Source of the DNA: Desulfobacterales bacterium
GTDB lineage: Bacteria; Desulfobacterota; Desulfobacteria; Desulfobacterales; JANQIE01
NCBI GenBank assembly: GCA_028282295.1
Contig: JANQIE010000268.1
Location: 1-47,708, forward strand
Direction of reading: 5' to 3'
Length of the DNA: 47,708 nucleotides
Shown here: piece by piece, positions 1-47,708 of the stretch
How positions within the stretch are numbered: position 1 is the stretch's first letter
Layout: every line of letters begins with the position of its first letter
Translations under genes and position numbers: made by a program
Notes under the pieces: generated by a model
Database searches by the model: none
What the model saw: the letters and a program-made list of their open reading frames with translations, nothing else
What the model was told of the DNA's origin: nothing

Positions 1-1
1 C

Positions 2-61
2 AAGGCGAGCCACGCGCTGGATCAGTTGTTCAGCGGCAAGTTGCCGGAATTTTCGAAGTAA
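2..61 (+). CDS. C-terminal tail of an unidentified gene (partial)
   Basis: An open frame enters from the left edge and ends at TAA 59-61, reading KASHALDQLFSGKLPEFSK. The codons look coding and nothing open continues past the stop. Nineteen residues are too few to name a family. Confidence 0.35.
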   Translation, partial: KASHALDQLFSGKLPEFSK

Positions 62-1107
62 TAGTAGCAGTTTTCTCGAAATTACACTGAATAGTTACAT
101 TTAAACTTGATTTTGTCATAACCGGTTTCAGCGAGCGCATGGTCATCGCTATCCGGCGAAAACCGTGCGCTATCGATTTTACTCTCTTTGCATTCTGATA
201 AATACTTTGTCCCTATCACTGGTTCTGTTTGGATATAAAAAACTAACGATTTTATATTGGCCGACCAGTTTTTCATTTATGCTAACTGGAAAACTACGAT
301 TTATATCCTGGGGTAAAATCCCAACGCGATACAGTTCAAGTGCCAAATTGGAAGGTAGGGACAACCGTAATAACCCCCTATCATCTTGCTCTATAAATAT
401 TCAATGCTTCGGGTATTGCAATGATACTATTGAATTGCAGTTTTCGTATGGCACCAATGGCAACAAGAGTTCGTGCAACTTCTTTCCATTTATCGAGATA
501 TCTTTCATAAATTTCCTCTTGGATTTAGGCGGCATGGTCCTTGCCGGTCCGCACACGCCGTTGTTGGCGTTCTGAAGCATATCATTCATTTGAATCTTAA
601 AACCATAACTCAAATACCTCAACAAAAAATCCGGACATACGCATTTTTTTTCTGGTTGGACCAAAGCGCTTTTCTCTGGTTGACCGGATTACTTCAACTC
701 GACTGTTGGAGCGCTGTTCTTAAAAAGAGTGAAATTTTGTTGATTTGTTGGCGCGTCAGGTTCAATCCCTGTCCATGTATCGCCATTTAAAACCGACCCG
801 CATCGACGTCTTTGATCTATATACGCGCATGCTTGATCTGGCCTGAAAACGGTTGCACGGTCATTCTGTCATAAGGGGGTGCTGCAAGCCAATGCCACGG
901 CACTGCCGATGCAGGCGCAAGTTGCGGGTTTTTAATTGGGTGGCTGCGCTGGTGGCGCAAAAGCCCGGCCGTTGAGCGTTGGTTGAAGGGCCGATGTCGC
1001 TAGTCGGTCCGGGAGGGGCGGTGGTGGAGACGTTAACCTGCGTCCGGTCTCCTTATGGCCGCAAATTAAAGTCTCCTTTACAATTCGCAACGCGCTGTTT
1101 GGCGCTG
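62..1107. other. Intergenic stretch without a convincing gene
   Basis: About 1 kb between the leading gene tail and the HEAT microprotein. Short open frames exist on both strands, but none has a Shine-Dalgarno site, good codon use or a recognisable motif. Three adjacent minus-strand fragments between about 600 and 80 could be remains of a decayed gene, and a 24-codon frame at 775-846 could be another remnant. No RNA gene, terminator or clear repeat was seen. Confidence 0.4.
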
Positions 1108-1302
1108 TTACGTGTCCACAGTGACTTTTTCGGTTTGCAATTCCGCGAGGCGATGTTCGGCCGTCTGACGAACACTTTCCTCCTCATCTTTCTCTGAGAT
1201 TTGGGTGAGCAGGGAAATGTCGGTGATGCGGCTGATGGCTTTGATCCTAACTTCCGGGTTGGAGTGCTGCCATCGAGGCACGAACAGGTCTGAAAATTTC
1301 AT
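1108..1302 (-). CDS. HEAT-repeat-like microprotein
   Basis: A 64-residue protein beginning MKFSDLFVPRWQHSNPEVR. The stretch HSNPEVRIKAISRITD has the spacing of a single HEAT-type helical repeat, followed by a second helix (ESVRQTAEHRLAEL). The start is well supported by AAGGAGGG a few bases upstream on the minus strand. Single-repeat proteins of this kind usually act as small binding adaptors, but the partner is unknown. It stands alone between two gene-poor stretches, with no operon context. Confidence 0.6.
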   Translation of the reverse strand: MKFSDLFVPRWQHSNPEVRIKAISRITDISLLTQISEKDEEESVRQTAEHRLAELQTEKVTVDT

Positions 1303-1867
1303 AATGCCCTCCTTTCTTTTAATTCAGGGTATGCGGGGTGGCGCATGGGCAAAGAGACCTGCGCCGGGTTGTTTGAATTTGCCGTATGGGTGTTTCTCTC
1401 CAAAAAGCGGACTGGGACGGGTATACCTCAACGGTTATTTCGTGCCCCGCCGCTTCATGGAGAGCATTGTATTGGTAATTTCAAACGTTGCCTTCTTGGT
1501 CGCAAGATCATTATTCGACCCTTTTTTACGTTGAACAGGTGATATGTTGGGACCACTTATATCGATAAACGTGGGGAGCGCCTGAATGGATTGGCGCCTG
1601 AATCAAGCTGTTCCGGTGACAGGTAAAGCTATGCTGGTAGCTATTTCTGGTTGGTCACTGTTAGGAAAAGATGAACTTGGGTCTTGTGGTGTGTTTTCAG
1701 CTTAGGACAAGGTGAGGGCGGCGCTGGCGTACTTTTTTCTTTTTCAAAATATAGTTCACATCGATGGGGTGTGCAAGCGAATTGTCGGTTAATGGTACTG
1801 TATTCAAAAGTTTATGCCGATTCAAAAAATAACGACATGTTAGAAGAACGCAAGGGGGCTGCCGGTA
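1303..1867. other. Intergenic stretch, no gene seen
   Basis: About 560 bases between the HEAT microprotein and the metallo-beta-lactamase gene. The short plus-strand frames lack ribosome-binding sites and recognisable motifs. A short direct repeat (GGCGCCTGAAT, near 1578 and 1595) is the only visible structure. It presumably holds the HEAT gene's promoter and the 3' end of the long minus-strand gene train. Confidence 0.4.
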
Positions 1868-2704
1868 TTACCGGGCGCGGTAAACCTGCGTACAGGTATC
1901 CTGCAGGGCGACGTGAATTTCGGGCTTGCAGCGGGTCAGTGCGGGCTTGACCGTTTCGAGGGCTTTTTCAGGCGTGTTGTTCGTTTCGCTCAAGTGGGCC
2001 AGGATAATATGCTTTAATTTGTCATGCTGCAGTTCGTGCAACAGGTTTTGTGTATCGGCATTGGCAAGGTGTCCGCTACGACTTTTGATCCGCTGTTTCA
2101 ACGGCCACGGATAGGGGCCGTACTCCAGCATGACCGGATCGTGATTGGCTTCGATGACAAGAATGTCACTGCCCTTGAGATGCTGCTTGATAACGCCGGT
2201 GGCGATGCCCAAATCCGTGGCGATACCCACCTTGGCGCCATTGCCGGTGATGGTAAAACCGATCGAATCGGCGGCGTCGTGCGAGGTTGCAAACGGATGG
2301 ATGCACAAGGTTTTGATTTGAAAATCGTTGCCACTTTCAATATAGCGGAGCGTTTCGATGGCACCCAACTGTGATTGGGCCGCCTGATGCGTTGCGCGGG
2401 TCAAATATACCGGAAGGTTGAACCGCCGGGCCAGGATTCCCACGCCGCGGATATGATCACTGTGTTCGTGCGACACCACAATGGCATCGAGGGAAGGTCC
2501 ATTCAACTGGTGGGTTTCCAGGCGGCGTTGGATTTCGATTCCCGACAATCCGGCGTCGACCAGCAGGCGTGTGCTTCCGTCGCTGACATAAACGGCATTG
2601 CCTTTACTGCCGCTGGCCAGCACACAGACCTGCAAATCGGCGGGGGTCGTCTTTTGTGTTGCGACCGGTGACGTTCCGGCTATGTCTTGTGCGTGCTCTT
2701 TCAT
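1868..2704 (-). CDS. Metallo-beta-lactamase fold hydrolase, YycJ/WalJ type
   Basis: A 278-residue cytoplasmic hydrolase. It shows the HxHxDH metal motif as HEHSDH (residues 79-84), further ligand candidates H142, D164 and H188, and the early GSKGN segment near residue 32 typical of the YycJ/WalJ branch. That branch is usually described as a DNA exonuclease or phosphodiesterase binding two metal ions. The first 20 or so residues are an extra N-terminal extension, and no strong ribosome-binding site precedes this ATG, so a later start is possible. It begins 9 bases after dut stops, which suggests co-transcription with the dUTPase in a nucleotide and DNA hygiene pair. Confidence 0.85.
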   Translation of the reverse strand: MKEHAQDIAGTSPVATQKTTPADLQVCVLASGSKGNAVYVSDGSTRLLVDAGLSGIEIQRRLETHQLNGPSLDAIVVSHEHSDHIRGVGILARRFNLPVYLTRATHQAAQSQLGAIETLRYIESGNDFQIKTLCIHPFATSHDAADSIGFTITGNGAKVGIATDLGIATGVIKQHLKGSDILVIEANHDPVMLEYGPYPWPLKQRIKSRSGHLANADTQNLLHELQHDKLKHIILAHLSETNNTPEKALETVKPALTRCKPEIHVALQDTCTQVYRAR

Positions 2705-2713
2705 ATCAGTGCG

Positions 2714-3181
2714 TTATTGCTTACCGGTATGTCCAAAACCGCCACGATTGCGTCCGGTTTCATCCAACTCTTCGACAATTTCAAGACGCGCATGATAGAC
2801 CCGCTTCAATATGAGTTGGGCGATGCGATCACCACGTTGAAAGCGATAGGGTTCGCAGCCAAGGTTGATTACGGCAATCATCACTTCTCCCCGATAGTCC
2901 GCATCGATGGTGCCGGGCGAGTTTATCAGGCCGATGCCGTGTCTGACGGCCAGCCCGCTACGGGGGCGGACTTGAATCTCATAGCCGAACGGAATCGCAA
3001 CGGCAAAACCGGTGGGAATAAGGGCAATCGCGCCCGGCACCAACTCAAGAGGTGCTGGAACCGCTGCGCATACATCCATGCCGGCGGCCTGGGCGGTCAT
3101 GAAACGGGGCAAGGGGATATCGGCATCGTCTTGTGGTCGCAAGCGTTTGAACTTCAATGTCAGGCTGTTCTTTGAGGGCAT
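2714..3181 (-). CDS. dut: Deoxyuridine 5'-triphosphate nucleotidohydrolase (dUTPase)
   Basis: 155 residues, the normal length for trimeric dUTPase, which hydrolyses dUTP to dUMP and pyrophosphate to keep uracil out of DNA and supply dTMP synthesis. The conserved motifs appear in order: AGMDVCA (33-39), RPRSGLA (72-78), the uracil-binding loop with catalytic Asp GTIDADYRGE (90-99), the RGDRIAQL segment (116-123), and the C-terminal glycine-rich arm RGGFGHTG (146-153) that closes over the phosphates. The complete set argues for an active enzyme. Confidence 0.97.
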   Translation of the reverse strand: MPSKNSLTLKFKRLRPQDDADIPLPRFMTAQAAGMDVCAAVPAPLELVPGAIALIPTGFAVAIPFGYEIQVRPRSGLAVRHGIGLINSPGTIDADYRGEVMIAVINLGCEPYRFQRGDRIAQLILKRVYHARLEIVEELDETGRNRGGFGHTGKQ

Positions 3182-3226
3182 GTCCTGTTTCCTGCTGCAT
3201 GTGAAAACACAATGTTAATAACTTAA

Positions 3227-3293
3227 GAGCGGCGTCTCGCCGCGATTGGCGTATATTATTAGCATTTTTTTTAATCGCGGCGGGACGTCGCTC
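3227..3293. repeat. REP-like inverted repeat (67 bp)
   Basis: Two 21-base arms, 3227-3247 and 3273-3293, are inverted copies differing at only two positions. They are separated by an AT-rich 25-base centre. The GC-rich arms (core CGCCGCGATT/AATCGCGGCG) can fold into a strong hairpin in the gap between dut and the M16 peptidase. It looks like a dispersed palindromic element rather than a terminator, because no T-tract follows the stem. Confidence 0.7.
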
Positions 3294-3331
3294 CTACAAT
3301 CGCGTTGATTGCATGAAGGTTTAAGCTGCAT

Positions 3332-4603
3332 TTATTTGTATTTGCGCAACAGGTCATCAAAGGGCTTTTGATCCGTAAGCGGTCCCATCAGCGTCAGGGC
3401 GGAAAAGCCTTTGCTGCGAAGGCGTTGGGCCAGCTCGATGACGTCGTCTACACTGACGGCATCGACACGGTCGACCACCTTTTGTAACGGCACATAACAG
3501 CCGAAGTGAATTTCGTTTTGGGCGATACGGGCCATTTGATTCTCGGTGCTTTCGGAAGCCAGCATCAAGCTGCCTTTGGTGTACTCTTTGGCGTCGGCCA
3601 GTTCATTGGCAGTGACGCGCTCTTCGGCCAGTTGCTTGTGCCCGCTTAGCATAATTTCCGTTGCCTCCAAGGCATTGTCGGCATCCACGCCGGCATAGGC
3701 GCCAAACAAGCCGCTATCCACATAAGAAGTGATATAGGAATAGACGGAATAGGCCAAACCGCGTTGTTCGCGAATTTGCTGAAACAGGCGTGAACTCATA
3801 TTGCCGCCGAAGATGGTGTTCATCAGGGATGAGGCGTAACGGGCCGGATCGGTAATCGGCAAACCGCCGGCCCCAAAGCAGATATGGGTTTGCTCAATAT
3901 CGCGGGGATACAACGCCGTGCGTTGATGGGTGGTCGGTTTTTGCCGGCGGGAAGGTAACGGATTGCAGGGAATCGTTTCAAACGCGGGACCGACCATGTC
4001 TGCGAAGCGATCCGGATCGACATTGCCCGCGGCTGAGATCACGATTTGATCAGGCTGATAGTGTGTATCGAAAAACCGTTTAATGTCGGCGGCTTCAAAC
4101 GATTGGATATTTCGGCGCCGGCCCAAGATAGAACGGCCCAGCGGATGCTTGTCCCAAACCGTGTTGGCTGCCAACAGATGAACATGCTCTTCCGGGCTGT
4201 CTTCCACCATGCCGATTTCCTGTAGGATTACCGGGCGTTCCCGCTCCAATTCCTGCGGTTCGAAAACCGAATTGAGAAAGATGTCCGAAAGAATGTCGAC
4301 CATGGTCGCAAGGTGTGTATCCATAACGCTGGCATGGTAGCACGTGTTTTCCATGGTCGTGAAGGCGTTGGTTTGGCCGCCGATTGCATCAAATTCCTTG
4401 GCGATTTGATAGCCGCTGCGCCGCTGGGTGCCTTTGAAGATCATATGTTCGATCAGATGTGACAGGCCAGCTTCTTTTTCGGTTTCATCTCGTGCGCCGA
4501 CATTGACCCAAACCCCCATGGCTACGCTGTGAACATGGGGGATGTGTTTGGTAAGGATACGGACACCGTTGTCGAGGGTTGTTTTGCGAACATCTTTTAT
4601 CAT
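3332..4603 (-). CDS. M16 family zinc peptidase (processing-peptidase-like)
   Basis: 423 residues, the usual length of single-unit M16 proteins related to mitochondrial processing peptidase and PqqF. The inverted zinc site is HLIEH (residues 49-53, HxxEH), with the downstream acidic ligand expected in the ERERPVILQEI segment. The C-terminal half keeps the RGLAYSVYSYI segment, which corresponds to the conserved R/Y pair of the family. In many bacteria this gene follows pnp, as it does here, and the product is assumed to degrade peptides. No signal peptide is visible. A probable pnp terminator lies upstream, so it may have its own promoter. Confidence 0.9.
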   Translation of the reverse strand: MIKDVRKTTLDNGVRILTKHIPHVHSVAMGVWVNVGARDETEKEAGLSHLIEHMIFKGTQRRSGYQIAKEFDAIGGQTNAFTTMENTCYHASVMDTHLATMVDILSDIFLNSVFEPQELERERPVILQEIGMVEDSPEEHVHLLAANTVWDKHPLGRSILGRRRNIQSFEAADIKRFFDTHYQPDQIVISAAGNVDPDRFADMVGPAFETIPCNPLPSRRQKPTTHQRTALYPRDIEQTHICFGAGGLPITDPARYASSLMNTIFGGNMSSRLFQQIREQRGLAYSVYSYITSYVDSGLFGAYAGVDADNALEATEIMLSGHKQLAEERVTANELADAKEYTKGSLMLASESTENQMARIAQNEIHFGCYVPLQKVVDRVDAVSVDDVIELAQRLRSKGFSALTLMGPLTDQKPFDDLLRKYK

Positions 4604-4626
4604 ATGGCCTCATACCTTGCTGCCAA

Positions 4627-4652
4627 GGGCTCGCGCAAAATAATTAATTCAC
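4627..4652. repeat. Partial copy of a dispersed 36-bp repeat
   Basis: Begins GGGCTCGCGCAAAATAATTA and matches the left part of the repeats at 24857-24892 and 36672-36707, but diverges after about 25 bases. Confidence 0.45.
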
Positions 4653-4661
4653 GATGTTTCC

Positions 4662-4708
4662 AAAAAACAAATGACGGCGTTTGGCGCAAAACCAATACTG
4701 CCGTCATT
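4662..4708 (-). terminator. Probable rho-independent terminator after pnp
   Basis: On the minus strand the stem AATGACGGC / GCCGTCATT (9 bp, arms 4700-4708 and 4670-4678) is followed by a T-rich tract (TGTTTTTTGG). The 21-base loop is longer than ideal. It lies 65 bases downstream of the pnp stop and ahead of the M16 gene. Confidence 0.6.
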
Positions 4709-4772
4709 GGATAGGATACGGTTTGGATTCCAATAATGAGAAGGCGTTCATGTTCGAGCCGCCCCGAACAGG

Positions 4773-6857
4773 TTAATTGCTTTCTTTCAGGGCCTCTTTA
4801 TGACTGAGGCGAATTTTGCCATCCGGTGATATTTCCAGAACCTTGACCTTGATGACGTCACCTTCGTTGACGATATCGGTTACCTTGTTGACGCGCCGGT
4901 TGGCCAGTTGCGAGATGTGCACCAAGCCGTCCGTGCCCGGTGTGATCTGAACAAATGCGCCGAAATCCATAACGCGCACGACCTTGCCTTCGTAAATCTG
5001 GCCGATTTCCGGATCAAGGGCGATTTCCTCGACGCGCTTGACGGCTGCGATGCCGTCTTCCTGGCTAGTGGCGGCGATTTTGACAGTGCCTTCATCATCG
5101 ATCTCTATCCGGGTATTGGTCTCACTTTGAATGGCGCGTACCACTTTGCCGCCTGGACCGATCAGGTCGCGGATTTTGTCCGGATTGATTTTAATGGTAA
5201 GGATCTTCGGGGCATAGGGGGATATTTCATGTCGCGCCTGGCCCAGTGTAACCAGCATTTTATCAAGGATGTGCAGCCGTCCGGCGCGCGCTTGTTCTAA
5301 CGCTTTCTCCATAATATCCTTGGACAGTTCCAGGATTTTGATATCCATCTGCAGCGCGGTGACGCCTTCTTTGGTGCCGGTGACCTTAAAATCCATATCG
5401 CCGGTGTGATCCTCGTCACCCAAAATGTCGGAAAGGATCACCACCTGATCGCCTTCCTTGACCAGCCCCATGGCAATGCCGGAAACCGGCGCCTTGATCG
5501 GAACACCGCCATCCATCATGGCCAGTGTGCCGGCACAGACGGTTCCCATGGAGGATGAGCCGTTGGACTCCAACACTTCCGAAACCAATCGAATGGTGTA
5601 GTCGAAATCTTCTTTGGCGGGCAGAATGTTTTCCAGTGCACGGGTGGACAGACCGCCGTGGCCGATGTCCCGGCGGCTGGGGCCGCCGACCCGTTTGACT
5701 TCACCGACGCTAAAGGGCGGGAAGTTATAGTGCAACATGAATGGCCGCAACTCTTCGCCAATCAACGTTTCAACCCGTTGTTCATCCGGACCGGAGCCAA
5801 GGGTCAAGACGCCCAGAACCTGAGTTTCACCCCGTGTAAACAGCGCGCTGCCGTGCGGGCGGGGGAGGATGCCGACTTCGCAGTTAATCGGCCGGACTTC
5901 ATCAAAACGACGTCCGTCGATGCGGCGGCCTTCATCAAGAATCAAATCGCGACAGGCTTTTTTCTGCAAATCACCCAGAATTTCGAAAACCTCGTTTTTA
6001 CGTTCAACAAATTCTTCACCGAGATTTTCAAAAACTTCGATTTTATAATTACGCAGGGTTTTATTCCGCTCGATTTTTTCCGGGATGGTGATCAGTTCGG
6101 CGAAGCGGGCCGTGGTCATCTCGGCGAGTTTTTGGGCCAGGGCTTCATCTTTGGCAGGCGGTTCCCAGGCGCGCTTTTCGACGCCACAGGTCTCATGAAG
6201 TTTTTCCTGCACGTCGATGAGCGGCTGCAATTGCTCGTGACCGAAGAAGATGGCATCAAGCATTTCTTGTTCGCTCACCACATCCGCACCGCCTTCAACC
6301 ATAACCACGCCGGTGCGCGAGCCGGCCACGATCAGGTTGATGTCGCTTTGACCGCGTTGCTCAATGGTCGGATTGGCAATCAGGGTGCCGTCTACCCGCC
6401 CCACGCGAATCGCGGCGATGGGACCGGCAAAGGGGATATCCGAAATGGTCAGGGCGGCTGATGCGCCGTTCATCGCCAGAATATCCGGATCATTTTCTTG
6501 ATCCATTGACAGTACGGTGGCGATTACCTGGGTTTCGTTGCGGTATTTTTTCGGAAACAAGGGGCGAATCGGCCGATCGATCAGACGCGCGGTTAAGGTT
6601 TCCTTTTCGCTGGGCCGCCCGATTTCTCTTCGAAAGTAATTACCCGGAATACGCCCGGCAGCATATATTTTTTCCTGATATTCAACCGAGAGCGGCAAAA
6701 AGTCGACGTCCCGCTCATCGTTGGCCGAGACCACGGTTACCAGTACAATCGTTTCGCCGTATTGCACAACCACCGAACCGGAGGCCTGTTTGGCCACCTT
6801 GCCGGTTTCGATGCTCAGGGATTTGCCCCCTATTTCAGCTTTTAATAAAATTTCCAT
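4773..6857 (-). CDS. pnp: Polyribonucleotide nucleotidyltransferase (PNPase)
   Basis: 694 residues, full length. PNPase degrades RNA 3' to 5' using phosphate and can also run in reverse. The protein shows two RNase PH domains with the typical [12 protein letters not shown] segment in the second, a KH domain with the GxxG loop in [11 protein letters not shown] near residue 565, and a C-terminal S1 domain ([14 protein letters not shown] near residue 630). The order rpsO-pnp is conserved across bacteria. A Shine-Dalgarno-like AGGAGATC precedes the ATG. The 230-base rpsO-pnp gap contains a 7-bp stem (6922-6944), which could be the kind of leader structure that takes part in PNPase autoregulation elsewhere. 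Confidence 0.98.
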
Positions 6858-7087
6858 ATTGATCTCCTAAAAGGGCAGACACAGCCGCCCATTGACGAAC
6901 CACCACACGAATTGACGTGATGTTTAAGACAGGTCGCCTTAAACAATCTAAATGGCCGTTTGATTTGATTTGGGATGTTTTTTTTGTATGCATGTCAATC
7001 ATGTGCCGGACTCCGAACGCGTCCGATACGCCTTGTCGGAGTGCAAACAATCGTGGCGGTTGCGCGGGCCCATAGCGACCGAGCGTG

Positions 7088-7357
7088 CTAACGTCGCAGT
7101 CCCAATGTTTCGATAATGGACCGATAGCGTTTTACGTCTTTGTTTTTTACGTAGTTTAACAAACGACGGCGCCGGCCGACCAGCATCAGCAGTCCGCGAC
7201 GGGAATGGTGGTCTTTTTTATGCACTTTCAAATGCTCAGTCAGATATAAAATACGGTGGGTCAGCAAGCCGACCTGCACTTCGGGCGAACCGGTGTCGGT
7301 GTCATGGGTTTTAAATTTTTCAATCAACGTTTTCTTATCTTCCGTTGTATAAGCCAC
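7088..7357 (-). CDS. rpsO: 30S ribosomal protein S15
   Basis: 89 residues, exactly the family length. It contains the S15 signature region ([19 protein letters not shown]) used for binding the 16S rRNA three-way junction. GAGGAGGAATTTCGAA precedes the ATG as a strong ribosome-binding site. It lies between truB and pnp as in most bacteria. Confidence 0.98.
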
Positions 7358-7532
7358 TTTCGAAATTCCTCCTCTTTCACATTACATTGCATTCATTTGC
7401 GAGGCAGTTGAAGGGGGCATTTGGCGCTTTGGGCAGAACGATTCGGGGCACACGCCCTTACAATACCTCTAAACTGATACTCTATAGCGATTTAAACGCC
7501 AACAAACAATAGTTATATGGCCTCTCATCTAT

Positions 7533-7576
7533 AAAAAAACAGCGCCGTGTGCGCCTCAGGATCATCCGGCGCTGTT
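7533..7576 (-). terminator. Rho-independent terminator overlapping the truB stop
   Basis: On the minus strand, AACAGCGCCG (7567-7576) pairs with CGGCGCTGTT (7538-7547), a perfect 10-bp stem followed by a run of T. The first arm lies inside the last codons of truB, so the end of the coding sequence doubles as a terminator arm. This probably separates truB from rpsO. Confidence 0.75.
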
Positions 7577-8482
7577 AAAACAGCAACAATAGCTTAGTTT
7601 TTCCGCATTGAGGGCGTGCTCGACAATCGCCAGCAAGTTATCCTCGCTATCCACTAGTTTATAAAAACCACCCGGCTGGTCGACCATCACAGAATCCGCT
7701 TCCTGAACCAACAAGGGTTGGCCGTAACGTATTTTGCGAGCCGTGGCCGGGTTGACTTGAATGGACGGCATCGTTTTCAACGCCGCGGCTTTGCCGATAA
7801 CATATTTGCCGATTTTACCTTCGGCGACCAATTGTTCGATACAAGCCAGATCGACCGCCTGCCGGATGGAAAAGCCACAGCCAGCAGTGCGCCGCAGGGC
7901 CGCCAAATGGCCGCCACAGCCCAAGGCATCGCCGATATCCGCACACAGTGTCCTGATGTAAGTGCCCGCCGAGCAGGTAACGTCAAAATCGATCAACGGC
8001 AGATCAATGTTAAGGATCTCAAGGGCGGTAATATTGATTGCCCGTGGCGGCTTTTGTACCGGCCGGCCTTGCCGTGCCAATTTGTACAATGGTTCACCAT
8101 TGTGCTTGAGCGCGGAATAGGCGGGCGGCGTTTGCGTCTGGCGCCCCTTAAAGCGCTCAAAAAGAGCTGTAATTTTTGCCTCAGTTACGTTGTCCCACGG
8201 TCGGCGGCCCACTATTCGACCTGTGGCATCCTGGGTCTCGGTTGCTTCCCCCAGCTTTAATCTGGCCCGGTATGATTTCTCGCCTTCCAAAAAAAAACGC
8301 GCCAGTTTGGTGGCATCGTTGAGGCATAGTATCAGCGCGCCGGTGGCAAAAGGATCCAACGTGCCGGTATGACCTGCTTTTTGAACCTTAAGCATTTTCT
8401 TGACAACGGCGACAACCTTGGCCGACGACATACCGGCCGGTTTATCCACAATTAAAATTCCACTTAATACTTCCGGCCGCAT
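7562..8482 (-). CDS. truB: tRNA pseudouridine(55) synthase
   Basis: 306 residues. TruB isomerises U55 in the T-loop of most tRNAs. The catalytic Asp is D43 in the motif GTLDPFATG, preceded by the KPAGMSS substrate-binding segment. A C-terminal PUA-like region follows (IRYGQPLLVQ). It is transcribed after the DHH phosphoesterase with a 29-base gap, as part of the nusA-infB-rbfA train. The last residues (YCCCFNSAG) are unusual and partly dictated by the overlapping terminator. Confidence 0.96.
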   Translation of the reverse strand: MRPEVLSGILIVDKPAGMSSAKVVAVVKKMLKVQKAGHTGTLDPFATGALILCLNDATKLARFFLEGEKSYRARLKLGEATETQDATGRIVGRRPWDNVTEAKITALFERFKGRQTQTPPAYSALKHNGEPLYKLARQGRPVQKPPRAINITALEILNIDLPLIDFDVTCSAGTYIRTLCADIGDALGCGGHLAALRRTAGCGFSIRQAVDLACIEQLVAEGKIGKYVIGKAAALKTMPSIQVNPATARKIRYGQPLLVQEADSVMVDQPGGFYKLVDSEDNLLAIVEHALNAEKLSYCCCFNSAG

Positions 8483-8511
8483 AACTGTTCTAAATCGTTA
8501 CCCGCAAATTT

Positions 8512-9486
8512 CTATAGCTTATCGGCAAGTTGCCACAACGTTTTTTTCATTTCGACGAGGGTTGTATCCAGATTGAACCCGGCCGCCGCGACATGCCCGC
8601 CGCCACCGAAAGATGCGGCAATATCGGCCACATCTACCGTCCCGTCGGAACGTAAACTGACGTGAAACTTGCGCTTGCCGTTGGAACGTCCCTTTTCATT
8701 TTGCAGTTCCTGGATCAAAGCGGCAACGCGCACCGCTTTTATCCGGCGAGCATAATTGATAAACCCATCCGCATCCTCGGGATAGGTTTCGGTATCCTTG
8801 AGCATGCGTTGGGTAACCGTCATCATCGACAATTTGCCGTTAAGCGAAATCTCGATGGAATCAAGCGCCAGATTGAGCAGCCGCAGGCGGCCAATGGAAA
8901 AGGTGCCGTAGACATGCTGGGCGATCTTATAAGGTTCGACACCGTTGGCAACCATTTCATCACAAATGGCAAACGCCGAACTGGTTGTGTTGAGAAAACG
9001 AAACGAGCCGGTATCGGTCAAAATTGCCGTATAAATGCAAACAGCCAGCTCTTGCGTAAATGCGACATTGAGTTCCTTGATCAGGCGGTAGACAATTTCA
9101 GCCGTCGCACAAGCCGATGTATCGACCAACCGCCACTGCCCGAAACCATCGTTGGTTGTATGATGGTCAATGTTGATCAGTGCCGGTGTTTGTCCCGCCT
9201 GCTTGGCGGCGGCACCGATACGGTCGAGTTCGCCGCAATCGAGTATGATCGTTGTATCAAATTCGTGATCAGACGGCAGCTTGTTGACGATGCTGTCCAC
9301 ACGCGGCAAAAAGCGGTAGACGGTTGGAATGGGGCTTTCATTGTACAGCGTTGCTTTTTTTCCCAGAGCTTCGAGTGCAAGGCCCATGGCGATGAGCGAA
9401 CCGATCGCATCGCCGTCGGGGTTAGTGTGTGACGCAACCAGAATGTGTTTACTGGTCTTCAGGTGGTTGATTATCGGGTCCATCAT
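8512..9486 (-). CDS. DHH/DHHA1 phosphoesterase, NrnA-like (oligoribonuclease / pAp phosphatase)
   Basis: 324 residues with the DHH-family metal motifs: DGDAIGS (24-30), a conserved Asp in ILDCGELDR, and the DHH triplet at 107-109 (NIDHHTT). The DHHA1 substrate domain ends with the GGGGHVAAAG loop near residue 295. Family members of this length degrade nano-RNA to mononucleotides and dephosphorylate 3'-phosphoadenosine-5'-phosphate. The gene overlaps rbfA by 38 bases, so it is translationally linked to the ribosome-maturation operon. No Asp or His of the core motifs is missing. Confidence 0.93.
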   Translation of the reverse strand: MMDPIINHLKTSKHILVASHTNPDGDAIGSLIAMGLALEALGKKATLYNESPIPTVYRFLPRVDSIVNKLPSDHEFDTTIILDCGELDRIGAAAKQAGQTPALINIDHHTTNDGFGQWRLVDTSACATAEIVYRLIKELNVAFTQELAVCIYTAILTDTGSFRFLNTTSSAFAICDEMVANGVEPYKIAQHVYGTFSIGRLRLLNLALDSIEISLNGKLSMMTVTQRMLKDTETYPEDADGFINYARRIKAVRVAALIQELQNEKGRSNGKRKFHVSLRSDGTVDVADIAASFGGGGHVAAAGFNLDTTLVEMKKTLWQLADKL

Positions 9487-9829
9487 TTTTCTTTAGCATC
9501 CGAAATAGCTGATCAATGTGAGAGCCATAGTCGAACGAATCATCATAAAAAAATTTAATTTGCGGCATATACCGCAAGCCGAGTTCGCGCGCCAGGCTCC
9601 TTTTAATATACCCCTTGGCCCTGTCCAACCCTTTAGCGATTTCATCCTGGTTGTATTGCGACCCGGTCGTACTGAAATAGATTCGGGCACTTTTCAAATC
9701 TCGGCTCATTTTTACACCGGTAATGGTGACAAGTGCCAGGCGCGGATCCTTGATTTCCTTGTGCAGTAATTCCGAAAGTACTTTTTGGATTTGCCCGCCG
9801 ACCCTTTCGGCACGCGCATACGGTTTCAT
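9449..9829 (-). CDS. rbfA: 30S ribosome-binding factor A
   Basis: 126 residues. RbfA binds the 30S subunit during late maturation of helix 1 of 16S rRNA and in cold adaptation. The KH-like fold shows the usual segments: RVGGQIQKVLSELLHKEIKDPRL at the N-terminus and the LARELGLRYMPQIKFFYDDS strand-helix near residue 85. It overlaps the DUF503 gene by 4 bases upstream and the DHH gene downstream, so all three are probably translated from one message. Confidence 0.96.
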   Translation of the reverse strand: MKPYARAERVGGQIQKVLSELLHKEIKDPRLALVTITGVKMSRDLKSARIYFSTTGSQYNQDEIAKGLDRAKGYIKRSLARELGLRYMPQIKFFYDDSFDYGSHIDQLFRMLKKNDGPDNQPPEDQ

Positions 9830-10113
9830 AAATTGAATATTTCCATTTCCGAATCGACGATTTCGGCCAGCCCCATATCTTCAACCCGGTTGAAAAGTTT
9901 ATCGATTTTGGAATTAATTACGCTTTTGTCATTCCCGACCAGCGCAAATCCAATTTCGGCGCGTTGATGCTTATCGTTGGCCCCCACTTCGGCTGCTGAA
10001 ACATTGAAGCTGTTTTGCAGGCCCTTGACAATGGCGCGAACCACTTTGCGTTTGGCCTTTAAGCTTCGGCAGTCATGAAGTCGAAAGCTGATTATTCCGT
10101 AACCGATTACCAT
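9826..10113 (-). CDS. DUF503 family protein (YlxP-like)
   Basis: 95 residues matching the DUF503/YlxP type: an N-terminal strand, then HDCRSLKAKRKVVRAIVKGLQ, then a NVSAAEVGANDKHQRAEIGFALV segment. Family members are small ferredoxin-fold proteins usually encoded between infB and rbfA, as here, and are suspected to help ribosome maturation. It begins 12 bases after infB stops and overlaps rbfA by 4 bases. Confidence 0.92.
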   Translation of the reverse strand: MVIGYGIISFRLHDCRSLKAKRKVVRAIVKGLQNSFNVSAAEVGANDKHQRAEIGFALVGNDKSVINSKIDKLFNRVEDMGLAEIVDSEMEIFNL

Positions 10114-10125
10114 AAGTTGATTTTA

Positions 10126-12885
10126 CTACTCTATCTCCGGACGAATCTCTTCCAGGTAGTAGCATTCCAGATTGTCGCCGACTTTGATATCGTTATACTT
10201 TTCAATACCGATACCACACTCATAGCCGCTTTGCACTTCTTTGACATCATCTTTGAAACGGCGTAATGAGCCGATTTTACCCTGATACGTCACAACGCCG
10301 TCGCGCAGCAGACGAACCAACAGACCGCGTTCGATTTTACCGTCGGTTACATAGCAGCCCGCAATGGCGCCGATTTTGGGAACATGAAACACTTCGCGAA
10401 CATCTGCGCGCCCGGTGACGCGCTCTTCGTAAGTCGATTCCATCATACCGACGATGGCGCTTTTGATCTCCTTGATTACGTCGTAGATAACGTTGTGCAG
10501 GCGCACATCGACATTCTCCTCCGAGGCCAATTCCTGCACCTTGGGGTTCGGCCGGACGTTAAATCCGATAATAATGGCGTTCGACACCGCCGCCAAGGAA
10601 ACGTCCGACTCGGTGATCGTGCCGGTGGCGGAATGGATGACGTTGATTTTGACTTCCTCGTTGGTGAGTTTGGTCACTGAATCGCGCAAGGCTTCGATGG
10701 AGCCGTCCACATCGGCCTTGATAATCAGGTTCAAGTCTTTTAGCTCTTCTTCCTGCATCTTCTCGAACAAGCCTTCCAGGCTCATGCGGCTGGTTTTGGC
10801 CAGTTCTTTACTGCGTTGTTTCTGGGCCCGATGGGCGCTGACTTGCTTGGCGTCTTTTTCGTCCTGCAGAGCAACCACCTCATCGCCCGCCATGGGTACA
10901 CCCGAAAGGCCGATAATTTCCACCGGCATCGACGGCCCGGCGTTCTTTACTTGGGTACCTCGGTCATCGAGCATGGCACGAATTTTCCCGTAATGGATAC
11001 CGGCAACCACCGGGTCGCCGGCGTTCAGGGTGCCCTCCTTGACCAGCACGGTAGCCACGGCGCCACGCCCCGAATCCAACTTGGCCTCAACCACATAGCC
11101 GCTCGCCAGTTTGCCAGCGTTGGCTTTCAATTCCAACATTTCCGATTGCAACAGGATCATCTCCAGCAGGTCTTCAATGCCGATAGCTTCCTTGGCCGAC
11201 ACTTTTACGAAAATGGTTTCACCACCCCAGTCTTCAGGCACCAATCCGATTTCAGCCAACTGGCGCTGCACTTTTTCAGGATCTGCATCAGCCTTGTCGA
11301 TTTTATTGACGGCAACGATGATCGGCACATCGGAGGCTTTGGCATGATTGATCGCCTCGGTGGTTTGCGGCATGATGCCGTCATCAGCGGCAACCACCAG
11401 AATAACGATATCCGTGACTTTGGCGCCGCGGGCACGCATGGCGGTGAAAGCTTCATGACCAGGTGTATCCAGAAAGCAGATTTGGCCCTTTTCGGTTTTT
11501 ACATGATAAGCGCCGATATGTTGGGTAATGCCGCCCGCTTCCAAATCAGTGACCCGGGTTTTGCGAATGACGTCCAAAAGAGAGGTTTTGCCGTGGTCGA
11601 CATGCCCCATGATCGTAACCACGGGTGCGCGCGGGCTCAAAGTTTCCGGGGCGTCAGAGACCTGCTTGATGATGGTTTCTTCTTCAAATGCGGCGCGTTC
11701 GACTTCATAGCCGAACTCAGCCGCCACCACGACCGCGGTATCATGATCGATGGTCTGGTTCACGGTGACCATGACGCCCATACCCATCAGTTTACCGATA
11801 ATTTCGTTGGCTTTGATACCCATCCGTTTCGCCAGGTCGGCAAGCACAATGGCGTCGTCGACTTTAATGCGGCGTTTGATGGCCTTGGCAGTTGTGATCT
11901 GGGTTTTTTGGGCCGGCGCACTTTTGGTTTTGCCGCCTTTTCGCGTTTTGCGGCCCCGGCCGGAATCGTACAAATCGGCACCCTCAACCACCGCTTTTTT
12001 GCGAAATGATATTTTTTTCTTGAAGAACTTGCGATCCAGACCGGCTTCATCGGCCTGTCCCTTTTTCTTGCGTTTTTTACCCCTGGCGCCGGCGTCCTTG
12101 TCTCCGGTCGTTTTCTCTCCGGCAAGCGCAGCACGTCGATCGGGTTTTTGGGTAGGCGACGCCGGTTTCGGTTTGGGGGCAACCGGCTTGACCGGCAGTT
12201 GAATGATCTTCGCAGCGGCTTCCTTCTTGACCTTCTTTTTAGGTTTGACCGGTGCTTTCTTCTCGGGTTCCGGTTCAACCTCCGGCTCCGGTTTCGCTTC
12301 CGCTTCGGGTTGCACCTGTTCTTCGACCGCGGGAGCCTCAGCCGGGGCTTCTGCCTCAATCGGTTGGGCGGCCTCCGGTTCCTTCGCTTCTTCTTCGGCG
12401 GGCGTTTCGGGTTCGGGCTCAGTGGGCACTTCCGGCTCGGGTGGGGTGGGTGCCGGTTTGATAATCTTAGCCGCCGGTTCCTTCTTTTTAGGCGCCGGCG
12501 TTACTTCAGGGGAAGGTTCAACGGATTCGAGAACCTCAGCCGCCGCAACAGTCTCCTGTTCAGCAGGCGCCTCAACAACCGTTTCCAGTTCCGGTTCCGG
12601 TTCATCCGCCACTTGCAACGCTTCCTCCTCGGCTACCAGTGCCTCCTCCGCCGATTTGACGATACGTTTGCGTCTTCGACGAATAACGGTGGGTTTGATA
12701 CGCTTTTCGACAATCTTATCGGTGGTTTTGTTCAATAACGCGGCCTTGATCTGGTCAACAGCCTCATCATCCACCGAACTCATATGACTTTTGAATGAAA
12801 TGTTCAATTCGGTCAACTTTTCAAGAAGCGCTTTGTTGGTCATATTGAGCGTTCTGGCAAGTTCGTAGATTCTGGTTTTTGCCAT
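10126..12885 (-). CDS. infB: Translation initiation factor IF-2
   Basis: 919 residues. IF-2 is the GTPase that brings fMet-tRNA to the 30S subunit and promotes subunit joining. The order is an N-terminal IF2_N helical module (residues 1-50), a long low-complexity Glu/Pro/Ala-rich linker (about 85-240), a Lys/Arg-rich stretch, a second IF2_N module, and the G domain with G1 GHVDHGKT near 425, G3 DTPGHEAF and G4 NKID. The C-terminal domains follow. The linker has strongly biased composition, which is normal for IF-2. It lies downstream of nusA with a 77-base gap; no ylxR gene lies between them, although many bacteria have one there. Confidence 0.98.
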
Positions 12886-12962
12886 TCATTCCCCCTGGAT
12901 TCTGCGGGTGTCCGGCACCCTTCAATGGCGTGGGCAAGCCTTCCAACGGCCACCGCATTGTG

Positions 12963-14345
12963 TTATTCGGCTGCCGTTTCATCATCCGTTTCCTGCGGCG
13001 ATGGAGACGCGTCATCGTCGTTTGAATCAGCTTCTTCGTTTTTTGCTTCTTCGGATTCGTTTTGGGCGCCTTCATCGGAATTATTTGTGTTTTCATCCGT
13101 ATTTTGCGATTCATACAGATATTCACGCGCCGCCTCGATCAACTGCCGGGCCTTGCCTTCGCCGATGCCGCGGACTTGTGTTAAATCCTCGATCGTTGCA
13201 CTGGCAACTTCTTCGGCGGAATAAAAACCCTGCTCATAAAGTGCATCCGCCATGCTTATACCGATTCCGGTCAGCGCCGTGAGAGACTTGTAACCGTCCT
13301 GCAAAGCCTCACTGTATCTCGACTCGCTTTGCACATCCAATCGCCAGCCGGTCAATTTCGATGCCAGACGAACATTCTGCCCACGTTTGCCGATCGCCAC
13401 CGACAAATACTCATCCGGGACGATAACTTCCATCGAGCGATTTTCCTCATCGATAATGACACGTGATATCTCGGCCGGCGCCAAAGCGTTGCAGACATAT
13501 TTGGCAGCGTCGACATGCCATGTAATAATATCGATTTTCTCACCGCGCAATTCCTGAACGACGTTTTGTACCCGGCTCCCCTTCATGCCGACGCAAGCGC
13601 CCACCGGATCAATATCCGCATCGTTGGATGAAACGGCAAATTTCGCGCGGCTGCCGGGCTCGCGAGCAGCGCCCATGATCGATACAATACCCTCGGCAAT
13701 TTCCGGGACCTCGGTTTTAAATAGATTGATGAGAAAATTCGGATGTGTTCGCGACAAAAGGATTTGCGGGCCGCGTGTATCGTTGCGCACATCGAGTATG
13801 TATGCGCGGATGCGGTCGCCACGACGGTAGGATTCGCCCGGCACCTGTTCACGGTGGGGCACGGCGCCTTCGGTGTGTCCCAAATTGACGATAATATCAC
13901 CACGATCCATGCGTTGCACAATGCCGTTGATAATTTCACCTTTGCGATCGATGAATGCGGAATAAACGGCATCGCGTTCGGCATCTTTCAATTTCTGAAT
14001 GATAACCTGTTTGGCTGATTGGGCAGCGATTCGGCCAAAGGCGCTGGTGTCCATCTTGGTCCCTAAGCTGTCGCCGATCTCACAATCAGGGTCAAGTTCC
14101 TGGCCTTCCTCAAGATCGATTTGCAGATCCGGCTCGGTTATTTCCGCCACAACTTCCTTAAATTGAAAGACCTCGATTTCGCCGCTTTCTTCATTGTACT
14201 GCACTTCGATATCGACTTTGCTACCGTACTTTTTGCGAGCTGCAGAGCGCAACGCTTCTTCGAGTGCTTGGATCAGGACCTCACGATCGATACCTTTGTC
14301 CCGGCTCACTTGTTCAATCACGCGTTTGATATCGGCGATAAACAT
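12963..14345 (-). CDS. nusA: Transcription termination/antitermination factor NusA
   Basis: 460 residues. NusA binds RNA polymerase and nascent RNA and modulates pausing, termination and antitermination. Visible are the N-terminal polymerase-binding domain, an S1 domain (GIVQRMDRGDIIVNLG), two KH domains (GACVGMKGSRVQNVV and SVAIGKRGQNVRLAS), and a helix-hairpin-helix region near 345-410 (ALTGIGISMADALYEQG, VRGIGEGKARQLIEA). The last 50 residues are an acidic Asn/Glu/Asp-rich tail. Its start codon shares one base with the rimP stop. Confidence 0.98.
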   Translation of the reverse strand: MFIADIKRVIEQVSRDKGIDREVLIQALEEALRSAARKKYGSKVDIEVQYNEESGEIEVFQFKEVVAEITEPDLQIDLEEGQELDPDCEIGDSLGTKMDTSAFGRIAAQSAKQVIIQKLKDAERDAVYSAFIDRKGEIINGIVQRMDRGDIIVNLGHTEGAVPHREQVPGESYRRGDRIRAYILDVRNDTRGPQILLSRTHPNFLINLFKTEVPEIAEGIVSIMGAAREPGSRAKFAVSSNDADIDPVGACVGMKGSRVQNVVQELRGEKIDIITWHVDAAKYVCNALAPAEISRVIIDEENRSMEVIVPDEYLSVAIGKRGQNVRLASKLTGWRLDVQSESRYSEALQDGYKSLTALTGIGISMADALYEQGFYSAEEVASATIEDLTQVRGIGEGKARQLIEAAREYLYESQNTDENTNNSDEGAQNESEEAKNEEADSNDDDASPSPQETDDETAAE

Positions 14346-14893
14346 TATTTCACTCCGTCTGTCGGTGTCAGCCTCGCCTTATCAACTAATGGATAAGGGA
14401 TGTTGGTGGGTTGGCCGTTGATCAAAATTTTTATATAGCCTTCGCTTAGGCCCTCAAGAATTCCTTTGAAATTTCGTTGACCATTGATCGGTTGCGATGT
14501 TTTTATTTTAACTACCTGACCTTTAAAGCGCTCAAAATCTTTTTCTCTGCCTAACGGGCGTTCCGGCCCCGGTGACGACACTTCCAAATTATAGGGCAGA
14601 TCGATATCCAGACCAACATCCAGCAAATCGTTAAGTTGGCGGCTGATATACACGCAGTCATCAAGTGTTATTCCGTTGGGTTTGTCGATATAGAGCCGCA
14701 GTATTCGTCCGGCCGCTTCGCGTTGGTGTTCAATATGCACCAATTCAACACCTTCCCCGGTGCATAGCGGTTCGGCCAATTCCCACACTTGAGCCACCAG
14801 TTTTTTATAATCGAATCCGCCCGCTTTCGATTCGGATCGCCGCCTGCTGCGCTTTTTAGAATTTTTGAGTTGCCTGTCCTTTTTTGCCGGCAC
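14345..14893 (-). CDS. rimP: Ribosome maturation factor RimP
   Basis: 182 residues. RimP is needed for 30S maturation. The sequence has a basic N-terminal extension (about 25 residues rich in Lys/Arg), then the RimP core with YIDKPNGITLDDCVYISR and the highly conserved LEVSSPGPERPL motif. The C-terminal SH3-like domain follows. The extension makes it longer than the usual 150-155 residues. First gene of the rimP-nusA-infB train, just downstream of a terminator and the tRNA-Gly gene. Confidence 0.96.
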   Translation of the reverse strand: MPAKKDRQLKNSKKRSRRRSESKAGGFDYKKLVAQVWELAEPLCTGEGVELVHIEHQREAAGRILRLYIDKPNGITLDDCVYISRQLNDLLDVGLDIDLPYNLEVSSPGPERPLGREKDFERFKGQVVKIKTSQPINGQRNFKGILEGLSEGYIKILINGQPTNIPYPLVDKARLTPTDGVK

Positions 14894-14910
14894 CGAAACT
14901 GCTCCTTAAT

Positions 14911-14936
14911 AAAACAAAAAACGGGCAATTGCCCGT
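14911..14936 (-). terminator. Rho-independent terminator between tRNA-Gly and rimP
   Basis: On the minus strand the palindrome AACGGGCAATTGCCCGTT (14919-14936) is followed directly by TTTTTTGTTTT. It probably ends the transcript carrying tRNA-Gly, upstream of the rimP start. Confidence 0.75.
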
Positions 14937-15160
14937 TCCTCACGATAGGTAGACTGTAGGTTGTGGTTAGAGTAATTAACGTTTCATTGGATAACCACCA
15001 GCAAGAGATTCACTCGCACATCCTCAATCACATCAAAATCGCTACCTATCGAGTCCCGAGACCTCATTTTCGTTACGCGGCTTGAGCAGGTCTCAAACCG
15101 GTTTGTCAAACTGCGCAACATGCTCTCGCTGGACCTCCGATAAAGGCGGACGAAAATGGA

Positions 15161-15232
15161 GCGGGCAACGAGATTCGAACTCGCGACACCAAGCTTGGGA
15201 AGCTTGTACTCTACCAACTGAGCTATGCCCGC
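15161..15232 (-). tRNA. tRNA-Gly (anticodon CCC)
   Basis: A 72-base cloverleaf on the minus strand: acceptor GCGGGCA/TGCCCGC (7 bp), D arm GCTC...GAGT, anticodon stem CAAGC/GCTTG around the loop TTCCCAA, variable GTGTC, and T arm GCGAG/CTCGT with loop TTCGAAT. The anticodon by position is CCC, decoding GGG. CCA is not encoded; TC follows the acceptor stem. Confidence 0.93.
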
Positions 15233-15433
15233 TTTTCCAAGTGGGTAAAATAGGATAAAAAACCAGGCTTGTCAATATGTTTAAACCCTGCCTTGTTTAT
15301 TTTGCCATGAATACCTAACCTACCTTATTTTCTATGATTATCGACACGCAACGATATCGGTGGGCTGGCACTTTTACGATAAGGAGGCTGCCCGGTTGGA
15401 CGGCATTGTTTGCAAAGTGAAAGGCACGAGCTT

Positions 15434-15576
15434 GTGTCCATCCGAAAATGGTAGATTCTGGTTCCCGGCAAGGCCCGAGCTTTTTTAAAACCGCAGGCAT
15501 AGCGTGCTACTGCCGAGGATCTTAAAAATGCGAGAACGCCGCCGGGGGCTAAAAGATGCCATCTCCGGATGGGCAC
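15434..15576. mobile_element. MITE-like element, copy 1 (143 bp)
   Basis: Bounded by imperfect terminal inverted repeats: GTGTCCATCCGAAAATGG at the left and GATGCCATCTCCGGATGGGCAC at the right. The interior contains AAGGCCCGAGC and a CGCAGGCATAGCGTGCTACT-like block shared with the copy at 19736-19876. It has no coding capacity. It abuts the stop of the MerR-type gene and fills most of the tRNA-merR gap. Confidence 0.7.
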
Positions 15577-15962
15577 TAGTTTAAAAGGTCACGTATCTCT
15601 TCAAGAGTCTTGCGAATTTCCGCAACTGAAATGCCGGAGGCACTTTCTTGTGTGTCTTTGCGGGCAGGCGGGGCATCCGTTTTCGTTCGAACATTTAGAT
15701 GGCGTCGGGCACCTTGGATCGTAAAACGGCGCGCGTATAAAAGGTGTTTGATTTTGTATACCAATTCAACATCTTTACGGCGATAGAGCCGCTGCCCCGC
15801 TTCGGTTCGTTTAGGTTTCAAGGCCGCAAACTCGGTTTCCCAAAACCGCAGGACATACGTTGGTACATCTACTAGGCGGGCAACCTCGCCGATTTTAAAA
15901 TAGAGCTTATCCGGTATTTGCAGATCTATGGCTTCTTGATCCTGCATAGCGCCACCTTCCAT
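15576..15962 (-). CDS. MerR-family transcriptional regulator
   Basis: 128 residues with an N-terminal MerR-type winged helix-turn-helix (YFKIGEVARLVDVPTYVLRFWETEF, residues about 20-44), the conserved wing QRLYRRKDVELV, and a short C-terminal tail without cysteine effector motifs. MerR-like genes of this size commonly follow pheT in this phylum; their target is generally unknown. The tail has no metal-binding cysteines, so a metal sensor is unlikely. It lies 76 bases after pheT and probably shares its transcript. Confidence 0.85.
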   Translation of the reverse strand: MEGGAMQDQEAIDLQIPDKLYFKIGEVARLVDVPTYVLRFWETEFAALKPKRTEAGQRLYRRKDVELVYKIKHLLYARRFTIQGARRHLNVRTKTDAPPARKDTQESASGISVAEIRKTLEEIRDLLN

Positions 15963-16038
15963 TTGCTAAAGGGGCAGTTTTCGAATTTCTTACATCAGTG
16001 GTACATCAGGGGCGGCATGAAGACAAGGCCGATTAATT

Positions 16039-18462
16039 CTAAGCCGGCAAGGCTGCATCGAATTCGCGAATGAGGCGATCGGTAATGCGTTTGTGAATAT
16101 CGTTGACCTGCTCGTCTTCAAGGGTTTTTTCCGCGGACCGATAGACTATTCGGAATGAAATACTCTTTTTTCCCGACGGAATCGGTTCACCCTCAAAGAC
16201 ATCGAACAGGCTCCACGATTCCACCAAAGCCTCCTTGTATTTTCCGATCCCATTCAGAACAGTTTGTGTTTCAAGCCCTTGGTCGATTATCAGGGTCACA
16301 TCGCGCGATGCCGCCGGAAATCTCGGTAACGTTCTGAATTGCAGGTTTGCGGGCAGTTGGGCATGCAAGCCAGCCAATTCAAGTTCATAGAAAAACACGT
16401 TTTGCTTGATTTGAAAAGCGTCGATCACGTCTGCCCGTATTTGTCCGACAAGGCCGATGCATGTGTCGTCACGCATGATTTGGGCGGCATGGCCCGGCTT
16501 GAAATACAGGCACTGGTCTTTTGGGAGTTGGGTAAACCGGACATCGTTGATTTTCAGGGTTTCGATCAAGGTTTCCACGCTGCCCTTGGTGTCATAAAAA
16601 TCACAGTCGGCTTTTTGATTGAGCCAGGTGTCGACGTGACGAGCACCGGACCAGATGCCGGCTAACGTCTCGATCTCCGTCGGTAGTTCCTCGTCGGCCT
16701 TGACGATAAAAACTTTGCCTAGCTCAAAAAGTTTGACATCCATGTTTTTCTGGGCCTGGTTGCGTTGGGTCGCCTCAAGCAGACCGGGTAGCAAAGAGGT
16801 GCGCATGACCGCTTGATCTTCGCTTAGCGGATTCAAGATGGTCAGCGTGCCGCGTCTGGGGTCGTCGGCCGGCAGTGCCAGACGGTCCACCGTCCCTTTA
16901 TGGATAAAGCTATAGGTGATCGCCTCGCTGAACCCCAAACCGGTCATCAGGTCTTTTAACAGGGCTTTGAAGGGAACTTGTTTTGCGAGCTCAATGCCGC
17001 CGCCGTGCGACGGTATCATCGGGAAGGTGGTCGGTATGTTATTGTATCCGGATAGACGCGCAATTTCTTCCATTAGATCTTCCGGGCGAGTCACATCCAC
17101 GCGAAAACTGGGAGGTTGAACCTGCAATTCATCGAGAGTATTCTTGTTGACCTTAAAATCGATGGATTGCAATAAAGCGGCCATACGGTCCTGCGTGAAG
17201 TCAGTGCCCAAAAGACGATTGGTTTGTGTGATGCTTAAGTGAATCGACGGGGGTGTAATTTTTTGGGGATGCGCGTCAATGGCGCCGGGTGCGATTTTGC
17301 CGCCGCTGACTTGTTGCATTAATTGGGCCGCCCGGTCTAAAGCCTTCAGCGTGCCGTCCGGGTCGACACCGCGTTCGAACCGATGGGATGCGTCGGTTCC
17401 CAGCGATAGTTTTTTCGCGGTTTTGCGAATGCTGACCGGATCGAAATAGGCGCTTTCAATCAAGACGCGGGTTGTGCCGGTGTTAATTTCTGAATTGGCG
17501 CCGCCCATGACTCCGCCAATAGCCACCGGTTTTGCACCGTCGCAGATCATCAGCATCTCGGGATCGAGCACGCGCTCTTTACCATCCAGGGTAGTGAATT
17601 TTTCACCCTGTTGTGCGGTGCGCACGACAATCCGGTTTTCGGCTAAAAGATCGAAATCGAACGCATGCAACGGCTGGCCGGTTTCCATCATTACAAAGTT
17701 GGTCACATCAACGATATTGTTGATGGGACGCAATCCGACTGAGATGAGTTTGTCCTGCAACCAGAAGGGAGAGGGGCCGATCTTAACATCGGTCAGCAAA
17801 CGGGCGGTGTACCGGGGGCAGTGGCTCGGGGCGTCTATGGTAATCGAGGTCAGGGCCTCGATGCGGCGCTCGCCCTGTTCTTCTATGGATTGATCGGGGA
17901 TGCGCAATTCCGTTTCTCGAATCGCCGCGATTTCCCGGGCAATGCCGACAATGCTCAGGCAGTCCGGCCGATTGGGGGTCAAATCGATTTCAAAGACCGG
18001 GTCGGCCAATTGCATGGCCTGATTCAGAGGTTCACCGATCGGAAGCGCAGGATCAAGCGCCATCAGATTTTGGGCCTGATCGCCCAGGGCCAGTTCGGCA
18101 GCACTGCAAAGCATGCCCTCGGATACCTCGCCGCGAATTTTGTTGCAGCTCAATTCCAAACCGTTAGGCAGCACCGTTCCCGGCAAAGCCAGCGGGGCGA
18201 CCAGGTCCGGTTTGACGTTGGGTGCGCCGCAAACCACCTGTACTTCGCGTGTGCCGATACTTACGCGGCAGACGGTTAATTTGTCCGCATTGGGGTGCGG
18301 CTTGACTTCCAAAACACGCGCCACGCGCACCGTCGCCAAAAACGCATATCGGTCGATTACGCCATCTACCTCCAGTCCGACCATCGTCAAGGCATCCGCC
18401 AATTCCTGCGCATGAATATCGTTGTCGACATATACTTTAAGCCAGCTTAGACTTGCTTTCAT
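16039..18462 (-). CDS. pheT: Phenylalanine-tRNA ligase beta subunit
   Basis: 807 residues, full length for the bacterial beta subunit. With PheS it forms the (alpha-beta)2 synthetase that charges tRNA-Phe. Domains in order: the N-terminal tRNA-binding EMAP-like domain (residues about 40-150, VVCGAPNV), the B3/B4 editing domain, the B5 domain, the catalytic-like core, and the C-terminal anticodon-binding FDX-ACB domain (LPRFPAASRDVTLIID, then FRIVYRSAEKTL). It starts 31 bases after pheS. Confidence 0.98.
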   Translation of the reverse strand: MKASLSWLKVYVDNDIHAQELADALTMVGLEVDGVIDRYAFLATVRVARVLEVKPHPNADKLTVCRVSIGTREVQVVCGAPNVKPDLVAPLALPGTVLPNGLELSCNKIRGEVSEGMLCSAAELALGDQAQNLMALDPALPIGEPLNQAMQLADPVFEIDLTPNRPDCLSIVGIAREIAAIRETELRIPDQSIEEQGERRIEALTSITIDAPSHCPRYTARLLTDVKIGPSPFWLQDKLISVGLRPINNIVDVTNFVMMETGQPLHAFDFDLLAENRIVVRTAQQGEKFTTLDGKERVLDPEMLMICDGAKPVAIGGVMGGANSEINTGTTRVLIESAYFDPVSIRKTAKKLSLGTDASHRFERGVDPDGTLKALDRAAQLMQQVSGGKIAPGAIDAHPQKITPPSIHLSITQTNRLLGTDFTQDRMAALLQSIDFKVNKNTLDELQVQPPSFRVDVTRPEDLMEEIARLSGYNNIPTTFPMIPSHGGGIELAKQVPFKALLKDLMTGLGFSEAITYSFIHKGTVDRLALPADDPRRGTLTILNPLSEDQAVMRTSLLPGLLEATQRNQAQKNMDVKLFELGKVFIVKADEELPTEIETLAGIWSGARHVDTWLNQKADCDFYDTKGSVETLIETLKINDVRFTQLPKDQCLYFKPGHAAQIMRDDTCIGLVGQIRADVIDAFQIKQNVFFYELELAGLHAQLPANLQFRTLPRFPAASRDVTLIIDQGLETQTVLNGIGKYKEALVESWSLFDVFEGEPIPSGKKSISFRIVYRSAEKTLEDEQVNDIHKRITDRLIREFDAALPA

Positions 18463-18493
18463 ATTGGTTTACCCTAATTCTGTCTGCACCCGA

Positions 18494-19504
18494 TCAAAAC
18501 TGGTTCAGAAAACGCAGATCATTTTCAAAGAAACGCCTTAAGTCGTCTATGCCGTATTTCAGCATGGCGATCCGTTCAACGCCCATGCCGAAGGCAAAGC
18601 CGGCATATCGGTTTGTATCGTAGCCGACGTTTTCAAAAACAGCCGGATGGACCATGCCCGAACCCAGAACTTCCAGCCAACCGGTGCGCGAACAGACCCG
18701 GCATCCTTTACCACGACACATCACACATAAAATATCGACTTCCGCACTCGGTTCGGTAAAGGGGAAAAAGCTGGGGCGAAACCGCAGGCTGGTTTGGTCG
18801 TCGAACATCTGGTGCACAAAGGCGGTCAGCACGCCCTTTAAATCGCCGAACGAAACGTTTTCATCCACGAACAGGCCTTCCACCTGATGAAACATGGGGG
18901 TGTGGGTTAAATCCGAGTCACAGCGATATACTTTGCCCGGTGCAATGACGCGCACCGGTGGCGGCTGCTTTTCCATCACCCGGACCTGGATGGGCGAGGT
19001 GTGTGTGCGCAGGACGATATTGTCGGAAACATAGAATGTATCCTGCATGTCCCGCGCCGGATGGTTTTTAGGAATATTGAGGGCTTCGAAATTGTGATAG
19101 TCGTTCTCAACTTCCGGTCCCTCGGCAATGTCAAAACCCATTTTGGTGAATATGTCGCAGATTTGTTGGTTCACCTGGGTAATCGGATGATATGTGCCGC
19201 GGGGCTTTTTGCGACCGGGAAGCGAAACGTCAATTGGTGCTTCGGTTTGACCGGCACGGTTGTTGGCAACGTCGAGGGCTTCGTCAAAAATCGCGCTTAG
19301 TTCTTTTTTAAGCGCGTTGGCTTGCTTGCCCGCCATTGGGCGCTGAGCGGCCGGCAACTTGGAGATGTTGCGTAAAAATTGAGTAACTTCACCTTTGCGC
19401 CCCAGGAATTTGACCACCAAGTCCTGAATCGCCTGCGGAGCCATATCATTTTCTTTAAGCGCGTCAAGGGCATCGGCCTTTATTTGCGCGATCGTTTTTT
19501 CCAC
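18494..19504 (-). CDS. pheS: Phenylalanine-tRNA ligase alpha subunit
   Basis: 336 residues. It is the catalytic subunit, with class II motifs: motif 2 in [26 protein letters not shown] and motif 3 in [17 protein letters not shown] near the C-terminus. The N-terminal coiled coil that binds tRNA-Phe covers about the first 90 residues. A segment before motif 3 is rich in cysteines ([17 protein letters not shown]); a short Cys-rich stretch is common in PheS of this group. Paired with pheT downstream. Confidence 0.98.
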
Positions 19505-19735
19505 TTTGATGCTCTTTAGGATAGGGTTAATGGGCTAGTCGGTTTGTCGGCACTTAATTTGGAAGCCGGATCAAGCCGCGCGGTCAACTTTAAATTTTTG
19601 CTTCGACCTTCGCCGATGGGCGATCACGGTTGGCATGGTGTCGGGCCGGCACGCCGGCAATCCCGTTGATTACGGGAATGCCAATTTGCCACTGAATATG
19701 AAATATGACGCAACCTTCCGGTATCAAGCGTATTG

Positions 19736-19876
19736 GCGCCCATCCGGAAGTAGTGGAATTTGGTTCCTGGTAAGGCCCGAGCATTTTCTACAACCACAGG
19801 CATAGCGGGCTACTCCGAGCGTCGTTAAAACGCGGATACGCCATTAGGCCAAAAGGTGCTGCATCCGGATGGGCGC
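19736..19876. mobile_element. MITE-like element, copy 2 (141 bp)
   Basis: Terminal inverted repeats GCGCCCATCCGGA and TCCGGATGGGCGC are perfect complements over 13 bases. The interior matches copy 1 (15434-15576) in order, including AAGGCCCGAGC and CACAGGCATAGCGGGCTACT. It sits in the rplT-pheS gap, four bases from the rplT stop, and probably forms a large hairpin in the transcript. Confidence 0.75.
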
Positions 19877-19879
19877 GTG

Positions 19880-20233
19880 TTAGGTAAGCTGCTCGGCAGC
19901 CAGGTCGGCGATGCGAGAAAAGCCGGAGGGATCGGAAATGGCCAACTCGGCAAGAACCTTGCGGTCCAAATCGACGCCGGCAAGTTTGAGCCCATGCATG
20001 AATTTGTTATACGGCAAATTATTCATCCGGGAAGCGGCGTTAATGCGCGTGATCCACAGTCTTCTGAAGTCCCGTTTGCGCGCCTTGCGGTCCCGGTAAG
20101 CGTACATTAACGCCTTGTCGACTGCATCGGCGGCGGTGCGATAGAGTTTACTCCTGCCGCCACGATACCCTTTGGCTAACTTCAGTACTTTTTTTCGTCG
20201 TTGTCTGGCTTTATAGCCCCGTTTGATACGCAT
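19880..20233 (-). CDS. rplT: 50S ribosomal protein L20
   Basis: 117 residues, standard length, with the very basic N-terminal arm ([24 protein letters not shown] type) and the globular C-terminus ([21 protein letters not shown]). L20 is essential for early 50S assembly and in several bacteria represses the infC-rpmI-rplT operon. Gene order infC-rpmI-rplT is conserved here. Confidence 0.98.
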
Positions 20234-20348
20234 GTTTTAGCTCCTTCAATTCAGTCCGTCCGGCCAAGCGCTAAGACTTTCCGGTGCTGTCGGCAACAAT
20301 TCTAACAAAACGGCAGACCGGGAAAGCTCCTTTTTTCATCTAACGCCG

Positions 20349-20546
20349 TTAGCCGTTGGGCAACAGCAACTTCACTTCTTTCATGTCGGATTTGCGAATG
20401 ATTTGACCAACCCGTAACCCGCGTTTACGCTTGGTTGTTTTTTTTGTCAGGATATGACTGTGGTTCGCCTTGGAAAACTTGTATTTTCCTCTTCCGGTTT
20501 TTTTGAAACGCTTGGCTGCGGCACGGTTTGTTTTTATTTTCGGCAT
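20349..20546 (-). CDS. rpmI: 50S ribosomal protein L35
   Basis: 65 residues, standard length, highly basic, with the family pattern [20 protein letters not shown] at the N-terminus and [15 protein letters not shown] in the middle. AAGGAGAATGAAGC upstream of the ATG gives a good ribosome-binding site. Between infC and rplT. Confidence 0.98.
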
Positions 20547-20679
20547 AGCTTCATTCTCCTTATCAAAAAATAAATGACGGTATCACAGGAAAATCACCAT
20601 TTCAATAAAAAAAATATGCGCCATTTCGACAGGCATTTCTAACCCAATTCAAACCATAACAGCTTGATATTTATCATAA

Positions 20680-20711
20680 AAATAGAAGGCGCGGACTAGT
20701 TCAGCCGCGCC
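20680..20711 (-). terminator. Terminator or attenuator hairpin between infC and rpmI
   Basis: On the minus strand GGCGCGG (20705-20711) and CCGCGCC (20688-20694) form a 7-bp GC stem with a 10-base loop, followed by TTCTATTTTTATG. Because it lies inside the infC-rpmI-rplT operon it may be a partial terminator or attenuator rather than an operon end. Confidence 0.6.
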
Positions 20712-20810
20712 GTTCAGTTTGAATACGGTTTTATATCCTTATAAATTCGGTCGTCGTCAGCCGGGGCGTGGGTGGTGTCGCCGGAGACGGAAGCTCATGC
20801 CGTGGCAGTT

Positions 20811-21347
20811 TTATTTGGGCGCCAAGATCATTACCATGGTGCGGCCTTCAAACTTGGGATGCTGCTCCACAACGGCCAATTCATCAACTTCCGCCAACAC
20901 TCGCTGCAACAATTGCCGGCCACGGTCCGCCAGTGTAATTTCCCTTCCCCGAAACATTACGGTGACTTTGACTTTGTCTTTCCTACCGAGAAATTTTTTT
21001 ATGTGGCCGATTTTGGTCTGCAGATCGTGGTCGCCTGTTTTGGGCCGAACCTTGATTTCCTTCACCTGGAAAGTGGTCTGCTTTTTCTTGGCTTCGTGCT
21101 GTTTCTTGGTCTGTTCGTATTTGTAGCGGCCATAGTCCATAATTTTGCAAACCGGCGGGTTTGCATTGGGTGAAACCTCTACCAGATCAAGACCGAATTC
21201 GGCGGCTTTTTCAAGCGCTTCCTGGGTTGGAATGATACCTACCTGATTGCCGTCGGGATCAATGACCCTGACTTCGCGGGCACGAATTCTCCGATTAATG
21301 TTCGTACGATTTTTGCCGTATCTCGGTGGTCGCTTGGGATGTACTAT
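20811..21347 (-). CDS. infC: Translation initiation factor IF-3 with an apparent ATA start
   Basis: 178 residues. IF-3 dissociates 70S ribosomes and checks start-codon fidelity. The N-terminal domain (INRRIRAREVRVI, then LVEVSPNANPPVCKIMDYG) and C-terminal domain (QVKEIKVRPKTGDHDLQ, LAVVEQHPKFEGR) are intact. The first in-frame ATG, at 21140, would delete the whole N-terminal domain. An ideal AGGAGG (minus strand, 21355-21360) lies 7 bases before an in-frame ATA at 21345-21347, with no ATG, GTG or TTG nearby. IF-3 genes commonly use rare starts (ATT, ATA, ATC), which lets IF-3 repress its own translation. Confidence 0.93.
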   Translation of the reverse strand: MVHPKRPPRYGKNRTNINRRIRAREVRVIDPDGNQVGIIPTQEALEKAAEFGLDLVEVSPNANPPVCKIMDYGRYKYEQTKKQHEAKKKQTTFQVKEIKVRPKTGDHDLQTKIGHIKKFLGRKDKVKVTVMFRGREITLADRGRQLLQRVLAEVDELAVVEQHPKFEGRTMVMILAPK

Positions 21348-21360
21348 GCTTCTTCCTCCT

Positions 21361-21729
21361 GATTAAGTGTTAATAAGCACCTTGTGCCCTGTTCGTCTTT
21401 TAGGTCGAGTTGGGCGTAAACGCAAATTGGAGCGGCATTCGGTCGGTACACCTGTCCGTCATGCCGCTTTGTACGGGCCGTGAACGGGCACACCAACTAA
21501 AAAAGATCAAAATTTTTGCCGCGCGATATTCGCCTATTTTAATATATTTAACGGATTCTTCAACAGGAAAAGCCTATTTCGAATCGGAACATGGCTGGTT
21601 ATCGTGTCCTTATTGATTGGCCTGGGTTTTAAGTGCCATATAAAACAACTTGATGAAATGCAAGAAAAAAAACAATTCGCGCCAAAATGCCGGTAATTGT
21701 TGCAGTCGCATTAACAACTCGAAACCGGT
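21361..21729. other. Intergenic gap, no gene seen
   Basis: About 370 bases between the infC ribosome-binding site and the deaminase. No credible open frame, RNA gene or terminator was recognised; it presumably holds the infC promoter. Confidence 0.4.
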
Positions 21730-22281
21730 CTATTGGTTCAGTGTGTAACGCGCCAGCAAACTATTTTGCCAGTAAATATTTTCCGGTTGATTAAAGAACT
21801 GTTGAAATAACGCAAGGCTTTCGGCCCGCAGGATACTTTTGACCACGCGCGGCTTGCGTGCCCGGTACAGCGGGTTGAGCGCTGTGCAATCGCAATTCGT
21901 TCCGCCGCCCATCACATCTTCATAGGCGTAAACGACTTGACCGATCCCACTTAGCATGATGGCGCTGAAACACATCAGGCATGGTTCCATGGTGCAGTAA
22001 AGGGTCGCCTGGCTGGCGTCAACCGGCGTTTCCAAGGATGCGAAGTTGCGCAGAGCCACCATCTCGGCATGATCGAGTTCGTTGGGCCGAGTGCCGGTAC
22101 TTCCCCGGCGCGCACCGGCGGCGACAATCCGCTTATCGTACACAACGACGCAGCCAACCGGGAATTCACCCACTGCCAACGCCTTGCTGGCATGGTCCAG
22201 AGCAGTAGACATATATTGTTTGTGCTGTTTCATGGGGCAATGGATATCGTAAGTCTTTTTGGTACGAATCAATATCGACAC
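21730..22281 (-). CDS. Nucleoside/tRNA-type deaminase (cytidine deaminase-like zinc fold)
   Basis: 183 residues as drawn; the ATG at residue 17 (22233) would give 167, closer to the family norm, and neither start has a clear ribosome-binding site. The zinc and proton-shuttle motif is HAE (71-73, within ELDHAEMVAL) and the second zinc motif is PCLMC (100-104, PCxxC). These are the signatures of the TadA/CMP-dCMP deaminase superfamily. The region after PCxxC (YAYEDVMGGGTNCDC) differs from classical TadA, so the substrate may be a free nucleoside or base. It stands alone on the minus strand. Confidence 0.85.
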   Translation of the reverse strand: MSILIRTKKTYDIHCPMKQHKQYMSTALDHASKALAVGEFPVGCVVVYDKRIVAAGARRGSTGTRPNELDHAEMVALRNFASLETPVDASQATLYCTMEPCLMCFSAIMLSGIGQVVYAYEDVMGGGTNCDCTALNPLYRARKPRVVKSILRAESLALFQQFFNQPENIYWQNSLLARYTLNQ

Positions 22282-22473
22282 TGGCTAAAAAAGAAATGCG
22301 TAACACGCTTTATCCGCAGGAACAAGCACGGATATGCGGCCCGCATCATATGAAATTGTTTGTCACGGCCGGTGGTTTATTCCCAACCATTTGAAATGAA
22401 GCGCCTTATTGATAATGCCGGGGGGCTTTGCGGTATTCGGTGTGTGAAGTGGGCCGTGGATAGCCGACAGGCA

Positions 22474-23025
22474 CTACAGTTTGCAAATGTCATCGTCGCA
22501 CGGACAACTGCCATCAACTTCATAACAGTACAAAATTCGGGATTCGAGCCGGGCTCGCCGGGTATCGACCGGCTGAAATCCGGTGGCCGCCATGATTTGA
22601 ATGAGCTGTTGTCTGCCTGGAAGGGCATTAATACCGTGGGCTATTTTGATGCCGGTGGGTCCCTCTAATATATCCGCGTCACAGCCGTTGGTGACGGCAA
22701 TGACCGGAATCTGGTAAGGGGTTACCAATCGCCCGGCCGCCAATGCCGACCGGTGACGGGTGACGATCGACCCGGGACCGTACTTGATCAGCATGCCGAT
22801 GCGGTGGTTCAACTGAACCAGAAAATCGATTTTGATGCGCGCGCGGTTTTGGTCGGCGGCGACAACCAGCGGTTGACGCGGCAGTATCTCTGTACGGTGG
22901 TACCCCTTTTTTTCCAGAAGCAATTGGGCAATTTTTTGGCGCAATCTTTCGTCGTGTGTATCGGTAATTGTTTCTCCGGTAACAACATCGACCAAGCGGC
23001 CTAATATTAGATGATGTCCTGCCAT
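22474..23025 (-). CDS. HsdR N-terminal-domain-like protein (PD-(D/E)XK type)
   Basis: 183 residues from the ATG at 23025, which has a GAGG just upstream; a GTG at 23055 would add ten residues. The central ARIKIDFLVQL stretch resembles the D-x-x-K nuclease core of the HSDR_N_2 domain, and the protein ends with a cysteine motif CPCDDDIC. Stand-alone proteins with this architecture (MAGHHLILGRLVD start, CPCD end) recur in sulfate reducers. There are no methylase or specificity subunits around it, so it is not part of a type I restriction system. Function unknown. Confidence 0.75.
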   Translation of the reverse strand: MAGHHLILGRLVDVVTGETITDTHDERLRQKIAQLLLEKKGYHRTEILPRQPLVVAADQNRARIKIDFLVQLNHRIGMLIKYGPGSIVTRHRSALAAGRLVTPYQIPVIAVTNGCDADILEGPTGIKIAHGINALPGRQQLIQIMAATGFQPVDTRRARLESRILYCYEVDGSCPCDDDICKL

Positions 23026-23182
23026 AACGCCTCGCGGCACGCCGGATCCCGGCACTTTGGTTCGGTTCTTTACAATCGCACCCGTCTGTGCGATGTTTCT
23101 GAGGTTACATTATATATATTATAAGACGTTGCCGTCCGTCGCCAATTAAATGCCCACACACGGCACGTCACGGTAACTAAAA

Positions 23183-24238
23183 ATGACCATTCGTGAAGAA
23201 TTTGAAAAACGTGAAAAAAGTTTCATGTCCCCCTTCGGGTGCCTGAGTGCCGAATCCTTAGGGCGCCGAAAGCCCGAAGCGCCGTGTCCCATCCGCACCG
23301 CGTTTCAAGTCGATCGCGATCGCATTGTCTACTCGAACGCTTTCAGGCGGCTCAAGTATAAAACGCAGGTGTTTCTGTCTCCCCTGGGGGATCACTACCG
23401 CACACGCCTGACCCACACCCTGGAAGTGGCTGAAATAGCCCGTAACATCGCCAGGGCCATGCGCCTGAACGAAGACTTGGCCGAAGCGATCGCCCTGGGT
23501 CACGACCTGGGCCATACGCCCTTTGGGCACGGCGGCGAAACGACCTTAAAGGAAATCTATTCGGAAACGTATACCCACAACCAGCAAAGCTACCGTGTTG
23601 TTGATCAGCTTGAAAACAACGGGCGCGGGTTGAATCTGACCGTCGAAGTCCGCGACGGTATTCTGAAGCATTCCAAGGGGCATGGCAAGATCATTCCCGA
23701 TCATCCGGACGAAATGGCGCGCACTGTGGAAGGCCAGATTGTCCGGGTGGCCGATATCATCGCATATTTGAATCATGACCTGGATGATGCCATTCGCAGC
23801 GGGGTTATCCATGCTGAGCAGTTGCCGGCCGAATGCCCGCAAAAAATCGGCCGTACCCATTCCGAACGAGCCGCCGCCATGATCAGCGATCTGATTTATG
23901 CCAGCGAACAGCAGGGTGGCCGGCTGGTGCTCAAAATGAGTGCTGAAATGAGTGCCGCGATGCAATCGTTGCGGCAGTTCCTCTACGAAAAAGTGTACCG
24001 TTCCCCCAAAGTGCATCGTGAGTTTATCAAAGCCAAGAAGATTCTTTCGGAATTGTATCATTACCTTTTAGATAACGAAGATACACTGTGCCGGGAATTC
24101 GAGCGAATGGAAATGGGGTCTTGTCACTCCAACGGGCAGTCCAAGGAAAGGCTCGTTTGCGATTTGCTGGCCAGCATGACCGATCGCTACGCATTGGATC
24201 TTTATGAAAAACTTTTTTTTCCATCGCCGTTGGTTTAG
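23183..24238 (+). CDS. Deoxyguanosinetriphosphate triphosphohydrolase-like protein (HD domain)
   Basis: 351 residues. HD-domain dNTPases cleave dNTPs to nucleoside and tripolyphosphate. Metal residues are visible as H78 in TRLTHTLEV, the HD pair at 107-108 in IALGHDLGHTPFGHGGE, and a later Asp in VADIIAYLNHDLDDAI. The length fits the short (type 2, SPO11-like) dGTPase class rather than the 500-residue E. coli Dgt. Start at ATG 23183; the upstream GGTAACTAAAA is a weak ribosome-binding site. A YkgJ-type gene follows 16 bases later, suggesting co-transcription. Confidence 0.93.
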   Translation: MTIREEFEKREKSFMSPFGCLSAESLGRRKPEAPCPIRTAFQVDRDRIVYSNAFRRLKYKTQVFLSPLGDHYRTRLTHTLEVAEIARNIARAMRLNEDLAEAIALGHDLGHTPFGHGGETTLKEIYSETYTHNQQSYRVVDQLENNGRGLNLTVEVRDGILKHSKGHGKIIPDHPDEMARTVEGQIVRVADIIAYLNHDLDDAIRSGVIHAEQLPAECPQKIGRTHSERAAAMISDLIYASEQQGGRLVLKMSAEMSAAMQSLRQFLYEKVYRSPKVHREFIKAKKILSELYHYLLDNEDTLCREFERMEMGSCHSNGQSKERLVCDLLASMTDRYALDLYEKLFFPSPLV

Positions 24239-24254
24239 AGGGGCGAGTTAATCC

Positions 24255-24857
24255 ATGCAGAATTTTTTGGCAAACGCGTCGATCCTGAAAGAGCACGGTG
24301 TCGAAGCCCACCTGAAAAAACTTGAAGCGCTTTTCGACACCATGGATGCCCACTATACCGAGGTGGCTGCGGCCTATGGCTTTGAATGTGACGGCTGCAC
24401 GGAAAACTGCTGCCTGACGCGCTTTCACCACCACACCGTGGCGGAGTATCTTTTTCTGAAACAAGGCTTTCTTCGCCTGCCGGAAGAACAACGAGCCCAC
24501 ATCCAAACACAAGCGCGGGCAGTCCTGCGAGAGACTTACCATCTCATCAAGCGCAACGAATCAGTTCGGTTGATGTGCCCACTGAACAACCGGGGACGCT
24601 GCCTGATCTATGCCCATCGACCGATGATTTGCCGTCTACACGGCATCGCCTTTGAAATGCGCAGACCGGGTGGGGCGACGCGGTTCGGACCGGGGTGTAA
24701 GCAGTTCGGCCAGGTGACCAAGGGGCAAAACTACATTCGCTTCGACCGAACCCCCTATTATGCCCGGATGGCTGCGTTGGAAAAAGACTTGCGCACGCAA
24801 ATCGCCGCGGCCCGCAAAATCAAAATGACCATAGCTGAAATGATTGTTACCTTTTAG
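24255..24857 (+). CDS. YkgJ-family cysteine cluster protein (first copy)
   Basis: 200 residues. The conserved cysteine cluster is FECDGCTENCC near residue 48, followed by CPLNNRGRCLIYAHRPMICRLHG and a later GPGCKQFG. This CxxCxxxCC plus downstream Cys layout defines the YkgJ zinc- or iron-sulfur-binding family (sometimes called Fe-S oxidoreductase-like), whose role is not established. It begins 16 bases after the dGTPase gene. Its TAG stop runs directly into a 36-bp dispersed repeat. Confidence 0.88.
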   Translation: MQNFLANASILKEHGVEAHLKKLEALFDTMDAHYTEVAAAYGFECDGCTENCCLTRFHHHTVAEYLFLKQGFLRLPEEQRAHIQTQARAVLRETYHLIKRNESVRLMCPLNNRGRCLIYAHRPMICRLHGIAFEMRRPGGATRFGPGCKQFGQVTKGQNYIRFDRTPYYARMAALEKDLRTQIAAARKIKMTIAEMIVTF

Positions 24858-24892
24858 GGCTCGCGCAAAAATAATTTCACATTTTAGGCGCC
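24857..24892. repeat. Dispersed 36-bp repeat, copy 1
   Basis: GGGCTCGCGCAAAAATAATT... ending TTAGGCGCC. It matches 36672-36707 at 35 of 36 positions and partly 4627-4652. Confidence 0.7.
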
Positions 24893-24917
24893 TGGATTTG
24901 GGTTAAGATTGGACGCA

Positions 24918-25706
24918 ATGAGATCGATCAAAGGAAACGAAATAAAAAATTTGCCGGGGCGGCAACTATCGGAGGACAGCCGATTCAACTTCCGCTGTCA
25001 TGCGGCTTTAAAATGTTTCAATCAGTGTTGCCGCAACCTCAATCTGTTTTTGTATCCCTACGATGTGGTGCGGTTAAAAAACTATCTCAACATCGATTCG
25101 GATGCGTTTATCTCTCAATACGTGGATGTCGTTCTCAGGCCCGGCGCGCACTTTCCCGATGTTTTGCTGCGCATGGCAGAAGATACCGAAAAGCGTTGTC
25201 CATTTTTGACGGACAAAGGGTGCTCGGTTTACCCTGAGCGGCCGGATACCTGCCGGCGCTTTCCGGTTGAACAGGGGCTTATATATGATGACCAGGGACA
25301 ACCGGGGGGTGCCGTTCATTTTTTTAAACCGCCGGATTTTTGCCTGGGACAGAAAGAAGATACCGAATGGACAATTGCGGCCTGGACGCAGGACCAGGAG
25401 GCGGCCACCTATAACCGAATGACCGAGCGATGGGCCGCGTTACGCCGACTTTTTCTATCCAACCCCTGGCAAGGGGAGGGGCCTGACGGTGCCCGCGCCA
25501 AAATGGCGTTTATGGCGACTTATAACATTGACCGCTTCAGGCAGTTCCTTTTTAACAGCAGTTTTTTAAAACGTTATAAAATCAAACCCGACCTGAAAAA
25601 AAAGCTCAAGCACAACGACACTGCACTGCTCCGGTTTGGCTTTGATTGGGTCAAGTTGTATTTGTGGGGTATCAAAACCAAATCGATTCGCGCGCCCCTG
25701 AAGTAG
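24918..25706 (+). CDS. YkgJ-family cysteine cluster protein (second copy)
   Basis: 262 residues from ATG 24918 (a TTG at 24909 is an alternative). Cysteine layout: FRCHAALKCFNQCC near residue 27, then CPFLTDKGCSVYPERPDTCRRFP, then a later Cys in PDFCLGQ. It shares overall order with the minus-strand paralogue at 26577-27302, including the segments YDVVRLK / YDILRLK, the motif CP...C..Y..RP..CR..P, YNRM, and the C-terminal LLRFGFDWVK / LLKLGFWWVK. The two copies face each other across an SDR gene. Ligand (zinc or Fe-S) not determinable. Confidence 0.85.
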   Translation: MRSIKGNEIKNLPGRQLSEDSRFNFRCHAALKCFNQCCRNLNLFLYPYDVVRLKNYLNIDSDAFISQYVDVVLRPGAHFPDVLLRMAEDTEKRCPFLTDKGCSVYPERPDTCRRFPVEQGLIYDDQGQPGGAVHFFKPPDFCLGQKEDTEWTIAAWTQDQEAATYNRMTERWAALRRLFLSNPWQGEGPDGARAKMAFMATYNIDRFRQFLFNSSFLKRYKIKPDLKKKLKHNDTALLRFGFDWVKLYLWGIKTKSIRAPLK

Positions 25707-25716
25707 AACCGCCGGC

Positions 25717-26532
25717 CTATACAACCCCTTTGGGCATCGGCGCAATATCTTCCCCGCCAAGTACATAGCCACCATCCAGCCTGATTGTACTGCCGGTCAT
25801 GAACGGGGCGTCCTTGAGGACAAACAAAACGGTTTTAACCACATCGGCGGGCCGGCCAGTGCGCTTTAGCAGGGTATGGTCGATCAACGCCTTCTGCTGG
25901 TCCGGGGTCAACAAGCCCCAGCCGCGGGTTTGGGCGCCATGGCGGGTCTCGAACAAGCCGAGCATGATTTCATTGACCCGTATTTCGGGCGCACCCAGGC
26001 GGGCCCAGGTTTCGGTCAGTTGACCAATGCCCCGGTTGGCAGCTGCATAGCCGTCATTGAATACCAGGCTGGCCGGACCGGTACGGCCCACCACGCCCGC
26101 GATGGACGACAGATTGATCACCGCGCCTTCGCCCGACGCCTTCAGGTGCGGCAGGGCGGCATTAAACACCCACCATTTGGCGCGCAAGGTCGTTGCCATC
26201 TCAAGATCCCATTGATCCTGGTTGTAGGCTCCGTGCACAACCGGCCAGCCCCCCCGTTCGATATTGTTGATCAAAATATCCAATCGCCCGAATGTGGCAA
26301 TGGTTTGTTCCAACAGTCCCTGGATCCGGCCGGTTTTCAGAAGATCGGTCCGGGTAATGAGATGGGGCGTGCCGATGGCGGCCATGTCCTTTTGCAAGGC
26401 CGGCAGACTATCTTCCCAATCCCAGTAGTTCAGCACCGTCCGGACGCCATGGCCGGCCAGCGACAGCGCAATGGCCTTGCCGAGACCCTTGACGGCACCC
26501 AAGACAAGAGCGACTTTATTTTGAAGGTTCAT
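25717..26532 (-). CDS. SDR-family oxidoreductase without the catalytic lysine
   Basis: 271 residues with a Rossmann fold of the short-chain dehydrogenase type. The glycine motif is degenerate (GAVKGLG, 12-18, instead of TGxxxGIG), NN is kept at 89-90, and Ser is present near 142-143. At the YxxxK site the protein reads YAAAN, so Tyr162 is kept but the Lys is Asn166. The C-terminus keeps the family's GxxxRLDGG element. The missing Lys and altered glycine motif suggest a non-catalytic or unusual member. It lies between two convergent YkgJ paralogues. Confidence 0.88.
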   Translation of the reverse strand: MNLQNKVALVLGAVKGLGKAIALSLAGHGVRTVLNYWDWEDSLPALQKDMAAIGTPHLITRTDLLKTGRIQGLLEQTIATFGRLDILINNIERGGWPVVHGAYNQDQWDLEMATTLRAKWWVFNAALPHLKASGEGAVINLSSIAGVVGRTGPASLVFNDGYAAANRGIGQLTETWARLGAPEIRVNEIMLGLFETRHGAQTRGWGLLTPDQQKALIDHTLLKRTGRPADVVKTVLFVLKDAPFMTGSTIRLDGGYVLGGEDIAPMPKGVV

Positions 26533-26576
26533 CGATTAATTCCACTATCTGCCGAGACGGAGAGGGTTGCCATGCA

Positions 26577-27302
26577 TCATTTGCCGAACAGTGATTTTTT
26601 GACCCACCAGAAACCTAATTTTAACAAACCGTCGTCGCTCTCCATCGCCGGTTCCCGAAGATTTGCCGGGAGCCGGTGGCCGTCGAGCAAATGCAGTTTA
26701 AAAACCTGTTCGCGAAACGTGTCCAGATCATAAAGGGCCGTATAAAAAAGCTGTTGCTTTTCAGGGGTGAGCGGGCCGGGTTTGAGCTGATTTTTCAGGC
26801 TGATGATTTCAAGCATGTAGTCGTTCATACGGTTGTAAGAATTTAACTTCTGGTGCTTGACCCAATCGTTCGCCGTCCGTGCGCAAGCTTGCTTAAAGCC
26901 TTGGCAGTGGGGCTCCTGAATCAGGACGTAATCTTCGGTTATGATTCCGGTGCCCCGATCCCGCCGCACAAGTCGGGCCAGGGGATACGTGCGGCATGAA
27001 GCGGGACGATCGATATATACCCGGCAGCCGTCCGCCGTAACAAACGGGCACGCCCTGTCACGATCGGCCCTTTGCCTCAAAGTGACCACCGGCAAACCGG
27101 ACTCAGGGCCGATGTGTTCGTAAGTGTGTTTTGACAAGAATGCCTGCGATGACATTTGCAGGTTTTGTTTTAACCGCAGAATATCGTATGGCATCAGGAA
27201 TTGGTTCAGATCATGGCAGCAGGCGTTGAAGCAGGGCACCTGTGCATGGCAATCAAAGCAGAACGGTTCATCCGGTTGTATCGGTCTATACGGTTCGGTC
27301 AC
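26577..27302 (-). CDS. YkgJ-family cysteine cluster protein (third copy)
   Basis: 241 residues from GTG 27302, preceded by GGAG about 10 bases upstream; a TTG at 27326 would add eight residues. Cysteines appear as CFDCHAQVPCFNACC, then CPFVTADGCRVYIDRPASCRTYP, then a later Cys in EPHCQGF. Clear paralogue of 24918-25706, with matching C-terminal helix and WWVKKSLF end. It lies 44 bases upstream of the SDR gene on the same strand, so the two are probably one transcription unit. Function unknown. Confidence 0.85.
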   Translation of the reverse strand: MTEPYRPIQPDEPFCFDCHAQVPCFNACCHDLNQFLMPYDILRLKQNLQMSSQAFLSKHTYEHIGPESGLPVVTLRQRADRDRACPFVTADGCRVYIDRPASCRTYPLARLVRRDRGTGIITEDYVLIQEPHCQGFKQACARTANDWVKHQKLNSYNRMNDYMLEIISLKNQLKPGPLTPEKQQLFYTALYDLDTFREQVFKLHLLDGHRLPANLREPAMESDDGLLKLGFWWVKKSLFGK

Positions 27303-27504
27303 GATCGTGTGTCTCCAGCCTTTCAATGTTTTTTTCTGAGGTATCAGTTTCAGGGATCATGTCAACCTGAAATACGTGTTTCTCAATATCCGGGTGAACA
27401 CTAGGCCAATCGCCCTCGTGGCGGGCATCAAGCGGAATCGGTTTTGCCGAAAAACCTTGACATGCCCCACACCGGATGCTAATAACCTGAATTTGATTTT
27501 TCAA
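27286..27504 (-). CDS. Possible small protein with a CxxC motif
   Basis: 72 residues from a TTG at 27504, with CGACQG near residue 12 and an acidic C-terminal half. Its stop overlaps the proposed GTG start of the YkgJ gene by 17 bases, which would allow translational coupling. No convincing ribosome-binding site precedes the TTG, so it may also be only non-coding leader. No family recognised. Confidence 0.3.
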   Translation of the reverse strand: MKNQIQVISIRCGACQGFSAKPIPLDARHEGDWPSVHPDIEKHVFQVDMIPETDTSEKNIERLETHDRDRTV

Positions 27505-27629
27505 GATGGTTATCTTACTGAATTTAAAAGGTTTATTAGCACGTTATCGGCAATTTTTCCAAAAAATCCGATCTGTTAAGATCAATGGAAATAGGAACGG
27601 TTAACGTTTTGGTATTGAAATAAAAGAAG

Positions 27630-27654
27630 GTCGGAAAGGTTGGGCCTTTTCGAC
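27630..27654 (+). promoter_or_regulatory. Hairpin in the aprB leader
   Basis: GTCGGAAAGG and CCTTTTCGAC form a 10-bp stem (one G-U pair) with a 5-base loop, about 110 bases upstream of aprB. No T-tract follows, so it is more likely an mRNA-stabilising or regulatory leader structure than a terminator. Confidence 0.45.
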
Positions 27655-27763
27655 GGTGAGGATGAAGGGAGGTGCAAACTTTTTAAACCCGCGCGCTGTG
27701 CGCAACTAAGCCATTTTAGGATGGAATCGAAAACTCTTAAATACTAATTAGGAGGTACAGTAG

Positions 27764-28201
27764 ATGCCAAGTTTTGTCATTCAAGAAAAGTGTGATGGTT
27801 GCAAGGGTGGCGATAAAACCGCTTGCATGTATATTTGCCCCAACGACCTGATGGTTCTGGACGCCAATGAAATGAAGGCCTACAACCAGGAGCCGGATCA
27901 GTGCTGGGAATGCTTTAGCTGTGTAAAAATCTGCCCGACCCAAGCGATTGAAGTTCGTGGCTACGCCGACTTCGTGCCGCTGGGAAGCTCCATCATGCCG
28001 ATGATGGGTACCGAGGATGTTATGTGGACCTGTAAGTTCCGTAACGGTACCATCAAACGCTTCAAGTTCCCCATTCGGACCACCCCCGAAGGCCAAGCCA
28101 ATGCCTATGCGGATCTGAAAGGCAAAGATCTCGAAAGCTACCTGCTTTCCACGGAAGAGGCTGACGGCTACGAAATTCCGAGACCGCAGGCCACTGTGTA
28201 A
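27764..28201 (+). CDS. aprB: Adenylylsulfate reductase beta subunit
   Basis: 145 residues. AprB carries two [4Fe-4S] clusters that deliver electrons to AprA for reduction of APS to sulfite and AMP in the cytoplasm. Cluster ligands are visible as C10, C13, C21, C25 and C47, C50, C53, C57, with the long CxxCx7Cx3C spacing typical of AprB. The C-terminal tail (from about 100) wraps AprA in known structures. AGGAGG lies 8 bases before the ATG. First gene of the apr pair, with aprA 78 bases downstream. Confidence 0.97.
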   Translation: MPSFVIQEKCDGCKGGDKTACMYICPNDLMVLDANEMKAYNQEPDQCWECFSCVKICPTQAIEVRGYADFVPLGSSIMPMMGTEDVMWTCKFRNGTIKRFKFPIRTTPEGQANAYADLKGKDLESYLLSTEEADGYEIPRPQATV

Positions 28202-28279
28202 TCTTTGTAGATTCGTAAGAAATGAAACAACTCCAAGAAATCATCCAATTGACTTATGAGCAATAAGGAGGATTAAGAT

Positions 28280-30259
28280 ATGGCATTACCGAACAAACCA
28301 ATGGGTGAACTCAAAGCCGTAAGAGATCCCGAAGTTGTCGAAAAAGAAGTAGATGTTCTGGTCGTGGGCGGTGGTATGGCTGCCTGCGGTACCGCATTTG
28401 AAGTAAAAAAATGGTTGGGTGACGACCAAACCGTTTTGTTGGTCGATAAAGCCGCCATGGAAAGAAGTGGCGCCGTTGCCCAGGGCCTGTCCGCCATCAA
28501 TACCTACATTGGCGACAACTCCCCGGACGACTATGTACGCATGGTCCGCAACGATCTGATGGGTCTGGTGCGTGAAGACTTGATCTTCGACCTGGGCTGC
28601 CACGTTGACGACAGCGTGCACCTGTTTGAAGAATGGGGCCTGCCGGTTTGGAAAAAAACCGAAGACGGCAAAAACCTGGACGGCAAAAAAGGCCAGAAGA
28701 TGGGCACCCTGAAATCCGGCGCCACCCCGGTACGCACCGGTAAATGGCAGATCATGATCAACGGCGAATCCTACAAACGGATCGTTGCCGAAGCTGCCAA
28801 ACTCGCCTTGGGCGATGACAACATTCTCGAGCGTGTATTCATCGTTGAATTGCTGCTCGACGCCAAGGTTGAAAACCAAATCGCCGGCGCGGTCGGTTTC
28901 TCCGTTCGCGAAAACAAAGTCTACATCATCAAATGTAAAACCATGATGGTTGCCTGTGGCGGCGCTGTAAACATTTATCAACCGCGTTCGGTTGGTGAAG
29001 GTAAAGGCCGTGCCTGGTATCCGGTATGGAACGCCGGTTCCACCTACACCATGTGCATGAAGGTCGGTGCCGAGCTCACCATGATGGAAAACCGTTTCAC
29101 CCCGGCCCGTTTTAAAGACGGTTACGGCCCGGTTGGCGCATGGTTCCTGCTGTTCAAAGCCAAAACCCTCAACGGCTTGGGCGAAGCCTTTGCCGGCAGC
29201 GATGCCGCCAAGGCCGAGTTGGAAAAATACGCACCTTACGGAACGGCTGCCATCACTCCGACCTGTCTGCGTAACCACCTGATGCTGTTCGAGATGAAAG
29301 AAGGCCGCGGCCCGATCATGATGGACACCGTGACCGCATTGGCCGAACTCGGTAAAACCATGGACAAAAAAGAACTCAAGCATCTTGAATCCGAAGCTTG
29401 GGAAGACTTCTTGGACATGACCTGCGGTCAGGCCAACCTGTGGTGCGCCCAGGACTGTGAACCGGAAAAGAAAAATTCCGAAATCATGCCGACCGAACCT
29501 TACCTGCTCGGTTCCCACTCCGGTTGCTGCGGTCTGTGGGCTTCCGGTCCGGATTATGACTGGGTGCCGGATGCGTATAAAATCAAAGCCCGTAACGGCA
29601 AGATTTACAAACTGATGACCACGGTTGAAGGTCTGTTCACCGCCGGCGACGGCGTGGGCGGTTCCGGTCACAAGTTCTCTTCCGGTTCACACTCGGAAGG
29701 CCGCACGACTGCCAAACAGATGGTTCGCTTTGCCAAGGACTTTGCCGACTTCACCCCGACCCTGGCCCAGAGCAACGAAGAACTGGTCGACCTGGTTTAC
29801 AAACCGGTTCGTACCTTCCTCGACAATTGCGAATACACCACCGCCGTCGACATCAACCCGAACTACATCAAACCCGAAGGCATGATGTACCGGTTGATGA
29901 AGGCCACCCATGAGTATGGTGCCGGTACCGCGACCTACTACCAGACCAGCAGCAAAAATCTGGAAGTGGTTATGGACCTGCTGCAAACCATGCGCGAAGA
30001 CTGCGACAAAATGGCTGCCGGCGACCTGCACGAACTGATGCGCGCCTGGGAAATCTACCATCGTATCTGGACCGTTGAAGCGCATCTGCGTCACATCCAG
30101 TACCGTAAAGAAACCCGTTATCCGGGCTTCTACTATCAAGCTGACCATCCGGGTCAGGATGATGAGAACTGGTTCTGCTTCGTCAACTCCAAGTACGATC
30201 CTAAAGAAGCCAAATGGGATATCTTCAAGAAAGAATACATCAAGATCATCCCCGACTAA
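28280..30259 (+). CDS. aprA: Adenylylsulfate reductase alpha subunit
   Basis: 659 residues, full length for the sulfate-reducer type. The FAD-containing catalytic subunit reduces APS (adenosine 5'-phosphosulfate) to AMP and sulfite. The dinucleotide-binding motif VVGGGMAACG lies at 28-37. The QGLSAINTYIG segment and the glycine-rich GDGVGGSGHKFSSGSHSEGR segment of the fumarate reductase/AprA fold are present. AAGGAGG precedes the ATG. A strong terminator follows the stop. Codon use is markedly regular (frequent AAA, GGC, GAA, CTG), as expected for a very highly expressed gene. Confidence 0.98.
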   Translation: MALPNKPMGELKAVRDPEVVEKEVDVLVVGGGMAACGTAFEVKKWLGDDQTVLLVDKAAMERSGAVAQGLSAINTYIGDNSPDDYVRMVRNDLMGLVREDLIFDLGCHVDDSVHLFEEWGLPVWKKTEDGKNLDGKKGQKMGTLKSGATPVRTGKWQIMINGESYKRIVAEAAKLALGDDNILERVFIVELLLDAKVENQIAGAVGFSVRENKVYIIKCKTMMVACGGAVNIYQPRSVGEGKGRAWYPVWNAGSTYTMCMKVGAELTMMENRFTPARFKDGYGPVGAWFLLFKAKTLNGLGEAFAGSDAAKAELEKYAPYGTAAITPTCLRNHLMLFEMKEGRGPIMMDTVTALAELGKTMDKKELKHLESEAWEDFLDMTCGQANLWCAQDCEPEKKNSEIMPTEPYLLGSHSGCCGLWASGPDYDWVPDAYKIKARNGKIYKLMTTVEGLFTAGDGVGGSGHKFSSGSHSEGRTTAKQMVRFAKDFADFTPTLAQSNEELVDLVYKPVRTFLDNCEYTTAVDINPNYIKPEGMMYRLMKATHEYGAGTATYYQTSSKNLEVVMDLLQTMREDCDKMAAGDLHELMRAWEIYHRIWTVEAHLRHIQYRKETRYPGFYYQADHPGQDDENWFCFVNSKYDPKEAKWDIFKKEYIKIIPD

Positions 30260-30303
30260 AACCGTACCGGCGAAATTGTTGCCGAAACGTCTAGTCAAGC
30301 ATA

Positions 30304-30337
30304 CCTCCAGGTGCCGTAAGGCGCCTGGAGGTTTTCT
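30304..30337 (+). terminator. Rho-independent terminator after aprA
   Basis: CCTCCAGGTGCC (30304-30315) and GGCGCCTGGAGG (30320-30331) form a 12-bp stem with a GTAA tetraloop, followed by TTTTCT. It closes the aprBA transcript ahead of qmoA. Confidence 0.92.
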
Positions 30338-30386
30338 ATTAATTAATGCACACTATATTGCCGCCCTTGGAGGATTTTTCGAAGTA

Positions 30387-30508
30387 GAAACTGGAATATG
30401 GAAAACAGAAAGGTATTTCATTGCCGGGTTAATGATTTGGCATTCAATTGACATTTGGATTTTTTAATTTGAAATTGATTCACCATCTTTTTTCCAAATT
30501 CCAGTTTC
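30387..30508. repeat. MITE-like inverted-repeat element between aprA and qmoA
   Basis: A 122-base segment with 19-base terminal inverted repeats, GAAACTGGAATATGGAAAA at 30387-30405 and its complement at 30490-30508 with one mismatch. The AT-rich interior has no coding capacity. It lies between the aprA terminator and qmoA and may carry or disturb the qmo promoter. Confidence 0.7.
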
Positions 30509-30588
30509 GCTTACGGAAAAACTTTGCAAGCAGGCGGCTGGTGTAAAAAATTCACCCCAAATCGTAATTTTTTGCACGGAGGGATAGC

Positions 30589-31866
30589 ATGACAGAAGAA
30601 AAAACTGCCCCAGCAAGTGGCAGCATCATGGTCGTTGGCGGTGGAATCAGTGGCCTGACGACGGCCCTGGAAGCGGCCGAAGTCGGGTACGAGGTGTTTA
30701 TTGTTGAAAAAAATCCCTACCTGGGCGGACGTGTCGCACAATTGAATCAGTATTTCCCCAAACTGTGCCCCCCCACTTGCGGACTTGAAATCAATTTCAG
30801 GCGCATCAAAGATAATCCTCGCATCAAAGTATTTACCCTGGCGGAAATTGAAAAGGTTGACGGCACGCCCGGCAATTATAACGTGGCCGTCAAGATAAAT
30901 CCCCGCTATGTCAATGCAAACTGCACCTGTTGCGGAGCGTGCGCCGACGCCTGCCAAACCGAAATCAACAGTCCCTTTGACTTTGAGATGCAAAAGATCA
31001 AAGCGGCTCACCTGCCTTACAACATGGCCTTTCCGGCACGCTATATTTTAAGTCCGGCAATTATAGGCACCGAGGACGCCCGGCGCGCCAAAGAGGCCTG
31101 CAAATATGACGCTGTTGATTTGGACATGCAAGCCAAGTCCATCAATCTGAATGTCGGCGCGGTAGTGTTTGCGACCGGTTGGGAACCCTACGACGCAGCC
31201 AAAATCGACAATCTGGGGTTTGGCCGTTACACCAATATCATCACTAACATGATGATGGAACGGCTGGCGTCGCCCAATGGGCCGACCGGCGGCAGGATTT
31301 TGCGTCCCTCCGATGACAAAGGCCCCGAAAGCGTAGCCTTTGTGCAATGCGCCGGCTCGCGCGATGAAAATCACCTACCTTACTGCAGCTATATCTGCTG
31401 CATGGCATCGTTGAAGCAGGCCACCTATGTGCGGGAACGGTACCCGGAAGCCAGAATTTACATTTTCTATATTGACATGCGCGCCCCTGGTTATCGTTAC
31501 GAAAAATTTTACCAGAAACTTAAAGAAGACGAGAATGTTTTCTTTATCAAGGGCAAGGTGGCTGAAGTTGACGAGGATGCCGGCAATGGCAATGTCACCG
31601 TGGTTGCCGAAAACGCCGTGACCGGCGAAAAAGTCAGACAGGAAGTCGAAATGGCGGTACTGGCCACCGGCATGCAGCCGAGCACCGCTCTAAATAAACT
31701 TCCGGCCGACCTGAAGTACAATGCGGACGGTTTCATCGTTAATGACTTTACCAAAGGCGGGCTGTTTGCCGCCGGTTGTGCCAACAAACCGGCGGATGTG
31801 GTCTCGTCCAACCAGAATGCAACCGGTATGGCCTTGAAGGCGATTCAAACCCTGGTGAATAGGTAG
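30589..31866 (+). CDS. qmoA: Quinone-interacting membrane-bound oxidoreductase subunit QmoA (HdrA-like)
   Basis: 425 residues. QmoABC passes electrons from menaquinol towards AprBA. QmoA is an HdrA-like cytoplasmic flavoprotein: FAD motif VVGGGISGL (15-23), an HdrA-type NPYLGGRVAQLNQYFPKLCPPTCG segment, and a CTCCGACADAC cysteine cluster. The second half carries a further dinucleotide motif and ends with the FAD-contacting GGLFAAGCANKPADV segment. GGAGGGATAGC precedes the ATG. First gene of qmoABC, downstream of aprBA as in most sulfate reducers. Confidence 0.97.
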   Translation: MTEEKTAPASGSIMVVGGGISGLTTALEAAEVGYEVFIVEKNPYLGGRVAQLNQYFPKLCPPTCGLEINFRRIKDNPRIKVFTLAEIEKVDGTPGNYNVAVKINPRYVNANCTCCGACADACQTEINSPFDFEMQKIKAAHLPYNMAFPARYILSPAIIGTEDARRAKEACKYDAVDLDMQAKSINLNVGAVVFATGWEPYDAAKIDNLGFGRYTNIITNMMMERLASPNGPTGGRILRPSDDKGPESVAFVQCAGSRDENHLPYCSYICCMASLKQATYVRERYPEARIYIFYIDMRAPGYRYEKFYQKLKEDENVFFIKGKVAEVDEDAGNGNVTVVAENAVTGEKVRQEVEMAVLATGMQPSTALNKLPADLKYNADGFIVNDFTKGGLFAAGCANKPADVVSSNQNATGMALKAIQTLVNR

Positions 31867-31877
31867 GAGGTTTATCC

Positions 31878-34214
31878 ATGGATAAAAAATATGGTGTGTA
31901 TATCTGCAAAGGCTGCGGCATCGGGGAATCGCTGGATATTGAAGCCCTGGGCGACGTGGCCAAGGAAGAAGGTTTAGGGGTCAAAACCCATGATATCCTG
32001 TGCGGCAAGGACGGGATTGACCTATTGAAAAAAGAGATTGCCGACGGTGTCAATGCGCTTTCCATCTGCGCCTGCTCGCGGCGGGTGATGTTTGACGTTT
32101 TCCGGTTTGACGGCTGTATCGTGGACCGGGTCAACCTGCGTGAAGGCGTTGCCTGGTCGCATCCGCGGAGCGAGTTTCCGGCCCTGACCGAAGAAGAGAA
32201 AGAGGACGAAGACAAGTTCGACCGGGTTCAAATGATGGCCGAAGACTATCTGAAAATGAGCATGGCGCGTTTGGAAAAGGTCGACCTGCCTGAGCCGTTC
32301 AAGCTGGACAGTCTCAGCAACAAAATCCTGATCATCGGTGGCGGCGTGGCCGGGTTGACGGCGGCCGAAGATATCGCCAAGGCCGGCTACGAGGTTACCC
32401 TCGTTGAAAAAGAAGACGCCCTGGGCGGCAAGGCGGCGACCTGGCGCAAGCAGTTGCCGTTGGAAGATCCCTATGAAACCCTGATTGCTCCAATGGTTCA
32501 GGACAAAATCCAGGCCGTGGAAAGCAATGCCAGGATTACCGTCAAAACCAATACGGTGGTGGCCCGCATTGCCGGTCAACCGGGTGATTTTACGGTAACC
32601 TTGAAAAAACCGGGTGAAAAAATCGAATTCGACGTGCCGTTTCCACTGCCCGATGAAATGAAAGTCGATGAAAAGGGCAAGGAGCTGGATGTTGAAAAGC
32701 TGCACGAGAAGTACCTGGAATACAATGAAGGCCGTCAGGATATTCTGCAAACCGATCCTAACGGCGAAAAATACGGTGCGGTCGTGCTGGCGGCCGGCTG
32801 GCGCCCTGATGAACCCGTGGCTGAAGAACTGGCTCATTTGGGCTTCGGCACCATCGAAGATGTAATAACCAACACCAAATTTGAGGAAATTGCCGCGGCC
32901 GGCAAAATTGTACGCCCATCGGACGGCAAGGCCGCCCAATCGGTGGTGTTTATTCAGAGCCCCGGTAAAGGAGATGATGATGCCGATTTCGACTATGCCG
33001 GATCGGTAACCAGCCTGGTAGCACTTAAACAGGCCAAATATGTGCGCGAAGACTACACCGACGGCAAAGCCTATGTCTTCTATCAACATATGCGCACCCC
33101 CGGCCTGAACGAAAATTTCTACAAAAGTGCCCAACAGGACCCCGGTATTTTCATGACCAAGGGGGACGTCATCAGTGTTGCCAAAAATGGTGGCGGGCTT
33201 GTGGTGGAAGCCGACAACACCCTTTTGGGCGAAAAGGTTCAGGTCAAAGCCGACATGGTGGTTCTGGGAACCGGCATGGTGCCGGTAACCAAGGATGAGC
33301 CGGTGGTCAATCTGGCCTATCGGCAAGGACCGGCCTTCCGGGACAACGCCTTGTTCGACGAATACGCGGATTCGAATTTTATCTGTTTTCCGTATGAAAC
33401 CCAGCGAACCGGGATTTACGCCTGCGGTGCGGTACGCCGCAGCATGACCGTCGAGGAGACCATCGAAGACGCCGCCGGCGCCGCCCTGAAAGCGATCCAG
33501 GCGATCGAGTCGTCCAGCCGTGGGATTGCGGTCCATCCGCGTAGCGGCGATATGACCTATCCGGACTTTTTCTTCCAGCGCTGCACCCAATGCAAACGCT
33601 GCACCGAAGAATGCCCGTTCGGCGCCCTGGATGATGATGAAAAAGGTACGCCCAAACCGAATCCGACCCGTTGCCGTCGTTGCGGCACCTGCATGGGCGC
33701 CTGCCCGGAACGGATCATCGGTTTTGCCGACTACAACATTGACAGCATCGGTTCGCAGGTCAAGGCCATCGGCGTGCCGTCCGAGGACGATTACGACGAG
33801 CCGCCGTTGCGGATTCTCGGCTTGGTCTGTGAAAACGACGCCTATCCGGCCCTCGATATCCTGGCTATGAACAAACTGTCATATTCGGCTGATGTGCGGT
33901 TGATACCGGTGCGTTGTCTTGGTTCAGTCAACGTCATCTGGATCAAGGACGCGTTGAGCCAGGGCATGGACGGTGTGTTCCTGTTGGGTTGCAAGCACGG
34001 CGACGACTACCAGTGCCATTTTGTCAAGGGTAGCGAACTGGCCGAGATCCGTATGAAGAAGATCGGCGACGCCCTGGCGAGCCTGGCACTGGAAGAAGAA
34101 CGGGTAGCGCAGTTCCAGATCGCCATTGACGAATACGACAAGGCGCCTGAGATCATCAATAAGTTCGTTGAAGAGGTCGAAGAACTCGGACCGAACCCGT
34201 TCAAGGGCTTTTAA
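31878..34214 (+). CDS. qmoB: Quinone-interacting membrane-bound oxidoreductase subunit QmoB (HdrA/MvhD-like)
   Basis: 778 residues. N-terminal part with YICKGCGIGE, a large HdrA-like flavin domain (GGGVAGLTAAEDIAKAG near residue 155), then a two-cluster ferredoxin module with CTQCKRCTEEC and CRRCGTCMGAC near residues 575-610. The C-terminal roughly 140 residues match the MvhD/FrhD delta-subunit type (VRCLGSVNVIWIKDAL, GCKHGDDYQCHF). QmoB is thought to form the cytoplasmic electron-transfer core with QmoA. It starts 11 bases after qmoA, with GGAGG just upstream. Confidence 0.97.
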   Translation: MDKKYGVYICKGCGIGESLDIEALGDVAKEEGLGVKTHDILCGKDGIDLLKKEIADGVNALSICACSRRVMFDVFRFDGCIVDRVNLREGVAWSHPRSEFPALTEEEKEDEDKFDRVQMMAEDYLKMSMARLEKVDLPEPFKLDSLSNKILIIGGGVAGLTAAEDIAKAGYEVTLVEKEDALGGKAATWRKQLPLEDPYETLIAPMVQDKIQAVESNARITVKTNTVVARIAGQPGDFTVTLKKPGEKIEFDVPFPLPDEMKVDEKGKELDVEKLHEKYLEYNEGRQDILQTDPNGEKYGAVVLAAGWRPDEPVAEELAHLGFGTIEDVITNTKFEEIAAAGKIVRPSDGKAAQSVVFIQSPGKGDDDADFDYAGSVTSLVALKQAKYVREDYTDGKAYVFYQHMRTPGLNENFYKSAQQDPGIFMTKGDVISVAKNGGGLVVEADNTLLGEKVQVKADMVVLGTGMVPVTKDEPVVNLAYRQGPAFRDNALFDEYADSNFICFPYETQRTGIYACGAVRRSMTVEETIEDAAGAALKAIQAIESSSRGIAVHPRSGDMTYPDFFFQRCTQCKRCTEECPFGALDDDEKGTPKPNPTRCRRCGTCMGACPERIIGFADYNIDSIGSQVKAIGVPSEDDYDEPPLRILGLVCENDAYPALDILAMNKLSYSADVRLIPVRCLGSVNVIWIKDALSQGMDGVFLLGCKHGDDYQCHFVKGSELAEIRMKKIGDALASLALEEERVAQFQIAIDEYDKAPEIINKFVEEVEELGPNPFKGF

Positions 34215-34285
34215 GCCGGGAGCGTCCTAATTGAAAATATAAAGCCCGCGGGGCCATAAAGATAAATCAAGTTAGGAGGTATCAA

Positions 34286-35434
34286 ATGGCGGAAGCAAAG
34301 ATACTCGAGCCGGATGTCGGATTTGTAAAGGAAGTGGTCGGGCTCGGAGGCGAAACGCTAAAAAAATGTTTCCAGTGCGCCACATGCAGTGTGGCTTGTA
34401 AAATCTCGCCGGAAAACAAACCCTATCCGCGCAAGGAGATGATCGCCGCATCCTGGGGTCTCAAGGATCAATTGGTCAACAATGCCGATATATGGCTTTG
34501 CCACAATTGCGGAGACTGTACGACCCTGTGCCCGCGCGGCGCCGCGCCGGGCGATGTCCTTGGTGCCGTACGGGCGTATGCCATCAGTGAATACGCAACG
34601 CCCAAAGTAATGGGCAAAATGGTCAACGATCCCAAAAGCCTGCCACTTTTGTTGGGAATTCCGGCGGTCCTGATCCTTGTGGTGGGGCTGCTGTTTAATA
34701 TTGTGGGACTCGACTGGCTGAATTTCAACCCGGTCGGTGATCAGCTTTGGGGCGACGATTACATCGCCAACTACATGGTGGATATCATCATGGTGCCCAC
34801 GTTTTTTGCGGCCATCGGTGTGTTTGCGCTGGGGCTCAAACGATTTATCGGCGACATGCACGCCAACGCATTGGCGGACGGAAAAACAGCCAAAGCAACC
34901 ATCGATCCGCGCGGCTTTGTGCAGGCACTGATCAAGGTTGCGCCAACGATTATGAAGCATAACCAGTTCAGTGATTGCGGCGAAAACAAGGAACGCGCCA
35001 CCGCACATATGATGGTGCTTTTCGGTTTTATCGCCCTGTTTATTGTAACCGGCTGCTTCTTTTTCGCCGAATGGGTGCTGCATATCGACGGCCCCTATCG
35101 CCAGATCAATCCGGTTAAATGGTTGGGTAATGTGGGCGGTATTGCTTTGATCATAGGCACTGGTCTGATGATCGCCAACCGCATGAAAAAGACGGACCAA
35201 TTGAGCAGCTACAAAGATTGGTACTTGTTGGGCCTGGTCATGGGACTGGGGGTAACCGGCATGCTGACCGAAATGATCCGTTTGGGCGGCATGTATGATC
35301 TGATGGCGGTGATTTATTACGTGCATCTGATCCTGGTGTGGGCGCTTTTCGCCTACACACCGTATTCCAAGCTGGCGCACCTGGTTTACCGGACAGCAGC
35401 CATGGCCTATAACGAATACGCGGAACGCAAATAA
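34286..35434 (+). CDS. qmoC: Quinone-interacting membrane-bound oxidoreductase subunit QmoC (HdrC/HdrE-like)
   Basis: 382 residues. It fuses an HdrC-like ferredoxin domain (CFQCATCSVAC near residue 30; CHNCGDCTTLC near 75) to an HdrE/cytochrome b-like membrane domain with about six hydrophobic segments between residues 120 and 370. The membrane part is the expected menaquinol-oxidising and heme b-binding module; several candidate His ligands are visible. AGGAGG precedes the ATG. Last gene of qmoABC; a terminator follows 23 bases after the stop. Confidence 0.97.
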   Translation: MAEAKILEPDVGFVKEVVGLGGETLKKCFQCATCSVACKISPENKPYPRKEMIAASWGLKDQLVNNADIWLCHNCGDCTTLCPRGAAPGDVLGAVRAYAISEYATPKVMGKMVNDPKSLPLLLGIPAVLILVVGLLFNIVGLDWLNFNPVGDQLWGDDYIANYMVDIIMVPTFFAAIGVFALGLKRFIGDMHANALADGKTAKATIDPRGFVQALIKVAPTIMKHNQFSDCGENKERATAHMMVLFGFIALFIVTGCFFFAEWVLHIDGPYRQINPVKWLGNVGGIALIIGTGLMIANRMKKTDQLSSYKDWYLLGLVMGLGVTGMLTEMIRLGGMYDLMAVIYYVHLILVWALFAYTPYSKLAHLVYRTAAMAYNEYAERK

Positions 35435-35457
35435 TCGCGCCGCAAGTTAAACCTTAC

Positions 35458-35495
35458 AAAAAGGGAATCCGACGGGTTGTTGGATTCCCTTTTTT
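35458..35495 (+). terminator. Rho-independent terminator after qmoC
   Basis: AAGGGAATCC (35461-35470) pairs with GGATTCCCTT (35482-35491), followed by T residues, and is preceded by an A run, so it could work in both directions. It ends the apr-qmo block. Confidence 0.92.
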
Positions 35496-35611
35496 ATTGG
35501 AGGACGTATAGCCGGCCCCAGCGTTTGCGCAGGGGGGCTGTTTGTCAAGCTTGAGGCCCGGTTTGCCGATAATAATTTTGGTAGGTAAGAGATCGGCCCG
35601 TAGTTCAATCT

Positions 35612-35628
35612 GGTGGGCATGGCCCACC
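35612..35628. repeat. 17-bp hairpin unit, left copy
   Basis: GGTGGGC-ATG-GCCCACC is a perfect 7-bp stem. A sister unit with the same arms lies at 35738-35754, and the pair brackets a MITE-like element. Confidence 0.6.
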
Positions 35629-35660
35629 CTACAAACCTATCCAACGGCAATAGTTAGGTA

Positions 35661-35735
35661 GTGTCCATCCGCAAATGGTAGATTTTGGCTACGGCCTTGG
35701 CCTGGGCCAAAAAATGCCATTTGCTGGATGGACAC
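35661..35735. mobile_element. MITE-like element, short copy (75 bp)
   Basis: Terminal inverted repeats GTGTCCATCCGCAAATGG and CCATTTGCTGGATGGACAC make this a near-perfect hairpin. Its left end, with the following TAGATTTTGG, matches the long copy at 15434 and the fragment at 44034, but the interior block of the long copies is missing. It looks like an internally deleted version of the same family. Confidence 0.7.
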
Positions 35736-35737
35736 CT

Positions 35738-35754
35738 GGTGGGCCGTGCCCACC
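35738..35754. repeat. 17-bp hairpin unit, right copy
   Basis: GGTGGGC-CGT-GCCCACC, the same 7-bp arms as 35612-35628 in the same orientation, directly after the MITE-like element. Confidence 0.6.
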
Positions 35755-35883
35755 AACATTATCTGGATAATCTCCACATACGATTGCCCTGCAAAAAAAT
35801 GTTGTTCTGCTGCGGAATTTTCAGTAATGAGGGCACATTTGATGTAAGCGTTAGGTTTAAAAGACCCATTCAGAGGAGGCGAG

Positions 35884-36102
35884 ATGGTACAAAAAAAGCG
35901 CTCCGGAAAAGATCGACGTAGCGGCAAAGACAGGCGTACCAAGTCGAGCAAAGCGTATCTTGAAAATGGCGGGCTTGAGCGCCGCAGGAAAGATGAGCGC
36001 CGCTCAGGTGAGGAACGTCGACAGGGCTGGGTCAGGGTCAACGATTGGATGAGTGTCTGGGTGGACGATGTCGCCGAGCCGGAGGAGGATAGCGGTTCTT
36101 AA
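35884..36102 (+). CDS. Small arginine-rich protein with RRSGKDRR repeats
   Basis: 72 residues, start supported by GAGGAGGCGAG just before the ATG. The first 50 residues are highly basic with repeated units (RSGKDRR twice, then RRKDERRSGEERR), followed by a short acidic Trp-containing tail (WMSVWVDDVAEPEED). Proteins with RRSGxDRR repeats occur in Desulfobacterota but have no known role; nucleic-acid binding is a guess from charge alone. Confidence 0.6.
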   Translation: MVQKKRSGKDRRSGKDRRTKSSKAYLENGGLERRRKDERRSGEERRQGWVRVNDWMSVWVDDVAEPEEDSGS

Positions 36103-36257
36103 GGTCACCTTGGCAAATGTTTTGGGCGGCCTGTCGTCATCACACCGTATTGGTTGCTTCGCGTATTGCCACTCCGAAAAAACAGCATCGCAGTTTTTAC
36201 CTGCTCCAGTTGAGTTTGGTATTCCTCTGACAATAAGTCTATTTTCCAGCGACAACG

Positions 36258-36659
36258 TTACGCTTCAATGCGAAAGGCGTGCGCAATCGTTGCATTGATC
36301 GATGCAATGGCGCCACAATATTTGGCCGCCGACAATTCGATCGCGCGCTCGACTGCCTGGGGCTTAACATCCTGCCCATGAACCACAAATTCAACGTCCA
36401 GGTGCGTAAATCGCTTGGGATGGTCCTTGGCCCGTTGGCCCGAAATATTGACGGTGACACCTGTAACCGGCGCCCGCTTTTTCTTCAAGATGGAAACCAC
36501 GTCCATGGCGGTGCAGCCGGCAACCCCGATCAGCACCAGTTGCATGGGGCTCGGGCCGGTGCCGCCCTCGGGCGAATCGATTACCAAGGCCGGGGCGTGT
36601 TCCGCCTGGGCCACGAATTGCATTTTTTGCGTCCATGTCAAAGTGGCGTTCAAATCCAT
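36258..36659 (-). CDS. OsmC-family protein
   Basis: 133 residues. OsmC/Ohr-fold proteins detoxify organic or acyl hydroperoxides with a Cys pair. The nucleophile candidate lies in VAGCTAMD (residue about 49) and the second Cys in KYCGAI (about 114), the standard pattern of the YhfA-like branch. It is downstream of the Fur-family gene on the same strand, but a 36-bp repeat lies between them, so linkage is uncertain. Confidence 0.88.
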   Translation of the reverse strand: MDLNATLTWTQKMQFVAQAEHAPALVIDSPEGGTGPSPMQLVLIGVAGCTAMDVVSILKKKRAPVTGVTVNISGQRAKDHPKRFTHLDVEFVVHGQDVKPQAVERAIELSAAKYCGAIASINATIAHAFRIEA

Positions 36660-36671
36660 GATCTCTCCTTA

Positions 36672-36707
36672 GGGCTCACGCAAAAATAATTTCACATTTT
36701 AGGCGCC
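36672..36707. repeat. Dispersed 36-bp repeat, copy 2
   Basis: Differs from 24857-24892 by a single G to A change. Located between the OsmC start and the Fur-family stop; a degenerate CCCATCCGAAAATAG follows, resembling the MITE-family terminus. Confidence 0.7.
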
Positions 36708-36744
36708 CGGCCCATCCGAAAATAGTATTGTTGAAACGAAAAGG

Positions 36745-37125
36745 TCACCTGGTCACCCCGACGCAAGACGGACAGACACCGTATAAAAATATTTCGTGAT
36801 CTTCCACGACAAATCCATCGGGAGCCGCGTCCTCTTCCTTCAGGGCGCAGCCGGGAAGCTCAAAGGCACGGTTGCACTCACGGCAATGAAAGTGGTGGTG
36901 ATGTCCCTTTCCGGTGCGTTCGTACAAAGCTCCGAGAGATGGATGGAAGATCCGTTTCAACCACCCGTCATCGATAAGAAGCTTAAGATTCCTGTAGACC
37001 GTTGCCTGGTTGAGCGACTCCACGAGCTTGCGGCCGTAATTTAGAACCTCATCTACACCCAACGGTCTATCATGTTCCCTGAAGACCTGCTCTATGGCCA
37101 TTCTCTGTGTCGTGTTACGTCTCAA
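36745..37125 (-). CDS. zur: Fur-family metalloregulator, probable Zur (TTG start)
   Basis: 126 residues from TTG 37125. The winged-helix domain contains [17 protein letters not shown], the recognition-helix region of Fur proteins. The metal domain has [11 protein letters not shown] and GVCPSC, giving the structural CxxC pair and His ligands. AAGGAGG at 37134-37140 lies 8 bases before the TTG, whereas the upstream in-frame ATG at 37218 has no ribosome-binding site and only six bases to the operator palindrome. Zur is preferred over Fur or PerR because of the surrounding zinc-limitation genes (znuA, zinc-free dksA and rpmG). A Zn-loaded dimer would repress these. Confidence 0.8.
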
Positions 37126-37223
37126 GGTCTGAACCTCCTTTTTTGTAGAGTCTAAGTTTTTCCCACTGTTATTGCAAGTGTCTTCGCAATAAGCTTGACA
37201 TGCGTTGTCCTCAGACATATTGT

Positions 37224-37239
37224 TGCAAATGCATTTGCA
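37224..37239. promoter_or_regulatory. Probable Zur operator
   Basis: TGCAAATGCATTTGCA is a perfect 16-bp palindrome, flanked by T and T, in the divergent region between the Fur-family gene and the flavoprotein at 37406. It lies about 100 bases upstream of the proposed TTG start and could control both genes. Fur-family boxes are typically palindromes of this size. Confidence 0.65.
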
Positions 37240-37405
37240 TTAGCGTTAACATTCCTTCATAAAGCGCGACAATGGATGCGCAGGAAATAGGCCTTATCGC
37301 TGCTAACTATCTGTATTTTTGTAAAATTAACAGAATTTCCGGCACTGGAAAAGGCTGGCACTGCCGAACAAAACGTGCCGGCAAACCAGGGAGAAATTGT
37401 TCTAA

Positions 37406-38551
37406 ATGAAATCTAAAAAATCTTTTGACGTGATCGTGGTCGGCGCCGGCGCGGCCGGTGTTGGGGTTGGCATGGCGCTGAAACGCGTCGGTGTGGAATC
37501 GATGCTCCTTTTAGAGCGCGGGGCGGTGGGTGAGAGCTTTCGCCGCTGGCCGGAGGAGATGCGGTTTATAACACCGTCTTTTACAAGTAACGCGGTGGGG
37601 CTGGTAGACCTGAATGCCGTCCACCCTTCGACTTCGCCCGCATTTTCTCTGGAAGAAGAGCATCCCGGAGGCCGGCAATACGCCCAGTATCTTGACGCCG
37701 TGGTCCGCTACACCGATCTGCCTGTGCGAACGGGTGTCGATGTCCGATCGATAGCGCTCAAGAATAACGGGTTCTCGCTTGAGACGAACGGTGGTGCATA
37801 CAGCGCGCGCTTCGTCGTCTGGGCCGCCGGTGAATTCCAATACCCGCACAAGGGAGGCTTTACGGGAGCCGAACATTGCGTCCACAACACCAAGGTGGAC
37901 TCGTGGCGTTCCTGGAAAGGAGAATCGATTGCCGTCATCGGCGGTTACGAGAGCGGTATCGACGCCGCCTGGCATCTGAGTCGCGCCGGCAAATCGGTGG
38001 TGGTGATCGATCCGGCCGGCCCTTGGAAAAAGAGAGGTGAAAGCGATCCGAGCCTCGTCCTATCGCCTTACACGATGGCACGGTTTCGCCAGATGGAGGC
38101 GCAGCATCCCGAAGGGCTGGTCCGTTTCATCGCCGAAAAGGTGCAACGGGTCGATGCACTGAACGGCCAATTCATAATTCGGACCCAAACGCTCGACATC
38201 CCGACCGATTCGCGCCCCGTGCTGGCGACCGGCTTTAAGGGGAGCCTCACCTTGATCCGCGACCTGTTGGCCTGGGATTCGGCGGAGAATTTCCCGGTTC
38301 TGACACAAGCGGCCGATGAATCGACACGGACCCCCGGCCTGTTCATCTGCGGCCCCATGGTCCGCCACCGGACCGCAAACGGCATGGCGATTCTCTGCTT
38401 TATTTACAAATTCCGCATGCGCTTCGCATTGATAGCGGCGACGATCGCATCGCGCATGCAACTCGACACCTCGCCCCTGTCGGAATACGACGACACCAAC
38501 ATGGTGTTGCGGGATCTGGCGACTTGTTGCGGATCGGGATGTTCATGCTGA
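37406..38551 (+). CDS. FAD-dependent oxidoreductase with a CCGSGCSC tail
   Basis: 381 residues. Two dinucleotide-binding folds are visible: VIVVGAGAAGVGVG near residue 10 for FAD, and IAVIGGYESGIDAAWHL near residue 173, probably for NAD(P)H. No CxxC redox motif of thioredoxin reductase is present. The extreme C-terminus is CCGSGCSC (374-381), four cysteines in eight residues, which could bind metal or act as a redox tail. It is divergent from the Zur-like gene with the palindrome in between, and a group of zinc-related genes follows on the same strand. The substrate is unknown; flavin monooxygenase or metal-thiol reductase are both possible. Confidence 0.8.
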   Translation: MKSKKSFDVIVVGAGAAGVGVGMALKRVGVESMLLLERGAVGESFRRWPEEMRFITPSFTSNAVGLVDLNAVHPSTSPAFSLEEEHPGGRQYAQYLDAVVRYTDLPVRTGVDVRSIALKNNGFSLETNGGAYSARFVVWAAGEFQYPHKGGFTGAEHCVHNTKVDSWRSWKGESIAVIGGYESGIDAAWHLSRAGKSVVVIDPAGPWKKRGESDPSLVLSPYTMARFRQMEAQHPEGLVRFIAEKVQRVDALNGQFIIRTQTLDIPTDSRPVLATGFKGSLTLIRDLLAWDSAENFPVLTQAADESTRTPGLFICGPMVRHRTANGMAILCFIYKFRMRFALIAATIASRMQLDTSPLSEYDDTNMVLRDLATCCGSGCSC

Positions 38552-38573
38552 CAGACGGCATTGTTATCACCGT

Positions 38574-38586
38574 TTGATGCAATCAA
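38574..38586. promoter_or_regulatory. Candidate operator upstream of the CxxC/FeoB-like/znuA genes
   Basis: TTGAT-GCA-ATCAA is an inverted repeat with a 3-base centre, 55 bases upstream of the small CxxC gene. It is only weakly similar to the palindrome at 37224, so its assignment to Zur is a guess. Confidence 0.3.
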
Positions 38587-38641
38587 CATAACCCTTTGCC
38601 CTTGTTTTTTCATTAACATCAACCAACGGAAAGGAGTATTA

Positions 38642-38851
38642 ATGGACGCATTTGCGACAAATCTTCTCAAAGACGTCAAGGTTTGCTTCCTGGCTACCAA
38701 ATGCACGGAATGCGGTAACAACGAAATTGAAGCCGACCAGGTGGAATACTGCATTGCCAGTGGCTTCGTGCGAATCGAGCAGAAGCAAACGAAAAAAATC
38801 TGGATCACCCACATCAGCAACGTGAGTCTCCAGTTCGAAGCGCCGTCCTGA
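38642..38851 (+). CDS. Small CxxC protein upstream of the FeoB-like transporter
   Basis: 69 residues from ATG 38642, with AAAGGAG well placed upstream. Cysteines occur at C15, C21 and C24 (KCTECGNN) and C36 (EYC), so a single zinc or thiol site is possible. Its stop lies 11 bases before the start of the FeoB-like gene, so the two are almost certainly co-translated. By position it resembles FeoA relative to FeoB, but it has no SH3-like FeoA pattern that I can see. It could be a metallochaperone or regulatory subunit for the transporter. Confidence 0.7.
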   Translation: MDAFATNLLKDVKVCFLATKCTECGNNEIEADQVEYCIASGFVRIEQKQTKKIWITHISNVSLQFEAPS

Positions 38852-38862
38852 CGGAGGTGAAG

Positions 38863-40512
38863 ATGGACTGTTCGGAAAGTCTTCCCAGGGTCCTGGTCAT
38901 CGGCAAGGAGAGCGTCGGCAAGTCGCAACTGGTTGCCTCGCTTACCGGCCGGTGGGCTGAAAGCTACAACTTTCCAGGTTCGACCATCGCTTGCGACTGC
39001 TATGCGGATAAGTTCTACAACTATATTGATTCGCCCGGTCTCCTGCAGCGTTCGGACAGCGATGCGTCCCGTGAAACCCTCGCGGCGCTTGCCGAAAACG
39101 ATAGGGTCCTGCTGGTGGTCAACGCGACCCATATCGATCAGGACCTGGAAGATCTTCTCGGATTGGTCGAAGACAAACACGGTGCTGTTGTTGTGACTTT
39201 CTGGGACAAGGTGGTCCGCATACCGGATGCCGGTGAACGCCTGGCGGAGTTGAGCCGACGGGCGGCCATTCCCATCATCCCCGTGGACGCCCGGCGGTTG
39301 TCCGAAACCCATCGCCAAGGCATCCGCCGGGCGGTGGGTGAAGGACGAAAATTTCCGCTGAGCCCCCTTTCCCAGCGGACCGGGTGGACGGTGGAACCTT
39401 CGCCGACACTGTTCGACAAACCGGTTATCGGGCAGGTTTTGGCACTGGTGCTGTTGACCCTGCCAGCTTGGTTCGCCGCCCAATACGCCAACGCCCTCGC
39501 CGACCGCCTTTTCGAGCCGCTGAGCGCGCTTATCGCGCCGTTGCTCGGGACGGTCGAAGGGTGGCCCGGCCCGCTCGCCGCGATATTCGGCGGTGACTAC
39601 GGCTTTGTGGCGATGCTGCCCTTTCTACTGCTCTATTCCGTGCCGACGGTCCTCTTCTTTGCCGTCATCATCGCGCTGCTCAAATCTTCCGGCCTGGTCG
39701 ACCGAATGACGGTGTCGCTCCATCCGCTGATGCGCCCCTTCGGCCTGGCCGGGCGAGATCTGGTTCGCGTCATGATGGGATTCGGCTGCAACGTCCCGGC
39801 GGTGGTCAACACCCGCGCCTGTTCGTCCTGCTCCCGAGCCAATTGTGTCACGGCCATCGGCATCGGCGCGGCGTGTTCCTATCAATTGCCGGCAACCGTC
39901 AGTGTCATGGCAGCGGCTGGCATGACGTATCTGGTCGTGCCATACCTTCTGTTTCTGGCAGTTACCACGCTCGCGCTTTTGGCGCTGTCCGCTTCCCGCA
40001 CTTCCCGTGATCCCCAAAACCATTTGTTGATTGAGGGACGCGCATTTTTACAGTGGCCCCAATGGAGCGCAATTCGGCGCGAGGCGGTTCACGTGGCGAA
40101 ACAGTTCTTCTCGGTGGCGCTGCCGGTCTTTTTTCTGATTTGCGTCCTGGCTGCGATTCTGGCCCGGTCCGGAGTGCTGGACGCCTGCAGCCGGCTGATG
40201 GGACCGTTGATGTCACTTTTCAATCTGCCGCCGGAAGCAGCCCTGGCCGTGGTTCTGGGCTCCATCCGCAAAGACGGATTGGCCATCGGACTTTTAAACA
40301 TGGAGGCCGGCACCCTCAAGGTACCTCTTGAAAGCCCGGTGCAGGTACTCACAGCGGTAACACTGGCGGGCATTTTCCTGCCGTGTCTGGTGACGGTGCT
40401 TGCCATCGTCCGCGAACTCGGTTGGCTGTTCGCGCTTCGCATGATGGCCCGGCAGTCAACCGCAGCCGTTCTCAGCTGTTTGGTGCTGGCTTGGGGCGGC
40501 GCACTTTTTTAG
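38863..40512 (+). CDS. FeoB-like GTPase-permease (candidate zinc or metal transporter)
   Basis: 549 residues from ATG 38863 (GGAGG five bases upstream; a GTG at 38857 overlaps this site). The N-terminal G domain has G1 GKESVGKS (14-21), the PGST switch (38-41), and G3 DSPG (56-59), but at G4 it reads TFWDK (112-116) instead of N-x-x-D. A membrane part follows with Gate-type segments, including GFGCNVPAVVNTRACSSCSR, which matches the FeoB GFGCNVPA signature but adds C320, C323, C328 and C338. FeoB is usually about 700-780 residues; this one is shorter. It is preceded by the CxxC protein and followed 46 bases later by znuA. Confidence 0.85.
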   Translation: MDCSESLPRVLVIGKESVGKSQLVASLTGRWAESYNFPGSTIACDCYADKFYNYIDSPGLLQRSDSDASRETLAALAENDRVLLVVNATHIDQDLEDLLGLVEDKHGAVVVTFWDKVVRIPDAGERLAELSRRAAIPIIPVDARRLSETHRQGIRRAVGEGRKFPLSPLSQRTGWTVEPSPTLFDKPVIGQVLALVLLTLPAWFAAQYANALADRLFEPLSALIAPLLGTVEGWPGPLAAIFGGDYGFVAMLPFLLLYSVPTVLFFAVIIALLKSSGLVDRMTVSLHPLMRPFGLAGRDLVRVMMGFGCNVPAVVNTRACSSCSRANCVTAIGIGAACSYQLPATVSVMAAAGMTYLVVPYLLFLAVTTLALLALSASRTSRDPQNHLLIEGRAFLQWPQWSAIRREAVHVAKQFFSVALPVFFLICVLAAILARSGVLDACSRLMGPLMSLFNLPPEAALAVVLGSIRKDGLAIGLLNMEAGTLKVPLESPVQVLTAVTLAGIFLPCLVTVLAIVRELGWLFALRMMARQSTAAVLSCLVLAWGGALF

Positions 40513-40558
40513 AAAAACGCACCGGAAAAATCTATCGAATGAGAAAGGAAAGCTCAAA

Positions 40559-41527
40559 ATGTATCGATTAATCAAGCTGGTTTTGATTACATTTGTTTTA
40601 TTACCTATATTTATGGGAAATAGTGCCGCAGCGGACAAGCTTCCCGTCTTTGTCAGCATCGTACCGCAGAAATACTTCGTGCAACAAATCGGCAAAAATC
40701 TGGTAGAAGTACAGGCCATGGTCCAGCCTGGGGCCAGCCCCGCCACCTATGAGCCTAAACCCAAACAGATGGCCGATCTTTCAAAGTCAAAAATCTATTT
40801 TGCCATCGGCGTCCCGTTCGAAAACGCTTGGCTTGAAAAAATAGCCGACACCAACCCCAATATGCGGTTGGTCCATACCGACCACGGCATCAAAAAAATC
40901 GCCATGACAGCCCATCACCACCATCATGATGAAAAAGCGGAAAAACATCATGAAGACGAACACCACGAAGCCGATCATGATCATGAAAAAAAGGAACACC
41001 ATGACGAGGCGGCGCATGATGAAGACCATCACGAGCATGCCGGGCTTGATCCTCACATCTGGCTGTCACCGCAACTGGTAAAAATCCAGGCCCGCACAAT
41101 TCTGGCCGCACTGCAGAAGGCCGACCCGGCGCATAGCAGCACTTATAAAACCAACTTCCAGGATTTTGTAGCAAGGATAGACCAACTGGACGCCGATCTG
41201 AAAAAGACCTTCGCAGGAAAAAAGGATCTGCAATTCATGGTATTTCATCCAGCCTGGGGATATTTAGCGCATGCCTATGGGCTGAAGCAGGTACCTATTG
41301 AGATTGAAGGCAAGGACCCCAAACCGGCTCAGTTGAAAAAGCTGATCCAGCATGCCAGGGAAAACGGGATCAAGGTGGTTTTCGTCCAACCCCAGTTTTC
41401 GACCAAAAGTGCCAAACTCGTAGCCCGGGAGATCGGCGGCAAGGTTACTTTTGCCGATCCCTTGGCCTCAGACTGGATGGCCAACTTGCGTCATGTGGCC
41501 GACAATTTCGAGGCGGCCTTGAAGTAG
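40559..41527 (+). CDS. znuA: ZnuA-type zinc solute-binding protein with a His-rich loop
   Basis: 322 residues with a cleavable signal peptide (hydrophobic LITFVLLPIFMGNSAAA, cleavage near residue 24), so a periplasmic protein. The family fold is clear: GASPATYEPKPKQMADLS, then a very His/Glu/Asp-rich loop (about 118-160), then LDPHIWLSP, FHPAWGYLAHAYG and FADPLASDW. The first zinc ligand of E. coli ZnuA (His in GASPHxY) is Ala here. The His-rich loop is characteristic of zinc-type binding proteins. AAAGGAAAG is the ribosome-binding site. No znuB or znuC lies in the window. Confidence 0.92.
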   Translation: MYRLIKLVLITFVLLPIFMGNSAAADKLPVFVSIVPQKYFVQQIGKNLVEVQAMVQPGASPATYEPKPKQMADLSKSKIYFAIGVPFENAWLEKIADTNPNMRLVHTDHGIKKIAMTAHHHHHDEKAEKHHEDEHHEADHDHEKKEHHDEAAHDEDHHEHAGLDPHIWLSPQLVKIQARTILAALQKADPAHSSTYKTNFQDFVARIDQLDADLKKTFAGKKDLQFMVFHPAWGYLAHAYGLKQVPIEIEGKDPKPAQLKKLIQHARENGIKVVFVQPQFSTKSAKLVAREIGGKVTFADPLASDWMANLRHVADNFEAALK

Positions 41528-41554
41528 GCGCTTGCAGGTCTGATTATAAGATCG

Positions 41555-42037
41555 ATGAATATCGACTGCAATTTGAAAGGGCCGGGACTGGCTCAGCAGG
41601 TTCCGGTGCAATGGGTGTCAAATATGAAAGCCAAATCCGAAACCAACTATCGGCCGTCAGAAAACGAACCGTACATGAACGAAAGACAACGGCAGTATTT
41701 TCGCGATAAACTTATGAGGTGGCGTGAAGACCTTATAGCAGAATCGCGGGAAACAGTAGCCAAAATGGTCCAAGGAAGCCAATGGTATTCTGATCCAACC
41801 GACCGCGCCGCGAAGGAAGCGGACACAATTTTGGAACTAAGGACACGAGACCGCCATCGTAAACTCATCGGAAAAATAGAGGGCGCTCTCAATAGGATCG
41901 AGGAAGGCACCTATGGCTATTGTGAGGTGACGGGCGAACCCATTGGCGTAAAGCGCTTAGATGCCCGACCGATAGCGACTTTATCTCTGGAGGCGCAACA
42001 GGCTCACGAGGCGACAGAAAGACGCAGGGGAAATTAG
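41555..42037 (+). CDS. dksA: DksA/TraR-family protein lacking the zinc finger (DksA2-like)
   Basis: 160 residues as drawn; starts at 41624 or 41675 are possible because none has a good ribosome-binding site. DksA binds RNA polymerase and works with ppGpp to alter promoter choice. The coiled-coil tip motif DPTDRA is intact (80-85). In the zinc-finger region the usual CxxC...CxxC becomes CEVT (Cys123 kept, Thr126) and SLEA (Ser144, Ala147), so three of four zinc ligands are missing. This matches the Zn-independent DksA2 type known to replace DksA under zinc limitation in other proteobacteria. Confidence 0.93.
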   Translation: MNIDCNLKGPGLAQQVPVQWVSNMKAKSETNYRPSENEPYMNERQRQYFRDKLMRWREDLIAESRETVAKMVQGSQWYSDPTDRAAKEADTILELRTRDRHRKLIGKIEGALNRIEEGTYGYCEVTGEPIGVKRLDARPIATLSLEAQQAHEATERRRGN

Positions 42038-42240
42038 GCGTTGGGCAAACTCAGACACTCTATTTGTCCTGTCGACCTTAAGAAGAACGATGGATATGGA
42101 CCATGACGGAGCGCGCTATATTCCAGGGCGTTCACATGCTCATTGAGGGGAAGTTCGATCGCGCCTCGAAAAAGCAAGGGCCACCGGAACAATCCGGTCT
42201 TTATCAGTCGAAACCTCAAGCGCGATTTTATCAATAATGG

Positions 42241-42266
42241 GGTTCAAGGTGTGTCTGGCTTGAACC
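42241..42266. promoter_or_regulatory. Inverted repeat in the rpmG leader
   Basis: GGTTCAAG (42241-42248) and CTTGAACC (42259-42266) are perfect complements around a 10-base centre, 28 bases before rpmG. It could be an operator or an mRNA hairpin; no T-tract follows. Confidence 0.4.
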
Positions 42267-42294
42267 GCGTCTAACGGTATATGGGAGACAAAAG

Positions 42295-42456
42295 ATGGCC
42301 AAATCAGGAAATCGAATCATCGTTAAATTGAAAAGCACACGAAGCGCATATTGTTATTCCACTACCAAAAACAAGCGTAGCACGCCGGACAAACTAGAAT
42401 TTCGCAAGTATGACCCCATTATCCGAAAGCACGTCCTGTTTCGCGAATCAAAGTAA
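42295..42456 (+). CDS. rpmG: 50S ribosomal protein L33, zinc-independent (C-) type
   Basis: 53 residues, ATG preceded by GGGAG. The sequence fits L33 ([46 protein letters not shown]). It lacks both CxxC pairs of the zinc-binding form and has only one Cys (residue 20). Such C- paralogues replace zinc-containing L33 when zinc is short, freeing ribosomal zinc. It follows the zinc-finger-less dksA on the same strand. Confidence 0.93.
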
Positions 42457-42561
42457 AAGGTACCGGCAATCCAACGACCAAAGCCGCCTGGCGACCGGGC
42501 CGACGATCGGCCTCAATATGCATAGGCGCCGGAGCGCTGGGTAACGCCGAAAAGGTAACCA

Positions 42562-43986
42562 ATGAGAACCTATGATTTGATCGCCATCGGCACCGGTTCG
42601 GCCATGGTACTGGTGGAAGCTTACCGGCAGATGCATCCCGGTGCCAAAATCGCCGTGATCGACAAGGACCCTCCGGGCGGAATCTGTCTGACCAAAGGGT
42701 GCGTGCCCACCAAAATGCTGCTGTATCCGGCCGAGGTCGTTCGCACTATTGAAGAAGCACAAGGACTCGGCATCCGCACGGATAGAATTGTCCCGGAATT
42801 TGAAAGCATCATGAAGCGCGTGCGCAGCAGCATCGGAACCGAAATCCAACGGATCGACTCCGGTCTCAAAAAGGCCAAGGACATCGATTACTACAGGGCA
42901 CCGGCTGAGTTCACGGCACCATATACCCTGAAAATTGGTGGCAAGGAGCGAATCGAATCCCGGCTGATCATGTTGTGCACCGGATCCAGACCCCATCTGC
43001 CGGATATAGAAGGGCTCGATCGCGTCGCGTATTACACTAGCGATACCATCCTTGACATCACCACCCTGCCGAAATCGGTTGCCATCATCGGCGGCGGCTA
43101 CATTGCAGCGGAATACGGCCATTTTTTTGCGGCCATGGGCGCCGAGGTCACCCTCATCGGCCGAAACCCGCAATTTCTTCCGGAAGAAGAGCCTGAAGTC
43201 AGCCGGCTGGCGGCAGCAAAGATGTCGCCCCACATGGAAATCCTCACCGATCACGAGGCCCTGCGACTGTCGGAGGATCCATCCGGGCTAAAGCAGGTGG
43301 AGGTGCTGCACCGAAGTTCCAACCGCCGTATTTCGGTGATAGCCGAGCAGGTGCTGATTGCTACCGGCCGTTCACCCAATACTGATCTGCTGCAGCCCGC
43401 ACTGTCCGGCATCGAGGTCGACGAGGCCGGCTGGATCGTCACCGATGAGTACCTGAAGACCAGCCAGCCGAATATCTGGGCCTTCGGGGATGCCAACGGC
43501 AAGCACCTCTTCAAGCACGCCGCCAACCATGAAGCCCAGATCGTTTATTACAACGCCCTGCTGAAGGAACGGGTCAAGGTCAATTACCATGCCGTACCCC
43601 ATGCCGTGTTCACCTGGCCGGAGATTGCCTCGGTGGGAATGAAAGAGGCCGATGCGGTCCGGCGCTTTGGTCCCGATAATGTGCTGATCGGGTTTCAGCG
43701 ATTTGAGCACACCACCAAAGGGGATGCGATGGGACTGAGCGGATATTTTGCCAAGGTCGTTGCAGGCGATGGCAACAAGATCCTCGGTGCCCACGTCATC
43801 GGCCCGCAGGCATCCGTACTGATACAAGAGGTAGTGAATTTGATGTACACCCCCCAGCGGGTGATCGATCCCATCGTTGTCGGCATGCACATTCATCCGT
43901 CTTTGAGCGAAGTTATTGAACGGGCGTTTTTAGGCCTGATGCCCCAGCCGCACTACCGGCAGCTTTTCGAAGACGGCCGGCTCTGA
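42562..43986 (+). CDS. Pyridine nucleotide-disulfide oxidoreductase (dihydrolipoamide dehydrogenase/mercuric reductase-like)
   Basis: 474 residues, a class I flavin disulfide reductase. The FAD motif is GTGSAMVL (10-17) and the redox pair lies in GGICLTKGCVPTK (CxxxxC near 44-49). The NAD(P) motif is IIGGGYIAAEYGHFF, and the dimer-interface HPSLSEVIERAF (His-Pro and Glu) is near the C-terminus. All catalytic residues of the lipoamide dehydrogenase family are present. No E2 or E3 complex genes lie nearby, so a thiol-disulfide role in the zinc island is possible. No mercuric HMA domain is present. Confidence 0.9.
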   Translation: MRTYDLIAIGTGSAMVLVEAYRQMHPGAKIAVIDKDPPGGICLTKGCVPTKMLLYPAEVVRTIEEAQGLGIRTDRIVPEFESIMKRVRSSIGTEIQRIDSGLKKAKDIDYYRAPAEFTAPYTLKIGGKERIESRLIMLCTGSRPHLPDIEGLDRVAYYTSDTILDITTLPKSVAIIGGGYIAAEYGHFFAAMGAEVTLIGRNPQFLPEEEPEVSRLAAAKMSPHMEILTDHEALRLSEDPSGLKQVEVLHRSSNRRISVIAEQVLIATGRSPNTDLLQPALSGIEVDEAGWIVTDEYLKTSQPNIWAFGDANGKHLFKHAANHEAQIVYYNALLKERVKVNYHAVPHAVFTWPEIASVGMKEADAVRRFGPDNVLIGFQRFEHTTKGDAMGLSGYFAKVVAGDGNKILGAHVIGPQASVLIQEVVNLMYTPQRVIDPIVVGMHIHPSLSEVIERAFLGLMPQPHYRQLFEDGRL

Positions 43987-44033
43987 CGCATCGTTCAGAC
44001 TGTGCTGTGAAACGAATCCGCCCGTTTGTGCTG

Positions 44034-44060
44034 GTGCCCGTCCGGAAATGGTAGATTTTC
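44034..44060. repeat. Fragment of the MITE-like family
   Basis: GTGCCCGTCCGGAAATGGTA followed by GATTTTC matches the left end of the elements at 15434 and 35661. No matching right end was found nearby, so this is a solo terminus. Confidence 0.5.
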
Positions 44061-44132
44061 GAAGAGACCCTCTATGAAGGCTCTCAGCATTGATGCGGTG
44101 GTGACTTTGGTCGCTGCCAAGTTCAACCCCAA

Positions 44133-44156
44133 CGTTGCATAAAAAACATGGCAACG
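44133..44156. promoter_or_regulatory. Inverted repeat upstream of the second flavoprotein
   Basis: CGTTGC (44133-44138) and GCAACG (44151-44156) flank an A-rich 12-base centre (ATAAAAAACATG), about 87 bases before the gene. It resembles an operator in shape; relation to the 37224 palindrome is uncertain (both contain TTGCA/TTGCAA-like half sites). Confidence 0.35.
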
Positions 44157-44242
44157 AGAGGGTAAATCGCTGATATGTGGTACTCTATCAGATGCAACGC
44201 CGGGGTTCATCGAGGCAACCATCCAATTTTGGAGAAAATCCT

Positions 44243-45439
44243 ATGATGCTCCAAATGCTGATCATCGGCGGTGGTATACACGGTGTTCATCTTGCGCATT
44301 GTCTATTGCAGCAGTCGCCGCTGAGGCACGATGACATCCGAATTTTAGACCCTCATGATGAATTGCTGCATGAATGGTGGCGGTGCGTGCGAAACTGCGG
44401 TATGCAGTATTTGCGGTCGCCTTCGGTGCACCATATCGACATCAATCCGTTTTCCCTGGACAAGTACGCTGCTTTGGCAGCAAACAGGCAGGACGCCAAT
44501 TTCATACCACCCAAAAGTAGGCCATCTGTGGAATTGTTTCATCGTCATTGCCGAATGGTGATCGATGACCATCGGCTGGAGTCTCTGCAAATCAGGGGGC
44601 GTGCTTTGGAAATGCTAAACGGGAATGGCCATGTAAGCGTCGTGACCGCAAAGGAAACGATCCTGGCCCGGTTTGTGCTGTTTGCACTGGGGATGGGTGA
44701 ACAGCCACTCTGGCCGCCTTGGGCGGCCCGCCTCAGAGAACAGGGGGTACTGGTGAATCATGTGTTCGATCCCGGTTTCCGTCTGAAAGACATACAGGAC
44801 GGCGGCCCGATTGCGGTGATCGGTGCCGGGATCAGCGGTGGGCAACTGGCACTGCATCTGGCAAAAAAAGGATTTGAAAGCGTCCTGCTGATCTCAAAAA
44901 GGGCCATCCAGGTAAGCGACTTCGATTTTGACCCGGGCTGGCTGGGTCCAAAGTATTTGGGCCGGTTCCACCGTCAATCGAATGATCAGCGCCGGCAGCA
45001 GATAATGGCTGCCAGAGCCAAAGGCAGTGTTCCCCGGGACATGAAGCTTGCGTTGGATAAAGCAGCGGCAATGAATCAACTCACGTGCATTGCCGACGAT
45101 ATCACCGACGCGAAATGCCAAAACGGCGGCGCCTTACTGATTGGACGGCACGGCCAATACGAGTGTCAAAAAATTGTTCTGGCCACCGGTTTTACGGAAA
45201 ACCGCCCGGGAAACGGGTTTATCAACCAGGCAATAAAAGAATTCGATTTAAAAGCAGCGGCTTGTGGATTTCCAGTGATCGGGCCGTCCCTTCAGTGGCA
45301 TGAGCGGATTTTCGTTACCGGCCCTCTTTCAGAACTTCAGGTTGGCCCTTCAGCGAGAAACATCGCCGGTGCAAGGCATTCGGGCAGAAGAATCACAGCC
45401 GCTTTCAACAAGGAGTCGATTTCCCGCAAGGTGATTTAG
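44243..45439 (+). CDS. FAD/NAD(P)-binding oxidoreductase (second flavoprotein of the island)
   Basis: 398 residues from ATG 44243 (TTGGAGAAAA upstream; the ATG at 44177 would add 22 non-conserved residues). The first Rossmann motif is LIIGGGIHGVHLAHCLL at the N-terminus, and a second is IAVIGAGISGGQLALHLAKKG near 195. A VLATGFTENRPG segment near residue 335 is the usual ATG motif. The fold recalls N-hydroxylating monooxygenases or CzcO-like flavoproteins. There is no C-terminal Cys tail as in the 37406 protein. Substrate unknown. Confidence 0.8.
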   Translation: MMLQMLIIGGGIHGVHLAHCLLQQSPLRHDDIRILDPHDELLHEWWRCVRNCGMQYLRSPSVHHIDINPFSLDKYAALAANRQDANFIPPKSRPSVELFHRHCRMVIDDHRLESLQIRGRALEMLNGNGHVSVVTAKETILARFVLFALGMGEQPLWPPWAARLREQGVLVNHVFDPGFRLKDIQDGGPIAVIGAGISGGQLALHLAKKGFESVLLISKRAIQVSDFDFDPGWLGPKYLGRFHRQSNDQRRQQIMAARAKGSVPRDMKLALDKAAAMNQLTCIADDITDAKCQNGGALLIGRHGQYECQKIVLATGFTENRPGNGFINQAIKEFDLKAAACGFPVIGPSLQWHERIFVTGPLSELQVGPSARNIAGARHSGRRITAAFNKESISRKVI

Positions 45440-45490
45440 GGCTTGCGCAGCCAACAATATTAACCCGGCAATAAAATACCTTTAAAATCG

Positions 45491-45514
45491 TGATTCCGGC
45501 GAGCGCCGGAATCA
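45491..45514. repeat. REP-like perfect hairpin
   Basis: TGATTCCGGC-GAGC-GCCGGAATCA, a perfect 10-bp stem with a 4-base loop, directly next to the long inverted-repeat copy that follows. No T-tract. Confidence 0.65.
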
Positions 45515-45515
45515 A

Positions 45516-45585
45516 GCGTCAATTCTGGATGCAGGATCAAGTCCGGCATGACGAAGGCTCAGGTATTTAGTCGCCGGTTTAATAA
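45516..45585. repeat. Left copy of the inverted repeat flanking the permease module
   Basis: This 70-base sequence occurs in inverted orientation at 47602-47676. It contains TCAAGTCCGGCATGACGAAGG and TTTAGTCGCCGGTTTAATAA blocks that are identical in both copies. Confidence 0.8.
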
Positions 45586-45639
45586 TGGCTGACGTGGTTA
45601 AAGGTAATCAATTTTTTTAGAAATCGAATGTAATCAGCT

Positions 45640-46815
45640 ATGGTGCAACCTCAAAAATCAGGCCATATCGCCCAAACTGCAAGTCACACAAACAGTAAGG
45701 CGACGCGCGCAATGTCAATCGATTCCCTACCCGTGCTTTTTCTGACAGTCGCTATTGTTTTTCTGCTCTCAGACCCGGAATCCAGCTCTCTTAACGCCTT
45801 GGCCATTGTTTTTATCAGCATCGTACTCGAAGCCATCCCGTTCATGCTGGTCGGATCGCTTGTCGGCGGTTTCATAGAAGCTTTTGTGAGCCGGGAACGC
45901 ATGGCCACCCTCCTGCCCCGCAAAGGCTGGTTGACGGTGTGTATTGCGGCCGGCGCAGGGCTTGTTTTTCCAGTTTGCGAATGTGCGGTGGTGCCGGTGG
46001 TTCGACGTTTGACCGGCAAAGGCCTGCCGTTCTCGGCGGCCATCGCTTATCTTCTCGGCGGTCCGATCATGAATCCTATCGTAGCGGCCTCAACGGCGTT
46101 AGCCTATGCCTTTGACTGGCGCATAGTCGTGCTGCGCTTGGGTTTGGGTTACGGCATTGCAGTGGCAATCGGGCTGCTCATGGGCAGGTTGTTCACTCGT
46201 GCCGAAGCCATCAAAGACAGCGGGGCCGCATCCCAAAACAACGCCTTAGCCTGTGGCTGTCATCATATTCCATTGGTGCATACGCATCACAAGATCCGTT
46301 CCGAAAAATCGCAACCCTTTCCATTGGCCATCGCAAATCCGGCAGGCAATTCCATGGATTGTGGCTGTGGTTGCAGTCATCCGGTTTCGGATGGTTGGAT
46401 CGGCAAGGCAGGGGCGGCCTTTACCCACGCCATGGATGATTTCCTGGCGGTGGGGCACTATCTTATCATTGGCGCTTTCATTGCCGCACTGGCGCAGACC
46501 TACATTGATCGTTCGAGTTTTTTGAGCTTGGCGGCCGCTCCGGTTCTGTCCGTGGTATTGATGATGGCGTTGGCGATCCTGCTGAATCTTTGCTCCGAAG
46601 CGGATGCCTTCATTGCCGCGTCTTTCCGCGGCTTGATGCCCATTCCGGCTCAAATGGCCTTCTTGTTGACCGGCCCCATGTTCGATCTCAAACTTCTGCT
46701 CATGTATCAAAGCGTTTTCACGCGGAAAGTCATTGTTGTCCTCGCGTCACTCATTCTTGCAGCAGTTCTGTTAACTGCAACCGGTCTTGAAATGCTCAAG
46801 GGGGTACTCCAATGA
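45640..46815 (+). CDS. DUF318/ArsP-type permease with a Cys/His-rich loop
   Basis: 391 residues from ATG 45640; the ATG at residue 25 (45712) is an alternative because neither has a clear ribosome-binding site. About eight hydrophobic segments are visible, in two bundles separated by a long hydrophilic loop. The first bundle has the family motif FPVCECAVVPVVRRL (C113, C115) and the GGPIMNP segment. The loop holds CGCHHIPLVHTHH (205-217) and CGCGCSH (241-247), a strong candidate metal-binding region. With the following TIGR03943-type gene it forms the same pair as YcgR/YcgQ in Bacillus. Direction of transport and metal are inferred. Confidence 0.88.
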   Translation: MVQPQKSGHIAQTASHTNSKATRAMSIDSLPVLFLTVAIVFLLSDPESSSLNALAIVFISIVLEAIPFMLVGSLVGGFIEAFVSRERMATLLPRKGWLTVCIAAGAGLVFPVCECAVVPVVRRLTGKGLPFSAAIAYLLGGPIMNPIVAASTALAYAFDWRIVVLRLGLGYGIAVAIGLLMGRLFTRAEAIKDSGAASQNNALACGCHHIPLVHTHHKIRSEKSQPFPLAIANPAGNSMDCGCGCSHPVSDGWIGKAGAAFTHAMDDFLAVGHYLIIGAFIAALAQTYIDRSSFLSLAAAPVLSVVLMMALAILLNLCSEADAFIAASFRGLMPIPAQMAFLLTGPMFDLKLLLMYQSVFTRKVIVVLASLILAAVLLTATGLEMLKGVLQ

Positions 46816-47585
46816 AAACGCCGGAACAAGCGATGAAACGGTGGCTGCACCCTGCCGTGTTCGCCACCTGGACCGGGTTGCTGATCTATATCCTGGTCAG
46901 CCGGCGCTATATCGCTTTCCTGCGGCCGGAATTTGGTATCCTGCTGGCATTAGCTCTTTTTATCGCCATGGGCTTTATGCTTGCAGCCATGATTCGTCCC
47001 AAAAAAGAAGAGATGAACACATCCGCTGTTTTGCGTTCGTTGGTGCTGTTGATGCCGGTTTTGTATTTTGTGGCAATTCCGGACGCCATGCTTGGTAACC
47101 AAGCGTTTAAAAAGAGATTCATTGGAACCAATAACGGCGCTATCAGTCGCCAGGCGCCATCCATACTGTCACCTCAGGGAGCAGGAAACGATCCGCACGT
47201 TGCGTCACCACCGGAAAAATCAGGAGGCGCCCGGCAAGAAACGCCCCAGGAGCGAACCATCCTTGATATTTTTCGCAACCCCGATTTGTATAAAGGCCAA
47301 CGGGTGATTGTCACGGGTATGATCCTGCACGATGAGCAGCTCAAATCGCATTTCGGGGGCAGGGACACGGCGGTGTATCGTTTCCTGATCAACTGCTGTG
47401 CCGCGGACGCATTGCCCCTGGCGATTGCGCTGGATTCGGATCAGGCAGATGCTTTTGCAAACGATCAATGGGTCCAGGTGGATGGGATCTTCGATCTTCA
47501 GCAGATCAATGGTAAACCTGTTCCAATCGTTTCGAAGCCTCAAATCAAACCGATTGAAGCACCTGCAGTCCCATACCTGTTCTGA
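46812..47585 (+). CDS. TIGR03943/DUF1980 family protein (YcgQ-like permease partner)
   Basis: 257 residues. Start overlaps the permease stop in an ATGA arrangement, so translation is coupled. Two or three hydrophobic segments occupy the first 100 residues, followed by a Ser/Pro linker and a soluble domain. That domain has the conserved LDIFRNPDLYKGQRVIVTG and FLINCCAADALPLAIAL segments, with a Cys pair. Domains of this family are found with DUF318 permeases and are called putative permease subunits. Confidence 0.9.
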   Translation: MKTPEQAMKRWLHPAVFATWTGLLIYILVSRRYIAFLRPEFGILLALALFIAMGFMLAAMIRPKKEEMNTSAVLRSLVLLMPVLYFVAIPDAMLGNQAFKKRFIGTNNGAISRQAPSILSPQGAGNDPHVASPPEKSGGARQETPQERTILDIFRNPDLYKGQRVIVTGMILHDEQLKSHFGGRDTAVYRFLINCCAADALPLAIALDSDQADAFANDQWVQVDGIFDLQQINGKPVPIVSKPQIKPIEAPAVPYLF

Positions 47586-47601
47586 CCACGTCCTATCTTT
47601 G

Positions 47602-47676
47602 TTATTAAACCGGCGACTAAATATGTAAGCCTTCGTCATGCCGGACTTGATCCGGCATCCAGAATAGAATTGACGC
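47602..47676. repeat. Right copy of the inverted repeat flanking the permease module
   Basis: Inverted copy of 45516-45585, with a 5-base insertion in an ATTCT tract and a few substitutions. It lies 16 bases after the TIGR03943-type stop and contains the hairpin GCCGGACTTGATCCGGC. Confidence 0.8.
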
Positions 47677-47708
47677 TCTCCTAATTCCCAAATGCGGTTA
47701 TTCTGAAA

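Follow-up and report, generated by a model that had tools for sequence, protein, structure and literature searches.

Characterised relatives of FeoB transport iron or manganese. To our knowledge, the zinc importers described in prokaryotes are ABC systems (Znu, Adc and Azt), ZIP proteins (ZupT) and metallophore systems. Zur-regulated islands that carry COG0523 genes have been described by Haas et al. (2009; PMC2770081), who also list the Zur cluster of Klebsiella plasmid pLVPK. A zinc-starvation regulon is typically recognised by zinc-free paralogues of DksA and of ribosomal proteins (PMC2770081; PMC6103462). The loci described here have COG0523, DksA, FolE2, HisI, Cam, CysRS, ThrRS and QueD in common with those islands, and they differ in that a FeoB-like GTPase-permease (FeoBL) and a flavoprotein form an unremarked pair among the members; FeoB is absent from the main text of that paper. 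Furthermore, a search of the open-access literature, a body that leaves subscription journals largely outside, returned no report tying a FeoB relative to Zur or to the zinc response.

A FeoB-like gene within a zinc-starvation island

The window analysed is a stretch of 47,708 nucleotides from a Desulfobacterales bacterium (contig JANQIE010000268.1) whose genome is 5.46 Mb with a completeness rating of 100%. A preliminary description of this DNA proposed that a small CxxC protein, a FeoB-like channel and a periplasmic ZnuA together form a binding-protein-dependent, GTPase-gated metal importer. Re-reading of the open reading frames confirmed the order of these three genes and the gaps between them, which are 11 bases from the 69-residue frame to FeoBL and 46 bases from FeoBL to znuA. 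The FeoBL start is the ATG at 38863, with an alternative GTG at 38857. The features of the island are as follows.

36745-37218, minus strand: candidate Zur of the Fur family, transcribed divergently to the operon (PF01475, 61.5 bits)
37224-37239, no strand: candidate Zur box in the divergent promoter, a perfect 16-bp palindrome, TGCAAATGCATTTGCA
37406-38551, plus strand: flavoprotein (Pyr_redox_3, S. aureus 3d1c / CzcO-like) with a C-terminal CCxxxCxC tail
38642-38851, plus strand: 69-residue member of a small, as yet unnamed protein family (ATN..VEYC..SGYV..ITHISNV), no Pfam match
38863-40512, plus strand: FeoBL, 549 residues, candidate Zn(II) importer (GTPase/FeoB_N and two Gate stretches)
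40559-41527, plus strand: third znuA copy, an orphan, for a zinc-binding protein of the periplasm with a His-rich loop (PF01297, 235 bits)
41555-42037, plus strand: DksA paralogue with only one of the four zinc-finger cysteines left
42118-42263, plus strand: 3'-end remnant of a COG0523 (CobW) gene, recognised by DNA identity to locus L030
42295-42456, plus strand: zinc-free paralogue of ribosomal protein L33

The DksA encoded in the window reads CEVT...LSLEA, and the other DksA of the genome (contig C61) keeps CxxC...CxxC. Likewise, the L33 of the window has no CxxC and the genome's other L33 (contig C289) has two. These zinc-free forms of DksA and L33 thus indicate that the window holds a zinc-starvation island. 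Adjoining the island at 42562-43986 is a gene for a flavoprotein of the dihydrolipoamide dehydrogenase type (NF004947, score above the cut-off). A second FAD protein is encoded at 44177-45439, and homologues with approximately 29-33% identity occur near FeoBL in haloarchaeal islands (loci L034, L048, L049, L056, L059, L069, L077 and L078). Given these haloarchaeal neighbours, the second FAD protein may also be part of the zinc response.

Scanning genome contigs of 84,980 species yielded 43 FeoBL loci, of which 42 were used (L030-L071). A plasmid search returned 531 records with FeoBL relatives, and seven of these were read in their annotated context. The comparison set therefore consists of 49 relatives' loci, many of them on short contigs, from cyanobacteria, haloarchaea, planctomycetes, verrucomicrobia, Bacillota and enterobacterial plasmids. 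The plasmid relatives include 499 from Klebsiella and 20 from E. coli, and their annotations go no further than "nucleoside recognition domain-containing protein" or "ferrous iron transporter B". On the one of these plasmids that was read (L080), FeoBL lies within a zinc-starvation island that has two Fur-family genes.

Sampling 394 other genomes of the phylum gave no FeoBL at E<=1e-60. The island was therefore probably acquired by horizontal transfer, and there is no close vertical comparison for it. Its closest relative, L030 from a Desulfobacula metagenome-assembled genome, is 88% identical and has the order FeoBL-DksA-COG0523-znuA-znuC-znuB, on a contig that ends inside the FeoBL gene. The 146-bp stretch at 42118-42263 of the window is 77% identical in DNA sequence to the 3' end of the COG0523 gene that this relative carries intact (L030 2925-4361), and such a remnant implies that the island has been rearranged in the present genome.

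The permease and its flavoprotein partner

Like FeoB (TIGR00437, PF02421/PF07670), FeoBL has an N-terminal FeoB-type G domain and a CNT-like membrane core. The G domain matches FeoB_N and MMR_HSR1 and its GTPase motifs are conserved, with G4 reading TFWD rather than NxxD. The core matches PF07670 in two stretches and keeps the GFGCNVPA motif. An AlphaFold model (mean pLDDT 84.7) finds its best structural match in NFeoB for the G domain (Z 19.7), and the membrane core matches the CNT fold (Z 17.7). The system is a known fold in a new variant and not a new fold.

Several features set FeoBL apart from canonical FeoB. The preliminary description had suggested a phylogeny of this FeoB branch, and a quick tree with long branches now places FeoBL as a clade of its own outside canonical FeoB with a support of 100. 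FeoBL scores 121 bits against the FeoB equivalog model TIGR00437, below its cut-off of 315.65. The helical GDI domain is absent: only about 40 residues separate G5 from the first transmembrane helix, a stretch clearly shorter than that of canonical FeoB, and no such domain is seen in the AlphaFold model. Five cysteines are invariant in FeoBL (C309, C320, C323, C338 and C508). Three of them, C309, C338 and C508, have conserved equivalents in FeoB, whereas the extra CxxC after GFGCN (C320xxC323) is invariant in all aligned FeoBL members and absent from canonical FeoB.

The partner set of the preliminary description omitted the one constant partner, which is the flavoprotein gene immediately 5' of the three genes (37406-38551). 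A flavoprotein gene is present in 44 of the 49 relatives' loci and lies directly upstream of FeoBL in 37 of them; three of the five loci without it start inside or at the FeoBL gene. All full-length flavoproteins (33/33) end in a cysteine-rich C-terminal tail, in which C374, C375, C379 and C381 are invariant across a 23-member alignment. This CCxxxCxC tail is predicted to be mobile. The flavoprotein of the window is similar over its full length to S. aureus 3d1c, a putative flavin-containing monooxygenase (E 1.8e-64) for which the consulted sources list no function, and 3d1c also carries the tail. It differs from flavoproteins of the CzcO/YpdA/ArsO type in that YpdA and ArsO, the nearest NCBIfam models, match it far below their cut-offs.

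The small CxxC protein, in contrast, is unsupported as a defining part of the system. Only the window copy has the CxxC, which is lacking in all four homologues from relatives' loci (L032 3898-4122, L047 4556-4750, L064 9692-9934 and L067 3023-3217). We also rejected the 69-residue protein as a FeoA/FeoC-like adaptor, since the CxxC is unconserved and Pfam gives no match. Its small family (VEYC..SGYV..ITHISNV) has members close to the FeoBL gene in archaea, planctomycetes and cyanobacteria.

Zinc-starvation markers and Zur-type boxes

Gene neighbourhoods were scored for COG0523, HisI, gamma-carbonic anhydrase, FolE2, DksA, S14, L33, ThrRS, CysRS, QueD, ZnuA and ZnuB, most of which appear among the Zur-regulated genes of Haas et al. 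(PMC2770081). At least one of these markers is present in 33 of the 49 relatives' loci, although many contigs are short. None was found in the 20 loci of canonical FeoB used as controls (12-19.5 kb each), a comparison somewhat favourable to FeoBL because the marker queries were drawn from some of the FeoBL loci and the controls all come from a single order, that of the window. In these control loci a Fur-family gene is present in 12 of 20.

In several haloarchaea, the gene between those for the flavoprotein and FeoBL encodes an S14 in which only two of the four zinc-binding cysteines remain. The pair is found among COG0523, rpsN and rpmG in Paenibacillus, and among folE2, dksA, cysS, zigA and others in Pantoea and Klebsiella. 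We consider the link of FeoBL loci to zinc starvation well supported, and FeoBL very probably belongs to zinc rather than iron physiology. Its context is one of zinc starvation and not of Fur and FeoA, as for FeoB; no FeoA was seen beside FeoBL in the window by Pfam. Gene context, clade and equivalog score together led us to reject FeoBL as an ordinary iron FeoB.

Three different Zur-type motifs precede the operon, each proper to its own phylum, and shuffled-locus controls gave almost no such boxes. In cyanobacteria, TGATAATNATTATCA lies approximately 47 bp before the flavoprotein gene with zero or one mismatch in 9 of 14 loci. We take this box to be that of Zur rather than Fur, an assignment helped by its occurrence in these loci ahead of znuA and close to hisI. 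Paenibacillus has the box TCGTAATTATTACGA ahead of COG0523-rpsN-flavoprotein-FeoBL, an exact match to the Gram-positive Zur consensus TCGTAATNATTACGA (PMC545781). The E. coli Zur motif TRWNAYRWTATAWYRTNWCA (PMC6103462) is matched 19/20 just before the pair in Pantoea and, more weakly, 18/20 in Klebsiella.

In the window, the only candidate box is the palindrome TGCAAATGCATTTGCA, which matches no known Zur motif. It lies 6 bp from the start codon of the Fur-family gene, and 167 bp separate it from the flavoprotein gene downstream. The Fur-family regulator itself matches all NCBIfam subfamilies far below their cut-offs, and its position makes it a candidate Zur. Elsewhere in the genome there is no convincing second copy of the palindrome. 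Deriving a genome-wide regulon from it was tried and abandoned: the sole near copy (contig C196) falls within a coding frame, and among the two-mismatch copies inspected none is upstream of a recognisable zinc gene.

The orphan ZnuA and the proposed importer

ZnuABC resembles the present system in belonging to the zinc-starvation regulon and in that the window encodes an orphan ZnuA of its kind. The difference is that FeoBL is neither an ABC permease nor an ATPase. The preliminary description held that ZnuB and ZnuC are missing. This is correct for the window, where no ZnuB (PF00950) is encoded, but not for the cell, which has three ZnuA and two ZnuB proteins, the latter on contigs C121 and C196. 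Both contigs carry complete sets, znuA-znuC-znuB-Fur on C121 and znuA-znuC-znuB on C196. A znuBC pair lacking its znuA was not found in the genome, each of the two sets having its own.

Among solved structures, the ZnuA of the window is nearest to Synechocystis ZnuA (1pq4). Where that protein has PHTYEP, the window ZnuA (40559-41527) and its paralogue on C121 (L009 7253-8152) have PATYEP, so that one expected histidine metal ligand is absent from both. The two paralogues are 58% identical, which makes the window protein a surplus binding protein for which the cell offers an obvious ABC partner. On this similarity, the window ZnuA more likely serves the ZnuBC of the C121 operon than FeoBL.

That ZnuA instead passes zinc to FeoBL, in a binding-protein-dependent and GTPase-gated importer, would suit their adjacency in one apparent transcription unit of this genome, the His-rich loop of ZnuA and the fact that both genuine znuBC sets already have a znuA. 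We nevertheless consider it very improbable. ZnuA adjoins FeoBL in none of the 49 relatives' loci, and the interval between FeoBL and DksA in the 88%-identical L030 contains nothing like ZnuA. These observations rule out a conserved ZnuA-FeoB pair and leave the proposed ZnuA dependence unsupported. ZnuA does occur in six of the 49 loci, at 2.5-8.4 kb from FeoBL, with ZnuC present in all six and ZnuB in five. Haloarchaea, which have no outer membrane, also have no ZnuA beside FeoBL, and the orphan is a paralogue of an ABC-linked ZnuA. It therefore looks like a local extra and not a partner of FeoBL. Another reading takes FeoBL and the flavoprotein as a redox or sensing module, for thiol repair or the release of zinc from thiolates, with no metal import. 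In keeping with such a role, FeoBL is constantly accompanied by a flavoprotein that resembles disulfide reductases (nearest models YpdA and ArsO) and carries the CCxxxCxC tail, and the soluble domain of FeoBL is short, without the FeoB helical domain. However, the FeoB-type core, the Gate domains and the CNT fold are kept and the GTPase motifs are conserved, as in an active transporter, and we judge this reading quite improbable. Even so, Zur-repressed genes include non-transporters, which is a caution on any importer reading.

A further caution concerns the metal. FeoBL relatives carry iron and enzymes of the zinc-starvation response may need iron or manganese, so that another metal could be what is imported: zinc starvation would induce FeoBL to import Fe(II), Mn(II) or Co(II) for zinc-sparing enzymes (gamma-carbonic anhydrase, FolE2, HisI and others). 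The iron or manganese transport of characterised FeoB relatives speaks for this, and such enzymes are neighbours of FeoBL. Furthermore, Haas et al. proposed that the gamma-carbonic anhydrase of zinc islands uses iron (PMC2770081). The invariant extra CxxC of FeoBL, in contrast, favours a thiophilic metal, and several loci have zinc-free ribosomal proteins and COG0523 only, with no alternative-metal enzyme. We regard import of another metal as unlikely, and zinc is on balance the probable substrate.

We therefore favour, at a probability of roughly 0.6, the reading that FeoBL serves as the permease by which the cell takes up zinc when starved of it. On this view it would be a GTPase-gated importer of Zn(II), under Zur control and working with a Cys-tailed flavoprotein. 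This reading is based on family identity, the conserved pairing, the zinc-starvation context, the candidate Zur boxes and the conserved cysteines. It retains the GTPase-gated metal importer of the preliminary description, which is still the best reading and has gained a zinc context, and drops the ZnuA dependence and the small CxxC protein. When zinc is low, a Zur-type repressor would leave the operon and allow its expression. FeoBL would then reside in the inner membrane, where its G domain would hydrolyse GTP and its CNT-like core would move Zn(II) inward via a cysteine-rich path formed by C309, C320, C323, C338 and C508. The co-expressed flavoprotein, on the cytoplasmic side, may use its mobile CCxxxCxC tail to take zinc, to keep thiols reduced, or both. 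The adjacent ZnuA would be a recruited duplicate, its most likely effect being to feed more zinc to the ZnuBC transporter encoded elsewhere. We infer four elements of this sequence-based scheme: zinc as the substrate, its inward movement, what the flavoprotein does and which transporter ZnuA works with.

We see an even chance that these loci represent a new class of zinc importer, in which a Zur-switched, GTPase-gated FeoB relative passes Zn(II) to a Cys-tailed flavoprotein and which has spread horizontally through Bacteria and Archaea, including Klebsiella plasmids. If this is true, a GTPase-gated zinc importer would be new among prokaryotic importers, and the FeoB fold would have a second metal. 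The two extra cysteines of FeoBL would offer a natural contrast for the disputed metal path and energy source of FeoB. A function would also be provided for a gene pair that is now annotated in many genomes as "nucleoside recognition domain protein" and "NAD(P)/FAD-dependent oxidoreductase", and whose permease has relatives in 531 plasmid records alone.
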